Shown here: positions 1-64,000 of the stretch, one piece after another
Position numbering within the stretch: position 1 is the stretch's first letter
Layout of the letters: every line of letters starts with the position of its first letter
Assembly (NCBI RefSeq): GCF_024391045.1
Contig: NZ_JANFCZ010000014.1
Coordinates: 1 to 64,000, forward strand
Reading direction: 5' to 3'
Source: Pseudarthrobacter sulfonivorans
Lineage (GTDB): Bacteria > Actinomycetota > Actinomycetes > Actinomycetales > Micrococcaceae
DNA: 64,000 nucleotides
Position numbers and translations under genes: made by a program
Notes under the pieces: model-generated
Databases searched by the model: none
Seen by the model: only the letters and a program-made list of their open reading frames with translations
What the model was told of the DNA's origin: nothing

Positions 1-11
1 GACGTTCTAGC

Positions 12-434
12 ATGTCCGACGAGTTCCGCAAGAACCTCATGGGCCCCGAGCCCACGCTCCTGCCTGCCGAGACCGAGGTCTACCAGCAGCTGGATGCGGG
101 CACGGAAGCCCTCGACCTGGTGGAGAAGCACCCCACGTCATCGCTGTTGTGGGCTGTACTTGCAGAGGAGGCGTGGGCAGAGGGCCGCACCATCGACTCC
201 TACGCCTACTCGCGCGTGGGCTACCACCGCGGCCTGGACTCGCTGCGCCGCAACGGCTGGCGCGGCGTGGGTCCCATCCCCTGGGAGCACGAACCCAACC
301 GCGGCTTCCTGCGGGCGCTTTACTCGCTGGGCCGTGCCTCCGCCGCCATCGGTGAGGCCGAGGAGCCCGAGCGCATCGAGAAGTTCCTGAACGACTCGGA
401 CCCGGCCGCGAAAGCAGCCATCGAAGGCGCCTAG
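12..434 (+). CDS. DUF3151 family protein
   Basis: This 140-residue soluble protein matches the actinobacterial DUF3151 family over its whole length. It opens with MSDEFRKNLMGPEPTLLP and contains the Trp/Arg-rich stretch GWRGVGPIPWEHEPNRGFLRA around residues 78-98. No signal peptide or membrane segment is visible, so it should be cytosolic. The family has no established biochemical role; its short helical segments and the SLGRASAAIGE pattern suggest a TPR-like helical fold, which is inference. The ATG at base 12 is the first start in the window, and its promoter region is cut off by the window edge. The gene converges with the UDG-like gene across two strong hairpins. Confidence 0.85.
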   Translation: MSDEFRKNLMGPEPTLLPAETEVYQQLDAGTEALDLVEKHPTSSLLWAVLAEEAWAEGRTIDSYAYSRVGYHRGLDSLRRNGWRGVGPIPWEHEPNRGFLRALYSLGRASAAIGEAEEPERIEKFLNDSDPAAKAAIEGA

Positions 435-445
435 AACAAAGCAAG

Positions 446-500
446 GCGGGGTCGCTTCCAGCCCGATAACGGTGGTTTATCGGGCCGGGAGCGACCCCGC
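446..500. repeat. Dispersed long hairpin, copy 1 (likely bidirectional terminator)
   Basis: A 23-base left arm (446-468) pairs with a right arm (478-500) with only two non-Watson-Crick positions around a 9-base loop. The outer arm carries the core GCGGGGTC / GACCCCGC, followed by GTTG. The same outer arm recurs at 21588-21650 and 35418-35480, with unrelated inner stem sequences. All three copies lie between convergent genes. The structure itself is read directly from sequence; the terminator role is inferred. Confidence 0.8.
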
Positions 501-520
501 GTTGGAGTTTAAGAAGCGAA

Positions 521-569
521 CGACGGCGGGTGGTTACCTTTCAGTCCGAAAGGTAACCACCCGCCGTCG
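521..569. terminator. Second convergent-gene hairpin
   Basis: A perfect 22-base-pair stem (521-542 with 548-569) closes a 5-base loop. The arms begin CGACGGCGGG, the same GC-rich arm type as the purA terminator at 4199-4243. T- and A-rich flanks (TTTAAG before, ACTTTAAG after) would allow intrinsic termination in either direction between the DUF3151 gene and the convergent UDG-like gene. Confidence 0.75.
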
Positions 570-595
570 AACTTTAAGGGTGGTGTGGCGGAACT

Positions 596-1231
596 CTAGC
601 TGGCAGCCTTCGCCAGGCCGGTCCGGGCCATGGCATCGGCGTAGGCGACGCGCATGTCCTCGAGGTATTGCTCCTGGCGGGCCGGGGTCCCGGCAAAGGC
701 GCGGCCGCTGAGGGAACGGACCTTGTAGGTCTTCAGGCCGCGGCGCCAGATCATGGGCACCTCGGTCTTCAGAAGCAGCTGGGCCAGCCGGTTGGCTTCG
801 GTGCCGTGGGCCACGATCACCGAGGCGCGGGGGACCAGGGCCAGGAACTTAAGCAGCGGCTTGAGGCCTGCGGAGATCTGGTCCGGGGTGAACTTGCCAT
901 TGACCTCGCCGGGCGTGTGCCACGGGTGGACGTTCCACGGCATGACGAACTCGGGGCGCAGGCCGAGTTTCCACTGGATGCCGAGCATGCGGGTGGCGGC
1001 GTCATCGTCGCCCGCGGTGATGAACCCGGACGGGTCGGCCTCCCCGATGTTGGAGTAGAGGCTGACGATGCGGCATTCGTCCACGTCGTGCATGGGGTCC
1101 ACGTAGGGGACTTCGGTGTGGGGCTTGACGCTCTGCAGGGAATCGCACAGCTCGTTGACGGCGGCAACGTTGGGCTCGTAGCGGCGGCTCATGAGCTGTT
1201 CACGGAAAGATTCGGGGGCCAGGGCTGTCAT
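596..1231 (-). CDS. Uracil-DNA glycosylase-like protein
   Basis: This 211-residue protein resembles the actinobacterial group annotated as uracil-DNA glycosylase family. A segment near residues 100-115 (MPWNVHPWHTPG) and the later VIVAHGTEANRLAQLLL fit the family's N-x-x-P and late histidine motifs, but the motif match is by eye only. If correct, it would remove uracil or damaged bases from DNA in the cytosol. I chose the ATG at 1231 (MTALAPESF) over the GTG 39 bases upstream, because an AGGAG lies about 12 bases before the ATG and the upstream extension is not family-like. It is monocistronic and converges with the DUF3151 gene. Confidence 0.55.
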   Translation of the reverse strand: MTALAPESFREQLMSRRYEPNVAAVNELCDSLQSVKPHTEVPYVDPMHDVDECRIVSLYSNIGEADPSGFITAGDDDAATRMLGIQWKLGLRPEFVMPWNVHPWHTPGEVNGKFTPDQISAGLKPLLKFLALVPRASVIVAHGTEANRLAQLLLKTEVPMIWRRGLKTYKVRSLSGRAFAGTPARQEQYLEDMRVAYADAMARTGLAKAAS

Positions 1232-1536
1232 GAAGTGAAGTGTCTCCTGCGGGGCTCGGTGCTGCGCCACCCTGAAAATGGGCGCAGGGGGGCGCAGCCA
1301 TTCCGGGATGGTTTGAAATGTGGTGTGGACCGATTCCTAGTCGATCTACATCAGTCTATCAAGCCCAGCGAAACGAAACGCCGGTGAACAGAGGGATTTA
1401 TCCGGACTGGGGCCAGTCGCGGCCAGGTCACGATAATTGACACAATCCGTATAGCTTGGTTTGCTGCTGTCACGGCTCGCAACAAAGTTGTTGTGGCCGC
1501 GCGCACCCCCATTGCACTCGAAAGAGGTAACGCACC
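1232..1536. other. Intergenic region between divergent genes
   Basis: No convincing gene or RNA is visible in these 305 bases. There is an isolated TTGACA at 1437-1442 without a good -10 at the usual distance. A small inverted repeat, CAACAA-AG-TTGTTG (1480-1493), lies about 45 bases before the carboxypeptidase start and could be a repressor site. The region should hold the promoters of both flanking genes. Confidence 0.5.
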
Positions 1537-2601
1537 GTGAACCAAACCCTGGCAACTTTGAGGACCCTGGCCGTTTCGGGAGCCCTGGCGCTCGCGGCCC
1601 TGGCCGCCCCGGCTCCGATGGCAAACGCCGTGGGCGAAGGCCCCAACCATGACGGCAACGGCCAGATCACCACGTCCAAGCTCTCAACCTATGACGAGAT
1701 GGTCTCCTTCCTGAAGGATCAGGACGCCCGCCAGCCCGCCATGGAACTCGAGGTGATCGGCCAGACCGTCAAAGGCCGGGACATCCACCTGGTGAAATAT
1801 CTGTCGGACCCGGCCAAGCCCACCATCCTCTACCTGACGCAGCAGCACGGCAACGAACAGCTCACCACCGAGGGCACCCTGCAGTTCGTCAAGCACCTTG
1901 GCACCGGAAAGTCGCGGGACGTCCTCGACGGTGTGAACATCCTCATTGTTCCCATGCTCAACGCGGACGGGGCCATGGGAGACGTCAACTTTCCGCTGGA
2001 TGACTACCTGGCCAAGGGCGACCGCAACATGACCCGGTACAACGCGGAGGAAGTTGACCTCAATCGGGACCACGTGACCAAAGCCCAGCCCGAAACCCAG
2101 GCGCTGCACAACAACGTGATGAGCAAATACAAAATCGATTACATGATTGACCTCCATCACCAGGGCACGCGGAGTGAACGGGACGGGAAACTGGTCTCGG
2201 GATCCATCCTTTACCCCACCACCCCCAACGCCGATCCGGCCCTGGTTGAGCGGTCCAAGAAGCTTGGCGCCGTGGTGTTCAACAACGTTGACTCCACCGG
2301 GTGGGGCCACCTGGGCAAATACGTGGGCGGCAGTGCCGAGACCATCAGCCGCAACGGCATCGCCGTGGAGTACGGAATCGCCACCCTGCTCTTTGAAATG
2401 CGGGGCATGTCGGATCACTACCTCGACGGCTACGCCCTCGGGCTGCGCAGCAACGGTTACCTGATCAAGCAGACGGTAACAACGCTGACCGCCACCGCGG
2501 CGGCCATCGCAAACGGTTCAATTGCCGACGCCGACACCTCCTTCTGGGACAGTCTGGACACCCAGACCTCCCGTCCGGGCGAAGAAGCGGACAGCGAGTA
2601 G
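1537..2601 (+). CDS. Secreted M14 zinc carboxypeptidase
   Basis: This 354-residue protein has a Sec signal peptide (residues 1-31, ending PMANA) followed by an M14 carboxypeptidase domain. The zinc-binding H-x-x-E is at H104/E107 in TQQHGNEQ. The substrate-side Asn-Arg is DLNRD (174-178), the third zinc ligand is H207 or H208 in DLHHQ, and the likely catalytic Glu is E287 in LFEMRG. It would trim C-terminal residues from peptides, or peptidoglycan peptides, outside the cell. The GTG start at 1537 is preceded by GAGGT at 8-base spacing. A hairpin at 2614-2660 ends the transcript, so it is probably monocistronic. The acidic C-terminal tail (PGEEADSE) carries no recognisable domain. Confidence 0.88.
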   Translation: MNQTLATLRTLAVSGALALAALAAPAPMANAVGEGPNHDGNGQITTSKLSTYDEMVSFLKDQDARQPAMELEVIGQTVKGRDIHLVKYLSDPAKPTILYLTQQHGNEQLTTEGTLQFVKHLGTGKSRDVLDGVNILIVPMLNADGAMGDVNFPLDDYLAKGDRNMTRYNAEEVDLNRDHVTKAQPETQALHNNVMSKYKIDYMIDLHHQGTRSERDGKLVSGSILYPTTPNADPALVERSKKLGAVVFNNVDSTGWGHLGKYVGGSAETISRNGIAVEYGIATLLFEMRGMSDHYLDGYALGLRSNGYLIKQTVTTLTATAAAIANGSIADADTSFWDSLDTQTSRPGEEADSE

Positions 2602-2613
2602 CACGCCATGCAA

Positions 2614-2660
2614 AGCCCGTCTGCGGTCCTGAGCGGCAAACGAAGGGCCGCAGGCGGGCT
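2614..2660 (+). terminator. Hairpin after the M14 carboxypeptidase
   Basis: A 17-base arm (2614-2630) pairs with 2644-2660, with two G-U pairs and a 13-base loop, 13 bases after the carboxypeptidase stop codon. There is no strong T tract, so this is a likely but imperfect terminator. Confidence 0.6.
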
Positions 2661-2834
2661 CATGGGTGGACAAAGTCTGTGATCGGCTAAACTTGGGTGG
2701 TAAGAGCCCCGGAACTCTTGCGGTTAGCGTCGCCTCCCGGCGGCCGGCACCTGAACTTCCGGGGCATTCTCATGTACGGCGCTGAGCCCTGGTAATCCCT
2801 CCGGGACCGGCCCGAAAGAATGGGGGAGGATCCC

Positions 2835-4124
2835 ATGCCAGCAATCGTGATCGTAGGAGCCCAGTGGGGCGACGAAGGAAAAGGCAAAGCCACCGATCTC
2901 CTCGGCGGCCGTGTTGATTACGTCGTCAAGCCGAACGGCGGCAACAACGCCGGGCACACCGTCGTCGTGGGCGGTGAGAAGTATGAGCTCAAGCTCCTTC
3001 CGGCCGGCATCCTGAGCCCCAACGCGGTTCCGATTATTGGCAACGGCTGCGTGGTGAACCTCGAAGCCCTCTTCCAGGAAATTGACGGCCTGGAGGCCCG
3101 CGGCGCAGACACGTCCAAGCTGCGTGTTTCCGCCAATGCCCACCTCGTTGCGCCGTACCACCAGGTGCTGGACAAGGTGACCGAGCGCTTCCTCGGGAGC
3201 CGTGCCATCGGTACCACCGGCCGCGGCATCGGCCCGGCCTACATGGACAAGGTGGCCCGCCTGGGCATCCGCGTCCAGGATGTCTTCGACGAGTCCATCC
3301 TCCGCCAAAAAGTGGAAGGCTCCCTGCGCCAGAAGAACGAACTCCTGGTCAAGGTATACAACCGCCGCAGCGTTGTGGTGGAGGAGATCGTCAGCTACTT
3401 CCTCTCGTTCGCCGAGCGCCTGCGTCCGCTGGTCATCGACAGCACCCTGGTCCTGAACAACGCCCTGGATGAAGGCAAAGTGGTGCTGATGGAGGGCGGC
3501 CAGGCAACGTTCCTGGACGTGGACCACGGCACCTACCCGTTCGTCACCTCCTCCAATCCCACAGCGGGCGGCGCCTCCGTGGGCTCGGGCATCGGGCCCA
3601 CCCGCATCTCGCGCTCCATCGGCATCATCAAGGCCTACACCACCCGCGTCGGCGCCGGCCCGTTCCCCACGGAACTGTTCGACGAGATGGGACTGTACCT
3701 GCAGAAGACCGGCGGCGAGTTCGGCGTTAACACCGGCCGGCCCCGCCGCTGCGGCTGGTACGACGCCGTCCTGGCCCGCCAGGCATCCCGCGTCAACGGT
3801 TTCACGGACTACTTCGTCACCAAACTGGATGTCCTGACGGGCATCGAGCAGATCCCGGTCTGCGTTGCCTACGACGTGGATGGCGTCCGGCACGACGAAA
3901 TGCCCATGACGCAGACCGAGTTCCACCACGCAGTGCCCATTTTCGAGTACTTCGACGGCTGGACCGAGGACATCACCGGAGCCCGCACCCTGGAAGACCT
4001 GCCGGAGAACGCCCGCAACTATGTGCTGGCCCTCGAAAAGCTCTCCGGCACCCGTTTCTCGGCCATCGGCGTCGGCCCCGACCGGGACCAGACAATCGTG
4101 GTCCACGACCTCATCAACGACTGA
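2835..4124 (+). CDS. purA: Adenylosuccinate synthetase
   Basis: PurA joins IMP and aspartate using GTP to form adenylosuccinate, the first committed step to AMP, in the cytosol. The 429-residue length is typical. The signature [11 protein letters not shown] (residues 8-18) contains the catalytic Asp13 and the P-loop-like GDEGKGK, and NNAGHT with the catalytic His follows near residue 42. RPRRCGWYD lies in the C-terminal third. I chose the ATG at 2835 because GGGGGAGG sits about 6 bases upstream; the in-frame start 15 bases earlier would overlap that ribosome site. It stands alone, with its own terminator at 4199-4243, apart from the purS-Q-L cluster 20 kb away. Confidence 0.97.
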
Positions 4125-4198
4125 CATGTGGGCCCACGCTACCGAGGGGCCCCAATCGAGCTTGCGAGATTTGGGGAGGTAGCGGGGAGAATATTCGA

Positions 4199-4243
4199 CG
4201 GCGGCGGGTCACCCTTCGGGGGTGGCCCGCCGCCGTTGTTTTT
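4199..4243 (+). terminator. Rho-independent terminator of purA
   Basis: A perfect 16-base-pair GC-rich stem (4199-4214 with 4220-4235) around a 5-base TTCGG loop is followed by TTGTTTTT. This is a textbook intrinsic terminator 75 bases after purA. Confidence 0.92.
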
Positions 4244-4497
4244 GCGGTTCGCCGGGGCTGGCGGGGGCGGCCGTTGGCACCCCGATGCAGCTCCAACCGC
4301 GGGTGCGATGCAATTTACACAGGGTTTACCCATGCAGTCTTGTGGTGCCTTGGAGGCCACCGGGAGACTCTTAAGACAAGGTGAACGGAGCAAGGTCCGT
4401 TCGAACAGACCGCGGATGCCGCCGCAGGACCACGCCCGGGCCACAGCCGACATCGGGCTCAAGCAGACGGCAGGCCGCCGACCGGAAGGGTTTTGTT

Positions 4498-4896
4498 ATG
4501 GCCGGGATATTTGAAGTTTTTCTTGATGCGGATTCGCTGTTCAGGTTCCGCCTTAAGGCGCCGGATGGCACGGTGGTGGCGGAGTCCGGGGCTTTCGCGG
4601 ACAAGTCAGCCGTCGCGGCCGGGATCGCCGTCACCCGCGAGTGCGCCGGTACGGGGCTGATTACCGATCTCTCCGCCGGCGCCGCACCCGATCCGCTCAT
4701 TCCCGCCCACCAGCCAGCCGCGCTCCGGCCAGTGGCCGTTCCCGCTGTGCCCGCTTTGGCCGTGTCCGCGGCGGCCGTGGCAGCCGAGCCCGCCCGCGAC
4801 GAGCAGCATGTTTCCGTCAGCCGGGTCCGTGCCTTTGCCCACTTCAACGCGGTCCGCGGAAGGGTGTCCGGGGCCCGGTGGTCGGGCGCCGTCTGA
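4498..4896 (+). CDS. YegP/DUF1508-like protein with Ala/Pro-rich tail
   Basis: This 132-residue protein starts with a DUF1508 (YegP-type) unit at residues 1-50. The pattern is FEVFLDADSLFRFRLKAPDGTVV followed by an ESGAFADKSAVAAGI-type helix. Family members are small alpha-beta proteins of unknown function, usually with one or two such units. The rest is Ala/Pro/Val-rich with a basic C-terminus, which is unusual for the family and may be disordered. GGAAGGG sits 7 bases before the chosen ATG at 4498. The roughly 250 bases upstream, after the purA terminator, hold no other gene I can recognise. Confidence 0.75.
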   Translation: MAGIFEVFLDADSLFRFRLKAPDGTVVAESGAFADKSAVAAGIAVTRECAGTGLITDLSAGAAPDPLIPAHQPAALRPVAVPAVPALAVSAAAVAAEPARDEQHVSVSRVRAFAHFNAVRGRVSGARWSGAV

Positions 4897-4999
4897 GCCG
4901 GCGGCCGGATTTCGTGTCCGGCGCAAAAAGTTTTTAAAAGTATTTGTGCAAGTGCGTAACCCCCGGCGGGCCCGGGACGATTACCTTTATGAAGCGCCG

Positions 5000-5040
5000 G
5001 TCTGAAACTTGTCCCCCATCAGGTTTCAGACTGGCTCTTT
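5000..5040 (+). terminator. Candidate hairpin terminator or leader structure
   Basis: GTCTGAAAC (5000-5008) pairs with GTTTCAGAC (5023-5031) and is followed by TGGCTCTTTTGTT. It could terminate the YegP-like transcript, or act as a leader structure before the sigma-factor gene about 100 bases downstream. Confidence 0.5.
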
Positions 5041-5134
5041 TGTTCCTCTCAGGTGCAGGCATTGCTCCGGGGCACCCGCGTGGTTACCGGAGGGTAAGGT
5101 TAGCGGGGACACCATCCCCCCCAACGAAGGCCCT

Positions 5135-5692
5135 ATGTCCGTGACTGACGCGCTGACAGACGATGTTTTGCGTGCGCGCGCCCGGGAACCTGAGCTGTTC
5201 AACATGGTTTATCGAACTTACGCATCACAGGTGCTGGGCTACCTCACAGCCCGCGGGGTAGAAGATCCGGAGGCTGTCATGCAGGAAGTGTTCCTCGCCG
5301 TCCTGCCGCGGCTGGAAACGGTCACCGGCGGTGTTGCCGGGCTGCGGACCTTTGTCTTCTCGGTGGCCCACGCACGAATGGTGGACGAGCACCGGCGCCG
5401 GCGCCGCGCGCCCGTCGAGCTTCCGTTCGAACCCGAACTGGATGCCCGCGAGGAGTCATCCGCCGAAGACGAAGTCATGCAGCGCGTTTCACCGCAGGAA
5501 ATGCAGGACCTCCTGGGCATCCTTCCGGACGAACAGCGTGAAGTACTTACCCTCCGGCTGATCGCGGGCCTGACCATCGAGCAGTCCGCGGAACTCATGG
5601 GAAAGAGCAGCGGCGCCATCAAACAACTGCAGCGACGCGCGCTGATCCGGCTGCGCGAGCAGTCCGCAGTGAAGGAGTATGTGACGCGATGA
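5135..5692 (+). CDS. ECF-type RNA polymerase sigma factor
   Basis: This 185-residue sigma-70 family protein has region 2 at about residues 20-90 (FNMVYRTYASQVLGYLTARG, then a VFSVAHARMVDEHRRRRR DNA-contacting helix). Region 4 lies at about 120-175 (LPDEQREVLTLRLIAGLTIEQSAELMG, then a recognition helix GAIKQLQRRAL). With no regions 1 or 3 it is an extracytoplasmic-function sigma factor. It would direct RNA polymerase to a stress regulon. I chose the ATG at 5135 (MSVTDALTDD); starts further upstream encode non-family sequence. The gene overlaps the next by ATGA, so the two are translationally coupled, the usual arrangement of a sigma factor with its membrane regulator. Confidence 0.88.
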   Translation: MSVTDALTDDVLRARAREPELFNMVYRTYASQVLGYLTARGVEDPEAVMQEVFLAVLPRLETVTGGVAGLRTFVFSVAHARMVDEHRRRRRAPVELPFEPELDAREESSAEDEVMQRVSPQEMQDLLGILPDEQREVLTLRLIAGLTIEQSAELMGKSSGAIKQLQRRALIRLREQSAVKEYVTR

Positions 5693-6582
5693 CGGGCAAC
5701 ACCACCCTGCTGGACACCGTGGACGAAATGCTGCGCGACGCGGGCGAAACCGATCCGGGACTTCGCGCCGCCTTGCTTTCGCTTGGCGCGTTCGCGTCCC
5801 TGCCTGTTCCCGAGCCGCGCGGGGAACTTGCCGCGCTCCTTGCCGAGCGCCCAACCCAGCTTGACCGGCACCGGCTTCGCCGAAGGCATCGGACAGCCGC
5901 GGTGGGGCTGGCCGTCATCGCCGGGATGGGGCTGGGTGTCACCGGCGTGGCAGCCACCGCCTCCGGGCCGAAATCCCATGCCAGCTCATCAATCCAGCAG
6001 ATGTTGCAGGACTGGGTTCCTTCGTGGACCATCGCGGGGACTCCTGCTACCAACGGTTCAGCAGCCAGCGTGGCCGGGGTGCCCGCAGGGGATTCTGCCG
6101 CTGACGCGCCCGAGGCAGCCCGGCCGGGAGAGACGGATCCGGAAACTGCCCGGTCCCACCCCGGCAGCCAGGGTTGGGGAGGGTCCGAATCCGACATGGC
6201 AGGGAAGACAGTACCCGGCGGTGGAGCACGGAGTCACAAGCATGATTCGGGGAACCAGGGTGCCGGGAACTCAGCTGCCGGAAACTCAGGGGCAGATCAC
6301 GCTGCAGCCATCGACTCAGCGCCCGACGACGCCGGCTCCCGGAAAGCGGCAGGCGGCACCGGTGCAGGGGCGGGGCAGGACAAGGCCGCCAAGGAAGCTC
6401 CGCCGCGTGAGGTAGGTAGCGCGCCTGCCGGCATGCTCGAAAAGACCGGAAAGCTCGTGACTGAAGCGCCCGCCGTCGTCGGGAATGTGGCCTCCACCAT
6501 CCTCGACCCGGCACGGAACGGGAAAACCGGGGCCAGCGATGCCGGCCCCGGTTCCATCTGGCTGAAGAAGTTCAACCGCTAA
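5689..6582 (+). CDS. Membrane protein coupled to ECF sigma factor (candidate anti-sigma)
   Basis: This 297-residue protein has a cytosolic N-terminus of about 65 residues, an Arg/His-rich stop-transfer stretch (RHRLRRRHR), and one membrane helix at about 69-91. A long low-complexity Gly/Ser/Ala/Asp-rich outer part follows, ending in a short amphipathic tail. The layout fits an anti-sigma factor whose N-terminus holds the sigma factor at the membrane. However, no H-x3-C-x2-C zinc anti-sigma motif is present, so the function rests on ATGA coupling with the sigma gene. A hairpin (6525-6534 with 6544-6553) lies inside the 3' end. It converges with the CoA-binding gene across 26 bases. Confidence 0.6.
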   Translation: MTGNTTLLDTVDEMLRDAGETDPGLRAALLSLGAFASLPVPEPRGELAALLAERPTQLDRHRLRRRHRTAAVGLAVIAGMGLGVTGVAATASGPKSHASSSIQQMLQDWVPSWTIAGTPATNGSAASVAGVPAGDSAADAPEAARPGETDPETARSHPGSQGWGGSESDMAGKTVPGGGARSHKHDSGNQGAGNSAAGNSGADHAAAIDSAPDDAGSRKAAGGTGAGAGQDKAAKEAPPREVGSAPAGMLEKTGKLVTEAPAVVGNVASTILDPARNGKTGASDAGPGSIWLKKFNR

Positions 6583-6608
6583 TCAGTGTTTTGCTGCGGC
6601 GCCCCGTG

Positions 6609-7103
6609 TCAGGACAGGAGCTGCCGCCTGGAGGAGATCACCCCGGTGTCGAAGCCGGCCAGGTGCAGGCCGCCGTGGAACCGGGCGTGTTCGATCTTCA
6701 CGCAGCGGTCCATCACCACGTTCAGGCCTGCCGCTTCGGCATCGGCAGCTACCGTCTCATGCCAGGAGCCGAGCTGCAGCCAGAGGGTCTTGGCGCCGGC
6801 CGCGATGGCTTCGTCCAGGACGCCCGGCAGGTCATCGTGCTTGCGGAACACGTCCACAATGTCCGGGCTCTCCGGGAGATCGGCCAGCGACGCGTACGTG
6901 GGCTGGCCCAGGATCTCCTTGACCACCGGATTAACAAAGTAGACCTTGTAGCGCGTGGACGACTGCAGGTAGGTGGCCACGAAGTAGCTGGCCCGGGACG
7001 GCTTGTCCGAGGCGCCCACAATCGCAATGGACTTGGCCGCGCGGAGCAGGTTCAGGCGCTCCGGTGCGGACGGGCCTTCCCAGGTGCGGGTTTCGATGCT
7101 CAT
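6609..7103 (-). CDS. CoA-binding (Rossmann) domain protein
   Basis: This 164-residue protein is a single CoA_binding_2 domain of the YccU type. A Rossmann turn SIAIVGASDKPSRAS lies near residues 25-40, followed by VYFVNPVVKEILGQPTYASLADLP and AGAKTLWLQLGSWHE. These proteins bind CoA or acyl-CoA, and their role is generally unknown. Its start overlaps the metY stop as ATGA, making it the last gene of the SAM-riboswitch operon that begins near 12159. A second paralogue lies at 12305-12730, just beyond the other end of that operon. Membership in the operon suggests a sulfur-related or acyl-CoA-related role, which is inference. Confidence 0.82.
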   Translation of the reverse strand: MSIETRTWEGPSAPERLNLLRAAKSIAIVGASDKPSRASYFVATYLQSSTRYKVYFVNPVVKEILGQPTYASLADLPESPDIVDVFRKHDDLPGVLDEAIAAGAKTLWLQLGSWHETVAADAEAAGLNVVMDRCVKIEHARFHGGLHLAGFDTGVISSRRQLLS

Positions 7104-8455
7104 GCGCGTGCTCCGATCGTGCAGGAATCAGCTTCCAGGAGTGAATCAGCCGCCTCGTCGGTGGCGGCCGCGAGTGAGGCCTCGGTCAGCGCCTGGTCCA
7201 GGTCCCACAGGATGTCGTCGATGTCCTCCAGGCCCACGGAAATGCGGACCAGGTCCTCGGGAACTCCGGCGGACTGGAGCTGTTCGGGGCTGAGCTGCTG
7301 GTGGGTGGTGGAACCGGGGTGGATCACCAAGGTCCGGGAATCGCCCACGTTGGCCAGGTGTGAGGCGAGCTGCAGGGACTCGATGAACTTCTGCCCGGCG
7401 GCCCGGCCTCCCTTCACACCGAAGGAGAACACCGAGCCGGGGCCCAGCGGCAGGTACTTCTTCGCCCGCTCGAAATGCGGGTGGGACGGGAGACCCGAGA
7501 AGTTCACGTAAGCCACACGCTCGTCCGCTTCAAGCCATTCGGCCACGGCCTGGGCGTTCTTCAGGTGCTCGTCGAGGCGCTGGGGCAGGGTTTCGACGCC
7601 CTGCAGCAGCTGGAAGGCCGATTGCGGGGAAAGCGCCGGACCGATGTCGCGGAGCTGCTCGCAGCGCAGCTTGGTCAGGAAGCCGTACTCGCCGAAGTTG
7701 CCCCACCAGGAGACGTTGCCGTAGGACGCTACAGGCTCGGTCATGGTGGGGAACTTGCCGTTGCCCCAGTTGAACCGGCCGCTCTCGACAATCACGCCGC
7801 CGAGGGTGGTGCCGTGGCCGCCAAGGAACTTGGTGGCCGAGTGGATCACAATGTCCGCCCCGTGCTCAAGCGGCCGCACGAGGTACGGCGTGCTCAAGGT
7901 GGCGTCGACCACCAGGGGGATGCCGGCGTCGTGCGCTACTTTAGCCAGCCCCTCAAGGTCCTGGACTTCCGACGACGGGTTGGCCACCACCTCGACGAAG
8001 ATCGCCTTGGTGTTCTCCTGCACGGCCGCGGCGTAGTCCGCGGGATCGGTGCCGGGCACGAAGGTGGTGTCCACGCCGAAGCGGCGCAGCGTCACGTCCA
8101 GCTGGGTGACCGTGCCGCCGTACAGCTGGGAGGCTGCGACGATGTGGTCGCCGGCCTGGGTTAGCGCAGCGAAGGTGATGAATTCCGCGGCCATGCCCGA
8201 CGACGTCGCCACAGCGCCGATGCCGCCCTCAAGGGAGGCGATGCGTTCTTCGAACGCGGCCACGGTGGGGTTCCCGATGCGGGAGTAGATGTTGCCGTAC
8301 TTCTGCAGGGCGAAGAGGTTCGCCGCGTCCTGGGTGTCCTTGAACACGAAGGACGTGGTCTGGTAGATGGGCACCGCGCGGGCGCCGTGCTCGGCGTCGG
8401 GGGTGCCGCCGGCGTGCAGGGCGCGGGTGCGGAAACCGAAAGTACGCTCAGACAT
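7100..8455 (-). CDS. metY: O-acetyl-L-homoserine sulfhydrylase
   Basis: This 451-residue Cys/Met-metabolism PLP enzyme would make homocysteine from O-acetylhomoserine and sulfide in the cytosol. Family signatures are clear: an N-terminal TRALHAGGTPD, YSRIGNPTVAAFEERIASLEGG (57-78), the PLP-stacking region ATSSGMAAE, and the Schiff-base lysine K209 in HSATKFLGGHGT. The length is typical of MetY. GGAGG lies 10 bases before the ATG at 8455, and start and upstream stop overlap by one base (TAATG). The gene sits downstream of a SAM riboswitch, the expected control for methionine synthesis. Confidence 0.93.
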   Translation of the reverse strand: MSERTFGFRTRALHAGGTPDAEHGARAVPIYQTTSFVFKDTQDAANLFALQKYGNIYSRIGNPTVAAFEERIASLEGGIGAVATSSGMAAEFITFAALTQAGDHIVAASQLYGGTVTQLDVTLRRFGVDTTFVPGTDPADYAAAVQENTKAIFVEVVANPSSEVQDLEGLAKVAHDAGIPLVVDATLSTPYLVRPLEHGADIVIHSATKFLGGHGTTLGGVIVESGRFNWGNGKFPTMTEPVASYGNVSWWGNFGEYGFLTKLRCEQLRDIGPALSPQSAFQLLQGVETLPQRLDEHLKNAQAVAEWLEADERVAYVNFSGLPSHPHFERAKKYLPLGPGSVFSFGVKGGRAAGQKFIESLQLASHLANVGDSRTLVIHPGSTTHQQLSPEQLQSAGVPEDLVRISVGLEDIDDILWDLDQALTEASLAAATDEAADSLLEADSCTIGARA

Positions 8456-9648
8456 TACGCAGCCACCTCCAGCTTGACGGCCGGGGTTCCGGACAGATCC
8501 AGCTCCGTGCCGTTCTTGCGGGCCAGGTCTGCTTCCAACTCGCGCACGATCGGCAGGATGTCCCGGCCGAACGCGGCCACTTCCTCCTGGAAGTGCAGGT
8601 AGCCGGTGAGGAAGAGGTTCACGCCGATTTTCTTGTATTCGACGATCCGCTCGGCGATCTGCTCCGGCGTGCCGATCAGCTGGGTCTTGAAGCCGTCGTT
8701 GTACTGGACCAGGTCCTCGAAGCTTGAGTCGGCCCACATGCCCTTGCCGTCCTTGGTGGAGGCGCCGGCTTCCTGCACGGCGTCGCGGAAACCCTGCACT
8801 GCCGGCTTGTGCGCCTTCTCAACGATTTCGCGGAGGGTGTGGCGGGCTTCCTTCTCGGAGTCGCGGGCGATGACGAACCCGTTGAGGCCAAACCTCGGAG
8901 AGGGCAAAGCGCCGTCGGTGCCGCGCTTCGTCTCAGCGGCAGCGGCAACCACTCCGGCAATGTTTTCCTTGAAGCCCTCAAGGTCCTTGCCGTTGGAGAA
9001 GTACCAGTCAGCCACCCGGCCCGCGGTGGCCTGCGCCGCCGTGGAGTTGCCGCCGAAGAAGATCTCCGGGTGGGCGCGGCCGGGGACGTCTACCGGGGCT
9101 GGATTCAGCGTGAAATCGGTGATGTTGTAGTACTTGCCGGACTGGCTGTACTCCGTCTCGGTCCACAGGCCGCGGAGCACCTTGATGAACTCTTCGGTGC
9201 GGACGTAGCGTTCGTCGTGCTCCAGCCATTCCAGGCCGAAGTTGGTGAACTCGTTCTTGAGCCAGCCGGAGACGATGTTGACGGCGGCGCGGCCGTTGGA
9301 GATGTGGTCGGCCGTGATGATGTATTTGGCCAGCACGCCGGGGTGCCACATGCCGGGGTGGACCGCGGAGATGACCTTGAGGCGTTCGGTGGCGGCCAGC
9401 AGGGCCAGACTGAACGAGGTGGCCTCGTGCTGCTTGTCCGCACCGTAGGAGGCGGCGTAGCGGGTCTGGGTCAGGGCGTACTCGAAGCCGGAGTCCTCGG
9501 CGATCCGCGCCAGCTTCTTGTTGTAGTCAAAGTCCCAGCCGGTCCGCTGTTCGATGGTGGAGACCACCAGGCCGCCGGAGACGTTCGGCACCCAGTACGC
9601 GAACTTCAGCGGTTCGGAGAGACGGGCTACGTTGCTGATGTCTGTCAT
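8455..9648 (-). CDS. sfnG: Dimethylsulfone monooxygenase, SfnG-like (LLM flavin enzyme)
   Basis: This 397-residue luciferase-like monooxygenase resembles SfnG closely at the N-terminus, with KFAYWVPNVSGGLVVSTIEQRT at about residues 15-36. Other family segments are LKVISAVHPGMWHPGVLAK, ISNGRAAVNIVSGWLKNEF, HDERY, and a C-terminal GTPEQIAERIVEYKKIGV. Characterised SfnG uses reduced FMN and O2 to turn dimethylsulfone into methanesulfinate, releasing carbon as formaldehyde and preparing sulfur for assimilation. The ATG overlaps the acs stop (ATGA), with AGGA 7 bases upstream. No dedicated flavin reductase is seen in the window. The SAM riboswitch upstream would turn it on under sulfur or methionine shortage. 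Confidence 0.87.
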   Translation of the reverse strand: MTDISNVARLSEPLKFAYWVPNVSGGLVVSTIEQRTGWDFDYNKKLARIAEDSGFEYALTQTRYAASYGADKQHEATSFSLALLAATERLKVISAVHPGMWHPGVLAKYIITADHISNGRAAVNIVSGWLKNEFTNFGLEWLEHDERYVRTEEFIKVLRGLWTETEYSQSGKYYNITDFTLNPAPVDVPGRAHPEIFFGGNSTAAQATAGRVADWYFSNGKDLEGFKENIAGVVAAAAETKRGTDGALPSPRFGLNGFVIARDSEKEARHTLREIVEKAHKPAVQGFRDAVQEAGASTKDGKGMWADSSFEDLVQYNDGFKTQLIGTPEQIAERIVEYKKIGVNLFLTGYLHFQEEVAAFGRDILPIVRELEADLARKNGTELDLSGTPAVKLEVAA

Positions 9649-11621
9649 GAATTTTCCTTTGCTAGGGCCCGCTCGCGCAGGACGTCCTGGATTCCGGCAA
9701 TGGCCGGTTCATTCTGGAGTGAGGTAGTGTCGCCCAGGGCGGTCCCCTCAAAGAGCTGGGTCAGCAGCCGGCGCATGATCTTGCCGCTGCGGGTTTTGGG
9801 AACGTCAGGAACCACGACGACGTCGCGAGGCTTGGCGATGGGCCCGATCTCCTTGGCAACGTGGTTGCGGAGGTCTGCAGCGCAATCCTGCGCAGCATCG
9901 TTGCGGAGGACCACAAATGCGACGATCGCGTGGCCGGTCTTCGGGTCCGCCACCGGACATACGCCGGCTTCCACCACGTCGGGGTGGGACACCAGCGCCG
10001 ACTCGATCTCGATGGTGGAGAGCAGGTGGCCGGAGACGTTGAGGGTGTCATCCACCCGGCCCAGGATCCAGATGTCGCCGTCGGCGTCGTACTTGGCGCC
10101 GTCGCCGGCCAGGAACCAGCCCTGCTCGGCGTACTGCCGCCAGTAGGAGTCCAGGTAGCGCTGCGGGTTGCCCCAGACGGTCCGCGCAATGGAGGGCCCA
10201 AATGCGTCAACCACAATGAATCCCTGGACGCCCGCCGGGACTGTTGTGCCCGCGTCGTCCACGATCCTGGTACTCACGCCGGGCAGCGGGCGGGCCGCGC
10301 AGCCGGGCTTGAACTCGGTGTCCGTGGGGGCGGGGGAGAGGATGGTGGCGCCGGTCTCCGACTGCCACCACGTGTCCACTACGGGAGCGGTGCCGGCACC
10401 GACGTTCTGCCGCAGCCACCGCCACGCCTCCGGGTTGACGGCCTCGCCCACGGTGCCGAGCAGCCGGATGGAGGAGAGGTTGTACGTGTCCGGGACGCCG
10501 TCCGGGAACCAGCCCATCAGCGAGCGGACCAGTGTGGGGGCGGTGTAGTACTGCGTGACCCCGTAGCGCTCGATGATTTCGAAGTGCCGGCCCGGGTGCG
10601 GGGTGTTCGGTGTGCCTTCGAAGATCACCTGGGTGACGCCGTTGGAGAGCGGCCCGTAGATTTCGTAGGTGTGCGCGGTGACCCAGGCGAGGTCCGCGGT
10701 GCACCAGTGCACGTCCTGGTCGCGCAGGGCCGGGTCCGGGTTGCTGAACAGGTGCTCGAAGCTCCAGGACGCCTGCGTCAGGTAGCCGCCGGAGGTGTGC
10801 ACCAGGCCCTTGGGCTTACCGGTGGTTCCGGAGGTGTACATGATGAACAGGGGAGTCTCGGCGTCGAACGCTTCGGGTTCGTGCACGTCCGCGGCGCTTC
10901 CGACGGCGTCATGCCACCAGATGTCGCGGCCTTCGGTCATGGGGACGCTGCCCAGGTCCTCGGCAGCGGTGGTGCGGTTGACCACCAGGACGTGCTCGAT
11001 GGCGTTGTCCCCGGCGACGGCCGCGTCCGCGTTGTCCTTGACGGGCACGGCGACGCCGCGGCGAAACTGGCCGTCCGTGGTCACCAGGAGCTTGGCCTGG
11101 GTGTCCTCCACGCGGAACTTGAGCGCCTCGGCGGAGAAGCCGCCGAACACCAGGGAATGGATCGCGCCGATCCGTGCCACGGCGAGCGTGATGATGACGG
11201 TTTCGGGGATGACGGGCAGGTAGATGACCACACGGTCGCCCTTGGTGATGCCCAGGGCCAGGAGCGCGTTGGCGGCCTTGGCCACTTCACGCTGCAGTTC
11301 GGCATAGCTGATGGCGCGGCGGTCGCCCGGCTCGCCCTCAAAGTAAAGGGCCACCTTGCTGCCGCGGCCGGCATCCACGTGGCGGTCCACGCAGTTGTAG
11401 GCCACATTCAGTTTTCCGCCGGCGAACCATTCGATGCGGGGAATGGAGTATTCGGCTTCGTCGGCGGGAACCTCGGGGCCGCTGAGGCGCTGTGCTTTTT
11501 CAAAGGTGTGGGCTGTGTGCCACGGCTCGGCCCAGTCGAGGCGCCGGGCGGCGTCCTCCCAGAACGCCATACGCTCGGTTTCCGTGCCGGGATGTGTTGT
11601 TTCCAGGGTGCTCAGGCCCAT
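9645..11621 (-). CDS. acs: Acetyl-CoA synthetase (AMP-forming)
   Basis: This protein of about 658 residues activates acetate to acetyl-CoA with ATP, through acetyl-AMP. Seen motifs are IMYTSGTTGKPKG (P-loop), the Acs-type LAWVTAHTYEIYGPL, VDTWWQSETGA, YWRQYAEQGWFLAGDGAKYDADGDIWILGRVDDTLNVSGH (split by family motifs), and the catalytic acetylatable lysine in TRSGKIMRRLL. Start choice is uncertain: the ATG at 11621 overlaps the upstream small ORF by 10 bases, and an in-frame ATG at 11636 overlaps it by 25. Either way the two are coupled. Being in a SAM-riboswitch operon with metY is unusual for acs. It could supply acetyl groups for O-acetylhomoserine, or a relative could act on another short-chain acid. 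Confidence 0.88.
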   Translation of the reverse strand: MGLSTLETTHPGTETERMAFWEDAARRLDWAEPWHTAHTFEKAQRLSGPEVPADEAEYSIPRIEWFAGGKLNVAYNCVDRHVDAGRGSKVALYFEGEPGDRRAISYAELQREVAKAANALLALGITKGDRVVIYLPVIPETVIITLAVARIGAIHSLVFGGFSAEALKFRVEDTQAKLLVTTDGQFRRGVAVPVKDNADAAVAGDNAIEHVLVVNRTTAAEDLGSVPMTEGRDIWWHDAVGSAADVHEPEAFDAETPLFIMYTSGTTGKPKGLVHTSGGYLTQASWSFEHLFSNPDPALRDQDVHWCTADLAWVTAHTYEIYGPLSNGVTQVIFEGTPNTPHPGRHFEIIERYGVTQYYTAPTLVRSLMGWFPDGVPDTYNLSSIRLLGTVGEAVNPEAWRWLRQNVGAGTAPVVDTWWQSETGATILSPAPTDTEFKPGCAARPLPGVSTRIVDDAGTTVPAGVQGFIVVDAFGPSIARTVWGNPQRYLDSYWRQYAEQGWFLAGDGAKYDADGDIWILGRVDDTLNVSGHLLSTIEIESALVSHPDVVEAGVCPVADPKTGHAIVAFVVLRNDAAQDCAADLRNHVAKEIGPIAKPRDVVVVPDVPKTRSGKIMRRLLTQLFEGTALGDTTSLQNEPAIAGIQDVLRERALAKENS

Positions 11622-11983
11622 CGTTTTACCGCCCATTTCTCTGCCAGGCCCGGGAGGGCGTCGGTCAGTTTTCCAATCAGTGCCGGCAGGACCGCCGGGA
11701 CGACCAGGCCAAGGGGCAGACGCGCCCAGTTCCGTAAACGGACTCCGGCGGGAGACCATCCCGTTGCCGGAGCGGACGCCGTTGCGGCATCCAACTGGGC
11801 GGCGTCTGCCGATGTTGCGGCGGCGGCTGCAGCGCGCCCGTCCGCAACACTGTTGCCAGTGCGAAGGGTGGTTTCCAGGTGGGCTGACGGAGCAGCCTTC
11901 TTCACCGGCGGGTCATTAAAACAGGTGGTCGCGGCGGTGCCGTACGGGGCGGCGGCGCGCTCGGAAGACAGGACTGCAGGCAT
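11612..11983 (-). CDS. Small unknown ORF directly after SAM riboswitch
   Basis: I do not recognise this 123-residue protein. Its first 85 residues are Ala/Thr/Ser-rich without clear folds. The last 35 form a basic then hydrophobic stretch (RLPLGLVVPAVLPALIGKL) that could sit on or in the membrane. Support for expression is positional. GGAG lies 7 bases before the ATG at 11983, immediately at the end of the riboswitch, and the stop codon overlaps the acs start by 10 bases. It could be a true small protein or a leader that delivers ribosomes to acs. The composition is only weakly protein-like, so confidence is moderate. Confidence 0.5.
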   Translation of the reverse strand: MPAVLSSERAAAPYGTAATTCFNDPPVKKAAPSAHLETTLRTGNSVADGRAAAAAATSADAAQLDAATASAPATGWSPAGVRLRNWARLPLGLVVPAVLPALIGKLTDALPGLAEKWAVKRWA

Positions 11984-11992
11984 AGGATCACT

Positions 11993-12159
11993 CCATCGGT
12001 CCTGGCAGTAGCACCCTACGGAGTCAAGCCTGTTAGCGGAGTGGTCAGTTCCGGGTACCCAAGGCTTTTTCCTTGCTATCAGCGCGTGCCGTGGGGGGCC
12101 ACACTGACCAGGGTTGCTGCGGCTTCATCGATCCAGGTCTCTCGGCCGCTCGGGATGGT
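11993..12159 (-). promoter_or_regulatory. SAM riboswitch upstream of the acs-sfnG-metY operon
   Basis: Read on the minus strand, the element has ACCATCC, then CGAGCGGCCGAGAGACCTGG, GCCGCAGCAACC and, after a long internal stem, GGTGCTACTGCCAGGACCGATGG. The CCATC and GATGG ends form the closing P1 helix. The core is the same as in the element at 13943-14027. It matches S-box (SAM-I type) architecture, including the GCAACC and GGTGCTA junction segments. The internal stem region is about 80 bases longer than in the second copy. P1's 3' strand runs straight into the GGAG ribosome site of the ORF at 11983, so SAM binding could hide it. Confidence 0.87.
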
Positions 12160-12292
12160 CACTACCTACTAGACCCGACCTGAATCAAACAATCCAAATC
12201 GCCGCGTGGCCGCGCGTAATGTTCGTTCACATGTCAACCAGCAGCATCGGATCGGCCAAAAATTCGGCATTCGGCACTTTGTGAAAGCGGCG

Positions 12293-12298
12293 TAGGCT
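12293..12298 (+). promoter_or_regulatory. Candidate -10 (TAGGCT) for a leaderless transcript
   Basis: TAGGCT ends exactly 6 bases before the ATG at 12305, and no Shine-Dalgarno sequence is present. The same hexamer and spacing occur before the ATG at 19339. No clear -35 is visible. Transcription would begin at or next to the start codon. Confidence 0.55.
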
Positions 12299-12304
12299 TG
12301 AGGC

Positions 12305-12730
12305 ATGGGCCACACCAACGATCCTGCAGTCATCGAGCGCCTAATGCGAACCAAGGGGCGGTGGGCCATCGTGGGCCTGACCACCAATGAGTGGCGCGCG
12401 GCCTACGATACGTCACTCTTTATCCGGGACAGGCTGGGGATGGAGATCATCCCGGTCAACCTGCCGGGTGACCCGGTACACGGCGAAACCGGGTACCGCA
12501 CCCTGCTGGACATCCCGGCGGAGAAGCAGCCCCTCGACGTCGTGGACTGCTTTGTGAATTCGCAGAAAGTCGGCGCGGTGGTTGATCAGGCGATCGCCGC
12601 CGGCGCGAAGGCGGTGTGGCTTCAGCTGGGCGTCATTGACGAGGCCGCCGCGGAGCGGGCGAAAGCCGCCGGACTGGACGTGGTGATGAACGTCTGCCCC
12701 GCCCAGCAGGCATGGAAGTACAACCTCTGA
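12305..12730 (+). CDS. CoA-binding domain protein, YccU-like (second paralogue)
   Basis: This 141-residue CoA_binding_2 protein has the Rossmann start RWAIVGLTTNEWRAAYDTSLFI (split motif IVGLT then the helix), IIPVNLPGDPVHGETGYRTLLDIP, AVVDQAIAAGAKAVWLQLGVID, and a C-terminal MNVCPAQQAWKYNL. The Cys near the end is conserved in YccU-type proteins. It is homologous to the protein at 6609-7103 but clearly diverged. It is transcribed away from the SAM-riboswitch operon, from a TAGGCT -10 six bases upstream, and appears monocistronic. It converges with the oxygenase gene across 28 bases without a visible terminator. Confidence 0.82.
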   Translation: MGHTNDPAVIERLMRTKGRWAIVGLTTNEWRAAYDTSLFIRDRLGMEIIPVNLPGDPVHGETGYRTLLDIPAEKQPLDVVDCFVNSQKVGAVVDQAIAAGAKAVWLQLGVIDEAAAERAKAAGLDVVMNVCPAQQAWKYNL

Positions 12731-12758
12731 CCGGACCCGGCTTGCGCAGTAACCGCGA

Positions 12759-13787
12759 TCAGCGCTGCATCAGTTCCGGGTAGTGCCGCTCGGTCACGTC
12801 CGGGTGGGCCCGCATCCTGCCCTTGAGCATGTTCAAGCCGAACGAGGCGAGCATCGGGTTGTTCGGATCGTCCGAGAGCCCGCGTGCCTGGGCCTTCAGC
12901 TCGGGCGGCAGCGGCACGGGATCGATCACGGCGTCCAGCCGCGGGGACCAGAAAAACGGCACGGAATAACGGTCCACGCCGGGCGGCGGCGCCTTGACCC
13001 GGTGGATGGTGGCGGCCAGGTAGCCCTCGGTGGCCACCTCCAGCATCTCGCCAAGGTTTACCACGAGCGCTCCGGGAATGGGCTCAACTGTTGCCCATTC
13101 GGTGGTCCCCGGCGGGAGGACTTCCAGGCCGCCCACCTCATCCTGGAGCAGGAGGGTGACAAAGCCATAGTCGGCATGGGAGCCCACACCCTGGTCGCCG
13201 GCGGCTTCCACCACGCCGCCCACATAATGCACCAGCTTGCCCATCCAGGCCGGTTCGTCGCCGAAGGGCTCGTCAAAGTGGTCCTCGGGCAGGCCCAGCA
13301 CCACTGCGATGCCGCGCAGGAGTTCCATACCGACGCCGGACATCAGGTCGGCCCAGGCCATGGCGGCTGTCTCCAGCTCCGGCATGGCGTCGTCCGGCCA
13401 CAGGTTGTGGCCCTGCAGGAGCCAGTACGGCTGGTCTGCCGGGTAGTCGCGGACGGGTTCGCGCTCGGGGGAATAGTCGATCTGCTCGCGGGCGTCGGCC
13501 CTGCCCTGGGTGACTTCGGTGCCCATCCGGGTGTAACCACGGAAATGCGGGGAAAGTCTGTTGTCCAGCTTCATCCGCTCCTCAAGGGGCAGGTTGAAGA
13601 ACCGCTTGAGGAGTTCCAACAACTCCTCAGCCTGTCCGGGCGCGGCACCGTAGCCGGTGATCTGGAAAAACCCCACATTATGTGCGGCATCCCGCAGCTG
13701 GTCGATAAATTCCGGGCTGAAGGAACCGTAGGGCTGGCGTGCGGTGCTCAGGTCCAGAACTGGGATGGTGGCCCGTTCAGGTGACAT
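12759..13787 (-). CDS. 2-oxoglutarate/Fe(II) oxygenase, isopenicillin N synthase-like
   Basis: This 342-residue protein has an N-terminal DIOX_N segment (IPVLDLSTA, then AAHNVGFFQITGYG) and a C-terminal 2OG-Fe(II) oxygenase barrel. The iron facial triad is H204-x-D206 (GSHADYG) and H262 (ATIHRV). The 2-oxoglutarate-binding R-x-S is R273/S275 in RYSVPFF. It would couple 2-oxoglutarate decarboxylation to oxidation of an unknown substrate. Bacterial members of this group are poorly defined, and isopenicillin chemistry itself is not implied. The location between two sulfur operons makes an organosulfur or amino-acid substrate possible, but that is only context. The ATG at 13787 lacks a strong ribosome site. 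Confidence 0.85.
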   Translation of the reverse strand: MSPERATIPVLDLSTARQPYGSFSPEFIDQLRDAAHNVGFFQITGYGAAPGQAEELLELLKRFFNLPLEERMKLDNRLSPHFRGYTRMGTEVTQGRADAREQIDYSPEREPVRDYPADQPYWLLQGHNLWPDDAMPELETAAMAWADLMSGVGMELLRGIAVVLGLPEDHFDEPFGDEPAWMGKLVHYVGGVVEAAGDQGVGSHADYGFVTLLLQDEVGGLEVLPPGTTEWATVEPIPGALVVNLGEMLEVATEGYLAATIHRVKAPPPGVDRYSVPFFWSPRLDAVIDPVPLPPELKAQARGLSDDPNNPMLASFGLNMLKGRMRAHPDVTERHYPELMQR

Positions 13788-13942
13788 GTTCGCAGACTAG
13801 CACCGGCCGGCCTCCTGTGGGGACCCCAACGTTGAGCAAGGTTGCGCAGCCTTACATTGCATGACCTGCGATGTCGTTCTGGTTACCGCATGTGACGTGC
13901 GGCTTTTCTGCCGGGGCGGCGCTGTGCCAGATTCGTCGGGTA

Positions 13943-14027
13943 ACCATCTCGAGCGGCTGAGAGACCTGGCTCCGTGACGCCGCAGCAACCCCCTTCAGTG
14001 GACGGTGCTACTGCCAGGACCGATGGA
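13943..14027 (+). promoter_or_regulatory. SAM riboswitch upstream of metNI-metQ
   Basis: The element runs from ACCATC through CGAGCGGCTGAGAGACCTGG, GCCGCAGCAACC and GGTGCTACTGCCAGGACC to GATGG, with CCATC/GATGG forming P1. It matches S-box (SAM-I type) riboswitches and shares its core nearly base for base with the element at 11993-12159. No clear intrinsic terminator with a T tract follows. A GGGCGGC/GCCGCCC hairpin (14050-14067) and a hairpin that covers the downstream ribosome site (14090-14108) suggest control of translation rather than termination. Confidence 0.88.
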
Positions 14028-14089
14028 GAACCTTAAAGTTCCCGGTCTTGGGCGGCGCCTGCCGCCCGCACGGCCGCGCTGCGGGGTTT

Positions 14090-14108
14090 CCTCGGGTGAG
14101 CCCGGAGG
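14090..14108 (+). promoter_or_regulatory. Hairpin masking the leader ORF ribosome site
   Basis: CCTCGGG (14090-14096) can pair with CCCGGAGG (14101-14108) around TGAG, with one bulged G. The right arm contains GGAGG, the Shine-Dalgarno for the ATG at 14114. Folding would block initiation, so this is a candidate expression platform for the riboswitch just upstream. Confidence 0.5.
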
Positions 14109-14113
14109 AATTC

Positions 14114-14167
14114 ATGAACGCACAGACAGGCAGCCGCGGGGCAGCCCCAGCAGGTGATCACCTGTGA
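14114..14167 (+). CDS. 17-codon leader ORF coupled to metN
   Basis: An ATG at 14114 with a strong GGAGG 5 bases upstream opens a 17-codon frame (MNAQTGSRGAAPAGDHL). It stops at 14165-14167, and its stop overlaps the GTG start of metN as GTGA. metN has no Shine-Dalgarno of its own at a normal distance, so ribosomes finishing this peptide probably restart on metN. The peptide has no methionine or cysteine run, so a classical attenuator by codon stalling is not suggested. It may simply relay riboswitch control to metN. Confidence 0.6.
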   Translation: MNAQTGSRGAAPAGDHL

Positions 14168-14964
14168 TCGAAATCCAGAACGTCACCACCTCGTTCGATT
14201 CGCCCACCGGCCGGTTCACAGCCGTTGACGATGTCAGCCTGCACATTGAACGCGGCACCATCCAGGGCATCATCGGGTTCTCCGGTGCCGGTAAATCCAC
14301 CCTGCTTCGCAACATCAACCTCCTGGAGCGGCCCACGGCCGGCCGGGTCCTGGTGGATGGTGTGGATCTCCTGACGCTGTCCGATGCGGAGCTGCGCACC
14401 AAGCGCCACGACATCGGGATGATCTTCCAGCACTTCAACCTGCTCAACAACCTCACGGCGCAGGAGAACGTTGAGCTTTCGCTGAAGTTCGCGGGCGTGG
14501 GGAAGGCGGAGCGCCGCCGTCGTGCTGCTGAAACCCTGGAAATCGTGGACCTCAGTGATAAAGCCGGCACGTACCCTGCCAAGCTCTCCGGCGGCCAGAA
14601 GCAGCGGGTGGCCATCGCCAGGGCGCTTGCCACCGAACCCAAGGTCCTGCTCTGCGACGAGCCGACGTCGGCAGTCGACCCCCGCACAACAGCCTCGGTC
14701 CTGCAGTACCTGGCCGACGTCAATGCCGAATTCGGCATCACCATTGTGGTGGTCACCCACGAAATGAACGTCATCAAGGCCATTGCCGACAACGTTGCCG
14801 TGATGGAGGAGGGACGGGTGGTGGAGCAATTCGACCTGACCGAGCTGCAACGGCCCGGCTTCCACCCGGCCACACAGAGCGGCCGGTACCTCATCTCCGA
14901 CGACATCCAGCTGGACCGTTCCGCCCACGCGAAAGCCGTCACGGAAGGCCTGCTCAATGTTTGA
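14164..14964 (+). CDS. metN: Methionine ABC transporter ATP-binding protein
   Basis: This 266-residue ATPase of the MetNIQ importer has Walker A at GFSGAGKS (38-45), the Q-loop in IGMIFQHFNLL, the signature LSGGQKQR, Walker B in VLLCDEPTSAVDP, and the switch H in VVTHEMN. Family-typical opening residues (IEIQNVT) support the GTG at 14164, which is coupled to the leader ORF by a GTGA overlap. At 266 residues it lacks the C-terminal NIL regulatory domain of about 70-80 residues found in E. coli MetN, so substrate trans-inhibition is probably absent. It overlaps metI by 8 bases. Expression is under the SAM riboswitch. Confidence 0.93.
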   Translation: MIEIQNVTTSFDSPTGRFTAVDDVSLHIERGTIQGIIGFSGAGKSTLLRNINLLERPTAGRVLVDGVDLLTLSDAELRTKRHDIGMIFQHFNLLNNLTAQENVELSLKFAGVGKAERRRRAAETLEIVDLSDKAGTYPAKLSGGQKQRVAIARALATEPKVLLCDEPTSAVDPRTTASVLQYLADVNAEFGITIVVVTHEMNVIKAIADNVAVMEEGRVVEQFDLTELQRPGFHPATQSGRYLISDDIQLDRSAHAKAVTEGLLNV

Positions 14965-15622
14965 CCGCATCCTCGAAGTCCTGCCCGAGATCGGCGTGGC
15001 CATGGGGCAGACCCTCACCATGCTGCTCGTGGCCATCCCGCTGGCGGTGCTCCTCGGCACCCCGCTGGGTGTCCTGCTCTACACGATCGGCCCCAACGGA
15101 CTCAAACACCGGCCGAAGCTGCACCGCGTCCTGGACGGGCTGGTCAACCTGGTCCGGTCTTTTCCGTTCCTGATCCTCCTGATCGCCATCATCCCGGTCA
15201 CCCGGTTCATTGTGGGCACCACCATCGGCACGGCCGCTGTGATTGTCCCGCTCACCATCAACGCCATCCCCTACTTCGCCCGCTTTGTGGAGCAGAATCT
15301 CAGCCAGCTCGGCAGCGGTGTAGTGGAGGCGGCACGGTCCATGGGGGCAAGCCGGCGCCAGATCGTCCGGGATGTCCTGATCGTGGAGGCCAAGCCGGGG
15401 CTGGTCAGTTCCATCACCATCATGACCGTCAGCTTCATCTCGTACTCCGCCATGGCCGGCCTGGTGGGCGGCGGCGGAATCGGCGACTTCGCCATCCGTT
15501 ACGGCTACTACCGCTACGAAACCCCGCTGATGATCACCGCCATTGTGCTGATGATCCTGCTGGTCACCATCGTCCAGCTGGGCGGCTCGTACCTCGCGCG
15601 GCGCCTCGACAAGCGCCTCTAA
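14957..15622 (+). CDS. metI: Methionine ABC transporter permease
   Basis: MetI forms the membrane channel of the D/L-methionine importer. The 221-residue protein has about five membrane helices and the BPD_transp signature region EAARSMGASRRQIVRDVLI (about residues 130-148), where the coupling helix meets MetN. The motif NLVRSFPFLILLIAIIP is typical of MetI. It overlaps metN by 8 bases and is followed 37 bases later by the flavin monooxygenase gene, which separates it from metQ. This interruption of metNI and metQ by an oxygenase gene suggests that transport and desulfurisation are expressed together. Confidence 0.93.
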   Translation: MFDRILEVLPEIGVAMGQTLTMLLVAIPLAVLLGTPLGVLLYTIGPNGLKHRPKLHRVLDGLVNLVRSFPFLILLIAIIPVTRFIVGTTIGTAAVIVPLTINAIPYFARFVEQNLSQLGSGVVEAARSMGASRRQIVRDVLIVEAKPGLVSSITIMTVSFISYSAMAGLVGGGGIGDFAIRYGYYRYETPLMITAIVLMILLVTIVQLGGSYLARRLDKRL

Positions 15623-15659
15623 GCCCCGCCGCCCCTTCCTACTTCTGGAGAGCACCCTT

Positions 15660-17096
15660 ATGACTTCAACACCCAGTACCCGCTTCAACGGCCCCCGTCC
15701 CCGCCTGCTGATCAGCGCCTTCGTGATGAACACCACCAGCCACATCATGGGCGGCCAGTGGCGGCGCCCCGAGGCGCAGCAGCACCAGTTCAACGAACTC
15801 GCGCTGTGGACGGACCTGGCCCGCCAGCTCGAAGACGCCAAGTTTGACGCGATCTTTTTCGCCGACGTCGTAGGGCTCTACGGCGATTACGACGGCGGGT
15901 GGGCGTCGCTGCTGAAAAAGGGCCTGCAGGTGCCGTCCAACGACCCCCTGATCCTGCTGTCCGCGCTCGCGGTGGGAACGAAGGACATCGGACTGGCCGC
16001 CACGTCGTCGGTGATCCAGAGCCACCCCTTCCAGTTCGCCCGGCAGATGTCCACCCTGGACCACCTCAGCAACGGCCGCGTGGCCTGGAACATCGTCACC
16101 AGCGTGCTGGAAAACGCGCACCGGAACTTCAACGCCACCGAGCTGACGAAGCACGACGAACGGTACGACTGGGCCGACGAATACGTCGAGGCGGCCTACA
16201 AGCTGTGGGAAGGCTCGTGGGAGGACGACGCCCTGCTCCTGGACAAGGAAAACGGCGTCCATGCCGACCCGGAAAAGGTCAGCAAGATCTACCACCGCGG
16301 GCCCCGGTACTCCATTGACGGGCCGCACCTTTCAGCGCCGTCGCAGCAGCGCACGCCGGTGCTCTTCCAGGCCGGCAGCTCCGGGCGCGGCCAGCAGTTC
16401 TGCGCTGCCAACGCGGAGGCCACCTTCACGTTGGCGCCGAACACGGACGTCGCCGCGAAGTACACGGCAGCCGTCCGCGAACAGGCAGCCGCCGCAGGGC
16501 GCCACCCGGATGACGTGAAGTTCCTCCAGGGCATGCATTTCGTGGTTGGCGGTACCGAAGCGGAGGCTAACCGCAAGGCGGCCGAGCTGGAGGAGACTCT
16601 GGACATTGAAGCCCTGCTGGCCCACGTGGGCGGCGGCTTCGGCGTCGATCTCGGCGGACTCCCGCTGGACACCCCGCTCGGCGACCTCGCCACCGAAGGC
16701 AGCCAGGGCCATCTTGAGGCCATCCGTGCTTCGGTTCGCGGCGGCAACCCCACGCTCCGCGATATTGCCCTGTACCGCAGCCGCGCCAACCGGGTGGTGG
16801 GCACGCCCGAACAGATCGCCAACCGCATCGAGGAGTGGCAGGACGCCGGCATCGACGGCATCAACATCATCAACCAGACCATTCCGGGTTCATACACGGA
16901 CTTCATCGAGGGCGTGCTCCCCGAACTGCGCAGCCGCGGCCTCGCCCAGACCGGGTACACGGCGGGAACCCTGCGCGAAAAGCTCTTCGGCGCAGGGCCG
17001 CGCCTCAACGACAGGCACCCCGCCGCAGCATTCCGCGGCGCCTTCACCGAATTCTCCGCAGCCGCGGAAAACAAGCCAGCCACCATCAGCGTTTAG
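15660..17096 (+). CDS. DszA/NtaA/SnaA-type flavin monooxygenase
   Basis: This 478-residue luciferase-like monooxygenase belongs to the NtaA/SnaA/DszA group. Its markers are LLISAFVMNTTSHIMGGQWRRP at the N-terminus, DAIFFADVVGLYGDY, HPFQFARQMSTLDHLSNGRVAWNIVTS, the HDERYDWADEY region, and PVLFQAGSSGRG. Group members use reduced FMN from a partner reductase to oxidise organosulfur or aminopolyacid substrates. Its position between metI and metQ, under a SAM riboswitch, points to cleavage of a methionine-like or sulfonyl compound imported by the transporter. The exact substrate cannot be read from sequence. The ATG at 15660 follows a GGAG about 9 bases upstream. Confidence 0.87.
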   Translation: MTSTPSTRFNGPRPRLLISAFVMNTTSHIMGGQWRRPEAQQHQFNELALWTDLARQLEDAKFDAIFFADVVGLYGDYDGGWASLLKKGLQVPSNDPLILLSALAVGTKDIGLAATSSVIQSHPFQFARQMSTLDHLSNGRVAWNIVTSVLENAHRNFNATELTKHDERYDWADEYVEAAYKLWEGSWEDDALLLDKENGVHADPEKVSKIYHRGPRYSIDGPHLSAPSQQRTPVLFQAGSSGRGQQFCAANAEATFTLAPNTDVAAKYTAAVREQAAAAGRHPDDVKFLQGMHFVVGGTEAEANRKAAELEETLDIEALLAHVGGGFGVDLGGLPLDTPLGDLATEGSQGHLEAIRASVRGGNPTLRDIALYRSRANRVVGTPEQIANRIEEWQDAGIDGINIINQTIPGSYTDFIEGVLPELRSRGLAQTGYTAGTLREKLFGAGPRLNDRHPAAAFRGAFTEFSAAAENKPATISV

Positions 17097-17122
17097 CCCG
17101 CACTTTTCAAAGGACCACATCC

Positions 17123-17995
17123 ATGCAGCGTAGAAGTTTCCTCAAGTATGCCCTCGCCGGTGCCGGCGCAGTTTCCGTTGCGGCGCTGACCGGCTGCGGC
17201 CTCGTCAATCCCGGCGGCGCCAGCGCGGCCGGCGGCGGCAAGACCATCAAGATCATCGTCACGGAATCCGCTCCGTACCAGGAACCCACCAAGATTGCCC
17301 AGAAACTGCTTGAAGCCAAGGGCTGGACCCTGGAACCCACCTACGTCACGGACATCATCCAGCCGAACCTGGCCGTGGCCAACGGTGAATTCGACGCCAA
17401 CTTCTTCCAGCACAACGCGTACCTGAGGCAGTTCAACCAGGACAAGAACCTGGAGAACGTGGGGCTTTTCTACGTGTACAGCGCGCCGGGCGGCATCTGG
17501 TCCGATAAGTACAAGTCCCTTGCCGAACTCCCGGACGGTGCAAAGATCGGCATCCCCGTGGATCCGGCCAACAACGGCCGTGCACTGTTCATGCTGCGCG
17601 ACGCCGGCCTGCTGGAACTCTCGGACGCCACGGTGATCCACACGTCGCAGAAGAACATCACGGCCAACCCGAAGAAGCTGCAGTTCGTCGAGGTGGACCA
17701 GCAGTCCCTCGCCAAGACGCTGCCGGATGTTGATGCCGGCTTCCTCGTGGCCCGGATGGCGGCAGACGCCAAGCACACCAAGGCGGACGCACTGGCCTTC
17801 GAATCGGACGCGGACCAGATTCCGTTCCGGATTGTGGTGGCCGGACGGAAGGACTTTGCCGGCTCGGAAAAGGCCAGCGCGCTCAAGGAAGCTTTCCAGT
17901 CCCCGGAGGTCAAGGCCTGGTTCGAGAGCTACCAGAACGGCATCCTGCCTACGCCGTGGGACCAGGACCCGGCCACCGACATCACCAAGCTCTAG
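17123..17995 (+). CDS. metQ: Methionine ABC transporter substrate-binding lipoprotein
   Basis: This 290-residue NlpA/MetQ-family binding protein delivers methionine or a related compound to MetNI. The N-terminus carries RRSFLK followed by a hydrophobic helix and a lipobox ALTGC with the lipidated C25. The RR pair makes Tat export possible. Mature-domain signatures include KIIVTESAPYQEP, EPTYVTDIIQPNLAVANGEFDANFFQHNAYL, and IGIPVDPANNGRALFMLRDAGLL. I chose the ATG at 17123, with AAAGGA upstream at about 9 bases; longer in-frame starts would erase the signal peptide. It belongs to the riboswitch operon. Confidence 0.92.
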   Translation: MQRRSFLKYALAGAGAVSVAALTGCGLVNPGGASAAGGGKTIKIIVTESAPYQEPTKIAQKLLEAKGWTLEPTYVTDIIQPNLAVANGEFDANFFQHNAYLRQFNQDKNLENVGLFYVYSAPGGIWSDKYKSLAELPDGAKIGIPVDPANNGRALFMLRDAGLLELSDATVIHTSQKNITANPKKLQFVEVDQQSLAKTLPDVDAGFLVARMAADAKHTKADALAFESDADQIPFRIVVAGRKDFAGSEKASALKEAFQSPEVKAWFESYQNGILPTPWDQDPATDITKL

Positions 17996-18031
17996 TCCCG
18001 CGCGGGCCCGTACCAGGAAGAGGGGGAACAC

Positions 18032-19267
18032 ATGACCTACGCAGCAGGCACCACAGCGCCGGCGCAGGAATCGGCCGAGGCCAAGTACCAGGGGCTGGCC
18101 GAGCGGTTTCGGCCGGTCTTTGCCCGCATAGCCGAGGGCTCACTGGCCCGTGAGCAGGACAGGGTCCTGCCGTTCGAGCCGGTCCGCTGGCTCAACGAGG
18201 CAGGCTTCGGGCGGCTGCGCGTGCCCGTGGAGCATGGCGGTGACGGCATTGGGTTCGAACCGTTCTTCCGGCTCCTGGTTGAACTGGCCGAGGCTGATTC
18301 GTCCGTGGCCCACCTGTACCGCTCCCACTTCGCCTTCGTGGAGACAGTGGGCCTGGAACCCGAGGAATTCCAGAACCGTTGGTATCCCAAAGTGGTGGCG
18401 GGCCAGATCTTCGGAAACGCCGCCACGGAACGCTCCGGAAACGTCCTCGGCGCCACCGGCACCACGCTCACCAGGAACGGTGAGAACTGGCTGCTCAACG
18501 GCAAAAAGTTCTACACGACGGGCACCATCTTCGCCGAGTGGATCGCAGTGACGGCAAGCACCGAGGGCGTCGAGGGCCGGCAGTACGCGGTGGTCAGCAC
18601 CACCCAGCCGGGCGTGGAGATCCTCGACGACTGGGACGGCTTCGGCCAGCAGCTCACGGGGACCGGCACCACCATCTTCCGCGACGCCGCCGTGCCGCAG
18701 GCCAACATCATTCAGCGCTCGGTGTCCACCACCCACGAGCCGGCGTTCTTCCAGCTGGTCCTGCTCGCCGTCCTCGCAGGGATCGGGCGGGCGGCGCTGG
18801 CCGATGCGCGGGCCTTGGTCCGCGACCGGAAGCGCACGTTCAACACCGGCTCCGGCGAGCTGTTCCGGCACGATCCGCTGATCCTCCAACTGGTCGGACA
18901 CCTTTCCGCCAAGGTGTTCGCCGCCGAGTCCGTGGTACTTGCCGCCGCGCGGGAGCTGGACGCCGCGGCAGACCAGGCACTGGACCTCACCCCGGAGCAG
19001 CGGTACACGCGGGGCGAAGTGGCCGTGGAAAAGGCGCAGCTGCTGGTGCCGGAACTGGTGCAGTCGGCTGCCCAGCAGCTCTTCGACACCACCGGGGCCT
19101 CGTCCACATCCAAGTCGAAGTCGCTGGACCGGCACTGGCGGAATGCCCGCACCGTGTCCACCCACAACCCGGCGGTGTTCAAGGCCCGGATCGTGGGAGA
19201 CCACGAGGTCAACGGCACCGTTCCCGAAGGCCTGCACAGCATCGGCGATGCACGCGCGGGAGCTTAG
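18032..19267 (+). CDS. Acyl-CoA dehydrogenase-fold flavoprotein, SfnB/DszC-like
   Basis: This 411-residue protein has the three-domain acyl-CoA dehydrogenase fold. An N-terminal helical region (LRVPVEHGGDGIGFEPFFRLL) is followed by the beta domain (FGNAATERSGNVLGATGT, LLNGKKFYTTG) and a helical C-terminus with DTTGASSTSKSKSLDRHWRNARTVSTHNP. The C-terminal DRHWRNARTxSxHNP motif is typical of the SfnB/DszC branch, which are flavin-dependent sulfur-compound oxygenases rather than fatty-acid dehydrogenases. GAGGGGG sits 7 bases before the ATG. As the last gene of the riboswitch operon, it probably oxidises an organosulfur substrate together with the DszA-type enzyme. Confidence 0.85.
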   Translation: MTYAAGTTAPAQESAEAKYQGLAERFRPVFARIAEGSLAREQDRVLPFEPVRWLNEAGFGRLRVPVEHGGDGIGFEPFFRLLVELAEADSSVAHLYRSHFAFVETVGLEPEEFQNRWYPKVVAGQIFGNAATERSGNVLGATGTTLTRNGENWLLNGKKFYTTGTIFAEWIAVTASTEGVEGRQYAVVSTTQPGVEILDDWDGFGQQLTGTGTTIFRDAAVPQANIIQRSVSTTHEPAFFQLVLLAVLAGIGRAALADARALVRDRKRTFNTGSGELFRHDPLILQLVGHLSAKVFAAESVVLAAARELDAAADQALDLTPEQRYTRGEVAVEKAQLLVPELVQSAAQQLFDTTGASSTSKSKSLDRHWRNARTVSTHNPAVFKARIVGDHEVNGTVPEGLHSIGDARAGA

Positions 19268-19326
19268 GGCCGCGGTTAGCCCATGCCGGTGAGGGAACGC
19301 AGATGAGCCGGAGGGCGGCGGACGGA

Positions 19327-19332
19327 TAGGCT
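19327..19332 (+). promoter_or_regulatory. Candidate -10 (TAGGCT) for a leaderless transcript
   Basis: TAGGCT lies 6 bases before the ATG at 19339, and there is no Shine-Dalgarno. The arrangement is identical to the site at 12293-12298. Confidence 0.55.
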
Positions 19333-19338
19333 CGTGCC

Positions 19339-19758
19339 ATGGACGCTGCTGCACTCCGGGAGATCTGCCTGGGTTTTCCCGGTGCTTACGAGGACTTTCC
19401 CTTCGGCCCGGAGACGTCAGTCTTCAAGGTCCGCGCCGCCGTCTCCGGCGGCGCGCGGCACGAAGCAAAAATGTTCGCGTCGGCCGCGCTGGATGCCCGT
19501 GACCTGTCGGTCAGCCTCAAATGCGAGCCTGCGCTGGCCGAACAGCTCCGTGCCGCCCACCCCGAAATTACCGGGGCCTGGCATATGAACAAGATCCATT
19601 GGAACGGCGTCCGGCTGGACGGTGCATTGCCGGATGACATGGTCCGGGACATGGTGGAGGACTCCTACGACCTCGTGGTTGCCACCCTGAGCCGTAAACA
19701 GCAGGAACAGCTCGGCTGGGCCCGGCTGTCCGGTTCCCGGGACAAATCCCTTGGCTGA
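19339..19758 (+). CDS. MmcQ/YjbR family protein
   Basis: This 139-residue protein fits the MmcQ/YjbR family (CyaY-like double-wing fold). It opens with ALREICLGFPGAYEDFPFGPETSVFKV, then shows LSVSLKCEPALAEQLRAAHP and TGAWHMNKIHWNGVRLDGALPDDMVRDMVEDSYDLV. These patterns are typical of the family, whose function is unproven; DNA binding has been proposed for some members. The gene appears to be transcribed leaderless from a TAGGCT 6 bases upstream. Its stop overlaps the TTG start of the next gene, so the two are probably co-translated. Confidence 0.83.
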   Translation: MDAAALREICLGFPGAYEDFPFGPETSVFKVRAAVSGGARHEAKMFASAALDARDLSVSLKCEPALAEQLRAAHPEITGAWHMNKIHWNGVRLDGALPDDMVRDMVEDSYDLVVATLSRKQQEQLGWARLSGSRDKSLG

Positions 19759-20299
19759 CAAGCGCCTGGCGGGCGGCCGGCTCGATTACCCCGGCGTGGG
19801 CGCCACCGAGGACGGCCGCCCGCCCGCCGGATTCCCTTGCCTGGTATCGCAGGCCTACCTCGGCGACGGAATGGAACTGTACCGCCGGGTGGCTCAGGGA
19901 ATCCTCACGTGGGAACTGCAAAGGCGGGCGGGCCTGCGCGTCAGGGCCGAGTCCGCCGTCGTCATTCCGGGAACGCGCGTGGTGAGCGGGTTCGGTGCCG
20001 GACCGTTCCGGATCAACGCCCCGTGTGAAGTCGTGTGGGTCCGGCGTCCGCTGGCGGCAGACGGTCCACAGTCCGCGGGATTCGGCTACGGCACCCTGCC
20101 CGGGCACCCGGCGCGCGGCGAAGAAGCCTTCGAAGTGGAGATCGACGATACCGGCAGGGTGTTCCTGAAAATTACAGCTTTCAGCAGGCCGTCCAACTGG
20201 TTCTACCGCCTGGGCGGCGTGGTGACCAGGGCGGCGCAGAGGCACGTCACTTCGCGATACGTTGAAGGGGCACGCCAACTCGCCGCAGGTGAAAGCTGA
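19751..20299 (+). CDS. DUF1990 family protein
   Basis: This 182-residue protein matches DUF1990. It has LDYPGVGATEDGRPPAGF at the N-terminus, GMELYRRVAQGILTWELQRRAGLRV in the first third, and FGYGTLPGHPARGEEAFEVEIDDTGRVFLKITAFSRPSNWFYRLGG near the end (shown here as consecutive family motifs). The fold is thought to resemble START/SRPBCC lipid-binding proteins, which would fit a role with a hydrophobic ligand; this is inference. The start is a TTG at 19751 that overlaps the upstream stop. A later start would remove the conserved GRLDYPG segment, so the TTG is preferred. Confidence 0.78.
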   Translation: MADKRLAGGRLDYPGVGATEDGRPPAGFPCLVSQAYLGDGMELYRRVAQGILTWELQRRAGLRVRAESAVVIPGTRVVSGFGAGPFRINAPCEVVWVRRPLAADGPQSAGFGYGTLPGHPARGEEAFEVEIDDTGRVFLKITAFSRPSNWFYRLGGVVTRAAQRHVTSRYVEGARQLAAGES

Positions 20300-20313
20300 T
20301 CAGGAGAAGGTAC

Positions 20314-20943
20314 ATGCTGGACCAAGTGACCCTTGACCGACTATGGAAGTTCGGCGACCCCGGGCTGTCCGAACAGCGATTCCGGGACGCCCTCGCCGAC
20401 CCCACCTACAACACCGACGAAAAAGCCGAACTTGCCACACAGCTGGGCCGCGCCATTGGCCTGCAGGGCCGCTACGAGGAAGCCGATGCCCTGCTGGACT
20501 CAATTGATGGCGAGGATGAGCCCACCGTCGGAGTCCGCATCCTGCTTGAACGCGGGCGGCTCCTGAACTCCAGCGGCCACGCGGCCATGGCGGTGCCGCT
20601 GTTTGAGCAGGCCGCCGAACTGGGGGACCACCTCGGTGACGAATTCCTCGCCGTGGACGCGCTGCACATGCTCGCCGTGGCCGACTCCGCGCACGCGGAA
20701 GCCTGGACCAGGAGTGCGCTCGAGTACGCCTCCACCGCCCATGACCCGCACACCCGGCGCTGGATGGCCGGGCTGCACAACAAATTAGGCTGGATGCTGC
20801 ACGCTTCAGGCCGGTTCACTCAGGCGCTGGTGGAGTTCCAGCTGGCGGAGCAGTGGGCCGAGCAGGCCGGCACCCCGGCGGAACGGCAGAACGCACGCGA
20901 GGCCATCCTCGCCTGTGAACTCGACATGGCCGCGGCTGAGTAA
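20314..20943 (+). CDS. TPR-like helical repeat protein
   Basis: This 209-residue protein consists of helical pairs that look like tetratricopeptide repeats: ELATQLGRAIGLQGRYEEADALLDSI, GRLLNSSGHAAMAVPLFEQAAELG and NKLGWMLHASGRFTQALVEFQLAEQWAEQAG all have the small-residue and aromatic spacing of TPRs. No catalytic motif is seen, so it is most likely a protein-interaction scaffold. GGAGAAGG lies about 6 bases before the ATG at 20314. It is followed 31 bases later by the monooxygenase-fold gene and is probably co-transcribed with it. Confidence 0.72.
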   Translation: MLDQVTLDRLWKFGDPGLSEQRFRDALADPTYNTDEKAELATQLGRAIGLQGRYEEADALLDSIDGEDEPTVGVRILLERGRLLNSSGHAAMAVPLFEQAAELGDHLGDEFLAVDALHMLAVADSAHAEAWTRSALEYASTAHDPHTRRWMAGLHNKLGWMLHASGRFTQALVEFQLAEQWAEQAGTPAERQNAREAILACELDMAAAE

Positions 20944-20974
20944 TTCACCCATCACCGAACGGAAGGAAAATCCC

Positions 20975-21292
20975 ATGATCTTTATTGTGGTCAAGTTCAA
21001 GGTCAAGCCCGACTGGTCCGAGCGCTGGCTCGGCCTGGTGGACAGCTTCACGAAGGCTACCCGGGAGGAGCCAGGCAACCTGTGGTTTGACTGGTCCCGC
21101 AGCGTGGACGACCCCAACGAATTCGTGCTGGTTGAAGCCTTCAAGGACGATGCCGCCGGGGACCACGTCAACAGTGCCCACTTCAAGCAGGCCATGGCGG
21201 ACATGCGCCCGGCGCTGGTGGCCACCCCGCGGATTGTCAGCCGCCAGATCGACGGCGACGGCTGGGACAGGATGGGAGAACTCACCATCTGA
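20975..21292 (+). CDS. Antibiotic biosynthesis monooxygenase (ABM) domain protein
   Basis: This 105-residue protein is a single ABM ferredoxin-like domain: FIVVKFKVKPDWSERWLGLVD, the central EEPGNLWFDWSRSVDDPNEFVLVEAFKD, and the HVNSAHFKQAMADM helix. Relatives include YgiN-type quinol monooxygenases and heme-degrading enzymes. The HVNSxHF histidine pattern is typical of the wider family, and no specific substrate can be assigned. GGAAGG sits about 9 bases before the ATG at 20975. Its stop codon shares a base with the start of the DUF503 gene (TGATG). Confidence 0.83.
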   Translation: MIFIVVKFKVKPDWSERWLGLVDSFTKATREEPGNLWFDWSRSVDDPNEFVLVEAFKDDAAGDHVNSAHFKQAMADMRPALVATPRIVSRQIDGDGWDRMGELTI

Positions 21293-21585
21293 TGTGGATC
21301 GGCTGGATCGAATTCGACATCCTCCTGGGCGACGTCCAGAGCCTGAAGGAGAAACGCTCGGTCATCAGGCCGCTGCTGGCCGAGGTCAAGCGCCGCTTCG
21401 AGGTCTCGGTTGCGGAGGTGGGGGACCACGACCAGTACCGGCGCTCGCAGGTGGGCGCCGGCCTGGTGTCAGCGGACCGGGCGCACCTCGTGGAGGTGCT
21501 CACCGCCGTCGAACGCTTTGTGGCCGCGCGGCCCGAGTTTGAGCTGCTCAGTGCCCGGCAGCGGGAGCTTCACAGCGAGGATTAA
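21292..21585 (+). CDS. DUF503 family protein (YlxP-like)
   Basis: This 97-residue protein matches DUF503: WIGWIEFDILLGDVQSLKEKRSVIRPLLAEVKRRFEVSVAEVGDHDQ (read as successive motifs) is diagnostic, especially the SLKEKR helix. YlxP-type members are often near nusA-infB-rbfA and are linked to ribosome assembly, but here the gene is next to an ABM-domain gene instead. It starts one base inside the upstream stop. It ends just before the long hairpin at 21588-21650, which separates it from the convergent purL. Confidence 0.86.
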   Translation: MWIGWIEFDILLGDVQSLKEKRSVIRPLLAEVKRRFEVSVAEVGDHDQYRRSQVGAGLVSADRAHLVEVLTAVERFVAARPEFELLSARQRELHSED

Positions 21586-21587
21586 AC

Positions 21588-21650
21588 CAACGCGGGGTCA
21601 CTTAACGCCCATCCCAAAGGGATTATTGGGCGGTAAGTGACCCCACGTTG
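21588..21650. repeat. Dispersed long hairpin, copy 2 (bidirectional terminator)
   Basis: A 24-base arm (21588-21611) pairs with 21627-21650 with two mismatches. The outer arms are CAACGCGGGGTCACTT and AAGTGACCCCACGTTG. The loop contains a small TCCC/GGGA sub-hairpin. It lies between the convergent DUF503 and purL genes and is homologous in its outer arms to the hairpins at 446-500 and 35418-35480. Confidence 0.85.
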
Positions 21651-21663
21651 TATTTCGGAAGGG

Positions 21664-23982
21664 TTAGCCGAAGTACTTCGGCAGCGTGCCTTCGTGGGCT
21701 TCGCGGAGGGCATCGAGGGACAGGGCGTCCACGCCGTTGATCTCCAGCTGGCCGCTGGCTGCGTCCACCACGCCGATACGGGTGTGGGCGAAGCCGCGGG
21801 CAGTGCACATGTCCTGGAAGCGGACTTCCTCGGACCGGGGGACGCCCACGACGGCGCGGCCCTGGGTCTCGGAGAACAGCGCGGTGAACAGGTCAACGCC
21901 GTCGCGGTCCATCACGTCCTGCAGGGCGATCCGGGCACCCACGCCGTAGCGCAGGGAGGACTCCACGAGGGCTGCCGCGAGGCCGCCTTCGGAGAGGTCG
22001 TGCGCGGAGTCAACCATGCCGTCGCGGGAAGCGTTGATCAGGATCTCACCCAGTGCACGCTCCGTGGCCAGGTCAACCTTGGGCGGCTGCCCGCCGAGGT
22101 GGCCGCGCATGTTGGCCCACTCGGAACCGTCCAGCTCGGCAGCGGTGGTACCCAGCAGGTAGATGGCCTGGCCATCTTCACGCCAGCCCGACGGCGTGCG
22201 GCGGGCGACGTCGTCGAGCTTGCCCAGGACCGCCACCACGGGGGAGGGGTGGATGGGCGTGGTGCCCGTCTGGTTGTACAGCGATACGTTGCCGCCGGTG
22301 ACCGGGATGCCCAGCTCCATGCAGGCGTCGGACAGGCCGCGGATGGCCTCGGCGAGCTGCCACATGACGTCCGGGTCCTCGGGGGAGCCGAAGTTCAGGC
22401 AGTCGCTGACGGCCATCGGCACAGCACCGGAGGTGGCCACGTTGCGGTACGCCTCGGCCAGGGCCAGCTGCGCACCGAAGTACGGGTCAAGATAGGTGTA
22501 ACGGCCGTTGGCATCGGTGGCCAGGGCGACGCCCAGGCCGGTTTCCTCATCCACACGGACCACGCCGGCATCGTCCGGGAACGCCATGGCGGTGTTGCCG
22601 CCCACGTAGCGGTCGTACTGGTTGGTGATCCAGGCCTTGGAGCACATGTTCGGCGAGGCCACGAGTTCGGTCACGGCCGCGGCGAGCTCGGCCGGAGCGG
22701 CGGGGCGGCCGGCATCCTGCACCGAACCGGTGAAAGTATCGGCCTGGATCGAGTCCTGCCAGGACGGACGGGCGTACGGACGGTCGTAGACCGGGCCGTC
22801 GTGTGCCACGGTGCGCGGGTCAACGTCCACGATGACTTCGCCGTCCCAGGTGATGATCAGGCGGCCGGTGTCGGTAACTTCGCCGAGCCAGGAGTACTCC
22901 ACGGCCCACTTGTCCATCACAGCTTCGAAAGCTGCAATGTTCTCCGGTGTGACCACGGCCATCATGCGTTCCTGCGACTCGGACATCAGGATCTCACCCG
23001 GGGTGAGCGTGGGGTCGCGCAGCAGGACGGAGGTCAGCTCAACCTGCATGCCGCCGTCGCCGTTGGAGGCCAACTCGGACGTGGCGCAGGAGATGCCCGC
23101 GGCGCCGAGGTCCTGGATGCCCTCAACCAAAGAGCCCTTGAAGAGCTCCAGACAGCACTCGATGAGGACCTTCTCCGCGAAGGGGTCGCCCACCTGGACG
23201 GCGGGGCGCTTGGACGGCTTGGTGTCGTCGAAGGACTCCGAGGCGAGCACCGAGGCGCCGCCGATGCCGTCACCACCGGTGCGGGCACCGAACAGGACTA
23301 CCTTGTTGCCCTTGCCCGAGGCGTTGGCCAGGCGGATGTCCTCGTGGCGCATGACGCCCACGGCCAGCGCGTTCACCAGCGGGTTGCCCTGGTAGATGGA
23401 GTCGAACACCATTTCGCCGCCGATGTTCGGCAGGCCCAGTGAGTTGCCGTAGCCGCCGATGCCGGCAACGGCACCGTGCATCACGCGGGCGGTGTCCGGG
23501 TGGTCAATGGCGCCGAAGCGCAGCGGATCCATGACGGCCACGGGGCGGGCGCCCATGGAGATGATGTCGCGGACAATGCCGCCAATGCCGGTGGCAGCAC
23601 CCTGGTAGGGCTCCACGAACGACGGCGAGTTGTGCGACTCGATCTTGAAGGTCACGGCCCAGCCGTCCCCAAGGTTGGTCACGCCGGCGTTTTCGCCAAT
23701 GCCCACCAGCATGTCCTTCTTCATCTCCGGCGTCACCTTGTCGCCGAACTGGCGCAGGTGGTTCTTGGAGGACTTGTAGGAGCAGTGTTCGCTCCACATG
23801 ACGGAGTACATGGCCAGCTCGGCGCCGGTGGGGCGGCGGCCCAGGACCTTCACGACCTCGTCGAACTCGTTCTGCTTCAGGCCCAGTTCGGCCCAGGGCA
23901 GTTCGGTGTCCGGGGTCTTGGCGGCGTTCTCGACGGTGTCGATGTTGAACTTCTTGCCGACAGTTTCAGCTGAGGTGGTCAC
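21664..23982 (-). CDS. purL: Phosphoribosylformylglycinamidine synthase subunit PurL
   Basis: This 772-residue small-type PurL uses ATP and ammonia to convert FGAR to FGAM, the fourth step of purine synthesis. It receives ammonia from PurQ, with PurS as bridge. Signatures seen include [16 protein letters not shown] near residue 60, [27 protein letters not shown] (ATP/metal region, split), [16 protein letters not shown] and [12 protein letters not shown]. The length fits PurL proteins that work with PurS and PurQ, not the fused 1300-residue type. The start overlaps the purQ stop by 4 bases (ATGA), and the order purS-purQ-purL is standard. Confidence 0.96.
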
Positions 23983-24776
23983 TTGGAGCCTCCCACAATC
24001 GTGTTCAAAACGGAGGTAAAGAAGCCGAGGCCGTCGGTCTCGTTCCCGCCGGTTCCGGCGGAGCCGGCCCCAACAGCCTCTGGTCCGAAGCCAACTTCCA
24101 CCGCGTGTTCCGGGTGCGGCATGAGACCCACCACGTTGCCGGCGGCGTTGGAGATGCCGGCGATGTCCCGGCGTGAGCCGTTCGGGTTGAAGCCCACGTA
24201 ACGGAAGACCACGCGGCCCTCGGCCTCCAGGGCGTCCAGGACCTTCTCGTCGGCGATGTACTGGCCGTCCTGGTTCTTCAGCGGCACAGTGATTTCCTGG
24301 CCGGCCTCATAGTCAAGGGTCCAGGCCGTGTTGCTGTTTTCGACACGCAGCACCTGGTCGCGGCACATGAACTTCAGGTGGTCGTTCTTGATCATGGAAC
24401 CGGGCAGCAGGTGCGATTCGGTCAGGATCTGGAAGCCGTTGCAGATACCCAGGACGGGCAGCTTGGCGTCGGAGTTGGCGGCGTCGATGATTTTGGACAT
24501 CAGCGGCGCGAAGCGGGCAATGGCGCCGGCACGGAGGTAGTCACCGTACGAGAATCCGCCGGGAATCACGACGGCGTCAACGTCACCAAGGGTGGTGTCC
24601 GCATGCCAGAGCGGCACCGCGGTACCGCCGGCCAGCCGGACAGCACGCACGGCGTCGCGGTCGTCCAGGGTGCCGGGGAAGGTGACGACGCCGATTTTGG
24701 CACCCGCGAGCTCGCGGGCACCGGAAGCGTCAGCGGCCACGGCAGTGGCCTCGCCGATCAGGGGAAGCTCAGTCAT
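23979..24776 (-). CDS. purQ: Phosphoribosylformylglycinamidine synthase subunit PurQ
   Basis: PurQ is the glutaminase of the FGAM synthase complex. The 265-residue class I amidotransferase has the nucleophile C112 in VLGICNGFQ and the His of the catalytic dyad in [10 protein letters not shown] near residue 232. Residues 27-45 ([19 protein letters not shown]) are the usual PurQ beginning, so this protein carries about 20 extra N-terminal residues. I chose the ATG at 24776 because it lies one base after the purS stop with GAGG about 8 bases upstream. A start at the usual PurQ beginning would lack a suitable codon. Confidence 0.95.
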
Positions 24777-24777
24777 C

Positions 24778-25029
24778 TCAGGCCTCGACGACCTCGACGT
24801 TAACAACGTCTTCGATCACGGGGTTGGACAGCAGGGTCTCGGCGGCTTCGCGGGCCTGGGCCAGGATTGCGTCGGTCACCTCGCCGTCAACCGTCAGTTC
24901 GAAGCGCTTGCCCTGGCGGACAGAGCTAAAGCCGGTGAAGCCCAGACGGGGGAGTGCACCCACGATGGCCTTCCCCTGCGGGTCCAGAATCTCGGGCTTG
25001 GGCATGACGTCAACAACGATCCGGGGCAT
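24778..25029 (-). CDS. purS: Phosphoribosylformylglycinamidine synthase subunit PurS
   Basis: This 83-residue protein is the small structural subunit that joins PurQ to PurL and helps channel ammonia. The family pattern [25 protein letters not shown] and the central VRQGKRFEL are clear, and the size is standard. It is the first gene of the purS-purQ-purL operon. The ATG at 25029 has AGGAGT about 6 bases upstream. The roughly 290-base region above it, up to the next plus-strand gene, should hold the operon promoter; I see no purine riboswitch there. Confidence 0.95.
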
Positions 25030-25304
25030 CCGGCAACTCCTGTGCGTGAGCTTGGGTAAGGGCGCAGCGGAGTGGTGCCGTCTTACGCCGTTCCGGAATA
25101 CTGCATTAACTGCTTGTGGACAGTGTCTTTGAAACAGTGGGGGACGGGCGCTCCGCGAGCTTGCAAGCCCATTCTACCGGCCGGAGCGCATGACCAAGTA
25201 TTCGGTGGGCTCCGTCACTTTCGCGGGATTGGGGCGCGGCTTCCGTCGGGGGCTTAAGGACAAAGCGGACGACGGCGGCTCTGGCCCTCCGGAGGCAGCG
25301 TCAC

Positions 25305-25310
25305 TAGGAT
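25305..25310 (+). promoter_or_regulatory. Candidate -10 (TAGGAT) for a leaderless transcript
   Basis: TAGGAT lies 6 bases before the ATG at 25317, and no Shine-Dalgarno of useful strength is present. This matches the spacing at the other leaderless candidates. Confidence 0.5.
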
Positions 25311-25316
25311 GGCGGA

Positions 25317-25502
25317 ATGGGTGAGAAATCGAAATCCGTGCTGTTGCCGGTGATGGCTGTTGCGGTCTTTGCCGGGCTGGGCCGCATGGTGATGCAAAAG
25401 ATCAAGGCCGACCGCGCCGCCCGTGAAACGCACGTGACGGGGCCCGTGGATGAAAAGACGCGGCAGTGGATCAGCGACGTGGTCCGGACGCCCAGACAGT
25501 AG
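25317..25502 (+). CDS. Small single-span membrane protein
   Basis: This 61-residue protein has a membrane helix at about residues 7-24 (VLLPVMAVAVFAGLGRMVM) followed by a charged tail (KIKADRAARETHVTGPVDEKTRQWISDVVRTPRQ, listed as its composition). I do not recognise a family with certainty; such small proteins are common and conserved among Micrococcaceae. Apparent leaderless expression from TAGGAT at 25305, good codon bias and a position between divergent operons support it as real. No function can be proposed. Confidence 0.55.
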   Translation: MGEKSKSVLLPVMAVAVFAGLGRMVMQKIKADRAARETHVTGPVDEKTRQWISDVVRTPRQ

Positions 25503-25645
25503 GCCGCTAACCCTGCACGACACGTCGGGCATCCCACCGGGGTGCCCGTTTTTGTTGCCATCCGCCTGCTTCGGGACAGGGCAGTGCGCCGCCGCCCGGT
25601 CCCGGCGCCCTGAATCGCCGTTGAAGAGTCCTAGCAATGTGACGC

Positions 25646-25666
25646 CCTACACACTACGGTTGTAGG
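25646..25666. promoter_or_regulatory. Inverted repeat upstream of sialidase
   Basis: CCTACA and TGTAGG flank 9 bases, about 90 bases before the sialidase start. It lies where an operator would be expected, in the 255-base gap between the small membrane protein and the sialidase. No regulator can be named, and the match could be chance. Confidence 0.3.
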
Positions 25667-25756
25667 ACGTCGTATGTGGCAGGTGGAATCACCCGCGCCC
25701 ACTACGGCCGAATTCTCCCAATCCGCCGCCCCGCGGCGCCTTGAAAGGATCTGAAT

Positions 25757-27337
25757 TTGCACACTCATACCCCACAGAGCAGACGCCTCCGCTCAGCCCG
25801 TTCCGCCGGAGCGGGACTGATGGCGCTGGCGCTGCTGGCCGGGACCGGCGCGGCTGCCCAGGCCGCACCCATCCCGCCCGCCAACCCGGCTGCAGCCCCC
25901 GGCAGCTTCACCGAAACCAACATCGGCGCCGACCGTACGGCAGCGAACTTCTTCTACCGCATCCCGGCCCTGACCTATCTGGGCAACAAGGTGGTCCTCG
26001 CCGCGTGGGACGGACGCCCGGGAAGCGCGGCGGATGCCCCCAACGCCAACTCCATCGTGCAGCGCCGCAGCACCGACGGCGGCCAGACCTGGGGACCCGT
26101 TCAGGTCATCGCGGCCGGACACGTCGGCGATGCCAGTTCGGCGAAGTACGGGTACAGCGACCCCTCCTACATCTATGACGCCGAGGCCGGCAAAGTCTTC
26201 GCGTTCTTCGTCTACTCCAAGGACCAAGGCTTTGGCGGCAGCCAGTTCGGCAATGACGACGCCGACCGCTCCGTGATTTCCTCGGCCGTCATCGAGTCGT
26301 CGGACGGCGGTGCCACGTGGAGCCAGCCGCGGCTCATCACCAACGTGACCAAGCCCGGCACCAGCAAGACCGCCCCGGTGGCCGGTGATGTCCGCTCCAA
26401 CTTCGCGTCCTCCGGTGAAGGCATCCAGCTCAAGTACGGGCAGTACAAGGGACGGCTCATCCAGCAGTACGCCGGCGATGTGCGCCAGGCAGACGGCACC
26501 AACAGGATCCAGGCCTACAGCGTCTACTCGGACGATCACGGAGCCACGTGGCACAAGGGCGCCAACGTGGGTGACCGGATGGACGAGAACAAAACCGTTG
26601 TACTTTCCGACGGCCGCGTCCTGCTGAACTCGAGGGACAACGCCAACCAGGGCTACCGCAAGGTGGCCATCTCCACCGACGGCGGCGCCACCTACGGACC
26701 GGTCAGCCAGGACACCGAGCTGCCGGACCCTGCCAACAACGGCGCCATCGCCCGGATGTTCCCCGACGCGGCGCAGGGCTCAGCCGACGCCAAAAAGCTC
26801 ATCTTCACCAACGCCAATTCCAAGACCGGCCGCGAAAACGTCTCGGCCAGGGTCTCCTGCGACGACGGCGCCACATGGCCCGGCGTGCGCACCATCCGCT
26901 CCGGCTTTTCCGCCTACTCCACGGTTTCCCGGCTGGCGGACGGAACGTTCGGTGTGCTGTACGAGGGCAACTACACGGACAACATGGCGTTCGCGAAGTT
27001 CGACGACGCGTGGCTGAACTACGCCTGCGCGCCGCTCTCCGTCCCGGCGGTTACCACGGCCCCGGCTGCGACCCAGCAGGTGCCGGTCACGATCACCAAC
27101 CAGGAGGCCGCAACCCTCACGGGGGCCACCGCGACCATCTACACCCCCACGGGCTGGACGGCCACCACGGTGCCCGTTCCCGACGTCGCACCCGGTGCCT
27201 CAACCACCGTCACCGTCGCGCTGACGGCACCGGCGAACGCGAGCGGCCGCAGAACCTCAACGCCGCATTCACGACGGCGGATGGCCGGGTTTCGCAGTTC
27301 ACGTTCACCGCCACGGTTCCGGTGGCACCGCAGGTAG
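25757..27337 (+). CDS. Secreted exo-alpha-sialidase, 5' part of a frameshifted gene
   Basis: This frame encodes a signal peptide (residues 1-37, ending QAAP) and a GH33 sialidase six-bladed propeller. The Arg-containing YRIP motif is FFYRIPALTYL near residue 55. Five Asp boxes (S/T-x-D-x-G-x-T-W type) are visible: RSTDGGQTW, SSDGGATW, YSDDHGATW, STDGGATY and SCDDGATW. A C-terminal Ig-like stretch begins near residue 425 (VPVTITNQEAATLTGA). It would release terminal sialic acids outside the cell. After residue 495 or so the frame leaves the homologous sequence, giving an Arg/Ser-rich nonsense tail to 27337, while the true continuation lies in another frame. The catalytic domain itself is intact. 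Confidence 0.85.
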   Translation: MHTHTPQSRRLRSARSAGAGLMALALLAGTGAAAQAAPIPPANPAAAPGSFTETNIGADRTAANFFYRIPALTYLGNKVVLAAWDGRPGSAADAPNANSIVQRRSTDGGQTWGPVQVIAAGHVGDASSAKYGYSDPSYIYDAEAGKVFAFFVYSKDQGFGGSQFGNDDADRSVISSAVIESSDGGATWSQPRLITNVTKPGTSKTAPVAGDVRSNFASSGEGIQLKYGQYKGRLIQQYAGDVRQADGTNRIQAYSVYSDDHGATWHKGANVGDRMDENKTVVLSDGRVLLNSRDNANQGYRKVAISTDGGATYGPVSQDTELPDPANNGAIARMFPDAAQGSADAKKLIFTNANSKTGRENVSARVSCDDGATWPGVRTIRSGFSAYSTVSRLADGTFGVLYEGNYTDNMAFAKFDDAWLNYACAPLSVPAVTTAPAATQQVPVTITNQEAATLTGATATIYTPTGWTATTVPVPDVAPGASTTVTVALTAPANASGRRTSTPHSRRRMAGFRSSRSPPRFRWHRR

Positions 27338-28728
27338 GCCTCACCATTTCGGGCGCGGCTCCCGCGCGTGACGTGGTGGCCAGCCCCTACCAGGCAGGCG
27401 ACGTCCTGAGCTACACCTTCACGGTCAAGAGCACGTCCAACGTCACGGCCAACTCCGTGCCGGTTTCCGGCACCTTCGACGCGGGGTTCCTGCCACCCGC
27501 CCCGGGGGCACCCAGCAGCCCTAACTGCAGGTTCAACAACCTTGCGGCCGGCGCCAGCTACAACTGCACCACCGCCAAGCACACCCTGACAGCCCAGGAC
27601 ATCGACCGGGGATACTTCGTTCCGGAGGCAAGCTTCAGCATCACCGCCAGCGCGACGCCGTCACTCACCAAGACAGTCCCGTTCGCCGGCGCTGCGGTGG
27701 CCCTGCGGGACGGACTGCTGGCTGCTGACATCAGCGGCACGCGCTCCGACGTCGGCCGTGATCTGGCCACCCAGCCCTACGCCGCGGGTGAACTTGTTCC
27801 GTACAGCTTCAACGTCGCCAACACGGGCCCGCTCCTGGAGAAGGTGGTCCCCACCGCAGGCAACTTCAGCCCGTTCGTCCCGGACGGCCCGGGGAACTGC
27901 CGCTACAGCGCCCTGCCGGCCGGACAGGACTACACCTGCGCCACGCCGCGCCACACCGTAACTGCCGAAGAAGCCGACCAGGGCTTCTTTATTCCGAAGA
28001 CCACGTGGGAAGTCAGCGCCGCAGGCCAAACCACCAGGACCTATGAGGTTGATGGCGGTGAAATGGACCTGAAGGTCCGCGATGTCCAACTCGCCGGCAC
28101 CGTCACCGCCGCGTGGAAAGACGCCGACGGCGACCGTTTCGCCAGCGCGGGCGATATCGCCCTGTACACGTTCACCGTGGGCAACGCGGGCAACGTCGCG
28201 CTCACCGGTCTCTCCGCCCCGGACGCCGGCATCAGCCAGGACATCCTGGCAGCCGGCGGCACGGTGACCGCAACGCGCGAATACGTCCTCACGGCAGCGG
28301 ATATCGCGGCAGGAAAGCTGGAGGCTGTTTCGTTCGAGGCCGGCGCTTCCAACGGTGCCAAGCCGGTCGCCGCAACGGTGGCAGGGGGCGAGCTGGTGCT
28401 CAACCTCCAGCCGGCACAACCCGCAACCGAACCGGCCCTGACAGCCCAGGACCTTGGGGAGCAGGCAGCGCCCTTCGACATGGGCACGCTGGACAAGTAC
28501 CGCAACGGGCAAAAGGTCACGCTGAAGGGCCTCGATTACGGCCAGTGGTACTACGTCTACCTGAACAAAAACAGCTACCGTATCGGCTGGCTCTTCCCCA
28601 CCACGGACAACACGGTTGAGTTCATCCTGCCGTCGGGGGTCAAGAACGGCCGCGACGACGTGGTGGTGCTGGACCGGGAGGGCAAGCAGGTTTCCTTTGA
28701 CCGGCTGCAGGTGACGCCCAAGGGCTGA
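27247..28728 (+). pseudogene. 3' part of the frameshifted sialidase (accessory domains)
   Basis: From 27247 the sialidase continues in the other frame (CCG CAG AAC CTC, P-Q-N-L), as if one C were missing in the CGGCCGC run at 27244-27250. This part encodes the rest of the NPCBM/Ig-like linker (AAFTTADGRVSQFTFTATV). Several DUF11/CARDB-like repeats follow, each with a C-x-(F/Y)-x-N/A-L-x-A-G-x-x-Y-x-C motif (SPNCRFNNLAAGASYNC and GNCRYSALPAGQDYTC). The last 90 residues resemble a beta domain found at the ends of secreted actinobacterial proteins. It has no start of its own, so it is either lost or joined by an indel correction. A sequencing error is possible. Confidence 0.75.
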
Positions 28729-28753
28729 ACCGTCCCCGTTCCTTAGCTCTTGG

Positions 28754-28800
28754 AAGGCCCCCGTGTTGACCCCGCCAGGCGTCGGCGCGGGGGCCTTCTT
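28754..28800 (+). terminator. Rho-independent terminator after the sialidase
   Basis: AAGGCCCCCG (28754-28763) pairs with CGGGGGCCTT (28788-28797), followed by CTT. It lies 25 bases after the sialidase stop codon. The 24-base loop can form further small stems. Confidence 0.75.
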
Positions 28801-28977
28801 CCGTGGCAACTCATGGCAACTCCTTGACCGGCTAGTTCCTCATGGTGGTGGCCTTGGCTTTGACACCGCTCCCCAGCTGGTCCTGCCGACGCGCCTCATA
28901 GTCCGGGGATCGACTGCTGTCCCGGCCGGTCTTCCGGCATCCGCTTGAAAGATGGATGATTGACCTCAAAACACGCC

Positions 28978-28993
28978 TGTGATCTATGTCATA
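28978..28993. promoter_or_regulatory. Candidate CRP/GlxR-type site
   Basis: TGTGA-TCTATG-TCATA matches the CRP/GlxR consensus TGTGA-N6-TCACA at 9 of 10 positions. It lies about 135-150 bases before the subtilase start, in a 398-base gap. Regulation by a cAMP-type regulator is a guess from sequence alone. Confidence 0.35.
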
Positions 28994-29016
28994 TTCAACT
29001 CTCAGTCTGTACTGTT

Positions 29017-29052
29017 TGTAACAGCTGGTCACAGTATTACAAGATCTGTAAT
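29017..29052. promoter_or_regulatory. Twin 17-base dyads before the subtilase
   Basis: TGTAAC-N5-GTCACA (29017-29033) and ATTACA-N5-TGTAAT (29036-29052) have arms of 6 bases and the same 5-base spacer. Their centres are 19 bases apart, so they lie on nearly the same face of the helix. They look like tandem operator half-pairs for one dimeric regulator. The rest of the 28801-29125 gap holds no gene I can support. Confidence 0.45.
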
Positions 29053-29125
29053 GCGATTTGCCGTTGCCAGCAGTTCCAGACCGGCAAATGTGGCCGGCCG
29101 TTCCTCGTGAAAGGTGTAGTCGCTC

Positions 29126-32100
29126 GTGAAATCAACTTCAAAACGCCCCGTCCGGGGCAGGGGACTTCGGAGAGCGACGGCCTTTGCCGTGGGTTTGCCG
29201 CTGCTCCTTGCCTCGATGGCGATGAGCCCCGCTACCGCGGCGCCCGCCGGGCTGAATACGGCAACAGCCGCACAAAAATCTGCGGTGAGTGACTTCAAAG
29301 ATGGCCGCTACATTGTGGTCCTGGCGGCCAAGGCCGCGGCCGCCTATGAAGGGGAAACCCCGGGCCTGCTGGCTACCAAACCGCAGAACGGGCAGAAGCT
29401 TGACACCGGCAGCCCTAATTACAAGGCCTACGACGCACACCTTCGCAAGACGCAGCAGGACGTGGCCTCCCAGCAGGGAGTGACGCCGTCGAAACAGTTC
29501 ACGGCGGCCCTTAACGGATTCACGGCAGAGCTGACGTCCGCCCAGGCTGGCGAACTGTCCAAGGACGCCAGAGTGCTGGCGGTCAAGCCCGACGTCGAAA
29601 ACCACCCCGACTACACCACCGGCGATTTCCTGAACCTCACGGGCAAGGAAGGCGCCTGGGCCACCCAGTTCGGCGGCCAGGCGAACGCGGGCAAAGGTGT
29701 TGTGGTGGGTGTTATCGACTCCGGCTATGCCCCGGACAACCCCTTTCTCCAGGGCGAGCCGGTCCAGCCACTGAGTGGTCCCGCCCAGATGGGCGTGCCC
29801 TACCGGACCCCCGAAGGCCGGATTGCCATGCTCAAGGCTGATGGCAGCACCTTCGTGGGCGACTGCCAGAAAGGTGTGGGTACCGGGGCCGGGTTCGACG
29901 GCACGCTATGCAATTCCAAGGTCCTCAGCGCCCGCTACTTCGCCGACGCCTACCTGCAGTCCGTAAAGCCGGAAAACCGGGCCCCGCAGGAGTTGATCTC
30001 CCCGGTGGACGTCGGCAGCCACGGCACGCACACGGCCACCACTGCGGCCGGCAACGCCAACGTCGAGCAGGTGCTGGACGGCATGAGCTTTGGCAAGAGC
30101 TCCGGCGTCGCACCCGCCGCAAAGATCTCGGTCTACAAGATCTGCTGGGAAGATGACAACCCGGCCACCGGCGGCTGCTACACCTCGTCATCGGTCGAAG
30201 CCATTGATGCCGCCACCAAAGACGGCGTTGATGTCCTGAACTACTCCATCTCAGGCAACACGGACAGCACCACCGATCCCGTGGCCCTCGCTTTTCTGAA
30301 TGCTGCCGCGGCCGGTGTGTTCATCGCCGCCTCCGCCGGTAACTCCGGGCCGGCAGCGTCCACGGTCAACCATGCGTCGCCGTGGCTGACCACCGTGGCG
30401 GCCTCGACCTTCCCCAGCGACCTGCTCGGAACCGTGAAGGTTTCCGATGGCTCCCTATACCGCGGGGCCTCCATCATGAAGACCGAAGTCACGGACAAAC
30501 CCGTCGTTGTCGCCGCGGACGCTGCCGCAGCAGGTGCGGCCAATCCCAACCTGTGCGGCCCCGGCACCCTCGACCCGGCCAAGGTGACCGGCAAGGTTGT
30601 GGTCTGCGACCGTGGAGTGGTGGACCGGACGGCCAAGAGCCTTGAGGTCCAGGCCAAGGGCGGCGTAGGCATGATCCTCGTCAACCTCACCAACAGTTCG
30701 GAAGACGCCGATAACCACGTCATCCCCACGGTCCACGTCAATGCCCCCGAGAGCCTCGAGCTGAAGTCCAAGCTGGCCGGCAACACCGCGCTGACGGTCA
30801 GCCTCGTCAAGGGCGACCTCACCGGAGAGCCGCTGCCTCCCGCACCGCAGGTGGCCGGATTCTCGTCCCGCGGTCCCACCCTGGCTTCCGGCGGAGACCT
30901 CCTCAAGCCGGACATCTCCGCCCCCGGCGTCAACGTCCTTGCCGGGGTTTCCACCATCGGCAACAAGGGCGCCCAGTTCGGCTTCATGTCAGGCACGTCC
31001 ATGGCAGCACCGCACATCGCCGGGTTTGGCGCGCTGGTGCTCAGCCAGGAACCGCAGTGGAGCCCTGCCACTGTCAAATCAGCCATGATTACCACCGCCT
31101 ACCCGCTGGTCAATGCCGACGGCACTCCCAACCGGAACCCGTTCGACGGCGGCGCCGGCCAGATCGACTCCTTGCGGGTGCTCGATCCGGGCCTGGTCTA
31201 CGACTCGGGCATCTCTGACTGGCTGGGGTTCCTGAACGGACAAGGGATAGACACAGGGGCACCCCAGGCCGGCACCATCGCCGCCCAGGACCTCAACCTG
31301 CCATCGATTGCCCTCGGCAGCCTGGTGGGCGAGGTGCAGGTCAAACGCCGGCTGACAGCCCTCGTGCCCGGCATGTACCGGCCTGAGGTGAAGATGCCCG
31401 GCGTCAACGTGACGGTTGAACCGAAGGCGCTGAACTTCGCCAAAGCCGGGCAAACCCGCGAAGTGACTCTCACCATCCGCAACGAAAGTGCTCCCGTCGG
31501 CCAGTTCGCCACCGGCACACTGACCTGGAAAGGTCCGAGGACGGTCACCTCACCCATGGCCGTGCGGCCCGTCGATGCGCGGATCGCGCCGTCGTTCTCC
31601 TTCAGTTCCGCCACCGGAACCGGCAGCGGAACCATGGACCTCGTGTCAGGCTCCGACGCTCCGCTCGCCGTGGCAGTGGAGGGTCTGGCACCGATGAGCC
31701 AGGCCGCCGTTACCAAGACGCCGGGTACCTACGCACCCACCAATGATGCGCACAACGCCTTGGTGGCCGTGACCATCCCGGCAGGCGCAACCTTCGCCCG
31801 CCTCGGAGTGCAGGCGGAAACGAACGACGTCGACTGGGACATGGTGGTTTACGCGCCGAACGGTGCGGGCGGGTTAGTGCCAACCCAGGTGGCCACGGCT
31901 TCGGCGAGTGAGTTCCTCGAGCTCGAATCGCCGCTGGCCGGCACCTACTACATCGCGGCCAACCTCTACTCCACACCGGACAAGGGTGCCGCCAAAGCAA
32001 CGATCCAGGCAGCCGCCCTCTCGGGTGATGCCGGGAACCTGACCGTCACACCGAATCCGATCGAGGCGCCAAACGGCACGGCCACGACGGCAACGCTGAA

Positions 32101-32257
32101 CTGGAACGGGCTCGCGGACGGTTCCTATCTTTCCCGCCTCAAGCTGGGGGACAACGGAATCAGGACCCTCGTCAACGTCCGTGTGGGCGCGGGGGCCGCG
32201 ACGGCTCCGGCCGGTGCCCCGCTGATGGCACCGTTGGACAGGATCCCGGCCGGCTAG
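29126..32257 (+). CDS. Secreted subtilase (S8) with PA insert
   Basis: This 1043-residue protease has a signal peptide (1-39), an Inhibitor_I9 propeptide (about 60-160), and an S8 catalytic domain split by a protease-associated insert (about 455-560). The catalytic triad is D198 (VIDSGY), H299 (GSHGTH) and S625 (GTSMAAPH); the oxyanion Asn is in AASAGNSGPA. The architecture is like plant-type subtilases, with a fibronectin-like region (about 740-850) and a C-terminal beta domain. It would digest proteins outside the cell. The GTG start at 29126 follows AAAGG at about 10 bases. Its neighbours beyond the terminator include two SSI-like proteins on the opposite strand. Confidence 0.92.
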   Translation: MKSTSKRPVRGRGLRRATAFAVGLPLLLASMAMSPATAAPAGLNTATAAQKSAVSDFKDGRYIVVLAAKAAAAYEGETPGLLATKPQNGQKLDTGSPNYKAYDAHLRKTQQDVASQQGVTPSKQFTAALNGFTAELTSAQAGELSKDARVLAVKPDVENHPDYTTGDFLNLTGKEGAWATQFGGQANAGKGVVVGVIDSGYAPDNPFLQGEPVQPLSGPAQMGVPYRTPEGRIAMLKADGSTFVGDCQKGVGTGAGFDGTLCNSKVLSARYFADAYLQSVKPENRAPQELISPVDVGSHGTHTATTAAGNANVEQVLDGMSFGKSSGVAPAAKISVYKICWEDDNPATGGCYTSSSVEAIDAATKDGVDVLNYSISGNTDSTTDPVALAFLNAAAAGVFIAASAGNSGPAASTVNHASPWLTTVAASTFPSDLLGTVKVSDGSLYRGASIMKTEVTDKPVVVAADAAAAGAANPNLCGPGTLDPAKVTGKVVVCDRGVVDRTAKSLEVQAKGGVGMILVNLTNSSEDADNHVIPTVHVNAPESLELKSKLAGNTALTVSLVKGDLTGEPLPPAPQVAGFSSRGPTLASGGDLLKPDISAPGVNVLAGVSTIGNKGAQFGFMSGTSMAAPHIAGFGALVLSQEPQWSPATVKSAMITTAYPLVNADGTPNRNPFDGGAGQIDSLRVLDPGLVYDSGISDWLGFLNGQGIDTGAPQAGTIAAQDLNLPSIALGSLVGEVQVKRRLTALVPGMYRPEVKMPGVNVTVEPKALNFAKAGQTREVTLTIRNESAPVGQFATGTLTWKGPRTVTSPMAVRPVDARIAPSFSFSSATGTGSGTMDLVSGSDAPLAVAVEGLAPMSQAAVTKTPGTYAPTNDAHNALVAVTIPAGATFARLGVQAETNDVDWDMVVYAPNGAGGLVPTQVATASASEFLELESPLAGTYYIAANLYSTPDKGAAKATIQAAALSGDAGNLTVTPNPIEAPNGTATTATLNWNGLADGSYLSRLKLGDNGIRTLVNVRVGAGAATAPAGAPLMAPLDRIPAG

Positions 32258-32280
32258 GCCTCCAGGCCGAAAGCACCATC

Positions 32281-32320
32281 CGAAGCGTCCCGGTCAGCCC
32301 TCGCTGGCCGGGACGCTTCG
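32281..32320. terminator. Strong hairpin after the subtilase
   Basis: An 18-base arm (32281-32298) pairs with 32303-32320, with one wobble and a 4-base loop. It lies 23 bases after the subtilase stop and faces the convergent SSI-like gene, so it may stop both transcripts. No T tract follows; instead the 16-base tandem repeat begins at once. Confidence 0.8.
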
Positions 32321-32390
32321 CGTCCGTAGTGCTTCACGTCCGTAGTGCTTCACGTCCGTACTGCTTCACGTCTGTACTGCTTCACGTCCG
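32321..32390. repeat. 16-base tandem repeat, four copies
   Basis: The unit CGTCCGTAGTGCTTCA occurs at 32321-32336 and 32337-32352. Near-identical copies follow at 32353-32368 and 32369-32384 (one and two changes), then a partial fifth unit. It directly abuts the subtilase hairpin, whose 3' arm ends GCTTCG-CGTCCG, resembling the unit junction. The last unit overlaps the 3' end of the SSI-like gene on the minus strand. Confidence 0.85.
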
Positions 32391-32783
32391 GGACGATCCG
32401 AAGGTCCCGGACCTCCCCGTGTCGGGGGTCCCGCCCAGCAGCGTGGACAGGGAGTTCCAGCGGGCGATCTCGCAGCCGTCCGTCCGCCGGAAGACCGCCC
32501 GCACCGGGCGTCCGTGAAAGGTGCCGGTGACTTCGGCCACCTGCGGACCGCCATACTGCTGGGTACAGAGGCGCGGCGGTCCCGGTTTGGGGAAGAAGAT
32601 GTCCTCGCCGAACCGCTCCACAGCCTCCAGGGCGGCGCCGGGTGCCGGGAGGGTGGAGCCCTCCAGGACCCTGCCGCCGGCCGCCACCAGCCGGAACACA
32701 TACTCGCCGGCGTCAGGCTCCTCCCGGAGCGTGATGGCCAGGTCCACCCGGTCAACCGGTTCCGGAACCGCCGGGGCGGTCAT
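32382..32783 (-). CDS. SSI-like inhibitor-fold protein lacking a signal peptide
   Basis: This 133-residue protein aligns with the lipoprotein at 33690-34253, and so with the Streptomyces subtilisin inhibitor (SSI) family, through LCTQQYGGPQVAEVTGTFHG (residues 72-91) and the DGCE that follows. The second SSI disulfide pair is kept (C73 and C104) but the first pair is missing. There is also no signal peptide or lipobox, so it is probably cytosolic. By alignment to SSI the P1 position would be Gln75, not the Met/Leu of known subtilisin inhibitors. The ATG at 32783 overlaps the upstream stop (ATGA), so it is coupled to the 313-residue protein's gene. Confidence 0.62.
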   Translation of the reverse strand: MTAPAVPEPVDRVDLAITLREEPDAGEYVFRLVAAGGRVLEGSTLPAPGAALEAVERFGEDIFFPKPGPPRLCTQQYGGPQVAEVTGTFHGRPVRAVFRRTDGCEIARWNSLSTLLGGTPDTGRSGTFGSSRT

Positions 32784-33721
32784 GCTGTTGCCGCCACACT
32801 GAGCGGTGCCAGCGCTTGTGCCAGGCGCCCGCGGAGTACAGCGGCCTCGGACGCGAAGGCCCGCTGGTGTTCCACATAAGCGGCTTTGCCCGCCGGTGTT
32901 TCGATCGCGATGGGCGGGTAGCCCCACTCTGCCAGGTCATAGGGCGAGGCCTGCATGTCCATGGTCCGGATCCGCCAGGAGAGCTCGAAGCAGTCCATGA
33001 CCAGCTCACTGGGCAGCGCGGGCAGCAGTTTGTAGGCCCACTTGTAGAGGTCCATGTTGGCGTGCAGGCAGCCGGGCTGCTCCATGTGCCGCTGGTTTTC
33101 GCGGCTGGGCGTCAGTTCGTTGAGCCCGAGGGCATCGGGGGTATAGAAGCGGAAGGCGTCAAAGTGTGAGCACCGGATCCGGTTGTCCTCCACCACTTTG
33201 TCCGTACCCTCGGGACCCAGCCTCAGTTGCAGGTACTCGTGCCGCAGGTCGAATTTGTCCTGGCGGTAGACCATGGCCCACTCGTGCAGCCCAAAGCAGC
33301 CGAACTGGGCCGGCCGGGCCGCGGTTCCGCGGAGAATGATTTCCGCGAACGCCACAGCTTCCCGCCGGTCGGCCAAAAAGGCAGCGCGGTCAAAAGTGAC
33401 CGCCACGCTCCCTGGGGGCAGCCCCGCAGCGGCGAGTTCGCCGTCGTCGAGCATTTTGTAGTGCTTCCACCCTGCGCGCGCGGCCGCACCTTCGCCGGTG
33501 AGTACGACGCCGGCGCCCGGGTGCCAGCGCAGCAGCTGGCCGGGTTTCTGGGTGTAGTAGGTGAAGAGGAAATCCTCCACAGGGTGCTTCCGCCCCGCCG
33601 ACCGGCGGGCAAGGTAGGGATCGGAGTAACGGCGGACGCGTTGCTGGTGCGCCTCCTCTCGGACACGCCAGGCCTCCGCCGTCAACAGGCTAAAGTGCTC
33701 CACCGGTGGCACCCAGGACAT
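32780..33721 (-). CDS. Conserved actinobacterial protein, often labelled 3-methyladenine DNA glycosylase
   Basis: This 313-residue protein resembles a conserved actinobacterial family frequently annotated as 3-methyladenine DNA glycosylase. Recognisable segments are RHPVEDFLFTYY-type (KHPVEDFLFTYYTQKP), WKHYKMLDDGEL, FGCFGLHEWAMVYRQ, LRHEYLQLRLG and RCSHFDAFRFYTPDA, with a C-terminal ELSWRIRTMDMQASPYDL. The many His and Asp residues in these motifs suggest a metal site. I see no helix-hairpin-helix glycosylase motif, so the label is doubtful. Its start overlaps the end of the SSI-like lipoprotein gene by 32 bases, and its stop overlaps the second SSI-like gene, making a tight three-gene operon. 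Confidence 0.6.
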   Translation of the reverse strand: MSWVPPVEHFSLLTAEAWRVREEAHQQRVRRYSDPYLARRSAGRKHPVEDFLFTYYTQKPGQLLRWHPGAGVVLTGEGAAARAGWKHYKMLDDGELAAAGLPPGSVAVTFDRAAFLADRREAVAFAEIILRGTAARPAQFGCFGLHEWAMVYRQDKFDLRHEYLQLRLGPEGTDKVVEDNRIRCSHFDAFRFYTPDALGLNELTPSRENQRHMEQPGCLHANMDLYKWAYKLLPALPSELVMDCFELSWRIRTMDMQASPYDLAEWGYPPIAIETPAGKAAYVEHQRAFASEAAVLRGRLAQALAPLSVAATA

Positions 33722-34253
33722 CCTCGGCTGCTTTCCAGGCGCTAATTTCGCAGCCGTTGGTCAGGGCGAAGGACGTATCCACGGGGGTGTCGTCCACGAT
33801 GCCGGTCACCGTGGCCGTCTGCGGGCCGCCGTACTGTTCGGTGCACGCCCGGTCTTTCGGTTTTGGAGCAGGGGTGAGGAGCGCGGCGTTGTTTTTGAGC
33901 GCGGCGCAGGCAGCATCAGCTTTGGGGTGTTTGCTTTCCGCGGTGGGGACTCCGTCCCGGCAGACGAGCGTGTAGTTCACGGCCGGTTCGGTGGCGGACG
34001 GCTTCACCATGATGGCAAGTTCTGCATTCCCGGCGCCGGGGCCCGCCGTCGGGGCCAGGGGTGCTGAAGGGGACGGCGCCGGAACGGTAGTCTCAGTGTC
34101 CGGAGCCGGGGTGCTTGAGCCGCCCTGGCTGGCGGAGGAACTGGCAGTCGGGCCACCGGATGATGGAGCGGGGTTGTTGGGCGTGGCGGTGCACGCGGCG
34201 AGCCCGGCCACGGCGAGAATCGCCAAGAACGGCCGTACTGTTCGCAAAGGCAT
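33690..34253 (-). CDS. SSI-like lipoprotein
   Basis: This 187-residue protein has a lipoprotein signal peptide with lipobox GLAAC (C21) and a Ser/Pro/Thr-rich linker to about residue 75. A domain resembling Streptomyces subtilisin inhibitor follows. Four cysteines match the two SSI disulfides: C98 (YTLVCRDG) with C116 (AACAAL), and C137 (RACTEQYGGP) with C168 (TNGCE). By alignment with SSI, E139 would occupy the P1 position of the reactive loop, which would be unusual for a subtilisin inhibitor. It may bind proteases at the cell surface. It is first in an operon with the 313-residue protein and a shorter SSI-like paralogue, and convergent with the subtilase. Confidence 0.72.
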   Translation of the reverse strand: MPLRTVRPFLAILAVAGLAACTATPNNPAPSSGGPTASSSASQGGSSTPAPDTETTVPAPSPSAPLAPTAGPGAGNAELAIMVKPSATEPAVNYTLVCRDGVPTAESKHPKADAACAALKNNAALLTPAPKPKDRACTEQYGGPQTATVTGIVDDTPVDTSFALTNGCEISAWKAAEDVLGATGGAL

Positions 34254-34277
34254 GAACCCTCCTAGGTTGTTGCCATT

Positions 34278-34760
34278 TTACGCGCTGCCGGCGTCCGCGT
34301 GGTCTGTCCCCGTGGCGGCGATGAGCGCCATCATCGAGCCGTGCAGTTCACGTACCTGTTCGCGGGTCAGACCCAACCGGTTCATCATGGTGCCCGGGAC
34401 GGCCAGTGCCTGTTGCCGCAACTCGGCGCCCGCAGGGGTCAGCCCCACGGCCAGGCTGCGTTCATTTCCGTCCACCCGCTGGCGTGTGACGAAACCGGCT
34501 TCCTCCAGCCGCCGAAGAAGTGGCGAAATGGTGGCTGGCGCCTGGGCCAGGGCCTCGCTGATGTTCCGCAGCGTCCGGGGCGCCGACTCCCACAGGCAGA
34601 GCATCACGAGATACTGCGGGTGGGTCAGGCCCAATTTGTCCAGGACCGGTTTGTAGGCGCCTACGACGCTCCTGGATGCCACGGTGAGGGCAAAGCAGAG
34701 TTGCTGCTCCAGCAGAAGATCGTTGTCCTGATGGTGCGTGGCGTCAGAAATTGCCGTCAT
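34278..34760 (-). CDS. MarR family transcriptional regulator
   Basis: This 160-residue winged-helix repressor has the MarR layout: LLLEQQLCFALTVASRSVVGAYKPVL, then GLTHPQYLVMLCLWES and SEALAQAPATISPLLRRLEEAGFVTRQR with the wing VDGNERSLAVGLTPAG. The opening QLCFALTVASR and LTHPQYLVM resemble the OhrR organic-peroxide branch. The usual N-terminal sensing cysteine is present in QLCFAL (residue 22), but no ohr gene is adjacent. I chose the ATG at 34760 with GGAGG 6 bases upstream. The palindrome at 34777-34788 lies between this gene and the divergent small gene at 34841, so both may be regulated by it. Confidence 0.87.
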   Translation of the reverse strand: MTAISDATHHQDNDLLLEQQLCFALTVASRSVVGAYKPVLDKLGLTHPQYLVMLCLWESAPRTLRNISEALAQAPATISPLLRRLEEAGFVTRQRVDGNERSLAVGLTPAGAELRQQALAVPGTMMNRLGLTREQVRELHGSMMALIAATGTDHADAGSA

Positions 34761-34776
34761 CACAATCCTCCAATAG

Positions 34777-34788
34777 TTAGTGCACTAA
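34777..34788. promoter_or_regulatory. Candidate MarR operator
   Basis: TTAGTGCACTAA is a perfect 12-base palindrome, set in a longer AT-rich near-palindrome AATAGTTAGTGCACTAATTATT (listed as centre plus flanks). It lies 17 bases upstream of the MarR gene and about 50 bases before the divergent gene at 34841. This is the classic position for autoregulation. Confidence 0.65.
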
Positions 34789-34840
34789 TTATTAGCGTAC
34801 ACTGAACTGAGAAATTGGTTCTATCGAAGGGTTCACTTCC

Positions 34841-35083
34841 ATGGGCAAAGGCAAGTCAGCGGACAAGGGCAACGCGTCCCAGCGGTTTATGCGGGCCACC
34901 GGCAAGCTCAGGGTCATTTTTGGCCCCGCCAACCGCAGCTCCCTGGTCCACGACATGACCGAAGAGAACCGGGCTCTCCTGGTCCAGCGTGAGCGGGAAA
35001 CCCAGCAGTGGGAAACGGTCACCCGCCCGGACGGCAGCACCTATGTTGTGCCCCGGAACCCGGGCGACCAGTCCCTGCGCTGA
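34841..35083 (+). CDS. Small unknown protein, paralogue A
   Basis: This 80-residue basic protein is not one I recognise by function. Its core is MRATGKLRVIFGPANRSSL near residues 17-35 followed by an acidic-to-basic helix, and it ends TVTRPDGSTYVVPR. It resembles the next gene's product at the KLRVIFGPA / RLRFFFGPA segment and at the closing T-x-x-G-x-x-Y-x-V-x-R. The two are therefore tandem paralogues. It is divergent from the MarR gene and shares its operator region. The ATG at 34841 follows GAAGGG about 10 bases upstream. Confidence 0.62.
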   Translation: MGKGKSADKGNASQRFMRATGKLRVIFGPANRSSLVHDMTEENRALLVQRERETQQWETVTRPDGSTYVVPRNPGDQSLR

Positions 35084-35188
35084 GAACCCTGCCGGGGCCT
35101 TTTCCGGGCTGCGGGCGTAAAATGGGGGCACTGACTCCAGGAGGAGCCAGTTGCTCTTCGCCCGCACAGTGGGAAGGGGGTGGAAACA

Positions 35189-35404
35189 ATGGGACATGCT
35201 CTCACCGGTTTTATGAATACCACCGATCGGCTCCGGTTCTTCTTTGGACCGGCAACACGCCTTGACTCTGATACGCCAGTAGTGCACGCGCATGATGAGT
35301 TCGAGCAGGCCTCCGAAGAGGACCTTTCCCACTTCGTGGTGGAAACCGATTCCGCGGGACACCACTACGCAGTGCGCCGCGACGACCTCGACAAGCAAAC
35401 CTGA
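35189..35404 (+). CDS. Small unknown protein, paralogue B
   Basis: This 71-residue protein shares the motif DRLRFFFGPATRL and a similar C-terminal beta hairpin (FVVETDSAGHHYAVRRDDL) with the gene at 34841. The middle is more acidic. A GTG 9 bases upstream is possible, but the ATG at 35189 has GGGGG 8 bases upstream and is preferred. The long hairpin at 35418-35480 ends the transcript. The tandem pair suggests an old duplication, and no function is known to me. Confidence 0.62.
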   Translation: MGHALTGFMNTTDRLRFFFGPATRLDSDTPVVHAHDEFEQASEEDLSHFVVETDSAGHHYAVRRDDLDKQT

Positions 35405-35417
35405 TCCAACCAAAAAG

Positions 35418-35480
35418 CAACGCGGGGTCATTTCCGGCTCAATAACTCGTCGTTATTGAGCCGGAAATGACCCCGCGTTG
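35418..35480. repeat. Dispersed long hairpin, copy 3 (bidirectional terminator)
   Basis: A perfect 29-base-pair stem (35418-35446 with 35452-35480) closes a 5-base loop. The outer arms are CAACGCGGGGTCATTT and AAATGACCCCGCGTTG, shared with the copies at 446-500 and 21588-21650. It lies between the convergent paralogue B and lysC genes, 20 bases before the lysC stop. Confidence 0.88.
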
Positions 35481-35499
35481 TTCTTAAAACCAGGGGCGG

Positions 35500-36858
<1,359 letters not shown>

Positions 36859-37066
36859 GCGCGTACCTTCACTGGATCAATCGGGGGAGGTCAGGCACGG
36901 CCATTGCGGTTGGACGGCGTGACGTGTTCAGGCCAGTTTATCGCTGCAGGCCGCCGGGGCAGAATTGTGACCGAATCTCAGCCATACGGCGCACACTGCC
37001 ACAGCGGCTCCGGGCGTAGGCTCAGACGCGTATGCATGCAACGGTTGGGGGACAGGTGCTCGGGGA

Positions 37067-38038
37067 ATGACAGCAAACCAGGACAAAATGGATCTGCCCG
37101 CGCGGCCCGGGGACCCTGGCGGCGACGGGATTACTGCGGTGGGGGTGAGCCGCAGCTTCGGGCAGGTGCGCGCCGTCGAGCATATGGATTTCCATGCGCC
37201 GGCCGGCAAAGTTACCGCCCTGATCGGGCCCAACGGGGCCGGCAAAACGACGCTGTTGCTGATGCTGGCCTCCCTGCTGGCGCCGGATGCCGGGACGATC
37301 ACGGTGGCGGGGCTTGATCCTCAGCACCACCGTGCCGAGGTGCGCCGACGGATCGGTTGGATGCCGGACACGCTGGGCGTGTGGGAGTCACTGACGGCCC
37401 GGGAGATCCTCACGCAGATGGCACGCTTCTACCAGCTGCCCAAGGACGGGATAGCCGGGCGCGTCGCGGAGATGCTGGACCGCGTCCGGCTGGCCGAGCT
37501 CGCCGACCAGCCGGCCCGGGTGCTCTCCCGGGGCCAGCAGCAGCGGCTGAGCCTGGCGCGCGCCCTGATCCATGACCCGTCCGTCCTGCTCCTCGATGAG
37601 CCGGCGTCCGGCCTGGACCCGGGATCGCGGGTGGAACTGCGCGTGATGCTGCGGCAGCTTGCGGCGGAAGGAAAGTCCGTGGTGGTCTCCTCCCACGTGC
37701 TCAGTGAGCTTGACGAAATTGCCGACGCCGCCGTGTTCGTCAACCGCGGACGGACCATCCGGCACCAGTCCACCGACGAGGCGGCCGCCGCCGGCCGGCG
37801 CTATGCCATCTCCGCCACGGACGGCGCGCCGCTCGCCGCCAAGCTCACCGAACTGGGCCTGGCCTTCCGGGTGGAGGACGGCCGCCGCCCTGCCGTCAGC
37901 CTGATGCTGATGAACGACGACGACGCCGCGCGGCTGTTGCGCGACCTGGTGCTGGGTGGGGTGTCGGTCAGGTCCTTCGCTCCCGCTTCGGGTGCCCTGG
38001 AAGAGACGTACATGAACCTCGAGGGGGAGCAGCGATGA
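37067..38038 (+). CDS. ABC transporter ATP-binding protein
   Basis: This 323-residue ATPase has Walker A GPNGAGKT (about 53-60), a VLSRGQQQRLSLAR signature (LSRGQ in place of LSGGQ), Walker B LLLDEPASGLD, and the switch H in SSHVLSELDEIAD. Its C-terminal 100 residues (RRYAISATDGAPL and later) match the region found in gliding- or Nos-type exporters of the DrrA/CcmA group. It would drive efflux or membrane assembly with the permease next door. A TAGGCT at 37017-37022 could be a -10 with a 40-base leader. Its stop overlaps the permease start (ATGA). Confidence 0.88.
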   Translation: MTANQDKMDLPARPGDPGGDGITAVGVSRSFGQVRAVEHMDFHAPAGKVTALIGPNGAGKTTLLLMLASLLAPDAGTITVAGLDPQHHRAEVRRRIGWMPDTLGVWESLTAREILTQMARFYQLPKDGIAGRVAEMLDRVRLAELADQPARVLSRGQQQRLSLARALIHDPSVLLLDEPASGLDPGSRVELRVMLRQLAAEGKSVVVSSHVLSELDEIADAAVFVNRGRTIRHQSTDEAAAAGRRYAISATDGAPLAAKLTELGLAFRVEDGRRPAVSLMLMNDDDAARLLRDLVLGGVSVRSFAPASGALEETYMNLEGEQR

Positions 38039-39186
38039 GCCAGCTGACCGAAACAACCCAGCACCCGCCCACGCACGGCCGTGGCGCCGGTTACCTCGGT
38101 GGTATCCGGGACGTGGTGGTCCTTGAGCTCAAGCAGCGGCTCCGTTCACGCGGCTGGTACATCATGCTGGGCATCTGGTTCGTCCTGACCGGCCTGGTGA
38201 CCTGGCTGACGTGGGCCGCCTGGAATGCCCAGAATGAAGCGCAGCGGTCCTACTCAAACTTCATGCCGGCCCAGACGGGGCCGGGGTCCATGATCTTCGA
38301 AGTGGTGCTGGCCTTCGTCCTCCTTTTCGCTTTGCTGGTGGCGCCGGCGCTCTCCGCCAACGCCGTCAACGGCGACCGCGCCGGCGGCACCCTTGCCATC
38401 CTGCAGGTGACCCTGCTCAAGCCCGGCCAGATCCTGTGGGGGAAGTTCTTCGCCGCGTGGGCGGCCGCCCTGGCGTTCCTGGTTGCCAGCACACCCTTCC
38501 TGATCATCGGCGTCGCCCTGGGCGGCATGACTCCCGGGCACGTTCTGGTGGCCCTGCTGATGCTGGCTGTGGAGGTGGGCGTGGTGTGTTCCATCGGCGT
38601 CGGGATATCCGCACTGGCGGGGCGGCCGCTGTTCTCCATTGTGGTCACCTACCTTGCTGTGGCCGGGCTCGTTTTCGGCTCACTTATTGCCTTCGGCCTG
38701 GGTACCGGGCTCTCGCAGGGCACCATCATGGCCAATCAGGCCCAGTACCGCGGCTATGCACCGTATGAGCCGCTGCAGGAGCAGCCCGCGCCCACTGAAC
38801 CCGAATACACGTGCTCCGGACCGCTGCTGCCACAGCCGGCAGTGCACACTGAACGGGTGGCGTGGATGCTGGCCATGAACCCCTACGTGGTGGTGGCCGA
38901 TGCCATCCCTTACCCGGTACGGACCTCGACTGCGTACGGTATGTCGTCACCCGTGGGCGCCATTGAAACCATCAGCCAGGGTGCCCGCTACGCCATGGCG
39001 GGGCCGGATGGCACCTACCCGTGCGCAAACGGGGAAGCCAAGCCCCGCTATCTGGCGCAGAGCACCCCTCTGTGGCCGCTGGGGCTGGGCCTGCAGCTTG
39101 TGGTCGCGGGGCTGCTGATGTGGCTGGGATGGCGCTCGCTGCGCACCCCCGCGCACAGGCTGGCGCGGGGTACGCGAATCGCCTGA
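38035..39186 (+). CDS. ABC-2 type exporter permease
   Basis: This 383-residue membrane protein has about six helices, with a typical ABC-2 opening ([23 protein letters not shown]), a conserved central GDRAGGTLAILQVTLLKPGQILWGKF motif (coupling segment, split by helices), and a last helix near the end. A roughly 130-residue outer loop (about 235-350) contains two cysteines (YTCSGPLLP and TYPCAN) that might form a disulfide. It pairs with the ATPase at 37067 through an ATGA overlap. The exported substrate is unknown. It converges with recR across only 6 bases, with no room for a terminator. Confidence 0.85.
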   Translation: MSQLTETTQHPPTHGRGAGYLGGIRDVVVLELKQRLRSRGWYIMLGIWFVLTGLVTWLTWAAWNAQNEAQRSYSNFMPAQTGPGSMIFEVVLAFVLLFALLVAPALSANAVNGDRAGGTLAILQVTLLKPGQILWGKFFAAWAAALAFLVASTPFLIIGVALGGMTPGHVLVALLMLAVEVGVVCSIGVGISALAGRPLFSIVVTYLAVAGLVFGSLIAFGLGTGLSQGTIMANQAQYRGYAPYEPLQEQPAPTEPEYTCSGPLLPQPAVHTERVAWMLAMNPYVVVADAIPYPVRTSTAYGMSSPVGAIETISQGARYAMAGPDGTYPCANGEAKPRYLAQSTPLWPLGLGLQLVVAGLLMWLGWRSLRTPAHRLARGTRIA

Positions 39187-39192
39187 GCCGGC

Positions 39193-39792
39193 CTAGGTCA
39201 GGGCGTTACGGCGGCCTTCGAAGGCGCGTCCGAGGGTGACCTCGTCGGCGTACTCAAGGTCGCCGCCCACGGGCAGGCCCGAGGCGAGCCGGGTGACGGC
39301 GATGCCGATGGTCTTCAGCATCCGGGCAAGGTAGGTCGCCGTCGCTTCACCCTCGAGGTTGGGGTCGGTGGCGATGATCACTTCCTGGATGGCGCCGTCG
39401 TTCAGCCGAGTCAGGAGTTCACGGATCCGCAACTGCTCCGGTCCCACCCCCGCGATGGGGTTTATGGCACCGCCGAGTACGTGATACCGGCCACGGAAGG
39501 AGCGGGTGCGTTCCACCGCGAGCACGTCCTTGGATTCCTCCACCACACAGATGACGGACGGGTCGCGCCGCGGATCCCGGCAGATGTTGCACAGGTCCTG
39601 CTCGGTGACGTTGCCGCACACGGTGCAGAATTTGACCCGCTCCTTCACCGTGGTGATGGCTTCGACGAGCCGTTTCATATCCTGGGGATCGGCTTCGAGG
39701 ATGTGGAAGGCAAGCCGTTGGGCGGACTTGGGACCGACTCCGGGAAGGCGTCCGAGCTCGTCGATCAGCTCTTGGACTGCGCCTTCGTACAC
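39193..39792 (-). CDS. recR: Recombination protein RecR
   Basis: RecR helps RecO load RecA at gaps during recombinational repair. The 199-residue length is standard. It has the helix-hairpin-helix [20 protein letters not shown] (residues 12-31), the zinc finger [22 protein letters not shown] with four cysteines (about 56-77), and the Toprim domain with [14 protein letters not shown] and [17 protein letters not shown]. It lies 63 bases downstream of dnaX in the same direction, the common dnaX-recR pair. The intervening recombination factor ybaB is absent here. Confidence 0.96.
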
Positions 39793-39855
39793 GTTTTCCT
39801 CTTTTGGCTTGGTTTGGATGGTGAATGCAACGGCGGCTGCGGCTGCGGCGCGCGG

Positions 39856-42800
39856 CTAGAAACGGGGAACGATCGGGGTTCCGTCCGGGGAGCGCTCCTC
39901 GATCAGTTTCCCGCCCAGAATACGCTCGACGGCGGCACGTCCGAAGACCCCCGATTCCTCGATCGTTTCATCGTCCGCACTCGGGATGTCCTGAACATAC
40001 GTCGCGGTTTCCGCGCGGGCAGGGGCTTTGGCGCGCCCGGCCTCGGCCTCAGGACTGTTAGAAAGCCGCTGGTACAGACTTTGCCGTGCCTGGGCCGCCG
40101 AAGCGGACGTTGCCCGGGCGGGTTGCAGGGGTGCCGGAGCCACGGCGGCCGCCACAGGTTGTACCGGCGCCGACGACGCCATGGCATACTCGCGGACCTC
40201 GGCCCGGCCATGGCCGGCAGCGTCCGGGACCGGCGCTGCAGGGTGGCTTGCCGGCCCACCGGGTTCGCGTGCGGCACCGGCGGGGTCGCCCAAGGGACGG
40301 CTGGGCGCTGCCGGCGGCAGGCCCCAGCTGGCGTCGGCTGCAGACTGCGTGCTGACCGCGGCCGGGGGAACCTGGGCGGTGGCAGGCTCGTAGTCAGGTG
40401 CCGGCGCGGCAACGGTTTCCTCCGCACCGGATGTCGCCGGCCTTTTCCCAACGTTTGGTTCTGTGCCTATGACCCAAACGCCGGGAGCCTGCTCGACGGC
40501 GCGACCCCAGGGATCGTGCGACGTGTCTGCCGGTGGAGTGACTGCGGCAGCGCCGGCGACGGGTGGCGTGCTGACGGCGGCCTGCGGCCGGGCACCCTTG
40601 GCGGCGGGCTGTTTGCCGGTCCGGTGCGCGGCGGCCCCGGGCTGGACGCCTGCCGGCACCGACTTCGCCGCCGTGCGCCGTGGTTCGGCCGGAGCCGATG
40701 GATCCCAATCCATGGGCGGTTCCTCCTCCAGCGGAGGAGCGTCCTCGTCCCGGGGGGGACCCCAGCCGTCGTCGGAGTAGGCGTAGGAGCCGGCATCGGG
40801 CTCGGTGGGACGTGGCTGAACCTGCGGGCCCGGCACCTGTTCACGGCGGGGCTCTTCGGCAAGGGCGTTGTCGACTGGCTTGTGCGAAGCCGGCCCCACA
40901 CTTGGTGGGGCCGCCTGTGTCGCGGCAGGGGCTGCGGTTGGAGGAGCGTACGCAACAGGGGCCGCTTCGGTGACCGGAGCGGTGTCGGCGGAAGGGGCCG
41001 CTTCGGCGGGCGCGGCCACGTGGGTAGGGGGCGCAGTATAGGCAGGCGGGGCCGCAGCGCTCGCCGCCGGTGCCAGTCCCCAGGCTACGTCCGCCGAGCT
41101 GGGCGTGGAGTGCGGGGGCTGTGGGCTAGCGGGTGCTTTTGGGTTTGGCTCAGAGCTCGCTGAACTGTTGGCGGCACCGGCGACGGCGGTGATCTGGCAG
41201 TCGATGCCCACTGTTTTGTGGATCGCCTGACGGAGGTTCTCCGAGTGGTCAGCCCGGCCGAAAGCGCCCGCCAAACCTGATGTGGTGAAAGCGAGCGTCA
41301 GGACCTGGCCATCGAAGGCGCCTACCTGGGCGTTCGGTTCCACCAGGGCCCAGGTGCTGCGCTTGATCTTGGACAGCGTCTGAAGGACCTCGGGCCAGGC
41401 ACGGCGCAGGACCTCAACGTCGCCTGTCGCGGCGGGGCCGGCGGGGCCGACGGGGCCAGCGGGGCTGGCCGGGCCAGCCGGAACGGAGGGCGCCGAAGGG
41501 GCAGGCCGCTGCTGCGGGGCTGCCGGGGGACGGGTGCCGGCGGACTCGTCCACCGGCCAGTCGTTGGTGCTGACCCGCGGCGGCGTGAGCGGTGTCCGGC
41601 CATCGTTGGCCCCTGCTGCGTGCTGCCCTGCAAGGCCGGAACCGGGCTGGGCTGCCGGCGGGGAGGCAGGCGCTGAGGACTCCGGTGCGGACAGTATTGA
41701 GGAAGCGGCGGCCGCAGGAACCGGAGACGCCTGAGCCGCTGCTGCCTGAGCGGGCACTTCAGGGGCGGAGGCCGCCGGAGCAGAGGTCGCCGACGGCCGT
41801 GCCGCTGGCGCCGGACTTGCCGGCACCTCTGGAGCCGGTGCCGGGACGGCCTGATCGGGAGCGGCCGAAACGGGAGCAGCCTGAACAGGGGCGGCCGGGA
41901 CGGCCGTGCCTGCCGGGGTGGCAGCCCCGGCGTCGGCGTTCCCGCCGTAGTTCAGCCGGCGCTCCACGCGGTCGATCCGGGCAGCGATCCCGCGTTCGGT
42001 CTGTTCCGAACTGGGGAGCAGGATGCGGGCGCAAAGGAGTTCCAGGTGGAGCCGGGGCGACGTGGCACCGGTCATTTCCGTCAGTGCCGTGTTGGTGACG
42101 TCTGCGGCGCGGGACAATTCAGCGGCGCCCAGGTTGTGCGCCTGGTTCTGAAGCCTGGCGATCTGGTCCGCCGGCATGCCGCGGAGGATCACCTGTGCGC
42201 TTTCGGGCATCGCCTGGACAATGATGAGGTCGCGGAAGCGTTCCAGCAGGTCCTCGACGAACCGGCGGGGGTCGTGGCCGGTCTGGATGACGCGGTCCAC
42301 CGCCTTGAAGACGGTGCCGGCATCGGAGGCAGCGACGGCCTCCACCACGTCATCGAGCAGTGACGCGTGCGTGTAGCCGAGGAGGGCCACGGCAAGCTCG
42401 TAGTCCAGGCCGTTGGCGCCGGCGCCGGCCATCAGCTGGTCCAGTACGGACAGGGAATCGCGGACCGATCCGCCGCCGGCCCTGACCACCAGGGACAGCA
42501 CGCCCGGGGCAACGGGAACGTTTTCCCGGTTGCACAGCAGTTCCAGGTACGCCATCAGCGGCTCGGGCGGTACCAGCCGGAACGGGTAGTGGTGGGTGCG
42601 GGAGCGGATGGTGCCGATGACTTTGTCCGGCTCCGTGGTGGCGAAGATGAACTTGATGTGCTCCGGCGGCTCTTCGACGATCTTGAGGAGGGCGTTGAAG
42701 CCGGCCGGCGTGACCATGTGGGCCTCATCGATGATGAAGATCTTGTAGCGGTCACGCACAGGGGCGTAGGTTGCGCGTTCGCGAAGGTCGCGGGCGTCGT

Positions 42801-43116
42801 CCACGCCGCCGTGGCTGGCGGCGTCGATCTCGATGACGTCAAGGGATCCGGAACCGCCGCGCGCAAGTTCAACGCAGCTGGGGCAGGTTCCGCAGGGAGT
42901 GTCCGTGGGGCCCTGGGCGCAGTTCAGGCAGCGGGCCAGGATCCTGGCGGACGTGGTCTTGCCGCAGCCGCGGGGACCGGAGAAAAGGTAGGCGTGATTG
43001 ACGCGGTTTTTACGCAGTGCCGTCATGAGCGGCTCCGTGACATGTTCCTGCCCAATAACGTCAGCGAAGGAGTCCGGACGGTATCTGCGGTACAGGGCGG
43101 TGGTTGTAACAGTCAC
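39856..43116 (-). CDS. dnaX: DNA polymerase III subunit gamma/tau
   Basis: DnaX is the clamp-loader ATPase of the replisome. Residues 1-380 are the conserved part: YRRYRPDSFADVIGQEHV, Walker A GPRGCGKTT, a zinc site with Cys in CLNC and C-G-T-C-P-S-C, Walker B IFIIDEAHM, and the SRC-like sensor region SVRDSLSVLDQL. From about 390 the protein is Ala/Pro-rich and disordered for several hundred residues, interrupted near 560-660 by a conserved tau-like domain (LRRAWPEVLQTLSKIKRSTWALV). At 1086 residues it is far longer than E. coli DnaX (643). No frameshift site is visible, so only the full-length form is expected. The GTG start follows TAGGGT by 6 bases. Confidence 0.95.
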   Translation of the reverse strand: MTVTTTALYRRYRPDSFADVIGQEHVTEPLMTALRKNRVNHAYLFSGPRGCGKTTSARILARCLNCAQGPTDTPCGTCPSCVELARGGSGSLDVIEIDAASHGGVDDARDLRERATYAPVRDRYKIFIIDEAHMVTPAGFNALLKIVEEPPEHIKFIFATTEPDKVIGTIRSRTHHYPFRLVPPEPLMAYLELLCNRENVPVAPGVLSLVVRAGGGSVRDSLSVLDQLMAGAGANGLDYELAVALLGYTHASLLDDVVEAVAASDAGTVFKAVDRVIQTGHDPRRFVEDLLERFRDLIIVQAMPESAQVILRGMPADQIARLQNQAHNLGAAELSRAADVTNTALTEMTGATSPRLHLELLCARILLPSSEQTERGIAARIDRVERRLNYGGNADAGAATPAGTAVPAAPVQAAPVSAAPDQAVPAPAPEVPASPAPAARPSATSAPAASAPEVPAQAAAAQASPVPAAAASSILSAPESSAPASPPAAQPGSGLAGQHAAGANDGRTPLTPPRVSTNDWPVDESAGTRPPAAPQQRPAPSAPSVPAGPASPAGPVGPAGPAATGDVEVLRRAWPEVLQTLSKIKRSTWALVEPNAQVGAFDGQVLTLAFTTSGLAGAFGRADHSENLRQAIHKTVGIDCQITAVAGAANSSASSEPNPKAPASPQPPHSTPSSADVAWGLAPAASAAAPPAYTAPPTHVAAPAEAAPSADTAPVTEAAPVAYAPPTAAPAATQAAPPSVGPASHKPVDNALAEEPRREQVPGPQVQPRPTEPDAGSYAYSDDGWGPPRDEDAPPLEEEPPMDWDPSAPAEPRRTAAKSVPAGVQPGAAAHRTGKQPAAKGARPQAAVSTPPVAGAAAVTPPADTSHDPWGRAVEQAPGVWVIGTEPNVGKRPATSGAEETVAAPAPDYEPATAQVPPAAVSTQSAADASWGLPPAAPSRPLGDPAGAAREPGGPASHPAAPVPDAAGHGRAEVREYAMASSAPVQPVAAAVAPAPLQPARATSASAAQARQSLYQRLSNSPEAEAGRAKAPARAETATYVQDIPSADDETIEESGVFGRAAVERILGGKLIEERSPDGTPIVPRF

Positions 43117-43122
43117 GGAAAA

Positions 43123-43128
43123 ACCCTA
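43123..43128 (-). promoter_or_regulatory. Candidate -10 (TAGGGT) for leaderless dnaX
   Basis: On the minus strand TAGGGT ends 6 bases before the dnaX GTG at 43116, and no Shine-Dalgarno fits between them. The same spacing occurs at five other genes in the window. Confidence 0.5.
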
Positions 43129-43185
43129 CCAATCCGGGCCGACATTCAGTCCCTCGCGGGCGGTCGCCCTGTGGGCAATAGTAAA

Positions 43186-43274
43186 GACCCCCCATGCACC
43201 CGCCAGAGCCCGTTTACCCTTGCTACCTTCCGGTCCTGGGGGAGTTCAACAGGATGACGCCACATGAGGGGCCG
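43186..43274 (-). ncRNA. ffs: Signal recognition particle RNA (4.5S, small bacterial type)
   Basis: On the minus strand the conserved domain IV core GACCGGAAGGTAGCAAGGG is present, with the GGAA tetraloop-type segment and the flanking AGCA bulge that binds Ffh. The ends pair over most of their length: GCCCCTC and following bases at the 5' side with GGGGGGTC near the 3' side. This gives a rod of about 89 nucleotides. The RNA guides ribosomes making membrane and secreted proteins to the membrane. It lies between the tRNA-Ser gene and dnaX, the standard actinobacterial position. The ends are approximate. Confidence 0.92.
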
Positions 43275-43397
43275 CAGATAACTTTACCCGAACTTTTGGT
43301 GTGGCTCGAACCGGCCCCGGCGGGTGGCCGGTTTGCCGGGCTCTCCCCCTGAGGGTGGCCAGTTCACCCGGGCCCGGGCCCGGGTACGGTGCACGCG

Positions 43398-43724
43398 TCA
43401 CTGTCGCCAGCCGTTGACGGGCCAGGTCATAAAGGCAGGTTCCTCGTAGGGGTGGGCGGCGCGCAGGGCCAGCACCACGCCGTCGAGCATCCCTTCCTCC
43501 ACAACGCACTCGATCCGCAGCTCCGGCACCCGTTCGCCCGACCCAACCTTACCGACGAAGGGCTCGGCGCCCGGCAGCGGGGTAAACCGGCCGGTTCCCG
43601 GGGCCACAAAAGAGCAATGGGAGTAGTTTCCTAACCTGCCCGCGCCGGCATCGCCGATGGCCCGGAGCAGCGCCTCAGCGTGGGCCTCCGGTACGTACAC
43701 CACCAGGGCGTGCAGCTGTGTCAT
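43398..43724 (-). CDS. NIF3/CutA-like small domain protein
   Basis: This 108-residue protein resembles the inserted YqfO/NIF3 C-terminal-type domain that also occurs alone: HALVVYVPEAHAEALLRAIGDAGAGRLGNYSHCSFVAPGTGRFTPLPGAEPFVG (successive motifs), then ELRIECVVEEGMLDGVVLALRAAHPYEEPAF. The AHPYEEPAF ending is diagnostic of the fold, which is related to PII/CutA trimers. The function is unknown; metal binding or interaction with NIF3 is possible. I chose the ATG at 43724, with AGGATG about 8 bases upstream. Confidence 0.78.
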   Translation of the reverse strand: MTQLHALVVYVPEAHAEALLRAIGDAGAGRLGNYSHCSFVAPGTGRFTPLPGAEPFVGKVGSGERVPELRIECVVEEGMLDGVVLALRAAHPYEEPAFMTWPVNGWRQ

Positions 43725-44011
43725 GGCTTCATCCTGCCAGCGCCAGCGGAAATGAGGGCAATTTTCGTTGCTTATCCGGCGGACAAGGCCGATCATGGGT
43801 ATGTACACCGATTGGGGCAATCTCAAGATTGTGAGCTGCGGGGCCTGGCTGGAGGGCCGGACCCGGCAGCTCAACGGTGTTCCGTAGGAATGGGCGCATT
43901 GGGGGCGTCCATTTTGACGTTAACGGACGCTCGCGGAGGCCGGCCGGGCCCGATTGGGAGATGCTGGAATGTTCAGGTAGTCTAGTACCTGCTTTTGATT
44001 CAGAAGCAGCT

Positions 44012-44099
44012 GGAGAATTCGCCTAGCGGCCTATGGCGCACGCCTGGAACGCGTGTTGGGTTAACGCCCTCGGGGGTTCAAATCCCCCATTCTCCGCCA
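44012..44099 (+). tRNA. tRNA-Ser (anticodon GGA)
   Basis: An acceptor stem GGAGAAT pairs with ATTCTCC (44012-44018 with 44089-44095), and GCCA follows, so CCA is encoded. The anticodon loop CTGGAAC gives anticodon GGA, which reads UCC/UCU serine codons. The long variable arm expected of a serine tRNA is present, and the T arm GGGGGTTCAAATCCCCC is perfect. An intrinsic terminator follows at 44102. Confidence 0.96.
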
Positions 44100-44101
44100 A
44101 C

Positions 44102-44145
44102 CGAAAACCCGGTTCTGACCCAGTCAGGACCGGGTTTTCGTTTTC
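44102..44145 (+). terminator. Rho-independent terminator after tRNA-Ser
   Basis: A 17-base stem (44102-44118 with 44124-44140, one wobble) starting CGAAAACCCGG closes a 5-base loop and is followed by TTTTCCC. It lies two bases after the tRNA's CCA end. Confidence 0.92.
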
Positions 44146-44153
44146 CCTTTCGG

Positions 44154-45122
44154 TCAGCTGTCCAGGTATCCGAGCCGGCGGAGCCGCGACCGGGCAGCCT
44201 GCTCGCTGGGTCCGGGGCCGCGACCCAGGGCAAAATGTACGACGCCGAGAGTCACCTTCGTCGCCAGCCTCACCGGGAGCGGGAAGGGCCCCAGCCGCGG
44301 AATCTTCAGTCCCAGCATCTGGCGGTAGTGCGGTTCCAGGCTATAGACGGCGCCGGCGAAGACGATCCGGTAGCCTGGCCGCAGTAAGGGGTGCAGGGGC
44401 GGGTTGCGGATGAAACCGACGGTCTCGGCGACCCGGCTATCCGCCAGCAAATCGCCGTTACGGTAGTAGTTGTCCAGTTGCCGCCGCATCTCCGCAACGG
44501 TGAGGGGCGGATCCAGCACTCCCATCAGTCGTCCGGCCTGGGCCCATTCCCGCACATACGCATCAGGTCCGCCCGGGATGCTGCCGCCCCAGATCTCATG
44601 GGAGGTGACGAACGCGTCAACGAACGCAAGGTGAACCCACCGTGCCAGTTCGGGATCGTTGGCCGAGTAGGAATGCACGGAGCCGTCCCGGTCGCTGTAA
44701 ATGCCCTGGACCGGCGCGTGCAGGCGCCGCACCCGCGCCGATGCTTCTTCGGCCGCGGCAGTCGAGCCGTACGTGACAGTGAAGATCCACTGGATGGTCC
44801 GGGCCAGCCTCCGGAGCGGATCTGCCCGGAAGTCGGAGTGCTCATGGACGCCGGCCAGGGCGGCGGGGTGCAGCGACTGCATAAGCAGCGCCCGGATGCC
44901 GGCCACAATGGGGGTCATTGACCCGTGCACTGCCCAGACAGCTGACCCCGGAAGGTGATAGCCGGCGTCGTTCCCCTCCGCCAACCGGGGTACCCACTCG
45001 GGCAGGGCGTCCGCACTTCCGGTGAAGACGCGCTTCAGTTCGCCCTGCCATTCCCTGAGGAAATTGCGCATGAAACCATTCTTGCCCATGGCCGGGCGGA
45101 GAGGGGTTGCCGCAGAATCCAC
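44154..45122 (-). CDS. MpaB/latex-clearing-type oxygenase domain protein (DUF2236)
   Basis: This 322-residue protein matches the DUF2236/MpaB family, related to rubber oxygenase Lcp. Markers are VWAVHGSMTPIVAGIRALLMQSLHPAALAGVHEHSDF near residues 65-100, RRLHAPVQGI, and ARWVHLAFVDAFV, where conserved His residues would bind heme. Family members are heme oxygenases or of unknown role, and the substrate here cannot be named. A GTG at 45122 is preceded by GAGGA 6-7 bases upstream and is preferred; ATGs at 45089 and 45071 are downstream alternatives without a ribosome site. It is transcribed divergently from the M23 gene. Confidence 0.8.
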   Translation of the reverse strand: MDSAATPLRPAMGKNGFMRNFLREWQGELKRVFTGSADALPEWVPRLAEGNDAGYHLPGSAVWAVHGSMTPIVAGIRALLMQSLHPAALAGVHEHSDFRADPLRRLARTIQWIFTVTYGSTAAAEEASARVRRLHAPVQGIYSDRDGSVHSYSANDPELARWVHLAFVDAFVTSHEIWGGSIPGGPDAYVREWAQAGRLMGVLDPPLTVAEMRRQLDNYYRNGDLLADSRVAETVGFIRNPPLHPLLRPGYRIVFAGAVYSLEPHYRQMLGLKIPRLGPFPLPVRLATKVTLGVVHFALGRGPGPSEQAARSRLRRLGYLDS

Positions 45123-45182
45123 AAGTATTCCTCAAGGTCTGGGCAAGGGGTTCACAGCCCGGGGGTTGTGTGGTCCCATGGG

Positions 45183-46751
45183 ATGGAAAGCTCGTCCGGA
45201 TTGGGGTCTGACGGGCCAACCGGGAGTCAGCGAGTGGGAAATCATTGGGGTTCCGGCCGGGACAAGAAGTCTCCAGGCGCCTGCGCGACGGCGGCGCGCG
45301 CCCTGGCAGCCGGCGCGGCCATCGTTGCGGCTGCTTTTGCACTTGGAATGCCTGCCGTCCCGGCACTGCAAACCGGCAGCGCTGCGGCGCATACCGTCAC
45401 CGACCAGGTGGGCGGCTCCGCCCTGAATCCCGCCATCCTCACAGACGGCAGGTCCCTGGTCCCGTTCGGCCGCACCTTGGTCAGGACCATCGCAAAGGAC
45501 GGCAAGGCTCCGCTGAATGTGGCCTCCGCCCAGCTGAAGCGGCCGCCTGAAGGCTCCCTGATGGCGCCCCTTGAAGCACTCACGGCGAGCTCGCCCTTCG
45601 GGTTCCGCGTCAGTCCCATCACGGGCCAAACGGGGGACTTCCACCTGGGCCAGGACTTTGCCGCGGCTTGCGGCACCAGGGTCTATGCCGCCGACAGCGG
45701 CGTGGTTCGGGCCGCCGGATGGCATCCCTGGGGCGGTGGCAACCGCGTGGAAATTGACCACGGCAACGGGCTGATCACCACTTACAACCACCTGGAGGCC
45801 ATCGCCGTCCGGACAGGGGACTCGGTGCAGGTGGGCCAGGTCATCGCACGGGTGGGAACCACCGGGTGGTCCACGGGATGCCACCTGCATTTTGAGACCA
45901 TCCTCGACGGCGTACACACCAATCCACTGGACTGGACGCTCCTGCCGATCCATCAGGTGGACACGCTGGCGGACATCCCCATGATCAGTTACGAGGGCAA
46001 GGCCGCGGACGGGGCCACAGCCCAGCGCTGGGCCATCCCGGTTGCCACGGACAACAGCCACACCGTCCTCCATGGGGAAGACGAACTGCCGGCACCCCCT
46101 GCCGGGACGCCCAGCGTCCCGGCGACGGGAACCGCCACGCCAACGCCAACGCCGTCTCCGTCGACCACCGCCCCGGCGACGGGATCCGCGACAGGTTCGG
46201 CACCGCCGACGTCGTCGGGTACCGCACCGCCGACTAGTACGCCCTCTGGCACTGCCACGCCGTCTGGCTCCCCGTCGGGTACTGCCACGCCGACTGGTTC
46301 GCCGACGGGTACTGCCACGCCGACTGGTTCCCCGACAGGTTCGGCGCCGCCGACATCGTCGGGTACCGCACCTGCGACTGGGACGCCGTCGACGGGAACC
46401 ACCGCGCCGGCCACTGGTACAGCACCACCGGCCACTACAGCGCCGCCCCCGCCTGCCACGACGGCAGCGCCTGCACCGCCGCCTCCTGCCACGACGGCAG
46501 CGCCTGCACCGCCGCCTCCTGCCACGACGGCAGCGCCTGCACCGCCGCCTCCTGCCACGACGGCAGCGCCTGCACCGCCGCCTCCTGCCACGACGCCAGC
46601 GCCCGCACCGCCGCCTCCTGCCACGACGGCAGCGCCCGCACCGCCGCCTGCCACGACTGTGGCACCCGCGCCCGCAACACCGGCGGCGCCAACGCCCGCC
46701 GCTCCGACCGGCACAACAACAACCCCGGAGCCCGCCCCAAGGAAACCCTGA
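45183..46751 (+). CDS. Secreted M23 peptidase with long repeat tail
   Basis: This protein of about 522 residues has an N-terminal membrane/signal segment (about 35-58) and a LytM/M23 endopeptidase domain (about 140-250). Zinc-site motifs are H-x3-D in FHLGQDFAA and HLHFET near residue 238, with an HGNG and a GxxSGCH-like GWSTGCHLHF block. It would cut peptidoglycan cross-links outside the cell. From about residue 305 the chain is almost entirely Pro, Thr, Ala, Ser and Gly: TATPTGSPTG-type 10-residue units, then seven PPPPATTAAPA-like 11-residue units. This looks like a wall-spanning stalk. The ATG at 45183 has no clear ribosome site, so the start is uncertain. Confidence 0.85.
   Translation: MESSSGLGSDGPTGSQRVGNHWGSGRDKKSPGACATAARALAAGAAIVAAAFALGMPAVPALQTGSAAAHTVTDQVGGSALNPAILTDGRSLVPFGRTLVRTIAKDGKAPLNVASAQLKRPPEGSLMAPLEALTASSPFGFRVSPITGQTGDFHLGQDFAAACGTRVYAADSGVVRAAGWHPWGGGNRVEIDHGNGLITTYNHLEAIAVRTGDSVQVGQVIARVGTTGWSTGCHLHFETILDGVHTNPLDWTLLPIHQVDTLADIPMISYEGKAADGATAQRWAIPVATDNSHTVLHGEDELPAPPAGTPSVPATGTATPTPTPSPSTTAPATGSATGSAPPTSSGTAPPTSTPSGTATPSGSPSGTATPTGSPTGTATPTGSPTGSAPPTSSGTAPATGTPSTGTTAPATGTAPPATTAPPPPATTAAPAPPPPATTAAPAPPPPATTAAPAPPPPATTAAPAPPPPATTPAPAPPPPATTAAPAPPPATTVAPAPATPAAPTPAAPTGTTTTPEPAPRKP
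46444..46655. repeat. 33-base tandem repeat coding PPPPATTAAPA units
   Basis: About six near-identical 33-base units, containing CCTGCCACGACGGCAGCGCC, encode 11-residue Pro/Ala/Thr repeats in the M23 peptidase tail. A shorter seventh unit follows. Silent differences between units are few, so the array is recent or kept uniform by recombination. Copy number probably varies between strains. Confidence 0.85.
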
Positions 46752-46833
46752 CAGAAAACTCTCAGCGTGAGCCCGTACTCTTGATGGTTGGCAACGAATC
46801 ACCTGCATGACCAACCTCTCGAAGGACGGCGCT

Positions 46834-47355
46834 GTGACCTCTCTGTACACCATCCCGCTGACGCTCAACGACGGCACCCGGACCGACTTCGGCCGGTTCA
46901 AGGGAGACGTGGTGATGGTGGTCAATGTGGCGTCGCAATGCGGACTGACGCCGCAATACGCCGGGCTCGAAACCCTCTTTGAGAAATTCCGGGACCGCGG
47001 TTTCCAGATCCTCGGGGTGCCGTGCAACCAGTTCGCCGGCCAGGAGCCCGGCACTGACAGCGAGATCGCGGAGTTCTGCGAGCGGAACTTCGGTGTTTCC
47101 TTCCCGCTGACGGCCAAGGCCAACGTGCGGGGCAAGGACCAGCATCCGCTCTACGGAGAGCTGACCAAATTCAAGACCAGCGTGCTGCCCGGCCTGGTGA
47201 AGTGGAACTTTGAAAAGTTCCTGATTAGCCGTGCGGGCGAGGTGGTGGCACGCTTCGCCCCCACCGTCGAGCCCGACTCCGCCGAAGTCCTTCAGGCCAT
47301 TGAGCAGGCCCTGGCCGAATTAAATGAACCGAAGTCACCCCACGTCATTCCGTAG
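46834..47355 (+). CDS. Glutathione/thioredoxin peroxidase
   Basis: This 173-residue peroxidase reduces hydroperoxides. It has the catalytic Cys C36 in NVASQCGLTPQY, the Gln in CNQFAGQEPG, and the Trp-Asn in KWNFEKFLI that complete the active site. Because the catalytic residue is Cys and the oligomerisation loop is missing, thioredoxin or mycothiol may be the real reductant; actinobacteria generally lack glutathione. I chose the GTG at 46834 (MTSLYTIPL), with GAAGGA 8 bases upstream; an ATG at 46807 has no ribosome site and adds nine atypical residues. Confidence 0.92.
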   Translation: MTSLYTIPLTLNDGTRTDFGRFKGDVVMVVNVASQCGLTPQYAGLETLFEKFRDRGFQILGVPCNQFAGQEPGTDSEIAEFCERNFGVSFPLTAKANVRGKDQHPLYGELTKFKTSVLPGLVKWNFEKFLISRAGEVVARFAPTVEPDSAEVLQAIEQALAELNEPKSPHVIP

Positions 47356-47483
47356 CGGAAATCTTCTGCTTTTTTCCAACTTGCCCGCGCAAATTTACCC
47401 AAACTTTCCCCAATATCTGGTTTGATAAAGGTTACTGAAGGGTAGAAGGGAAACGCCGTTTCCCACCAACCACAGAGGCAGCA

Positions 47484-48413
47484 ATGAAGCACATCGAGGC
47501 CGAACATCCCCGGCCACGCCACTTCCTTCTCCACCTGAGCGACCCCCACCTGATGGGAGGTCCAGATCCCCTTTACGGCGCAGTTGACAGCGAATCCAAG
47601 CTCATTCAGCTTTTCGATGAGGTCCGGGCCTCAGGGGCACGGCCCGAGGCCGTGATCTTCACCGGTGACCTGGCGGATGAAGGCCACCCGGAGGCCTACG
47701 CCAAGCTGCGGGCCATTGTCGATCCGGCCTGCGAAGACCTGGGCGCCCAGGTCATCTGGGCCATGGGAAACCACGACAACCGGGCCAACTTCCGGACCGG
47801 TCTACTGGACCAGCCCGCCAGCGATGCACCCGTGGACCACAGCTACTTCATCAACGGCCTGCGCGTGATCACACTGGACACCACGGTGCCTGGCTACCAC
47901 CACGGCGAGCTGAGCGACTCGCAGCTGGAGTGGCTGGCCCGTGAGCTGGAGACACCTGCCCCCGACGGCACCATCCTCGCGCTCCACCATCCGCCGGTCC
48001 CGTCCGTCCTGGACCTCGCCGTCCTGGTGGAACTGCGCGACCAGGCAAGCCTTGCCGCCGTGGTCCGCAACTCGGATGTCCGGACCATTCTGGCCGGGCA
48101 CCTGCATTACTCAACCACCGCCACCTTCGCCGGGATTCCCGTGTCCGTGGCATCAGCCACGTGCTACACCCAGGATCTCAACGTTGCAGTGGGGGGCACC
48201 CGTGGCCGGGATGGCGGGCAGGCATTCAACCTGGTGCACGTCTACGAACACACCATCGTCCACTCCGTGGTGCCGTTGGGCAGCGCGCCCACTGTGGGCG
48301 AGCATGTGACCGCCGAAATGACCGCGCAGCGCCTCGCAGCGGCCGGCATTAGCATCCCGGAGAAAGCAAAGGGCGCATCGCCCGCCAAGGTTCCCCTGGG
48401 CTTCGCTACCTAG
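47484..48413 (+). CDS. Metallophosphoesterase, CpdA-like 3',5'-cyclic-nucleotide phosphodiesterase
   Basis: This 309-residue protein carries the five metallophosphoesterase motifs: D20-x-H22 in [15 protein letters not shown] near 61-67, GNHDN near 95-99, LHHPP near 168, and AGHLHYS near 200. The NHD...HHPP spacing and the ending [13 protein letters not shown] match the CpdA branch, which hydrolyses cAMP with a di-metal centre. It may therefore lower cAMP and affect CRP-type regulation. The ATG at 47484 has AGAGG about 6 bases upstream. It converges with the Stealth gene across 52 bases without a strong hairpin. Confidence 0.86.
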
Positions 48414-48465
48414 AGGCAGCCCGGGGCTGGGGTGCGGCCGTGATTCCAGAGCCACGGTTCCGGTG

Positions 48466-50061
48466 TCAGAGTTCCCAGGGCGCCTTGATCGGGTAGTACT
48501 TCTCCAGGAAGTCGGTCACCAGGTGGGCCCGCTCGTCCGCCGGGACTTCCGGGAAGCTGCCGTCGTTGAGGCAGAAGAAATCCATGTTCCGTTTGGACAG
48601 CAGCTTGGGCAGATAGTTCAGCCCGGCCCGCATGGTGGTGTCCACATAGCGCACCTTGGCAGCGGTCTGGGTGACTGCCCGGCCGGTGAGCAGCGCGTAG
48701 TAGTGGTAGAAGGAATTGGTCACCGAGATGTTGTCTGCGGCGCGGAACCTGCTGGCCGCTGTCTTCCGGAACTCCTCGGGGAACTCCTGCTCCATGGTGG
48801 CCACCACGCTGCGCCGCAGGGGAGCGGCCGTGTGCTCCAGGTGCCGGGTGGTGATCCGTCCAAAACGGTCCCAGAGCAGCTTTCGGTTCACACGTGCGGC
48901 GTTTTCGAAGCCGCTTCGCTCGGCGTCATTATCGCCCAGCCCGATCCGGGTCTCAGCCTCGATGAATTTGGTGATGCCGCCCGGTGTGAAGAACATGTCC
49001 GGGCCCACGGCGCGGCCGAAGAACATGTCATCGTTGGAGTAAAGGAAGTGCTCGGAGAGCCCCTCAATGTTGTGGAGCTGGCATTCCACAGCCTGCGAGT
49101 TGTGCGTCGGCAGGACTGACGGGTCCGCGAAGAACTCCTCGCTGCGCACGATGGTCACCGACGGGTGCTCTGCCAGCCACTCCGGGGCGGGGGAGTCCGT
49201 GGCAATGAAGATGCGGCGGATCCAGGGCGCAAACATGTAGACGGAACGCAGCGCGTATTTGAGTTCGTTGATCTGCCGGAAGCGGGCTTCATGATCGTCG
49301 CCTTCGCCAAGGACAACACCCTGCTGCTGGGCGCGGCGGGCGGCAATGTATTCCGGTGAGCTGCCGTCCACCCAGGAGAACACGAGATCGATGTCGAAGC
49401 TGATGTCGCTGGCATGGTCAGCGAACATGTTTTCAATGGTGGGCCACGTGTTGCCGTACCGCTCCACGGTTCCGCGGACGGCGTCCTGGGCGAGCATGGT
49501 CCGCCGGGTGAGGGAATTCTCGATGGGCAGGATGATCTGGTTGCCCTCGAAGCTCCAGAGTTCGATCTGGACGCCCGCGGACGAGCCGAACTCGAAGCCG
49601 CCGTCCGGTTCGACCCGAGGCCGGTACAAACGGAAGATGCGGGCCTGCCGGTTGGGGGAGAGCTCGCCGTCGGCCACCAGTACGGAGGACTTCTTCTTGG
49701 CGTCAACCGTCATGGAGTAGACGGGCTCGTTGCGGCAGGCTTCCACCAGGGCAGTCCGGAGTTTCTTGCGGTTCGCCCAGTCCAGGGCGATAACCGGGCG
49801 GTCGTTGTTTCCACGCACCAGCAGGTAGTCCAGGCCGGCGCCGGACAGCACGTTGCGCAGGAACATCAGGTCCTCAACCATGGCCTGGTACGGCGTCCGG
49901 TTGTGGTTGATCAGGGCATAGCGGCCCTTGTGTCGGACCACGTCCTCGCGGTGCTTGAGCCGGGCCTCGGCAGCCGGAGACGTCACCTCCGCATGTGCGC
50001 GCGGTTCTACGGATGCCTGGCCGCCGTAGTAGATCTCTTCCTGGACAGGTGCTTCTGTAAT
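48466..50061 (-). CDS. Stealth-family sugar phosphotransferase, probable ATT start
   Basis: This cytosolic enzyme would move sugar-phosphates into a surface polysaccharide. Stealth conserved regions are clear: CR1 DIDLVFSWVDGSSPEY, CR2 ELKYALRSVYMFAPWIRRIFI..TDSPAPEWL, and CR3 NSQAVECQLHNIEGLSEHFLYSNDDMFFG, with a C-terminal CR4-like NDGSF. A GTG start at 49986 is the first standard codon but has no ribosome site. The frame stays open upstream for 25 codons to ATT at 50061, which has GGAG exactly 6 bases before it and gives a plausible N-terminus (TEAPVQEEIYYGG). I therefore prefer ATT, giving 531 residues, with the GTG as fallback. Confidence 0.82.
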   Translation of the reverse strand: MTEAPVQEEIYYGGQASVEPRAHAEVTSPAAEARLKHREDVVRHKGRYALINHNRTPYQAMVEDLMFLRNVLSGAGLDYLLVRGNNDRPVIALDWANRKKLRTALVEACRNEPVYSMTVDAKKKSSVLVADGELSPNRQARIFRLYRPRVEPDGGFEFGSSAGVQIELWSFEGNQIILPIENSLTRRTMLAQDAVRGTVERYGNTWPTIENMFADHASDISFDIDLVFSWVDGSSPEYIAARRAQQQGVVLGEGDDHEARFRQINELKYALRSVYMFAPWIRRIFIATDSPAPEWLAEHPSVTIVRSEEFFADPSVLPTHNSQAVECQLHNIEGLSEHFLYSNDDMFFGRAVGPDMFFTPGGITKFIEAETRIGLGDNDAERSGFENAARVNRKLLWDRFGRITTRHLEHTAAPLRRSVVATMEQEFPEEFRKTAASRFRAADNISVTNSFYHYYALLTGRAVTQTAAKVRYVDTTMRAGLNYLPKLLSKRNMDFFCLNDGSFPEVPADERAHLVTDFLEKYYPIKAPWEL

Positions 50062-50180
50062 GGTTGTCTCCGTCGCGGCTAATGGTAAGCGTTCTTATCT
50101 GAATAATAGCGCGGCGCCCAAAATTGCCCGCCGCGACTGAGGGGCGCATAGGTCGGACGGCCGCACGGCCCGGCAGCGGC

Positions 50181-51110
50181 TCAGTTTTCCACGGCCTCCC
50201 GCCAGCTGCGAAGGAAAGCCGCACCGGCGTCGTCGTGGATTACCTCGTTGCCAAGCCCCAGGTCCGCTGCGGTGAGGACCTCATAGGGTTTAACCGGAAC
50301 ACCGTCCGCCGGCCGGACATCAACGTGCTTCACGGGATGGTCGTTGTGGTGCAACCAATCGGCCATGGCGTAGTCCGTGCGGGAATCGCCCATGGTCCGC
50401 CAGGCCTGCGGCGTGATGCCCTGGGCTGCCAACAGTTCCACCGCCCTGCCGGCTCCCAGGTCCTTGCCCAGCCGCACCGACTCAATATCGGTGGAAATGA
50501 TGGTGGGGTCAACGCGGTAGTCCACGGAGTCGTCGGAATTCGGAGCGTGATGGTCCAGACGGACCACCCCCAGGCCATGGCGGGCCATCAGGTCCACGGC
50601 GTCCGTGTCAAAGAGCTGCTGCTCGGCGAGGTAGTCCGCGGACGGGACCTTGATGTGCTGCTCCACGGACACCATGGCCCGCTTGGTCTCGTCAAAGAAC
50701 ATATGGGCCGAGTAGTCCTCCGCTACCAGCCTGCGGACGTCATCACCGTATGCCTTGGGCACGGCCAGCTCGTGGTCAACGTGGATGGGGCCGGGGCCGG
50801 CGGCGGTGTAGCTGAACCAGACGGCGCCCTTTTCGCAGATGGCGTGGATGACGGTTCCGGACGGCATGCCGGCGGCGATCATGGGTTCCATGACCTGTTC
50901 GCGAATGAAGGCATCGGAGCGGCCGGTGTTGAAAATGACAGGAATTCCGGCAGCAGCCAGGGCCACCATGTCCGTTATGATCCCGGGCTGAACGTCCCGG
51001 GTGACCGGGCTCGCCACGGGGCCGTCCACGTCGAGCAGGAGGGCCAGCGGCGGTGACGACAGCTGGCGGACACCGGACATGGAAGCGGCAGGAATTTCGG
51101 GTGCAGTCAT
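50181..51110 (-). CDS. HAD-superfamily hydrolase
   Basis: This 309-residue protein has HAD motifs in order: LLLDVDGPVASP (DxD nucleophile, about residues 25-32), a TGRSDAF region for motif II, a Lys in the VSVEQHIKVPS/DLGAGRAVELLAAQGI area, and MGDSRTDYAMADWL for motif IV (GDSxxD). The cap insert between about 85 and 190 fits the Cof/sucrose-phosphatase-type IIB subgroup. It would be a sugar-phosphate or similar phosphatase of unknown substrate. It lies 120 bases upstream of the Stealth gene on the same strand, so a shared polysaccharide role is possible. Confidence 0.83.
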   Translation of the reverse strand: MTAPEIPAASMSGVRQLSSPPLALLLDVDGPVASPVTRDVQPGIITDMVALAAAGIPVIFNTGRSDAFIREQVMEPMIAAGMPSGTVIHAICEKGAVWFSYTAAGPGPIHVDHELAVPKAYGDDVRRLVAEDYSAHMFFDETKRAMVSVEQHIKVPSADYLAEQQLFDTDAVDLMARHGLGVVRLDHHAPNSDDSVDYRVDPTIISTDIESVRLGKDLGAGRAVELLAAQGITPQAWRTMGDSRTDYAMADWLHHNDHPVKHVDVRPADGVPVKPYEVLTAADLGLGNEVIHDDAGAAFLRSWREAVEN

Positions 51111-51212
51111 GGCTCCATTGTGTCAGCCGGAGGCGTGTGACGGATGGTCACTGTTTGGCTACAACCTTGGAACGGCGCGGGCCGGACTCTTCTCTTGGAC
51201 CGCCAAGGTGCC

Positions 51213-51218
51213 TAGTGT
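51213..51218 (+). promoter_or_regulatory. Candidate -10 (TAGTGT) for a leaderless transcript
   Basis: TAGTGT ends 6 bases before the GTG at 51225, the same spacing as at 12293, 19327, 25305 and 43123. A weak CAGG could instead serve as ribosome site, so both readings stay open. Confidence 0.4.
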
Positions 51219-51224
51219 TGCAGG

Positions 51225-51524
51225 GTGATCTTCAAAGCTGTGGGCGAGGGACGCCCGTACCCCGACCATGGTTACAGCACGCCCAAACAGTGGGCGTCGC
51301 TGCCGCCGCGCCCCGTCCGGCTGGACGAACTGGTGACCACTAAACGGACCCTGGACCTGGAGGCGCTCCTGGCGGAGGACTCCACGTTTTTCGGCGACCT
51401 TTTCCCCCATGTGGTGCAGTACCAGGGGACCCTGTACCTCGAGGACGGTCTGCACCGCGCCGTCCGGACAGCGCTGCACCAGCGCACCGCCATCCACGCC
51501 CGCGTGCTGGTGATAGATGGCTAG
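51225..51524 (+). CDS. Conserved small actinobacterial protein
   Basis: This 99-residue protein is one I cannot name. It starts MIFKAVGEGRPYPDHGYSTPKQW and ends with a two-strand plus helix unit, VVQYQGTLYLEDGLHRAVRTALHQR. The LEDGLHRAVRTAL pattern recalls ParB-like or sulfiredoxin-type domains, where an acidic-Gly-x-His-Arg motif binds nucleotide, but this is weak. The length and composition suggest a real cytosolic protein. It overlaps the LytR_C gene by 8 bases, so the two are co-expressed. The GTG start at 51225 is probably leaderless. Confidence 0.68.
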   Translation: MIFKAVGEGRPYPDHGYSTPKQWASLPPRPVRLDELVTTKRTLDLEALLAEDSTFFGDLFPHVVQYQGTLYLEDGLHRAVRTALHQRTAIHARVLVIDG

Positions 51525-52188
51525 GACGCCCAAGGACGCCCGGGTGCTGCACGGCCACCGTGTCATCACCGGCCCGGAACTGCGGGCCACCTTTGAAGCC
51601 GCCGGGGATTCCGACGATCCGGTCCGTCTCCGCCGCAGGGTGGTGCACGGAGTGGTGCTGGTGCTCCTGCTGGGCCTCATCGCCGGTGCCATCATCACGG
51701 CGCTGGCGATCATCAACGGCCATTTGAAGCTTCCGACGCCGGCGGCCAGCGAAGAGCCCCGGGTCACCTGTCCCGCCGCCACCTTCGACTACACCCCCAA
51801 CGGCCAGGTCAACCTCAACGTCTACAACTCCACCAGCAGGCCCGGGCTGGCGCGCGCGGTGGCGGACGAACTCGTGGCCCGGAAATTCGTGGTGGGCGCC
51901 GTGGCCAACACCGGAGCCGGCTACCGCGGCGTTGCGGCAGTGGTTTCGGGGGCGGCCGGGCAGTCGGCGGCCTTCACCGTCCAGCGAAACGTACCGGGGT
52001 CGGACTATTTCCAGGACAGCAGGACGGACGCGAGCGTGGACCTGATCCTTGCCGGCGACTATAAGGAGCTGGTGGCGGCAGACCGGGTGGACCAGACACC
52101 CGGAACGCTCAGCTGTCCGCGGGACAGCCGCCGGATCGCCGACGACGCCAAGTGGCCCGTTATTCCGACGGCGACACCCACACCCTAG
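51517..52188 (+). CDS. LytR_C-domain membrane protein
   Basis: This 223-residue protein has a cytosolic N-terminus of about 45 residues, one membrane helix (about 46-68, VVHGVVLVLLLGLIAGAIITALAII in full), and an external LytR C-terminal (LytR_C) domain. It shows VNLNVYNSTSRPGLARAVADELVARKFVVGAVANTG and a terminal VDLILAGDYKELV. LytR_C domains occur at the ends of wall-polymer ligases but here it stands alone, as in many actinobacteria. A role at the cell wall is likely but undefined. The ATG at 51517 overlaps the upstream gene by 8 bases. It converges with the TetR gene. Confidence 0.85.
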   Translation: MARTPKDARVLHGHRVITGPELRATFEAAGDSDDPVRLRRRVVHGVVLVLLLGLIAGAIITALAIINGHLKLPTPAASEEPRVTCPAATFDYTPNGQVNLNVYNSTSRPGLARAVADELVARKFVVGAVANTGAGYRGVAAVVSGAAGQSAAFTVQRNVPGSDYFQDSRTDASVDLILAGDYKELVAADRVDQTPGTLSCPRDSRRIADDAKWPVIPTATPTP

Positions 52189-52218
52189 CTGCGCCGCCCC
52201 CGCCTGGAGCAGGCCCGG

Positions 52219-52848
52219 TTAGCCCACCCGCACGGGCGCGCCGCCGTCGTCGAATCTTGCACCGGCACCCAGCTGGATAAAACGCACCGTCCGGGCGATG
52301 CGCGCCTCAAGCTCGGCGGGTTCGTTGCTGCCGCGCGCGGCGCTGGAGGACAGGGTTCCGTGGATCAGTTGCGCCTGCTGGCCGATATCCGCTTCCGGCA
52401 GGTAGCCCTGCGACATGCCGTCGCGCAGGATGCCTTGCAGCATAACGCTGAGCTCACCCACGTGGTCCGCGAGTTTGGCAAAGGACGACGGCGACAGCAC
52501 CGCCGCCATGGCGGGTCCAGGCGGGAGATGGCGGCGGCTGAGGTCCTCCACCTGGGTGCGGACGTACAGCGCGAGCCGCTCGACCGGGTTGTCCACTGCG
52601 GCCAGTGCGTCACGCAGCTCAGCAAGGAACCGCTCGGTCTCGTCCAGGGCGTAGGAGATGAGCAGCTCTTCGATATCGGCGTAGTAGTTGTACACCGCGG
52701 TGCGTCCCACGCCGGCGTGCCGCGCGACGTCCGTCATGGTAAGTCCGGGCAGGCCATGGGTGAAAAGGAGTTCACCAAAGGCCGTCAGGATCCGGCGCTG
52801 CGTGTCGGCTCGTTGCGCGGCATTGGTGGCCGCCGAAATCCTGGGCAT
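52219..52848 (-). CDS. TetR family transcriptional regulator
   Basis: This 209-residue regulator has an N-terminal helix-turn-helix (about residues 15-62): QRRILTAFGELLFTHGLPGLTMTDVARHAGVGRTAVYNYYADIEELL, the usual TetR pattern. The C-terminal ligand-binding region is helical and not informative about its ligand. It lies 48 bases downstream, on the same strand, of the DsbA-like gene, so it may regulate that gene or itself. No clear operator palindrome is visible next to its start. The ATG at 52848 has no strong ribosome site. Confidence 0.88.
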   Translation of the reverse strand: MPRISAATNAAQRADTQRRILTAFGELLFTHGLPGLTMTDVARHAGVGRTAVYNYYADIEELLISYALDETERFLAELRDALAAVDNPVERLALYVRTQVEDLSRRHLPPGPAMAAVLSPSSFAKLADHVGELSVMLQGILRDGMSQGYLPEADIGQQAQLIHGTLSSSAARGSNEPAELEARIARTVRFIQLGAGARFDDGGAPVRVG

Positions 52849-52895
52849 ACAGACACTTTATCGCGATGTGTCAGTAAATTTGGCTGCGGCGCAGA

Positions 52896-53615
52896 TCAGG
52901 GGGTGCAGCCGTCCGGGCCGCAGGCTTCGCCGTCCGGGCCGCAGGCTTCGCCGTCCGGGGCGTTGACGAGCACCAGCGGGTTGGTCTCCTGCCAGGCCTG
53001 GTTCAGCGCCGCCGTGAACGTTTCGGCGGGCTGCGCGCCGGACAGGCCATACTTGCGGTCGATCACAAAGAACGGGACGCCGGTGATGCCCAGCGCCCGG
53101 GCTTCCTCGAAGTCCAAGCGGACGTCGTCGGCGTACTTGTCAGTGGTGAACAGTTCGGCCACTTCGCCGGCATCGATCCCGAGGGAGAGCCCAAGTTCGG
53201 TGAGGTATTCGGCGCTGCCGATGTCCTTGCCGTTTTCGAAGTGGTCACTGAGCAGCCGTTCCTTGGCCGCGTCCTGCTTTCCGTGCCGGGCGGCAAGGTG
53301 GATCAGGCGGTGTGCCGTGAAACTGTTGGCCACCACCACCTCATCAAAGCGGTAGTTGAGTCCTTCGCCGCTGGCCTGGGCGGAGACGTGCTCAAACATC
53401 TGGGCGACCTGTGCCTGCGGCATCCCCTTGATCCGGCTGAGGTATTCGAGTTCACTACCGTCGTAGTGCTCGGGAAGGCTGGGATCGAGCTGGTAGCTGC
53501 GCCACGTGACGTCCACCGATTCGCGGTGCGGGAAGTCGGCAAGGGCGGACTCGAACCGGCGCTTTCCGATGTAGCACCAGGGACACGCGACGTCTGACCA
53601 GATCTCAATCTTCAT
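52896..53615 (-). CDS. DsbA-family oxidoreductase, FrnE-like, with Cys-containing repeat tail
   Basis: This 239-residue protein has the FrnE/DsbA thioredoxin fold with an inserted helical domain. The active site is C11-P-W-C14 (SDVACPWCYIGK), the cis-Pro loop is GVPFFVI, and the helical insert contains RLIHLAARHGKQD. It lacks a signal peptide, so it acts in the cytosol as a disulfide isomerase or a glutathione-S-transferase-like enzyme. The tail is odd: two exact 21-base repeats (52908-52928 and 52929-52949) encode DGEACGP copies before a final DGCTP. This puts three extra cysteines at the C-terminus, perhaps a metal or redox site. The ATG at 53615 is preferred. Confidence 0.87.
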   Translation of the reverse strand: MKIEIWSDVACPWCYIGKRRFESALADFPHRESVDVTWRSYQLDPSLPEHYDGSELEYLSRIKGMPQAQVAQMFEHVSAQASGEGLNYRFDEVVVANSFTAHRLIHLAARHGKQDAAKERLLSDHFENGKDIGSAEYLTELGLSLGIDAGEVAELFTTDKYADDVRLDFEEARALGITGVPFFVIDRKYGLSGAQPAETFTAALNQAWQETNPLVLVNAPDGEACGPDGEACGPDGCTP

Positions 53616-53799
53616 AATTCCCACAACCTGCCCGGCACTGCCGCCATTCCCCGCGGCGGTGTCGGATTTGTCACACTGGGGGATTGCCAGCCGGGGTCCG
53701 GCTGCGCAATAGTCGGAACAACGGGTTAAGCAAAGGCCTTGTGGAACACATCACTCGCCAGGTCTGGGGGCGTGGCATGTGATCCTCACGGAGGAAAGC

Positions 53800-54915
53800 A
53801 TGCGGATAGGACTTATTTCAGCGCCCTGGATTCCCATCCCACCGGTTGGATACGGCGGCATAGAGCGCGTTATTGATTCCCTGGCCCGGGGGTTTCTTGC
53901 CGCCGGCCACGAGGTGCTGCTGGCCGCGGCCTCGGACAGCACATGCCCTGCACCGCTGGTGCCCGGGATGCGCCCGGCAGAACCTGAACAGCTCGGCTTC
54001 TCCCTCTCGGAGCTTAGCCATGTGATCAGGGCCTACGCGGGCCTGCACAACGTTGACGTCATCCATGACCACACACTGGCCGGGCCGCTCGTGGGCCGCC
54101 GGACGTCCCGTGCCCCGGTGGTGACCACCATTCACGGCCCCCTCATCCCGGCGTCGGCCGATTTGTACCGCGCCATGGCCGGTGATACGGCCATCATTGG
54201 AATCTCCCGCGACCAGGCCTCCCGGGTGCCGGACGTGCCCATCACCAGGGTGATCCACCATGGCATGGATGTTGCGGCTGTGCCGGAGGGCTCAGGGGAC
54301 GGCGGGTATGCGTGCTTCGTTGGGCGCATGTGCCCGGACAAGGGCGTTGTGGAAGCGATCCAGATCGCGCGCCGCGCCGGAATCCCGCTGCGGATCGCAG
54401 CCAAGATGCGCGAACCCGAGGAGATCGAATTCTTCCGCTCCGCCGTCGAACCCCTGCTGGGAACCAATGAGGAGTTCCTTGGCGAACTCGGCGATGCGGA
54501 CAAGTTCGCACTGATGGGCGACGCCATGGCGTTCCTGAACCCCATCCAGTGGTCGGAGCCTTTCGGCCTGGTCATGATCGAGTCCCTGGCCACCGGAACT
54601 CCCGTGGTGGGAACACCCATCGGGTCGGCGCCGGAAATCGTGGACCACGGCCGGACCGGCTTCCTGGCGCCGACCGAAGAACTGCACAACTTCCTGCCAC
54701 TTGCCGCGGCCCTGGACCGGGCGCACTGCCGGGACCGGGCCCTCAAACTGTTCAGCACCGAGCGGATGGTGGCCAACCACCTTGACCTGTATTCCAACCT
54801 GGTGGAAAAGAGCCGGGCAGGGGTTCCCGTTGGTTCCTCCTTGCTCCAGAATCGGATGGGGGGAGCAGTGGTTCGGGGAGCGGAAACGGGCCCGGTATCC
54901 ATCCGGCGGACTTGA
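53800..54915 (+). CDS. Glycosyltransferase family 4 protein
   Basis: This 371-residue enzyme has the GT-B fold of family GT4. The N-terminus has IPPVGYGGIERVIDSLARGF, the donor half has VGRMCPDKGVVEAIQIARRAG, and EPFGLVMIESLATGTPVVGT is the conserved E-x7-E motif near residues 255-275. It would transfer a sugar from a nucleotide-sugar to an unknown acceptor. The ATG at 53800 has GAGGAAAG 3-8 bases upstream. It lies 15 bases before the amylo-1,6-glucosidase gene, so the pair may act on a shared glucan or storage sugar. Confidence 0.88.
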   Translation: MRIGLISAPWIPIPPVGYGGIERVIDSLARGFLAAGHEVLLAAASDSTCPAPLVPGMRPAEPEQLGFSLSELSHVIRAYAGLHNVDVIHDHTLAGPLVGRRTSRAPVVTTIHGPLIPASADLYRAMAGDTAIIGISRDQASRVPDVPITRVIHHGMDVAAVPEGSGDGGYACFVGRMCPDKGVVEAIQIARRAGIPLRIAAKMREPEEIEFFRSAVEPLLGTNEEFLGELGDADKFALMGDAMAFLNPIQWSEPFGLVMIESLATGTPVVGTPIGSAPEIVDHGRTGFLAPTEELHNFLPLAAALDRAHCRDRALKLFSTERMVANHLDLYSNLVEKSRAGVPVGSSLLQNRMGGAVVRGAETGPVSIRRT

Positions 54916-54930
54916 GGAAGGAGCGTTCCC

Positions 54931-57069
54931 ATGACTGCTTGGAACGCTGACACGGAAGCGGACAGCGGCGGGGCGGACGCCGTAACCCTGGTGGAAGGCT
55001 CGTCCTTCTGCATCTCTTCCCACAGCGGCGACATCAGCCCTGAAGGGGGAACCAACGGGGCGTTCTACCGCGACACCCGGGTGGTGTCGCGGTCCGTCCT
55101 GCGAATCAACGGCGAGCTCCGGGAGCCGCTGGTGGCCCAACGGCCCGACGCGTTCGAAGCCACCTTCGTGGGCCGCGCCCGCTGGCCCGACGGCCGGTTC
55201 GACAGCCCCCTGGTTGTCCGCCAGGAACGCCACGTCGGACCGGGCTTGCAGGATGACATCACGCTGGAAAACTACTCTTCCGAAGCCGTGGACTGCGAGA
55301 TCGAACTGCTGGTGGACGCGGACCAGGCTGATTTGTTTGACGTCAAGGGCGGCCGTGCCATCAATCAGGACAGCCTGAGCAGGACCGTCAAGGGAGCGGA
55401 ACTGGTGATTGAGGCCGTCCGCAACGGGCAGCGGCGCGGCAGCGCGATCCGCGCGGCAGGGGCCGACGTCACCACAGACGCGCTTCGGTTCAAGGCGCAC
55501 ATCCCGGCACGGGGCAAGTGGTCCACCAGCGTCATCGTGGTCCCCCTGATTAACGGCGAGGCGCCGCGTGATCCGTTTACCGAATCGGGCCTGCCCCGGC
55601 ACCGGTCCGGCGTTCAGCGGCACCTGGCGTGGGAGGAAACCGTTCCCCGCATCACCGTGGGGGATGGCAACATCGAGGCCACCCTGCGGCGCAGCCAGTC
55701 CGACCTTGGCTCGTTGCGGATCTTCGACGCCCAGCACCCTGACCGGGCGGCGGTGGCAGCGGGCGCGCCATGGTTCATGGCGTTGTTCGGCCGGGACTCG
55801 CTGCTCTCGTCCTACATGAGCCTCATGATCGATCCGCAGTTGGCCGCAGGTACGCTCCAGACGCTGGCGGGGCTCCAGGGAGAGAAGGTCGACCCGGACT
55901 CGGAGGAGGAACCGGGGCGCATCCCGCACGAGGTCAGGCTGGGGGTTACCGCCGGGCTCTCGCTGGGCGGCACGGCCTACTACGGCACTGCCGATGCCAC
56001 ACCGCTGTTTGTGGCGGTGCTGGGCGAGCTCAGCAGGTGGGGCCTGTCCCGGGAAATCATCCACCCGCTGCTGCCGCATGCGGACAGGGCCCTGGACTGG
56101 ATTGAGAAGTACGGGGACCGTGACGGGGACGGCTTTGTGGAGTACCTCCGGCCCAACGATCACGGCCTGGTCAACCAAGGCTGGAAAGATTCCTGGGACG
56201 GCATCAACTTCGCCGACGGCACCATCGCCCAAGCACCCATAGCCCTATGCGAGGTGCAGGCGTACGTCTACTCCGCGTACATTGGCCGGTCCCTGCTGGC
56301 GCGCTGGGACGGCGACGTGGCCTTGGAACACCAGTGGGCTGACCGGGCTGCGGCCCTGAAAGAGAAGTTCAACGAGCGGTTCTGGCTTCCGGATAAAGGC
56401 TACTTTGCGGTTGCCCTGGACAAGGACAAGCGCCCGGTGGATGCCTGCACGTCCAACATGGGCCACTGCCTGTGGACGGGCATTGTGGATGAGGACAAGG
56501 CCGTGTCCGTGGCGGAACACCTGATGTCACCGCAGATGTTCACGGGCTGGGGGATCCGGACCCTGGCCTCGGACATGGGCGCTTACAACCCGGTGAGCTA
56601 CCACAACGGCTCGGTCTGGCCCCATGACACCGCCCTGGTGGCCACCGGCCTGATGCGGTACGGCTTCGTGGACGAGGCGCGGCAGATTGCCACCGGAATC
56701 TTCGAAGCGGCGCGGCACTTTGACGGCCGGCTGCCCGAACTGTTCTGCGGGTTTGACCGCGGCGAGTTTCCCGGGCCGGTGCCGTACCCCACGGCCTGCT
56801 CGCCGCAGGCCTGGGCGGCTGCGGCGCCGGTGCAACTGACCCGAGCCATGCTCCGCTTCGACCCCGTGTACACCCGCGGCGTGGTGCACCTGGCACCGAT
56901 CCTGCCGTTGGACATCGGCGAGTTCCGGGCGGAGAACGTGCTGCTGGACACATCCCGGATCATTATTAAGGCCCACGGCACGGATGGCCGGATCGACGGG
57001 CTGCCGCCCAGCCTGAAGTTCCTGGCCGAGCCGCGCCCGCCGCTGGCCTACCCGCCCAACGACGCCTGA
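54931..57069 (+). CDS. Amylo-alpha-1,6-glucosidase-type glycogen debranching protein
   Basis: This 712-residue protein has an N-terminal GDE_N_bis domain (about 15-215: EGSSFCISSHSGDISPEGGTNGAFYRDTRVVSR) and a C-terminal (alpha/alpha)6 barrel with GH63/GH133-like features. Visible acid residues occur in ALFGRDSLLSSYMSLMI, GLVNQGWKDSWDGINFADG, and the final NGSVWPHDTALVATGLMRYGF block. Family members remove alpha-1,6 branches from glycogen-like glucans or trim oligosaccharides. The GGAAGGAG 5 bases before the ATG is a strong ribosome site. It is 15 bases after the glycosyltransferase gene and clearly in the same operon. Confidence 0.87.
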   Translation: MTAWNADTEADSGGADAVTLVEGSSFCISSHSGDISPEGGTNGAFYRDTRVVSRSVLRINGELREPLVAQRPDAFEATFVGRARWPDGRFDSPLVVRQERHVGPGLQDDITLENYSSEAVDCEIELLVDADQADLFDVKGGRAINQDSLSRTVKGAELVIEAVRNGQRRGSAIRAAGADVTTDALRFKAHIPARGKWSTSVIVVPLINGEAPRDPFTESGLPRHRSGVQRHLAWEETVPRITVGDGNIEATLRRSQSDLGSLRIFDAQHPDRAAVAAGAPWFMALFGRDSLLSSYMSLMIDPQLAAGTLQTLAGLQGEKVDPDSEEEPGRIPHEVRLGVTAGLSLGGTAYYGTADATPLFVAVLGELSRWGLSREIIHPLLPHADRALDWIEKYGDRDGDGFVEYLRPNDHGLVNQGWKDSWDGINFADGTIAQAPIALCEVQAYVYSAYIGRSLLARWDGDVALEHQWADRAAALKEKFNERFWLPDKGYFAVALDKDKRPVDACTSNMGHCLWTGIVDEDKAVSVAEHLMSPQMFTGWGIRTLASDMGAYNPVSYHNGSVWPHDTALVATGLMRYGFVDEARQIATGIFEAARHFDGRLPELFCGFDRGEFPGPVPYPTACSPQAWAAAAPVQLTRAMLRFDPVYTRGVVHLAPILPLDIGEFRAENVLLDTSRIIIKAHGTDGRIDGLPPSLKFLAEPRPPLAYPPNDA

Positions 57070-57092
57070 CGCCGGGGACCTGACGCCCGGGA

Positions 57093-57126
57093 CGGTCAGG
57101 GGACGGCGCCGGTCAGGGGACGGCGC
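57093..57126. repeat. 17-base direct duplication at the GNAT stop codon
   Basis: CGGTCAGGGGACGGCGC occurs twice in tandem (57093-57109 and 57110-57126). The second copy contains the stop codon and last four codons of the GNAT gene on the minus strand. The first copy lies just beyond it in the convergent gap. Confidence 0.85.
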
Positions 57127-57646
57127 GCTCCATCACGAAGTCGTGTTCCACGGTGGCGCCCAGCCGGAAGGACTTCGAGCCCACCTTACGGAAACCGGCC
57201 TTCTCGTAGAACCGGATGGCCCGGGCGTTCTGGTTGTTGACGCCCAGCCAGACGCCCGCCGCGCCTGCGGCCGCCGAGGTTTCGAGGCTGGCGTGCATCA
57301 GTTCGGCTGCCGCGCCCAGCCCATGGTGGTCCGGGTGGACATAGCATTTGCTCAGTTCGGTGGACGGCAGGACGGTGAGGACTGCGGCCACATCAGGGTC
57401 CGCCGCCGGCCGGTTCACCAGGAGGCTGTAGCCTCGGAGCCCGCCGTCGTCCTCGATCACCAGAATGGTGACATCCGCGTCTGCGAGGTAACCCTCGAAG
57501 TGGCTTTCGCTGAGGGTGTTGGCCAGGTGCGCCGCGATATCCTCCGGCGACGACTGCGGCGGGCACGCCAGCGGGAAGGTGACGGCTGCCAGCTCTGCCA
57601 GCGCGCCGGCGTCGTCCGTTGTTGCTTTGCGGATGGTGTGCGTCAT
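57113..57646 (-). CDS. GNAT family N-acetyltransferase
   Basis: This 177-residue enzyme has the GNAT motif order: TIRKATTDDAGALAELAAVTFP (beta1-alpha1), a VEDDGGLRGYSLLVN sheet, motif A with LSKCYVHPDHHGLGAAAELMHASLE (acetyl-CoA pyrophosphate loop H-x2-x-G-L-G-A-A), and motif B with NQNARAIRFYEKAGFRKVG. It would acetylate an unknown amine substrate. I chose the ATG at 57646: TAGGAT lies 7 bases upstream (57654-57659, minus strand), suggesting a leaderless message. Longer starts run into the debris region and are not family-like. Confidence 0.86.
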   Translation of the reverse strand: MTHTIRKATTDDAGALAELAAVTFPLACPPQSSPEDIAAHLANTLSESHFEGYLADADVTILVIEDDGGLRGYSLLVNRPAADPDVAAVLTVLPSTELSKCYVHPDHHGLGAAAELMHASLETSAAAGAAGVWLGVNNQNARAIRFYEKAGFRKVGSKSFRLGATVEHDFVMERAVP

Positions 57647-57656
57647 GGCAAAAATC

Positions 57657-58229
57657 CTAGTGCTGCGGGGCATCGGCGGCGTAACTGAGGCCGATCTGGC
57701 GGCGGATCCCGTCCATGGCCGCCATGACCCCGACGGACGCGCGTGGGGTTGTACCAGGTGGCGTCCAGCTCGATCCACCCTTCCGTGCCAATGACGACGG
57801 CGCGGTTGGGCCCGGCCGCATCCAGTTCGCAGTCGATGATGGCCTGCTGCCCGTCCGCATATTCGAAGACCGCCGCCGTCTGCCGGTCCACGCCCGTCGC
57901 CGTCATGGAGGCGCTGGCCCGGATGGTTTCCGGCGTGCCCAGGATGTCAAGGGCGAACGAGACCGGGTAGACGCCGAGGTCAAGCGGCGCACCGCCGCCC
58001 AGGGCGGGGTCGTTCAGGCGGTGGGCAGGATCCTTGGGCAGGTTTTGGTTGTGGCTTGCAATGACTTTCCGGACCTCGCCGATTGCGCCCTCCCGGATCA
58101 CCTCGCGCAGGCGCACCATGTTTTCGCGTGGTGGAACGGGTGGGGCGTGGCAATGTAGACGACGTCCACCTCGGGGTCCGCCGCCAGCGCCTCGTAGCTG
58201 CCGTGGGCGGTGGGAATGCCGTGCTTAGC
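57657..58229 (-). pseudogene. Gfo/Idh/MocA oxidoreductase remnant with internal deletions
   Basis: Three pieces of one Gfo/Idh-type gene survive. First, [33 protein letters not shown] (to about 58130), which has no Rossmann N-terminus. Second, in another frame, [20 protein letters not shown] through ELDATWYNPT (57742-58119), a good match to the C-terminal domain. Third, MAAMDGIRRQIGLSYAADAP (57657 to about 57734), the family's typical end. About 45 codons with the Glu-Lys-Pro motif are missing between the first and second pieces, and about 100 between the second and third. It cannot make a working enzyme. It lies next to two intact Gfo/Idh genes but is not a recent copy of either. Confidence 0.8.
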
Positions 58230-58410
58230 CCTTCGTTGGGTCGGTGGTGGCGCGTGGGTAGGCGACGTACGCAAAGCTTGCCGAATCGGGGGACCAGCTG
58301 TTGACGTTGAGCGTCCCTTGCCCGCCGAAGAGCGGCCAGGTGTGGAGCGGGGTGGACCAGTCAGCAGTGGAAACGAGCACGACGTCGACCGGCCGGTCCG
58401 CGGGAGCGCT
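58225..58410 (-). pseudogene. C-terminal remnant of a TolB/beta-propeller-type protein
   Basis: Codons from 58410 down to the stop at 58225 encode [46 protein letters not shown] (listed as successive motifs). The [15 protein letters not shown] pattern is a TolB-like propeller blade. Nothing upstream continues the gene: it abuts the isomerase stop at 58415 and shares its own stop codon with the start of the Gfo/Idh remnant. It is a fragment left by deletion. Confidence 0.6.
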
Positions 58411-58414
58411 GGCC

Positions 58415-59410
<996 letters not shown>

Positions 59411-59411
59411 G

Positions 59412-60623
59412 TCAGGCTCCTTCAGGTGCCGCGGCCGGAACCAGGGCGGCAGCGTGGGTGGTCAGTTGGATAAGGGTGCTTTTCGCCGCAGAGCTTTCCT
59501 CCACGGCGGCCAGGATCCGCTGGACGGCGAGGCCGTCGCCGAACGACGGCGCGGGGTCGGTTCCGTCCTTGATCGCCGTGAGGAAATCACGGATCTCGTG
59601 CGTGAACGTATGCTCCCAGCCGATGACGTGGCCCTGCGGCCACCAGGCATCCATGTAGGGGTGCTCGGGTTCGTTGACCAGGATCCGGCGGAACCCCTGC
59701 TCCCGCACGGGAAGCGTGGCGTCCAGGAATCCCAGTTCGTTCAGGTTTTCCAGGTCGAACAGGATGGAGCCCTTGTCGCCGTAGATCTCCAGTTTCAGCG
59801 AGTTCTTCTGCCCCGTGGCAACCCGGGAGACCTCGACTGAGGCGACTGCCCCGGAGGCGAGCGTCAGCGTTGCCCAGGCGGCGTCGTCGACCGTTACATC
59901 CTCCAGGCCCCGCGGCCCGGGGCGCCGGGTGGTGAAGGTGTGCGTGCGGCCGGAGACCTCGGTGACCTGGCCGTCCAGCAGGAACAGCACCTGGTCGATC
60001 GTGTGGGAGGCGATGTCTCCGAGCGCACCGGAGCCCGCGGCCTCCTTGTTCAGCCGCCACGTCATGGGCGATTCCGGGTCCACAAGCCAGTCCTGCAGGT
60101 ACGCGGCGCGGACGTGCCGGACGGTGCCGAGGCGTCCCTCCGCGATCAGTTCCCGGGCCAGCGCCAGGGCAGGGACACGGCGGTAGTTGAAGCCCACCAT
60201 GGACCGCACGCCCTTCTCCCGTGCGGTCCTGGCGGCTGCCGCCATGGCCTCGGCCTCAGCCAAAGTGTTCGCCAGCGGTTTCTCCACCAGGACGTGCTTG
60301 CCGGCTTCCAGGGCGGCGATGGCGATTTCGGCGTGCATCCAGCCCGGCGCGCAGATATCCACAATGTCCACGTCATCGCGGGCGATCACCGCGCGCCAGT
60401 CCGTGGCGGACTCCGCCCAGCCGTACTTCTTCGCCGCGGCGGCAACCCCCTCACTGTCACGTCCCACCAGGACGCGCTGCTCGAAGGCCGGGACGTCGAA
60501 GTAGCTGGCCACATTCCGCCACGCGTTCGAGTGGGCCTTGCCCATAAACGCGTAGCCGATCATCGCAACACCGAGCGGCGTGGGGTGCGGGGTGGTGCCG
60601 TCCGTGCTTTCGGGGGAGTTCAT
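59412..60623 (-). CDS. Gfo/Idh/MocA oxidoreductase A
   Basis: This 403-residue NAD(P)-dependent dehydrogenase has a Rossmann start GVAMIGYAFMGKAHSNAWRN (the family GxGxxG appears as GYAFMG), AALEAGKHVLVEKPLANT with the Glu-Lys-Pro catalytic region, and a C-terminal domain with RLNKEAAGSGALGDIASHTIDQV, including the conserved Asp and His pair. The long VFTTRRP-type segment and the acidic tail are typical of the large sugar-oxidising members. The substrate is unknown, but the operon suggests a sugar imported by the adjacent ABC permeases. The ATG at 60623 has AGGAAA about 9 bases upstream. Confidence 0.88.
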   Translation of the reverse strand: MNSPESTDGTTPHPTPLGVAMIGYAFMGKAHSNAWRNVASYFDVPAFEQRVLVGRDSEGVAAAAKKYGWAESATDWRAVIARDDVDIVDICAPGWMHAEIAIAALEAGKHVLVEKPLANTLAEAEAMAAAARTAREKGVRSMVGFNYRRVPALALARELIAEGRLGTVRHVRAAYLQDWLVDPESPMTWRLNKEAAGSGALGDIASHTIDQVLFLLDGQVTEVSGRTHTFTTRRPGPRGLEDVTVDDAAWATLTLASGAVASVEVSRVATGQKNSLKLEIYGDKGSILFDLENLNELGFLDATLPVREQGFRRILVNEPEHPYMDAWWPQGHVIGWEHTFTHEIRDFLTAIKDGTDPAPSFGDGLAVQRILAAVEESSAAKSTLIQLTTHAAALVPAAAPEGA

Positions 60624-60633
60624 GGCCTGTTTC

Positions 60634-61788
60634 CTAAAGGGTGGAAGCGGTGGGGTCCCAGTCCTCGGGGAGGGCGGGGGACTCGGGAGCGGAGCTTTCA
60701 ACGTTCACAAAGGTGCCGGATTCCACTGATTCCGAAATGGAAACCATGGTGTCCAGCACGTGGTAGGCAAGGTTGCCGGTAGCCCGGTGGGGCACCCCGG
60801 CCCGGAGGGAGCGGGCCATGTCCAGCACGCCCATGCCGCGGCCGTTGGCCGGGCCGGTTGCCGGGACAACGGTCCAGTCCTCGTCGCCGGCGCGCCAGAG
60901 CTTGATGTCGCCGGTGAAATAGTTGGGGTCCGGCAGGGAGATGGTGGCTTCTGTCCCGGTGATCTCCACAAAGCCCATCCGCTGGCGCGGCGACTCGAAG
61001 GAGAAGACGCTGTGCGAGGACTGGCCGCCCTCGAACTGGGCCATGGCGCTGACGTGGGTGGGCACGTCCACGGTGAATTCTTCGCCCAGCTTGGGGCCGG
61101 ATCCGATCACCCGGACCTCCTTGGCCTTGGAGCCGATGGCGGCCACCTTCCGCACCGAGCCGAAGGTCTGGACCAGGGCGGTCAGATAGTACGGGCCCAT
61201 GTCGAACAGCGGCCCTGCGCCGTACTGGAAGAGGAACGCCGGGTTGGGGTGCCAGGATTCCGGGCCGGGCGTCTGGAACGTGGTCATGGCGGTCAAGGGA
61301 GTGCCGATGTCGCCGCGTTCAATCAGCCGGCGCGCGGTCTGCAGGCCGGCGCCGAGGAAGGTGTCCGGGGCGGTGCCCAGGCGGATGCCGGCGGCGTCTG
61401 CGGTCTTCAGCAGGCCCAGCCCCGAGTCGCGGTCCAGGGAGAACGGCTTTTCGGTCCAGACGTGCTTGCCGGCGTTGACCGCGGCCGTGGCCACTTCGAC
61501 GTGCGCTGCAGGGATGGTCAGGTTGACGATGATTTCGACGTCGGGATGGTTGAGGGCCTTCTCCACCCCGCCCCACTCGGGGATGCCGTATTCCTTTGCC
61601 CGGGCGGCTGCCGCGTCCTCAAAAAGATCGGCAATGACCAGCACCTTCAGGTCCGGGAAGACCGTGAGGTTGTCCAGGTACTGCTTGCTGATGTTGCCGG
61701 CGCCAATGACGGCGACGCCCACCGGACCCTTGCCGCGGGCCGTGCCACTGGCCGTTTCCGGGGCGTTCTGGGCTGCGGGGACGCTCAT
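60634..61788 (-). CDS. Gfo/Idh/MocA oxidoreductase B
   Basis: This 384-residue paralogous dehydrogenase has a cleaner Rossmann motif, VAVIGAGNISKQYLDNL (GxGxxS/G), AAVNAGKHVWTEKPFSLDRDSG with Glu-Lys-Pro, and a C-terminal FDMGPYYLTALVQTFG, where the conserved Asp and Tyr lie. It shares only family motifs with oxidoreductase A, so the two probably oxidise different positions or successive intermediates. It starts 4 bases inside the upstream isomerase gene (ATGA) and ends 10 bases before oxidoreductase A, all in one operon. Confidence 0.88.
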   Translation of the reverse strand: MSVPAAQNAPETASGTARGKGPVGVAVIGAGNISKQYLDNLTVFPDLKVLVIADLFEDAAAARAKEYGIPEWGGVEKALNHPDVEIIVNLTIPAAHVEVATAAVNAGKHVWTEKPFSLDRDSGLGLLKTADAAGIRLGTAPDTFLGAGLQTARRLIERGDIGTPLTAMTTFQTPGPESWHPNPAFLFQYGAGPLFDMGPYYLTALVQTFGSVRKVAAIGSKAKEVRVIGSGPKLGEEFTVDVPTHVSAMAQFEGGQSSHSVFSFESPRQRMGFVEITGTEATISLPDPNYFTGDIKLWRAGDEDWTVVPATGPANGRGMGVLDMARSLRAGVPHRATGNLAYHVLDTMVSISESVESGTFVNVESSAPESPALPEDWDPTASTL

Positions 61789-62537
61789 GCGTTGGCTCCT
61801 TCGGCTGCGGTGTTGCTGTCCAGGAAGGCCAGGCTCTGCGCGATGCCATCGAAGATGTCGCCGGAGTAGTCATCGAATTCCACCACGCCCACCTCAAGGG
61901 ACTTTGCGGCGGCGATCACGTCCATGACCGGGACCTTGCCCTGGCCGGCCGGTTGCTGTGCCTTGTTGTCCCTGTTCAGGGGGCCGTCCTTGATGTGGAT
62001 GAACTTCACCCGGTCGCCGAGCTTGGTGAGGATGTCCACCGGGTCCTGGCCGCCCACGGCCACCCAGTAGGTGTCCACTTCCAGCACCAGTTCGGGGTCC
62101 AGGAGGGATTCGAAGTACTCCAGCGCGGTCTGCCCGTCGATGATGGACTCCAGCTCCCAGGCGTGGTTGTGGTAGCCCACCCGGATGCCGTACCCGGCAC
62201 CCTTCTTCGCTGCGGCATTGAGCTTGGCGGCAGTGGCCTGGATGTCCTCGGCGTTCTGCCAGTGCTCGGCCGGCAGGAAGGGATCGATCACGGTGCTGAT
62301 GCCCAGGTCCTTGGCGGCGGTGAAGATCTCGTCCTGGTCCTGGCTCAGCAGCGGCGCGTGCCCGGACGGGGCGGTGAGGCCGTTCTCCTTCAGAGCTGCA
62401 CCGAGTTCCTTCGCGGTGGCCACAAAATTGTACGGCTCAACCTGGGTGAAGCCGATCTCTGCCACCTTCTTGATGGTTCCGGGCAGGTCTTCCTGGATGG
62501 CGTTGCGGAGGGTGTACAGCTGCAGGGAGTAAGACAT
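61785..62537 (-). CDS. Sugar phosphate isomerase/epimerase (short TIM barrel)
   Basis: This 250-residue TIM-barrel protein is a second, shorter AP-endonuclease-2-family member. Its motifs are SLQLYTLRNAIQEDLPGTIKKVAEIGFTQVEPYNF, GYHNHAWELE (His and Glu), LVLEVDTYWVAVGGQDPVD (Glu, Asp), VKFIHIKDGP (His, Asp) and VGVVEFDDYSGD (Glu). Members include hydroxypyruvate isomerases and 3-keto-sugar or inosose isomerases. It is the first cytosolic enzyme gene after the permeases. I chose the ATG at 62537 with AAAGGA 7-8 bases upstream. Confidence 0.84.
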   Translation of the reverse strand: MSYSLQLYTLRNAIQEDLPGTIKKVAEIGFTQVEPYNFVATAKELGAALKENGLTAPSGHAPLLSQDQDEIFTAAKDLGISTVIDPFLPAEHWQNAEDIQATAAKLNAAAKKGAGYGIRVGYHNHAWELESIIDGQTALEYFESLLDPELVLEVDTYWVAVGGQDPVDILTKLGDRVKFIHIKDGPLNRDNKAQQPAGQGKVPVMDVIAAAKSLEVGVVEFDDYSGDIFDGIAQSLAFLDSNTAAEGANA

Positions 62538-62595
62538 GGTGTTCCTTTGCGGGAGTTCGTTTCGGAAAAATTGGTCGGGGCGGGCCAGTGGCCGG

Positions 62596-63486
62596 CTAGC
62601 GGCCGGCGAGGGATCCGCCGATGCCGCCAACGCTGAAGTACCTGTTCAGGGTGGCGAAGACAATGACTGGCGGGAGCATCATCACCACGGCGAGGGCCAT
62701 GACGGAGGTCCAGTCGGTGGCGTTTTGCTGGAAGAAGGACTGCACGCCCATCGGAAGGGTGAAGATTTCGTTGGAGCGCAGGAACACGATGGCCACCAGG
62801 TAGTCGTTCCAGGCCAGGAGGAACGCGAAGATCGCGGTGGACAGGATGCCCGGGAGGGAGTTGCGCAGCACCACTTTGGTGAAGGAACCGAAGACGGAGC
62901 AGCCGTCAATCCAGGATGCTTCCTCCAGGCTGATGGGGATGGAGTCGAAGTAGGCGGCCATCATCCAGGTGGCCACGGTCATGGTGGAGCCGACGTAGAT
63001 GATGGTCAGGCCCAGCAGGTTGTCCACGAGCCCCATGCCGGCGAACAGAATGAACAGCGGCACCACCGAGGTGATGATGGGCAGTGACTGCATCACGAAC
63101 AGCAGCAGCGAGTAACCGGAGACGGCTTTGCTGCGGCCGCGTGACAGGACATAACCGGCTGGTGCTGCCACCGCCACCGACACCACCACGGTGGAGAGAG
63201 TGGTGATCAGGCTGTTCTGCAGCCAGGTGGCGGCCAGTGTCTTGGAGAACACGTTGGTGAGGTTTTCGAAGGTCAGGCCGGTGGCGGTGCTGTTAGGGCC
63301 GGGGGTGAACGCCAGGACCACGGTGACCAGGATGGGAATCAGGACGACGGCGGTGATGGCCAGGATCAGGACGAACCGCCACCAGCGGCCGCGCATGCCT
63401 GCTTCGGAGAGGACCTTGCGGGGTTTGGCGGCGTCGACGCCGAGTGCGGGGCCGGATTCCGGGTGGGCGTGGAGTACTGTGCTCAT
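62596..63486 (-). CDS. Carbohydrate ABC transporter permease (MalG-type)
   Basis: This 296-residue permease has six predicted helices and the EAA loop ISLEEASWIDGCSVFGSFTKVVLRNSLPGI (about 195-225), where the coupling helix contacts the ATPase. The GPNSTATGLTFENLTNVF loop and the ending LNRYFSVGGIGGSLAGR are typical of the CUT1 inner-membrane subunits. It works with the next gene's product and a binding protein outside the window to import an oligosaccharide. The start overlaps the upstream permease stop by one base (TAATG). No ATPase is in this operon, so a shared MsiK-type ATPase is likely. Confidence 0.9.
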   Translation of the reverse strand: MSTVLHAHPESGPALGVDAAKPRKVLSEAGMRGRWWRFVLILAITAVVLIPILVTVVLAFTPGPNSTATGLTFENLTNVFSKTLAATWLQNSLITTLSTVVVSVAVAAPAGYVLSRGRSKAVSGYSLLLFVMQSLPIITSVVPLFILFAGMGLVDNLLGLTIIYVGSTMTVATWMMAAYFDSIPISLEEASWIDGCSVFGSFTKVVLRNSLPGILSTAIFAFLLAWNDYLVAIVFLRSNEIFTLPMGVQSFFQQNATDWTSVMALAVVMMLPPVIVFATLNRYFSVGGIGGSLAGR

Positions 63487-64000
63487 TATTCGACGCTCGA
63501 CTTTCGGATCTGGCGGTACAGGATAACCGAGATGACCACGAGGGTCATGGTCATGAGGAAGGCGATGGCGACGCCGGGGCCGGTGGCGAAGTCCTGGAAC
63601 ACGGTGCGGTACGCCAGGACCACCAGGGAGGTGGTGGCGCTGACCGGGCCGCCGCCGGTGAGCAGGTAGATCGTCGGGAAGTCGTTGACGCAGAAGATGG
63701 TCATCAGGATCCAGCTGATGTAGGTGGACCGGGCGATCAGCGGCAGGGTGATCTGGCTGAATTGCTGCCAGCGGGTGGCGCCGTCCATGCTCGCGGCCTC
63801 GTACACGGTGCTGTCCACCGAGGCCAGCGCCGCGGAGATCATCATCATCATGAACGGGAAGCTGACCCAGACCTTGAAGGCCATGACCGTGATGGAGGCC
63901 AGGGTGGGGTCTGCGAGGAAGAGCGGGGTACCCAGGCCAAGGTTGCGGAAGAGCGCAGGGATCAGGCTGTCCGGAGTGGCCACCAGCCAGTTCCAGGCGG
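63486..64000 (-). CDS. Carbohydrate ABC transporter permease (MalF-type), 5' end outside window
   Basis: The visible C-terminal 171 codons show the second half of a MalF-type CUT1 permease: a helix with FKVWVSFPFMMMMISAALASVDSTVYEAASMDGATRWQQFSQITLPLI carrying the EAA motif (YEAASMDGATRWQQF, about 80 residues before the end), then two helices and a VLYRQIRKSSVE tail. The gene continues beyond base 64000, so its start, binding protein and regulator are not visible. It heads the operon seen here. Confidence 0.88.
   Translation of the reverse strand, partial: AWNWLVATPDSLIPALFRNLGLGTPLFLADPTLASITVMAFKVWVSFPFMMMMISAALASVDSTVYEAASMDGATRWQQFSQITLPLIARSTYISWILMTIFCVNDFPTIYLLTGGGPVSATTSLVVLAYRTVFQDFATGPGVAIAFLMTMTLVVISVILYRQIRKSSVE

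Follow-up and report, generated by a model that had tools for sequence, protein, structure and literature searches.

A SAM-I riboswitch in Pseudarthrobacter sulfonivorans is predicted to act on the translation of metN through a 17-codon relay open reading frame (ORF), a reading that we consider probable. The window, meaning the whole stretch of 64,000 nucleotides analysed here, comprises positions 1–64,000 of the forward strand of contig NZ_JANFCZ010000014.1 (assembly GCF_024391045.1). The relay ORF lies behind the riboswitch aptamer, is preceded by a Shine-Dalgarno (SD) sequence and ends on the metN start codon; its frame and its stop-start overlap are kept among relatives, its peptide is not conserved, and the same layout recurs at metF in a further two families of its order. 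That SAM operates the switch, that the leader is translated and that ribosomes re-initiate at metN are the steps that we infer.

The metN locus and its leader ORF

All features described in this section lie on the + strand. The aptamer (13941–14029) matched the RF00162 covariance model in cmscan with 58.3 bits, against a gathering threshold of 44.4, and was the single match in the whole genome at E ≤ 0.001. By this score it is assigned to the SAM-I (S-box) class, and a response to SAM is predicted. Two terminator-like sites were observed immediately upstream of the aptamer (13854–13902), and no intrinsic terminator was found between the aptamer and the leader ORF. A G+C-rich hairpin predicted by folding in that interval (GGGCGGC-GCCT-GCCGCCC, 14050–14067) has no trailing U-run and was absent from the terminator-like sites detected.

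The 17-codon leader ORF, MNAQTGSRGAAPAGDHL, starts at an ATG at 14114 and stops at a TGA at 14165–14167, so that it overlaps the GTG of metN (14164–14964) in the sequence GTGA. Its SD, GGAGG (14104–14108), lies in a putative sequestrator hairpin, TTTCCTCGGG-TGAG-CCCGGAGGAA (14087–14110), which was obtained as a local fold, would mask the SD and has arms that are kept in the clade described below. Upstream, the 3' strand of P1 with its extension, GATGGAGAACC (14022–14032), is a proposed anti-sequestrator, with GGTTTCC at 14085–14091 as its candidate partner. The preliminary description of this DNA, made from the letters alone, had placed a 17-codon ORF with a GGAGG and a GTGA overlap between a SAM riboswitch and metN, and had noted that the GGAGG could be paired in a hairpin just past the riboswitch; both statements hold.

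The product of metN is an ABC ATPase (Pfam ABC_tran) whose top NCBIfam match, MetN, is below the cut-off. It is followed by the permease gene metI (14957–15622; top NCBIfam match MetI, also below the cut-off), the start of which lies within the 3' end of metN (14957–14964), and translational coupling may therefore extend down the operon. Further downstream are genes for an NtaA/DmoA family FMN-dependent monooxygenase (15660–17096; TIGR03860, 500 bits, above the cut-off), a MetQ/NlpA-like lipoprotein (17120–17995; Pfam Lipoprotein_9, with NCBIfam matches below the cut-off) and an SfnB-like sulfur acquisition oxidoreductase (18032–19267; top match TIGR04022, below the cut-off). Judging from these matches, the operon from metN to the SfnB-like gene is probably a gene set for the uptake of methionine or organosulfur compounds.

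Conservation of the leader within the genus

Using the metN DNA as query (E ≤ 1e-60), we searched 206 genomes of the genus and found metN of the window type in 10, that of the window included. The sequence words of the aptamer, the SD and the ATG of the leader were present in all ten, and nine of them had a leader of exactly 17 codons with the GTGA overlap. Conservation of the start and of the reading frame had been named in advance as the point on which the idea of a leader ORF would fall, and in these nine genomes both are conserved. The tenth genome, a MAG (L114, also L053 and L014), has a leader of 49 nt, one base short, with a shifted frame; its metN was matched as two overlapping pieces and looks broken, which suggests a sequence error.

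The clade members carry eight distinct, diverged leader sequences. Among these, the leader ATG lies 92 to 98 nt from P1 (GATGGA), while the metN GTG follows the leader ATG at 50 nt in every case. Reading frame 0 was open in all eight; one of the other two frames was stopped at once and the other was stopped in some leaders only. An open frame of 17 codons is weak evidence at high G+C, so the case rests on the conserved length, overlap and frame. With start, SD, length and overlap fixed in eight diverged leaders and the P1 distance variable, the pattern points to more than chance.

Conservation does not extend to the peptide. Summed over the 28 pairs of distinct leaders (codons 2–16), differences at the three codon positions numbered 166/182/213, compared with 87/78/196 for codons 2–18 of metN over 28 pairs, which argues against strong constraint on the leader peptide. 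The first two amino acids, MN, were invariant among the eight, and the clade leaders contained no stretch of consecutive Met or Cys codons. We considered a peptide-dependent attenuator and rejected it, there being neither a conserved peptide nor regulatory codons in these leaders. Because its peptide is not conserved, the ORF looks like a conduit.

Layouts at other metN loci of the family

A search of 395 genomes of the family gave a match at 1e-30 in 132. From the family and genus searches together, we read the upstream regions of 71 metN loci (10 of the clade and 61 others) and rescanned them for SD-preceded ORFs ending on the metN start, with SD words of 4 nt. Such a short overlapping ORF was present in 9/10 clade loci versus 1/61 other loci, and a GTG start of metN in 10/10 versus 1/61. 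Start codons at the aligned position of the 61 other loci were ATG in 53, TTG in three and GTG in one, with none in the remaining four. The suggestion that the same ORF should be sought upstream of metN in other members of the family was thus borne out within the genus clade (9/10) and hardly beyond it (1/61).

The single overlapping ORF outside the clade, at L174, has 13 codons, begins with GTG and ends in ATGA on metN. Its near kin have no overlapping ORF, and AAGGAG stands directly before its metN; an overlap at a gene with its own SD indicates that such overlaps can arise by chance. Another locus (L122, also L055, Arthrobacter sp. 11W110_air) belongs to the four that have no start codon where the alignment would place it; here the ATG next to the SD shares the metN frame and adds an N-terminal extension. 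At nearly all of the other family loci that were read, it is metN itself that the SD precedes or, in L122, the extended, in-frame metN; at many of them the SD lies in or beside P1, and the metN genes of Paeniglutamicibacter and Zafaria have a comparable SD hairpin immediately before them. Direct, fused and overlapping-leader layouts of metN thus coexist within one family.

A second ribosome site before metN

It had been claimed that no ribosome site precedes the metN GTG and that only coupling to the leader gives ribosomes access to metN. Neither claim is supported. The sequence AGGTGATC (14152–14159), inside the leader, is SD-like: all 8 nt of it can pair with GGATCACCTCCTTTCT, a sequence that is present once in the window genome and that we take to be the common 3' end of actinobacterial 16S rRNA, and it ends 4 nt before the GTG. 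Read by eye, AGGTG is kept before metN in 8/10 clade genomes, the window included; the exceptions are L117, with GGTGA, and L119, in which no exact SD word was found. What stands of the earlier proposal, by anatomy and conservation, is a short ORF, served by the riboswitch-proximal SD, that leads over into metN; the exclusiveness of the coupling does not, because metN has an SD-like site of its own.

Direct initiation, at least in part, is accordingly possible, and the most serious alternative to the relay is that metN is initiated directly from AGGTGATC, with leader translation serving to open structure or to shield the mRNA from Rho and coupling being partial or indirect. The match to the 16S tail and its retention favour this alternative, as do the duplex energies, which in 10/10 genomes are at least as good at the metN site as at the leader site, some of the duplexes extending beyond the SD. 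In the window, moreover, AGGTGATC lies inside a palindrome, CAGGTGATCACCTG (14151–14164), and a ribosome on the leader would open the hairpin. Against it, the clade does not conserve a hairpin at the metN SD, so that we rejected this hairpin as a general feature, and L119 keeps the leader overlap intact with no exact SD word, although its duplex energy is not weak. On balance we regard direct initiation as unlikely and the relay as the better account of the locus.

Recurrence of the relay layout at metF and other SAM-I loci

We classified 139 SAM aptamer loci, a subset of the places found (29 taken from the genus-wide search and 110 from that of the order), with leader scans started from the known aptamer coordinates. 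The layout was direct in 85, a leader with overlap in 34 and neither in 20. The 34 leader-overlap loci comprised 18 at metF, seven at metN, eight at a rhodanese-like gene and one other (L277). A stricter scan recovered 6 of the 110 order loci versus 2.5 in resampled leaders, and isolated leader cases may therefore be due to chance; that scan missed most metF cases because their SD is GGAG.

The 18 metF leader cases were confined to two other families of the order, and the metF matches L251 and L263, in other families, had no NTGA leader overlap. The two families were chosen for a dedicated metF search because the pattern was first seen there. With the MetF protein as query, 23/24 and 11/12 of their genomes were matched, giving 42 loci, of which 40 were covered by an RF00162 scan (L333 and L334 were left out). 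An RF00162 aptamer was found just upstream of metF in 32, 18 of them seen before and 14 new. No RF00162 match was found upstream of L325 and L327–L332, and L312 had neither an aptamer match nor, by eye, an overlapping leader.

All 32 aptamer-bearing metF loci (L293–L311, L313–L324 and L326) have a P1-adjacent ORF ending in NTGA on metF. It starts at the first ATG within 14 nt of the aptamer (TTG in L302), and in 32/32 its TGA overlaps a start codon of the metF frame as ATGA or GTGA. The metF frame is broken after 33 codons in L315 and long in the remaining 31. Among these 31 leaders there are ten different lengths between 9 and 22 codons; no two are identical in sequence, and they group into 14 clusters. 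Openness is common in this high G+C sequence (mean 0.82 in shuffled metF leaders), and a leader both open and in frame would be expected at about 0.27 per locus without constraint, versus the 32/32 observed. An SD-like word of at least 4 nt precedes the metF start in 10/31 loci. These layouts indicate that relay ORFs recur behind SAM-I riboswitches in the order. The description of the arrangement as uncommon consequently needs revision, given 32/32 metF layouts in two families and a published relay from a B12 riboswitch through an upstream ORF (PMC11260477). At L319–L324, a SAM-IV aptamer was observed on the opposite strand, about 140–160 nt from the SAM-I aptamer of metF, the two classes standing back to back.

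The rhodanese-like gene was seen with a leader at L205, L212, L222, L246, L276, L259, L262 and L283, where it is preceded by a DUF1737-like small gene or a short overlapping ORF; other loci of this gene are direct or fused. Five of these eight leaders read as DUF1737-like small genes, a likeness tested for L246 alone, and L262 has an apparently decayed DUF1737 frame before the rhodanese-like gene. In a class sample of 70 loci from other orders (L335–L404; 30 loci and 40 of the listed places), 40 were direct, 28 were neither and two were called automatically as leaders. The two calls, L373 and L401, start 91 and 214 nt past the aptamer, and we rejected their frames as spurious. The gene behind the SAM-I aptamer in this sample is, we presume, often threonine synthase-like; at L400, the single locus tested, it encodes a PALP enzyme.

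The conserved frames of metN and metF leaders bear on three further readings. It is improbable that the riboswitch SD serves as a standby site, gathering 30S subunits that start at the metN GTG about 55 nt downstream with the leader untranslated. Initiation over 74 nt has an experimental precedent in the SAM-II metA leader of Sinorhizobium meliloti (PMC9373788), but a standby site leaves unexplained the kept frame and NTGA in 9/10 metN loci and in 32/32 metF loci of many lengths. Slightly less credible still is a leader that encodes a functional or stalling, attenuator-like peptide: the invariant MN and the somewhat largest count of differences at third positions would fit it, whereas most amino acids diverge among the clade leaders, Met and Cys codon runs are absent from them and, by sequence, the leaders of metF split into 14 clusters. 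A vestigial, untranslated spacer open by accident is the least credible of all, since the ease of open frames at high G+C and the overlapping ORF at the unrelated metN locus L174 are set against a start, SD, length and stop-start overlap fixed in 9/10 and metF leaders in frame over many lengths far above expectation.

Folding and a proposed relay mechanism

Folding of single sequences gave no significant signal for the switch when compared with shuffles. Of 200 shuffled sequences, 19 folded as well as the full-length sequence and 52 as well as the local one. The leader SD had a pairing probability of about 0.8 in seven of the eight distinct loci and 0.38 in L119, values matched by 15–83 of 100 shuffles. 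The anti-sequestrator duplex of the window was predicted at -10.5 kcal/mol, with 13/200 shuffles as good, and was weaker in other clade members, where 28–101 of 200 shuffles were as good. When the sequestrator was aligned with those of Paeniglutamicibacter and Zafaria, the arms were conserved and no clear compensatory pairs were found, so we make no claim of covariation for it. Since the folds are not clearly better than those of shuffles, the switch is deduced from the RNA class, and the roles of hairpin 14087–14110 as sequestrator and of GATGGAGAACC as anti-sequestrator are putative.

In the relay that we propose, P1 would form at high SAM and hairpin 14087–14110 would hold the GGAGG. At low SAM the GGAGG would be free, and ribosomes would translate the 17-codon leader, whose amino-acid sequence would be irrelevant. 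They would terminate at the GTGA and re-initiate at the metN GTG, aided by AGGTGATC within the leader, and metI would come next.

We also lean, with less assurance, towards the broader view that, in this order, relay ORFs have evolved separately and repeatedly as adapters linking SAM-I riboswitches to their genes. The aptamer or its expression platform would set the place of the SD, with the start of the gene too far away, and the ribosomes would be carried across by an ORF 8 to 22 codons long that is free in sequence and drifts in length but keeps its frame. Such adapters would serve metN in one clade of the genus, metF throughout the two families examined and the rhodanese gene sporadically.

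Relation to known systems

The closest known system is the B12 riboswitch–uPPE2–ppe2 relay of Mycobacterium tuberculosis, described as a translational OFF switch acting on the SD of a short ORF (PMC11260477). There, uPPE2 overlaps the ppe2 start (AUGA), and reporters showed ppe2 to be reached mainly by termination and re-initiation (PMC11260477). It shares with metN the riboswitch, the SD-bearing short ORF and the stop-start overlap. According to that report ppe2 lacks an obvious SD, whereas metN has an SD-like site, which may not be a defining difference; and the uPPE2 case concerns B12 and one locus (PMC11260477), whereas the putative metN and metF relays concern SAM and are recurrent.

Actinobacterial SAM-I riboswitches that act directly on translation have been described with the ribosome-binding site (RBS) built into the 3' side of P1 (PMC2258182). 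They share the aptamer with the loci studied here, and P1-proximal SDs also occur at metF here and at many of the related metN loci. As described in that work, however, the RBS is taken to be that of the regulated gene, whereas here a relay ORF stands between; and the SD is in P1, whereas that of the window lies in a separate hairpin (PMC2258182). In S. meliloti metA, a SAM riboswitch likewise has an SD that serves, and is needed for, initiation at a distant start, 74 nt downstream (PMC9373788). That riboswitch is of the SAM-II class, however; its AUG2 is in frame with a dispensable AUG1, and the account given of it describes no overlapping leader (PMC9373788). A search of titles and abstracts in the open-licence literature found no report of a SAM-I riboswitch acting via an overlapping leader ORF, which is not proof that none exists.

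Implications

Because a single gene family displays all three layouts (direct, fused and overlapping-leader), the evolution of this control can be tested. If the leaders are translated, a riboswitch can control a disposable mini-cistron that passes ribosomes on, without touching the start of its target gene. In that event the B12–uPPE2 relay would exemplify a broader strategy, and targets of riboswitches that have been recorded as lacking an SD, or as starting at a distance, would have to be re-examined.
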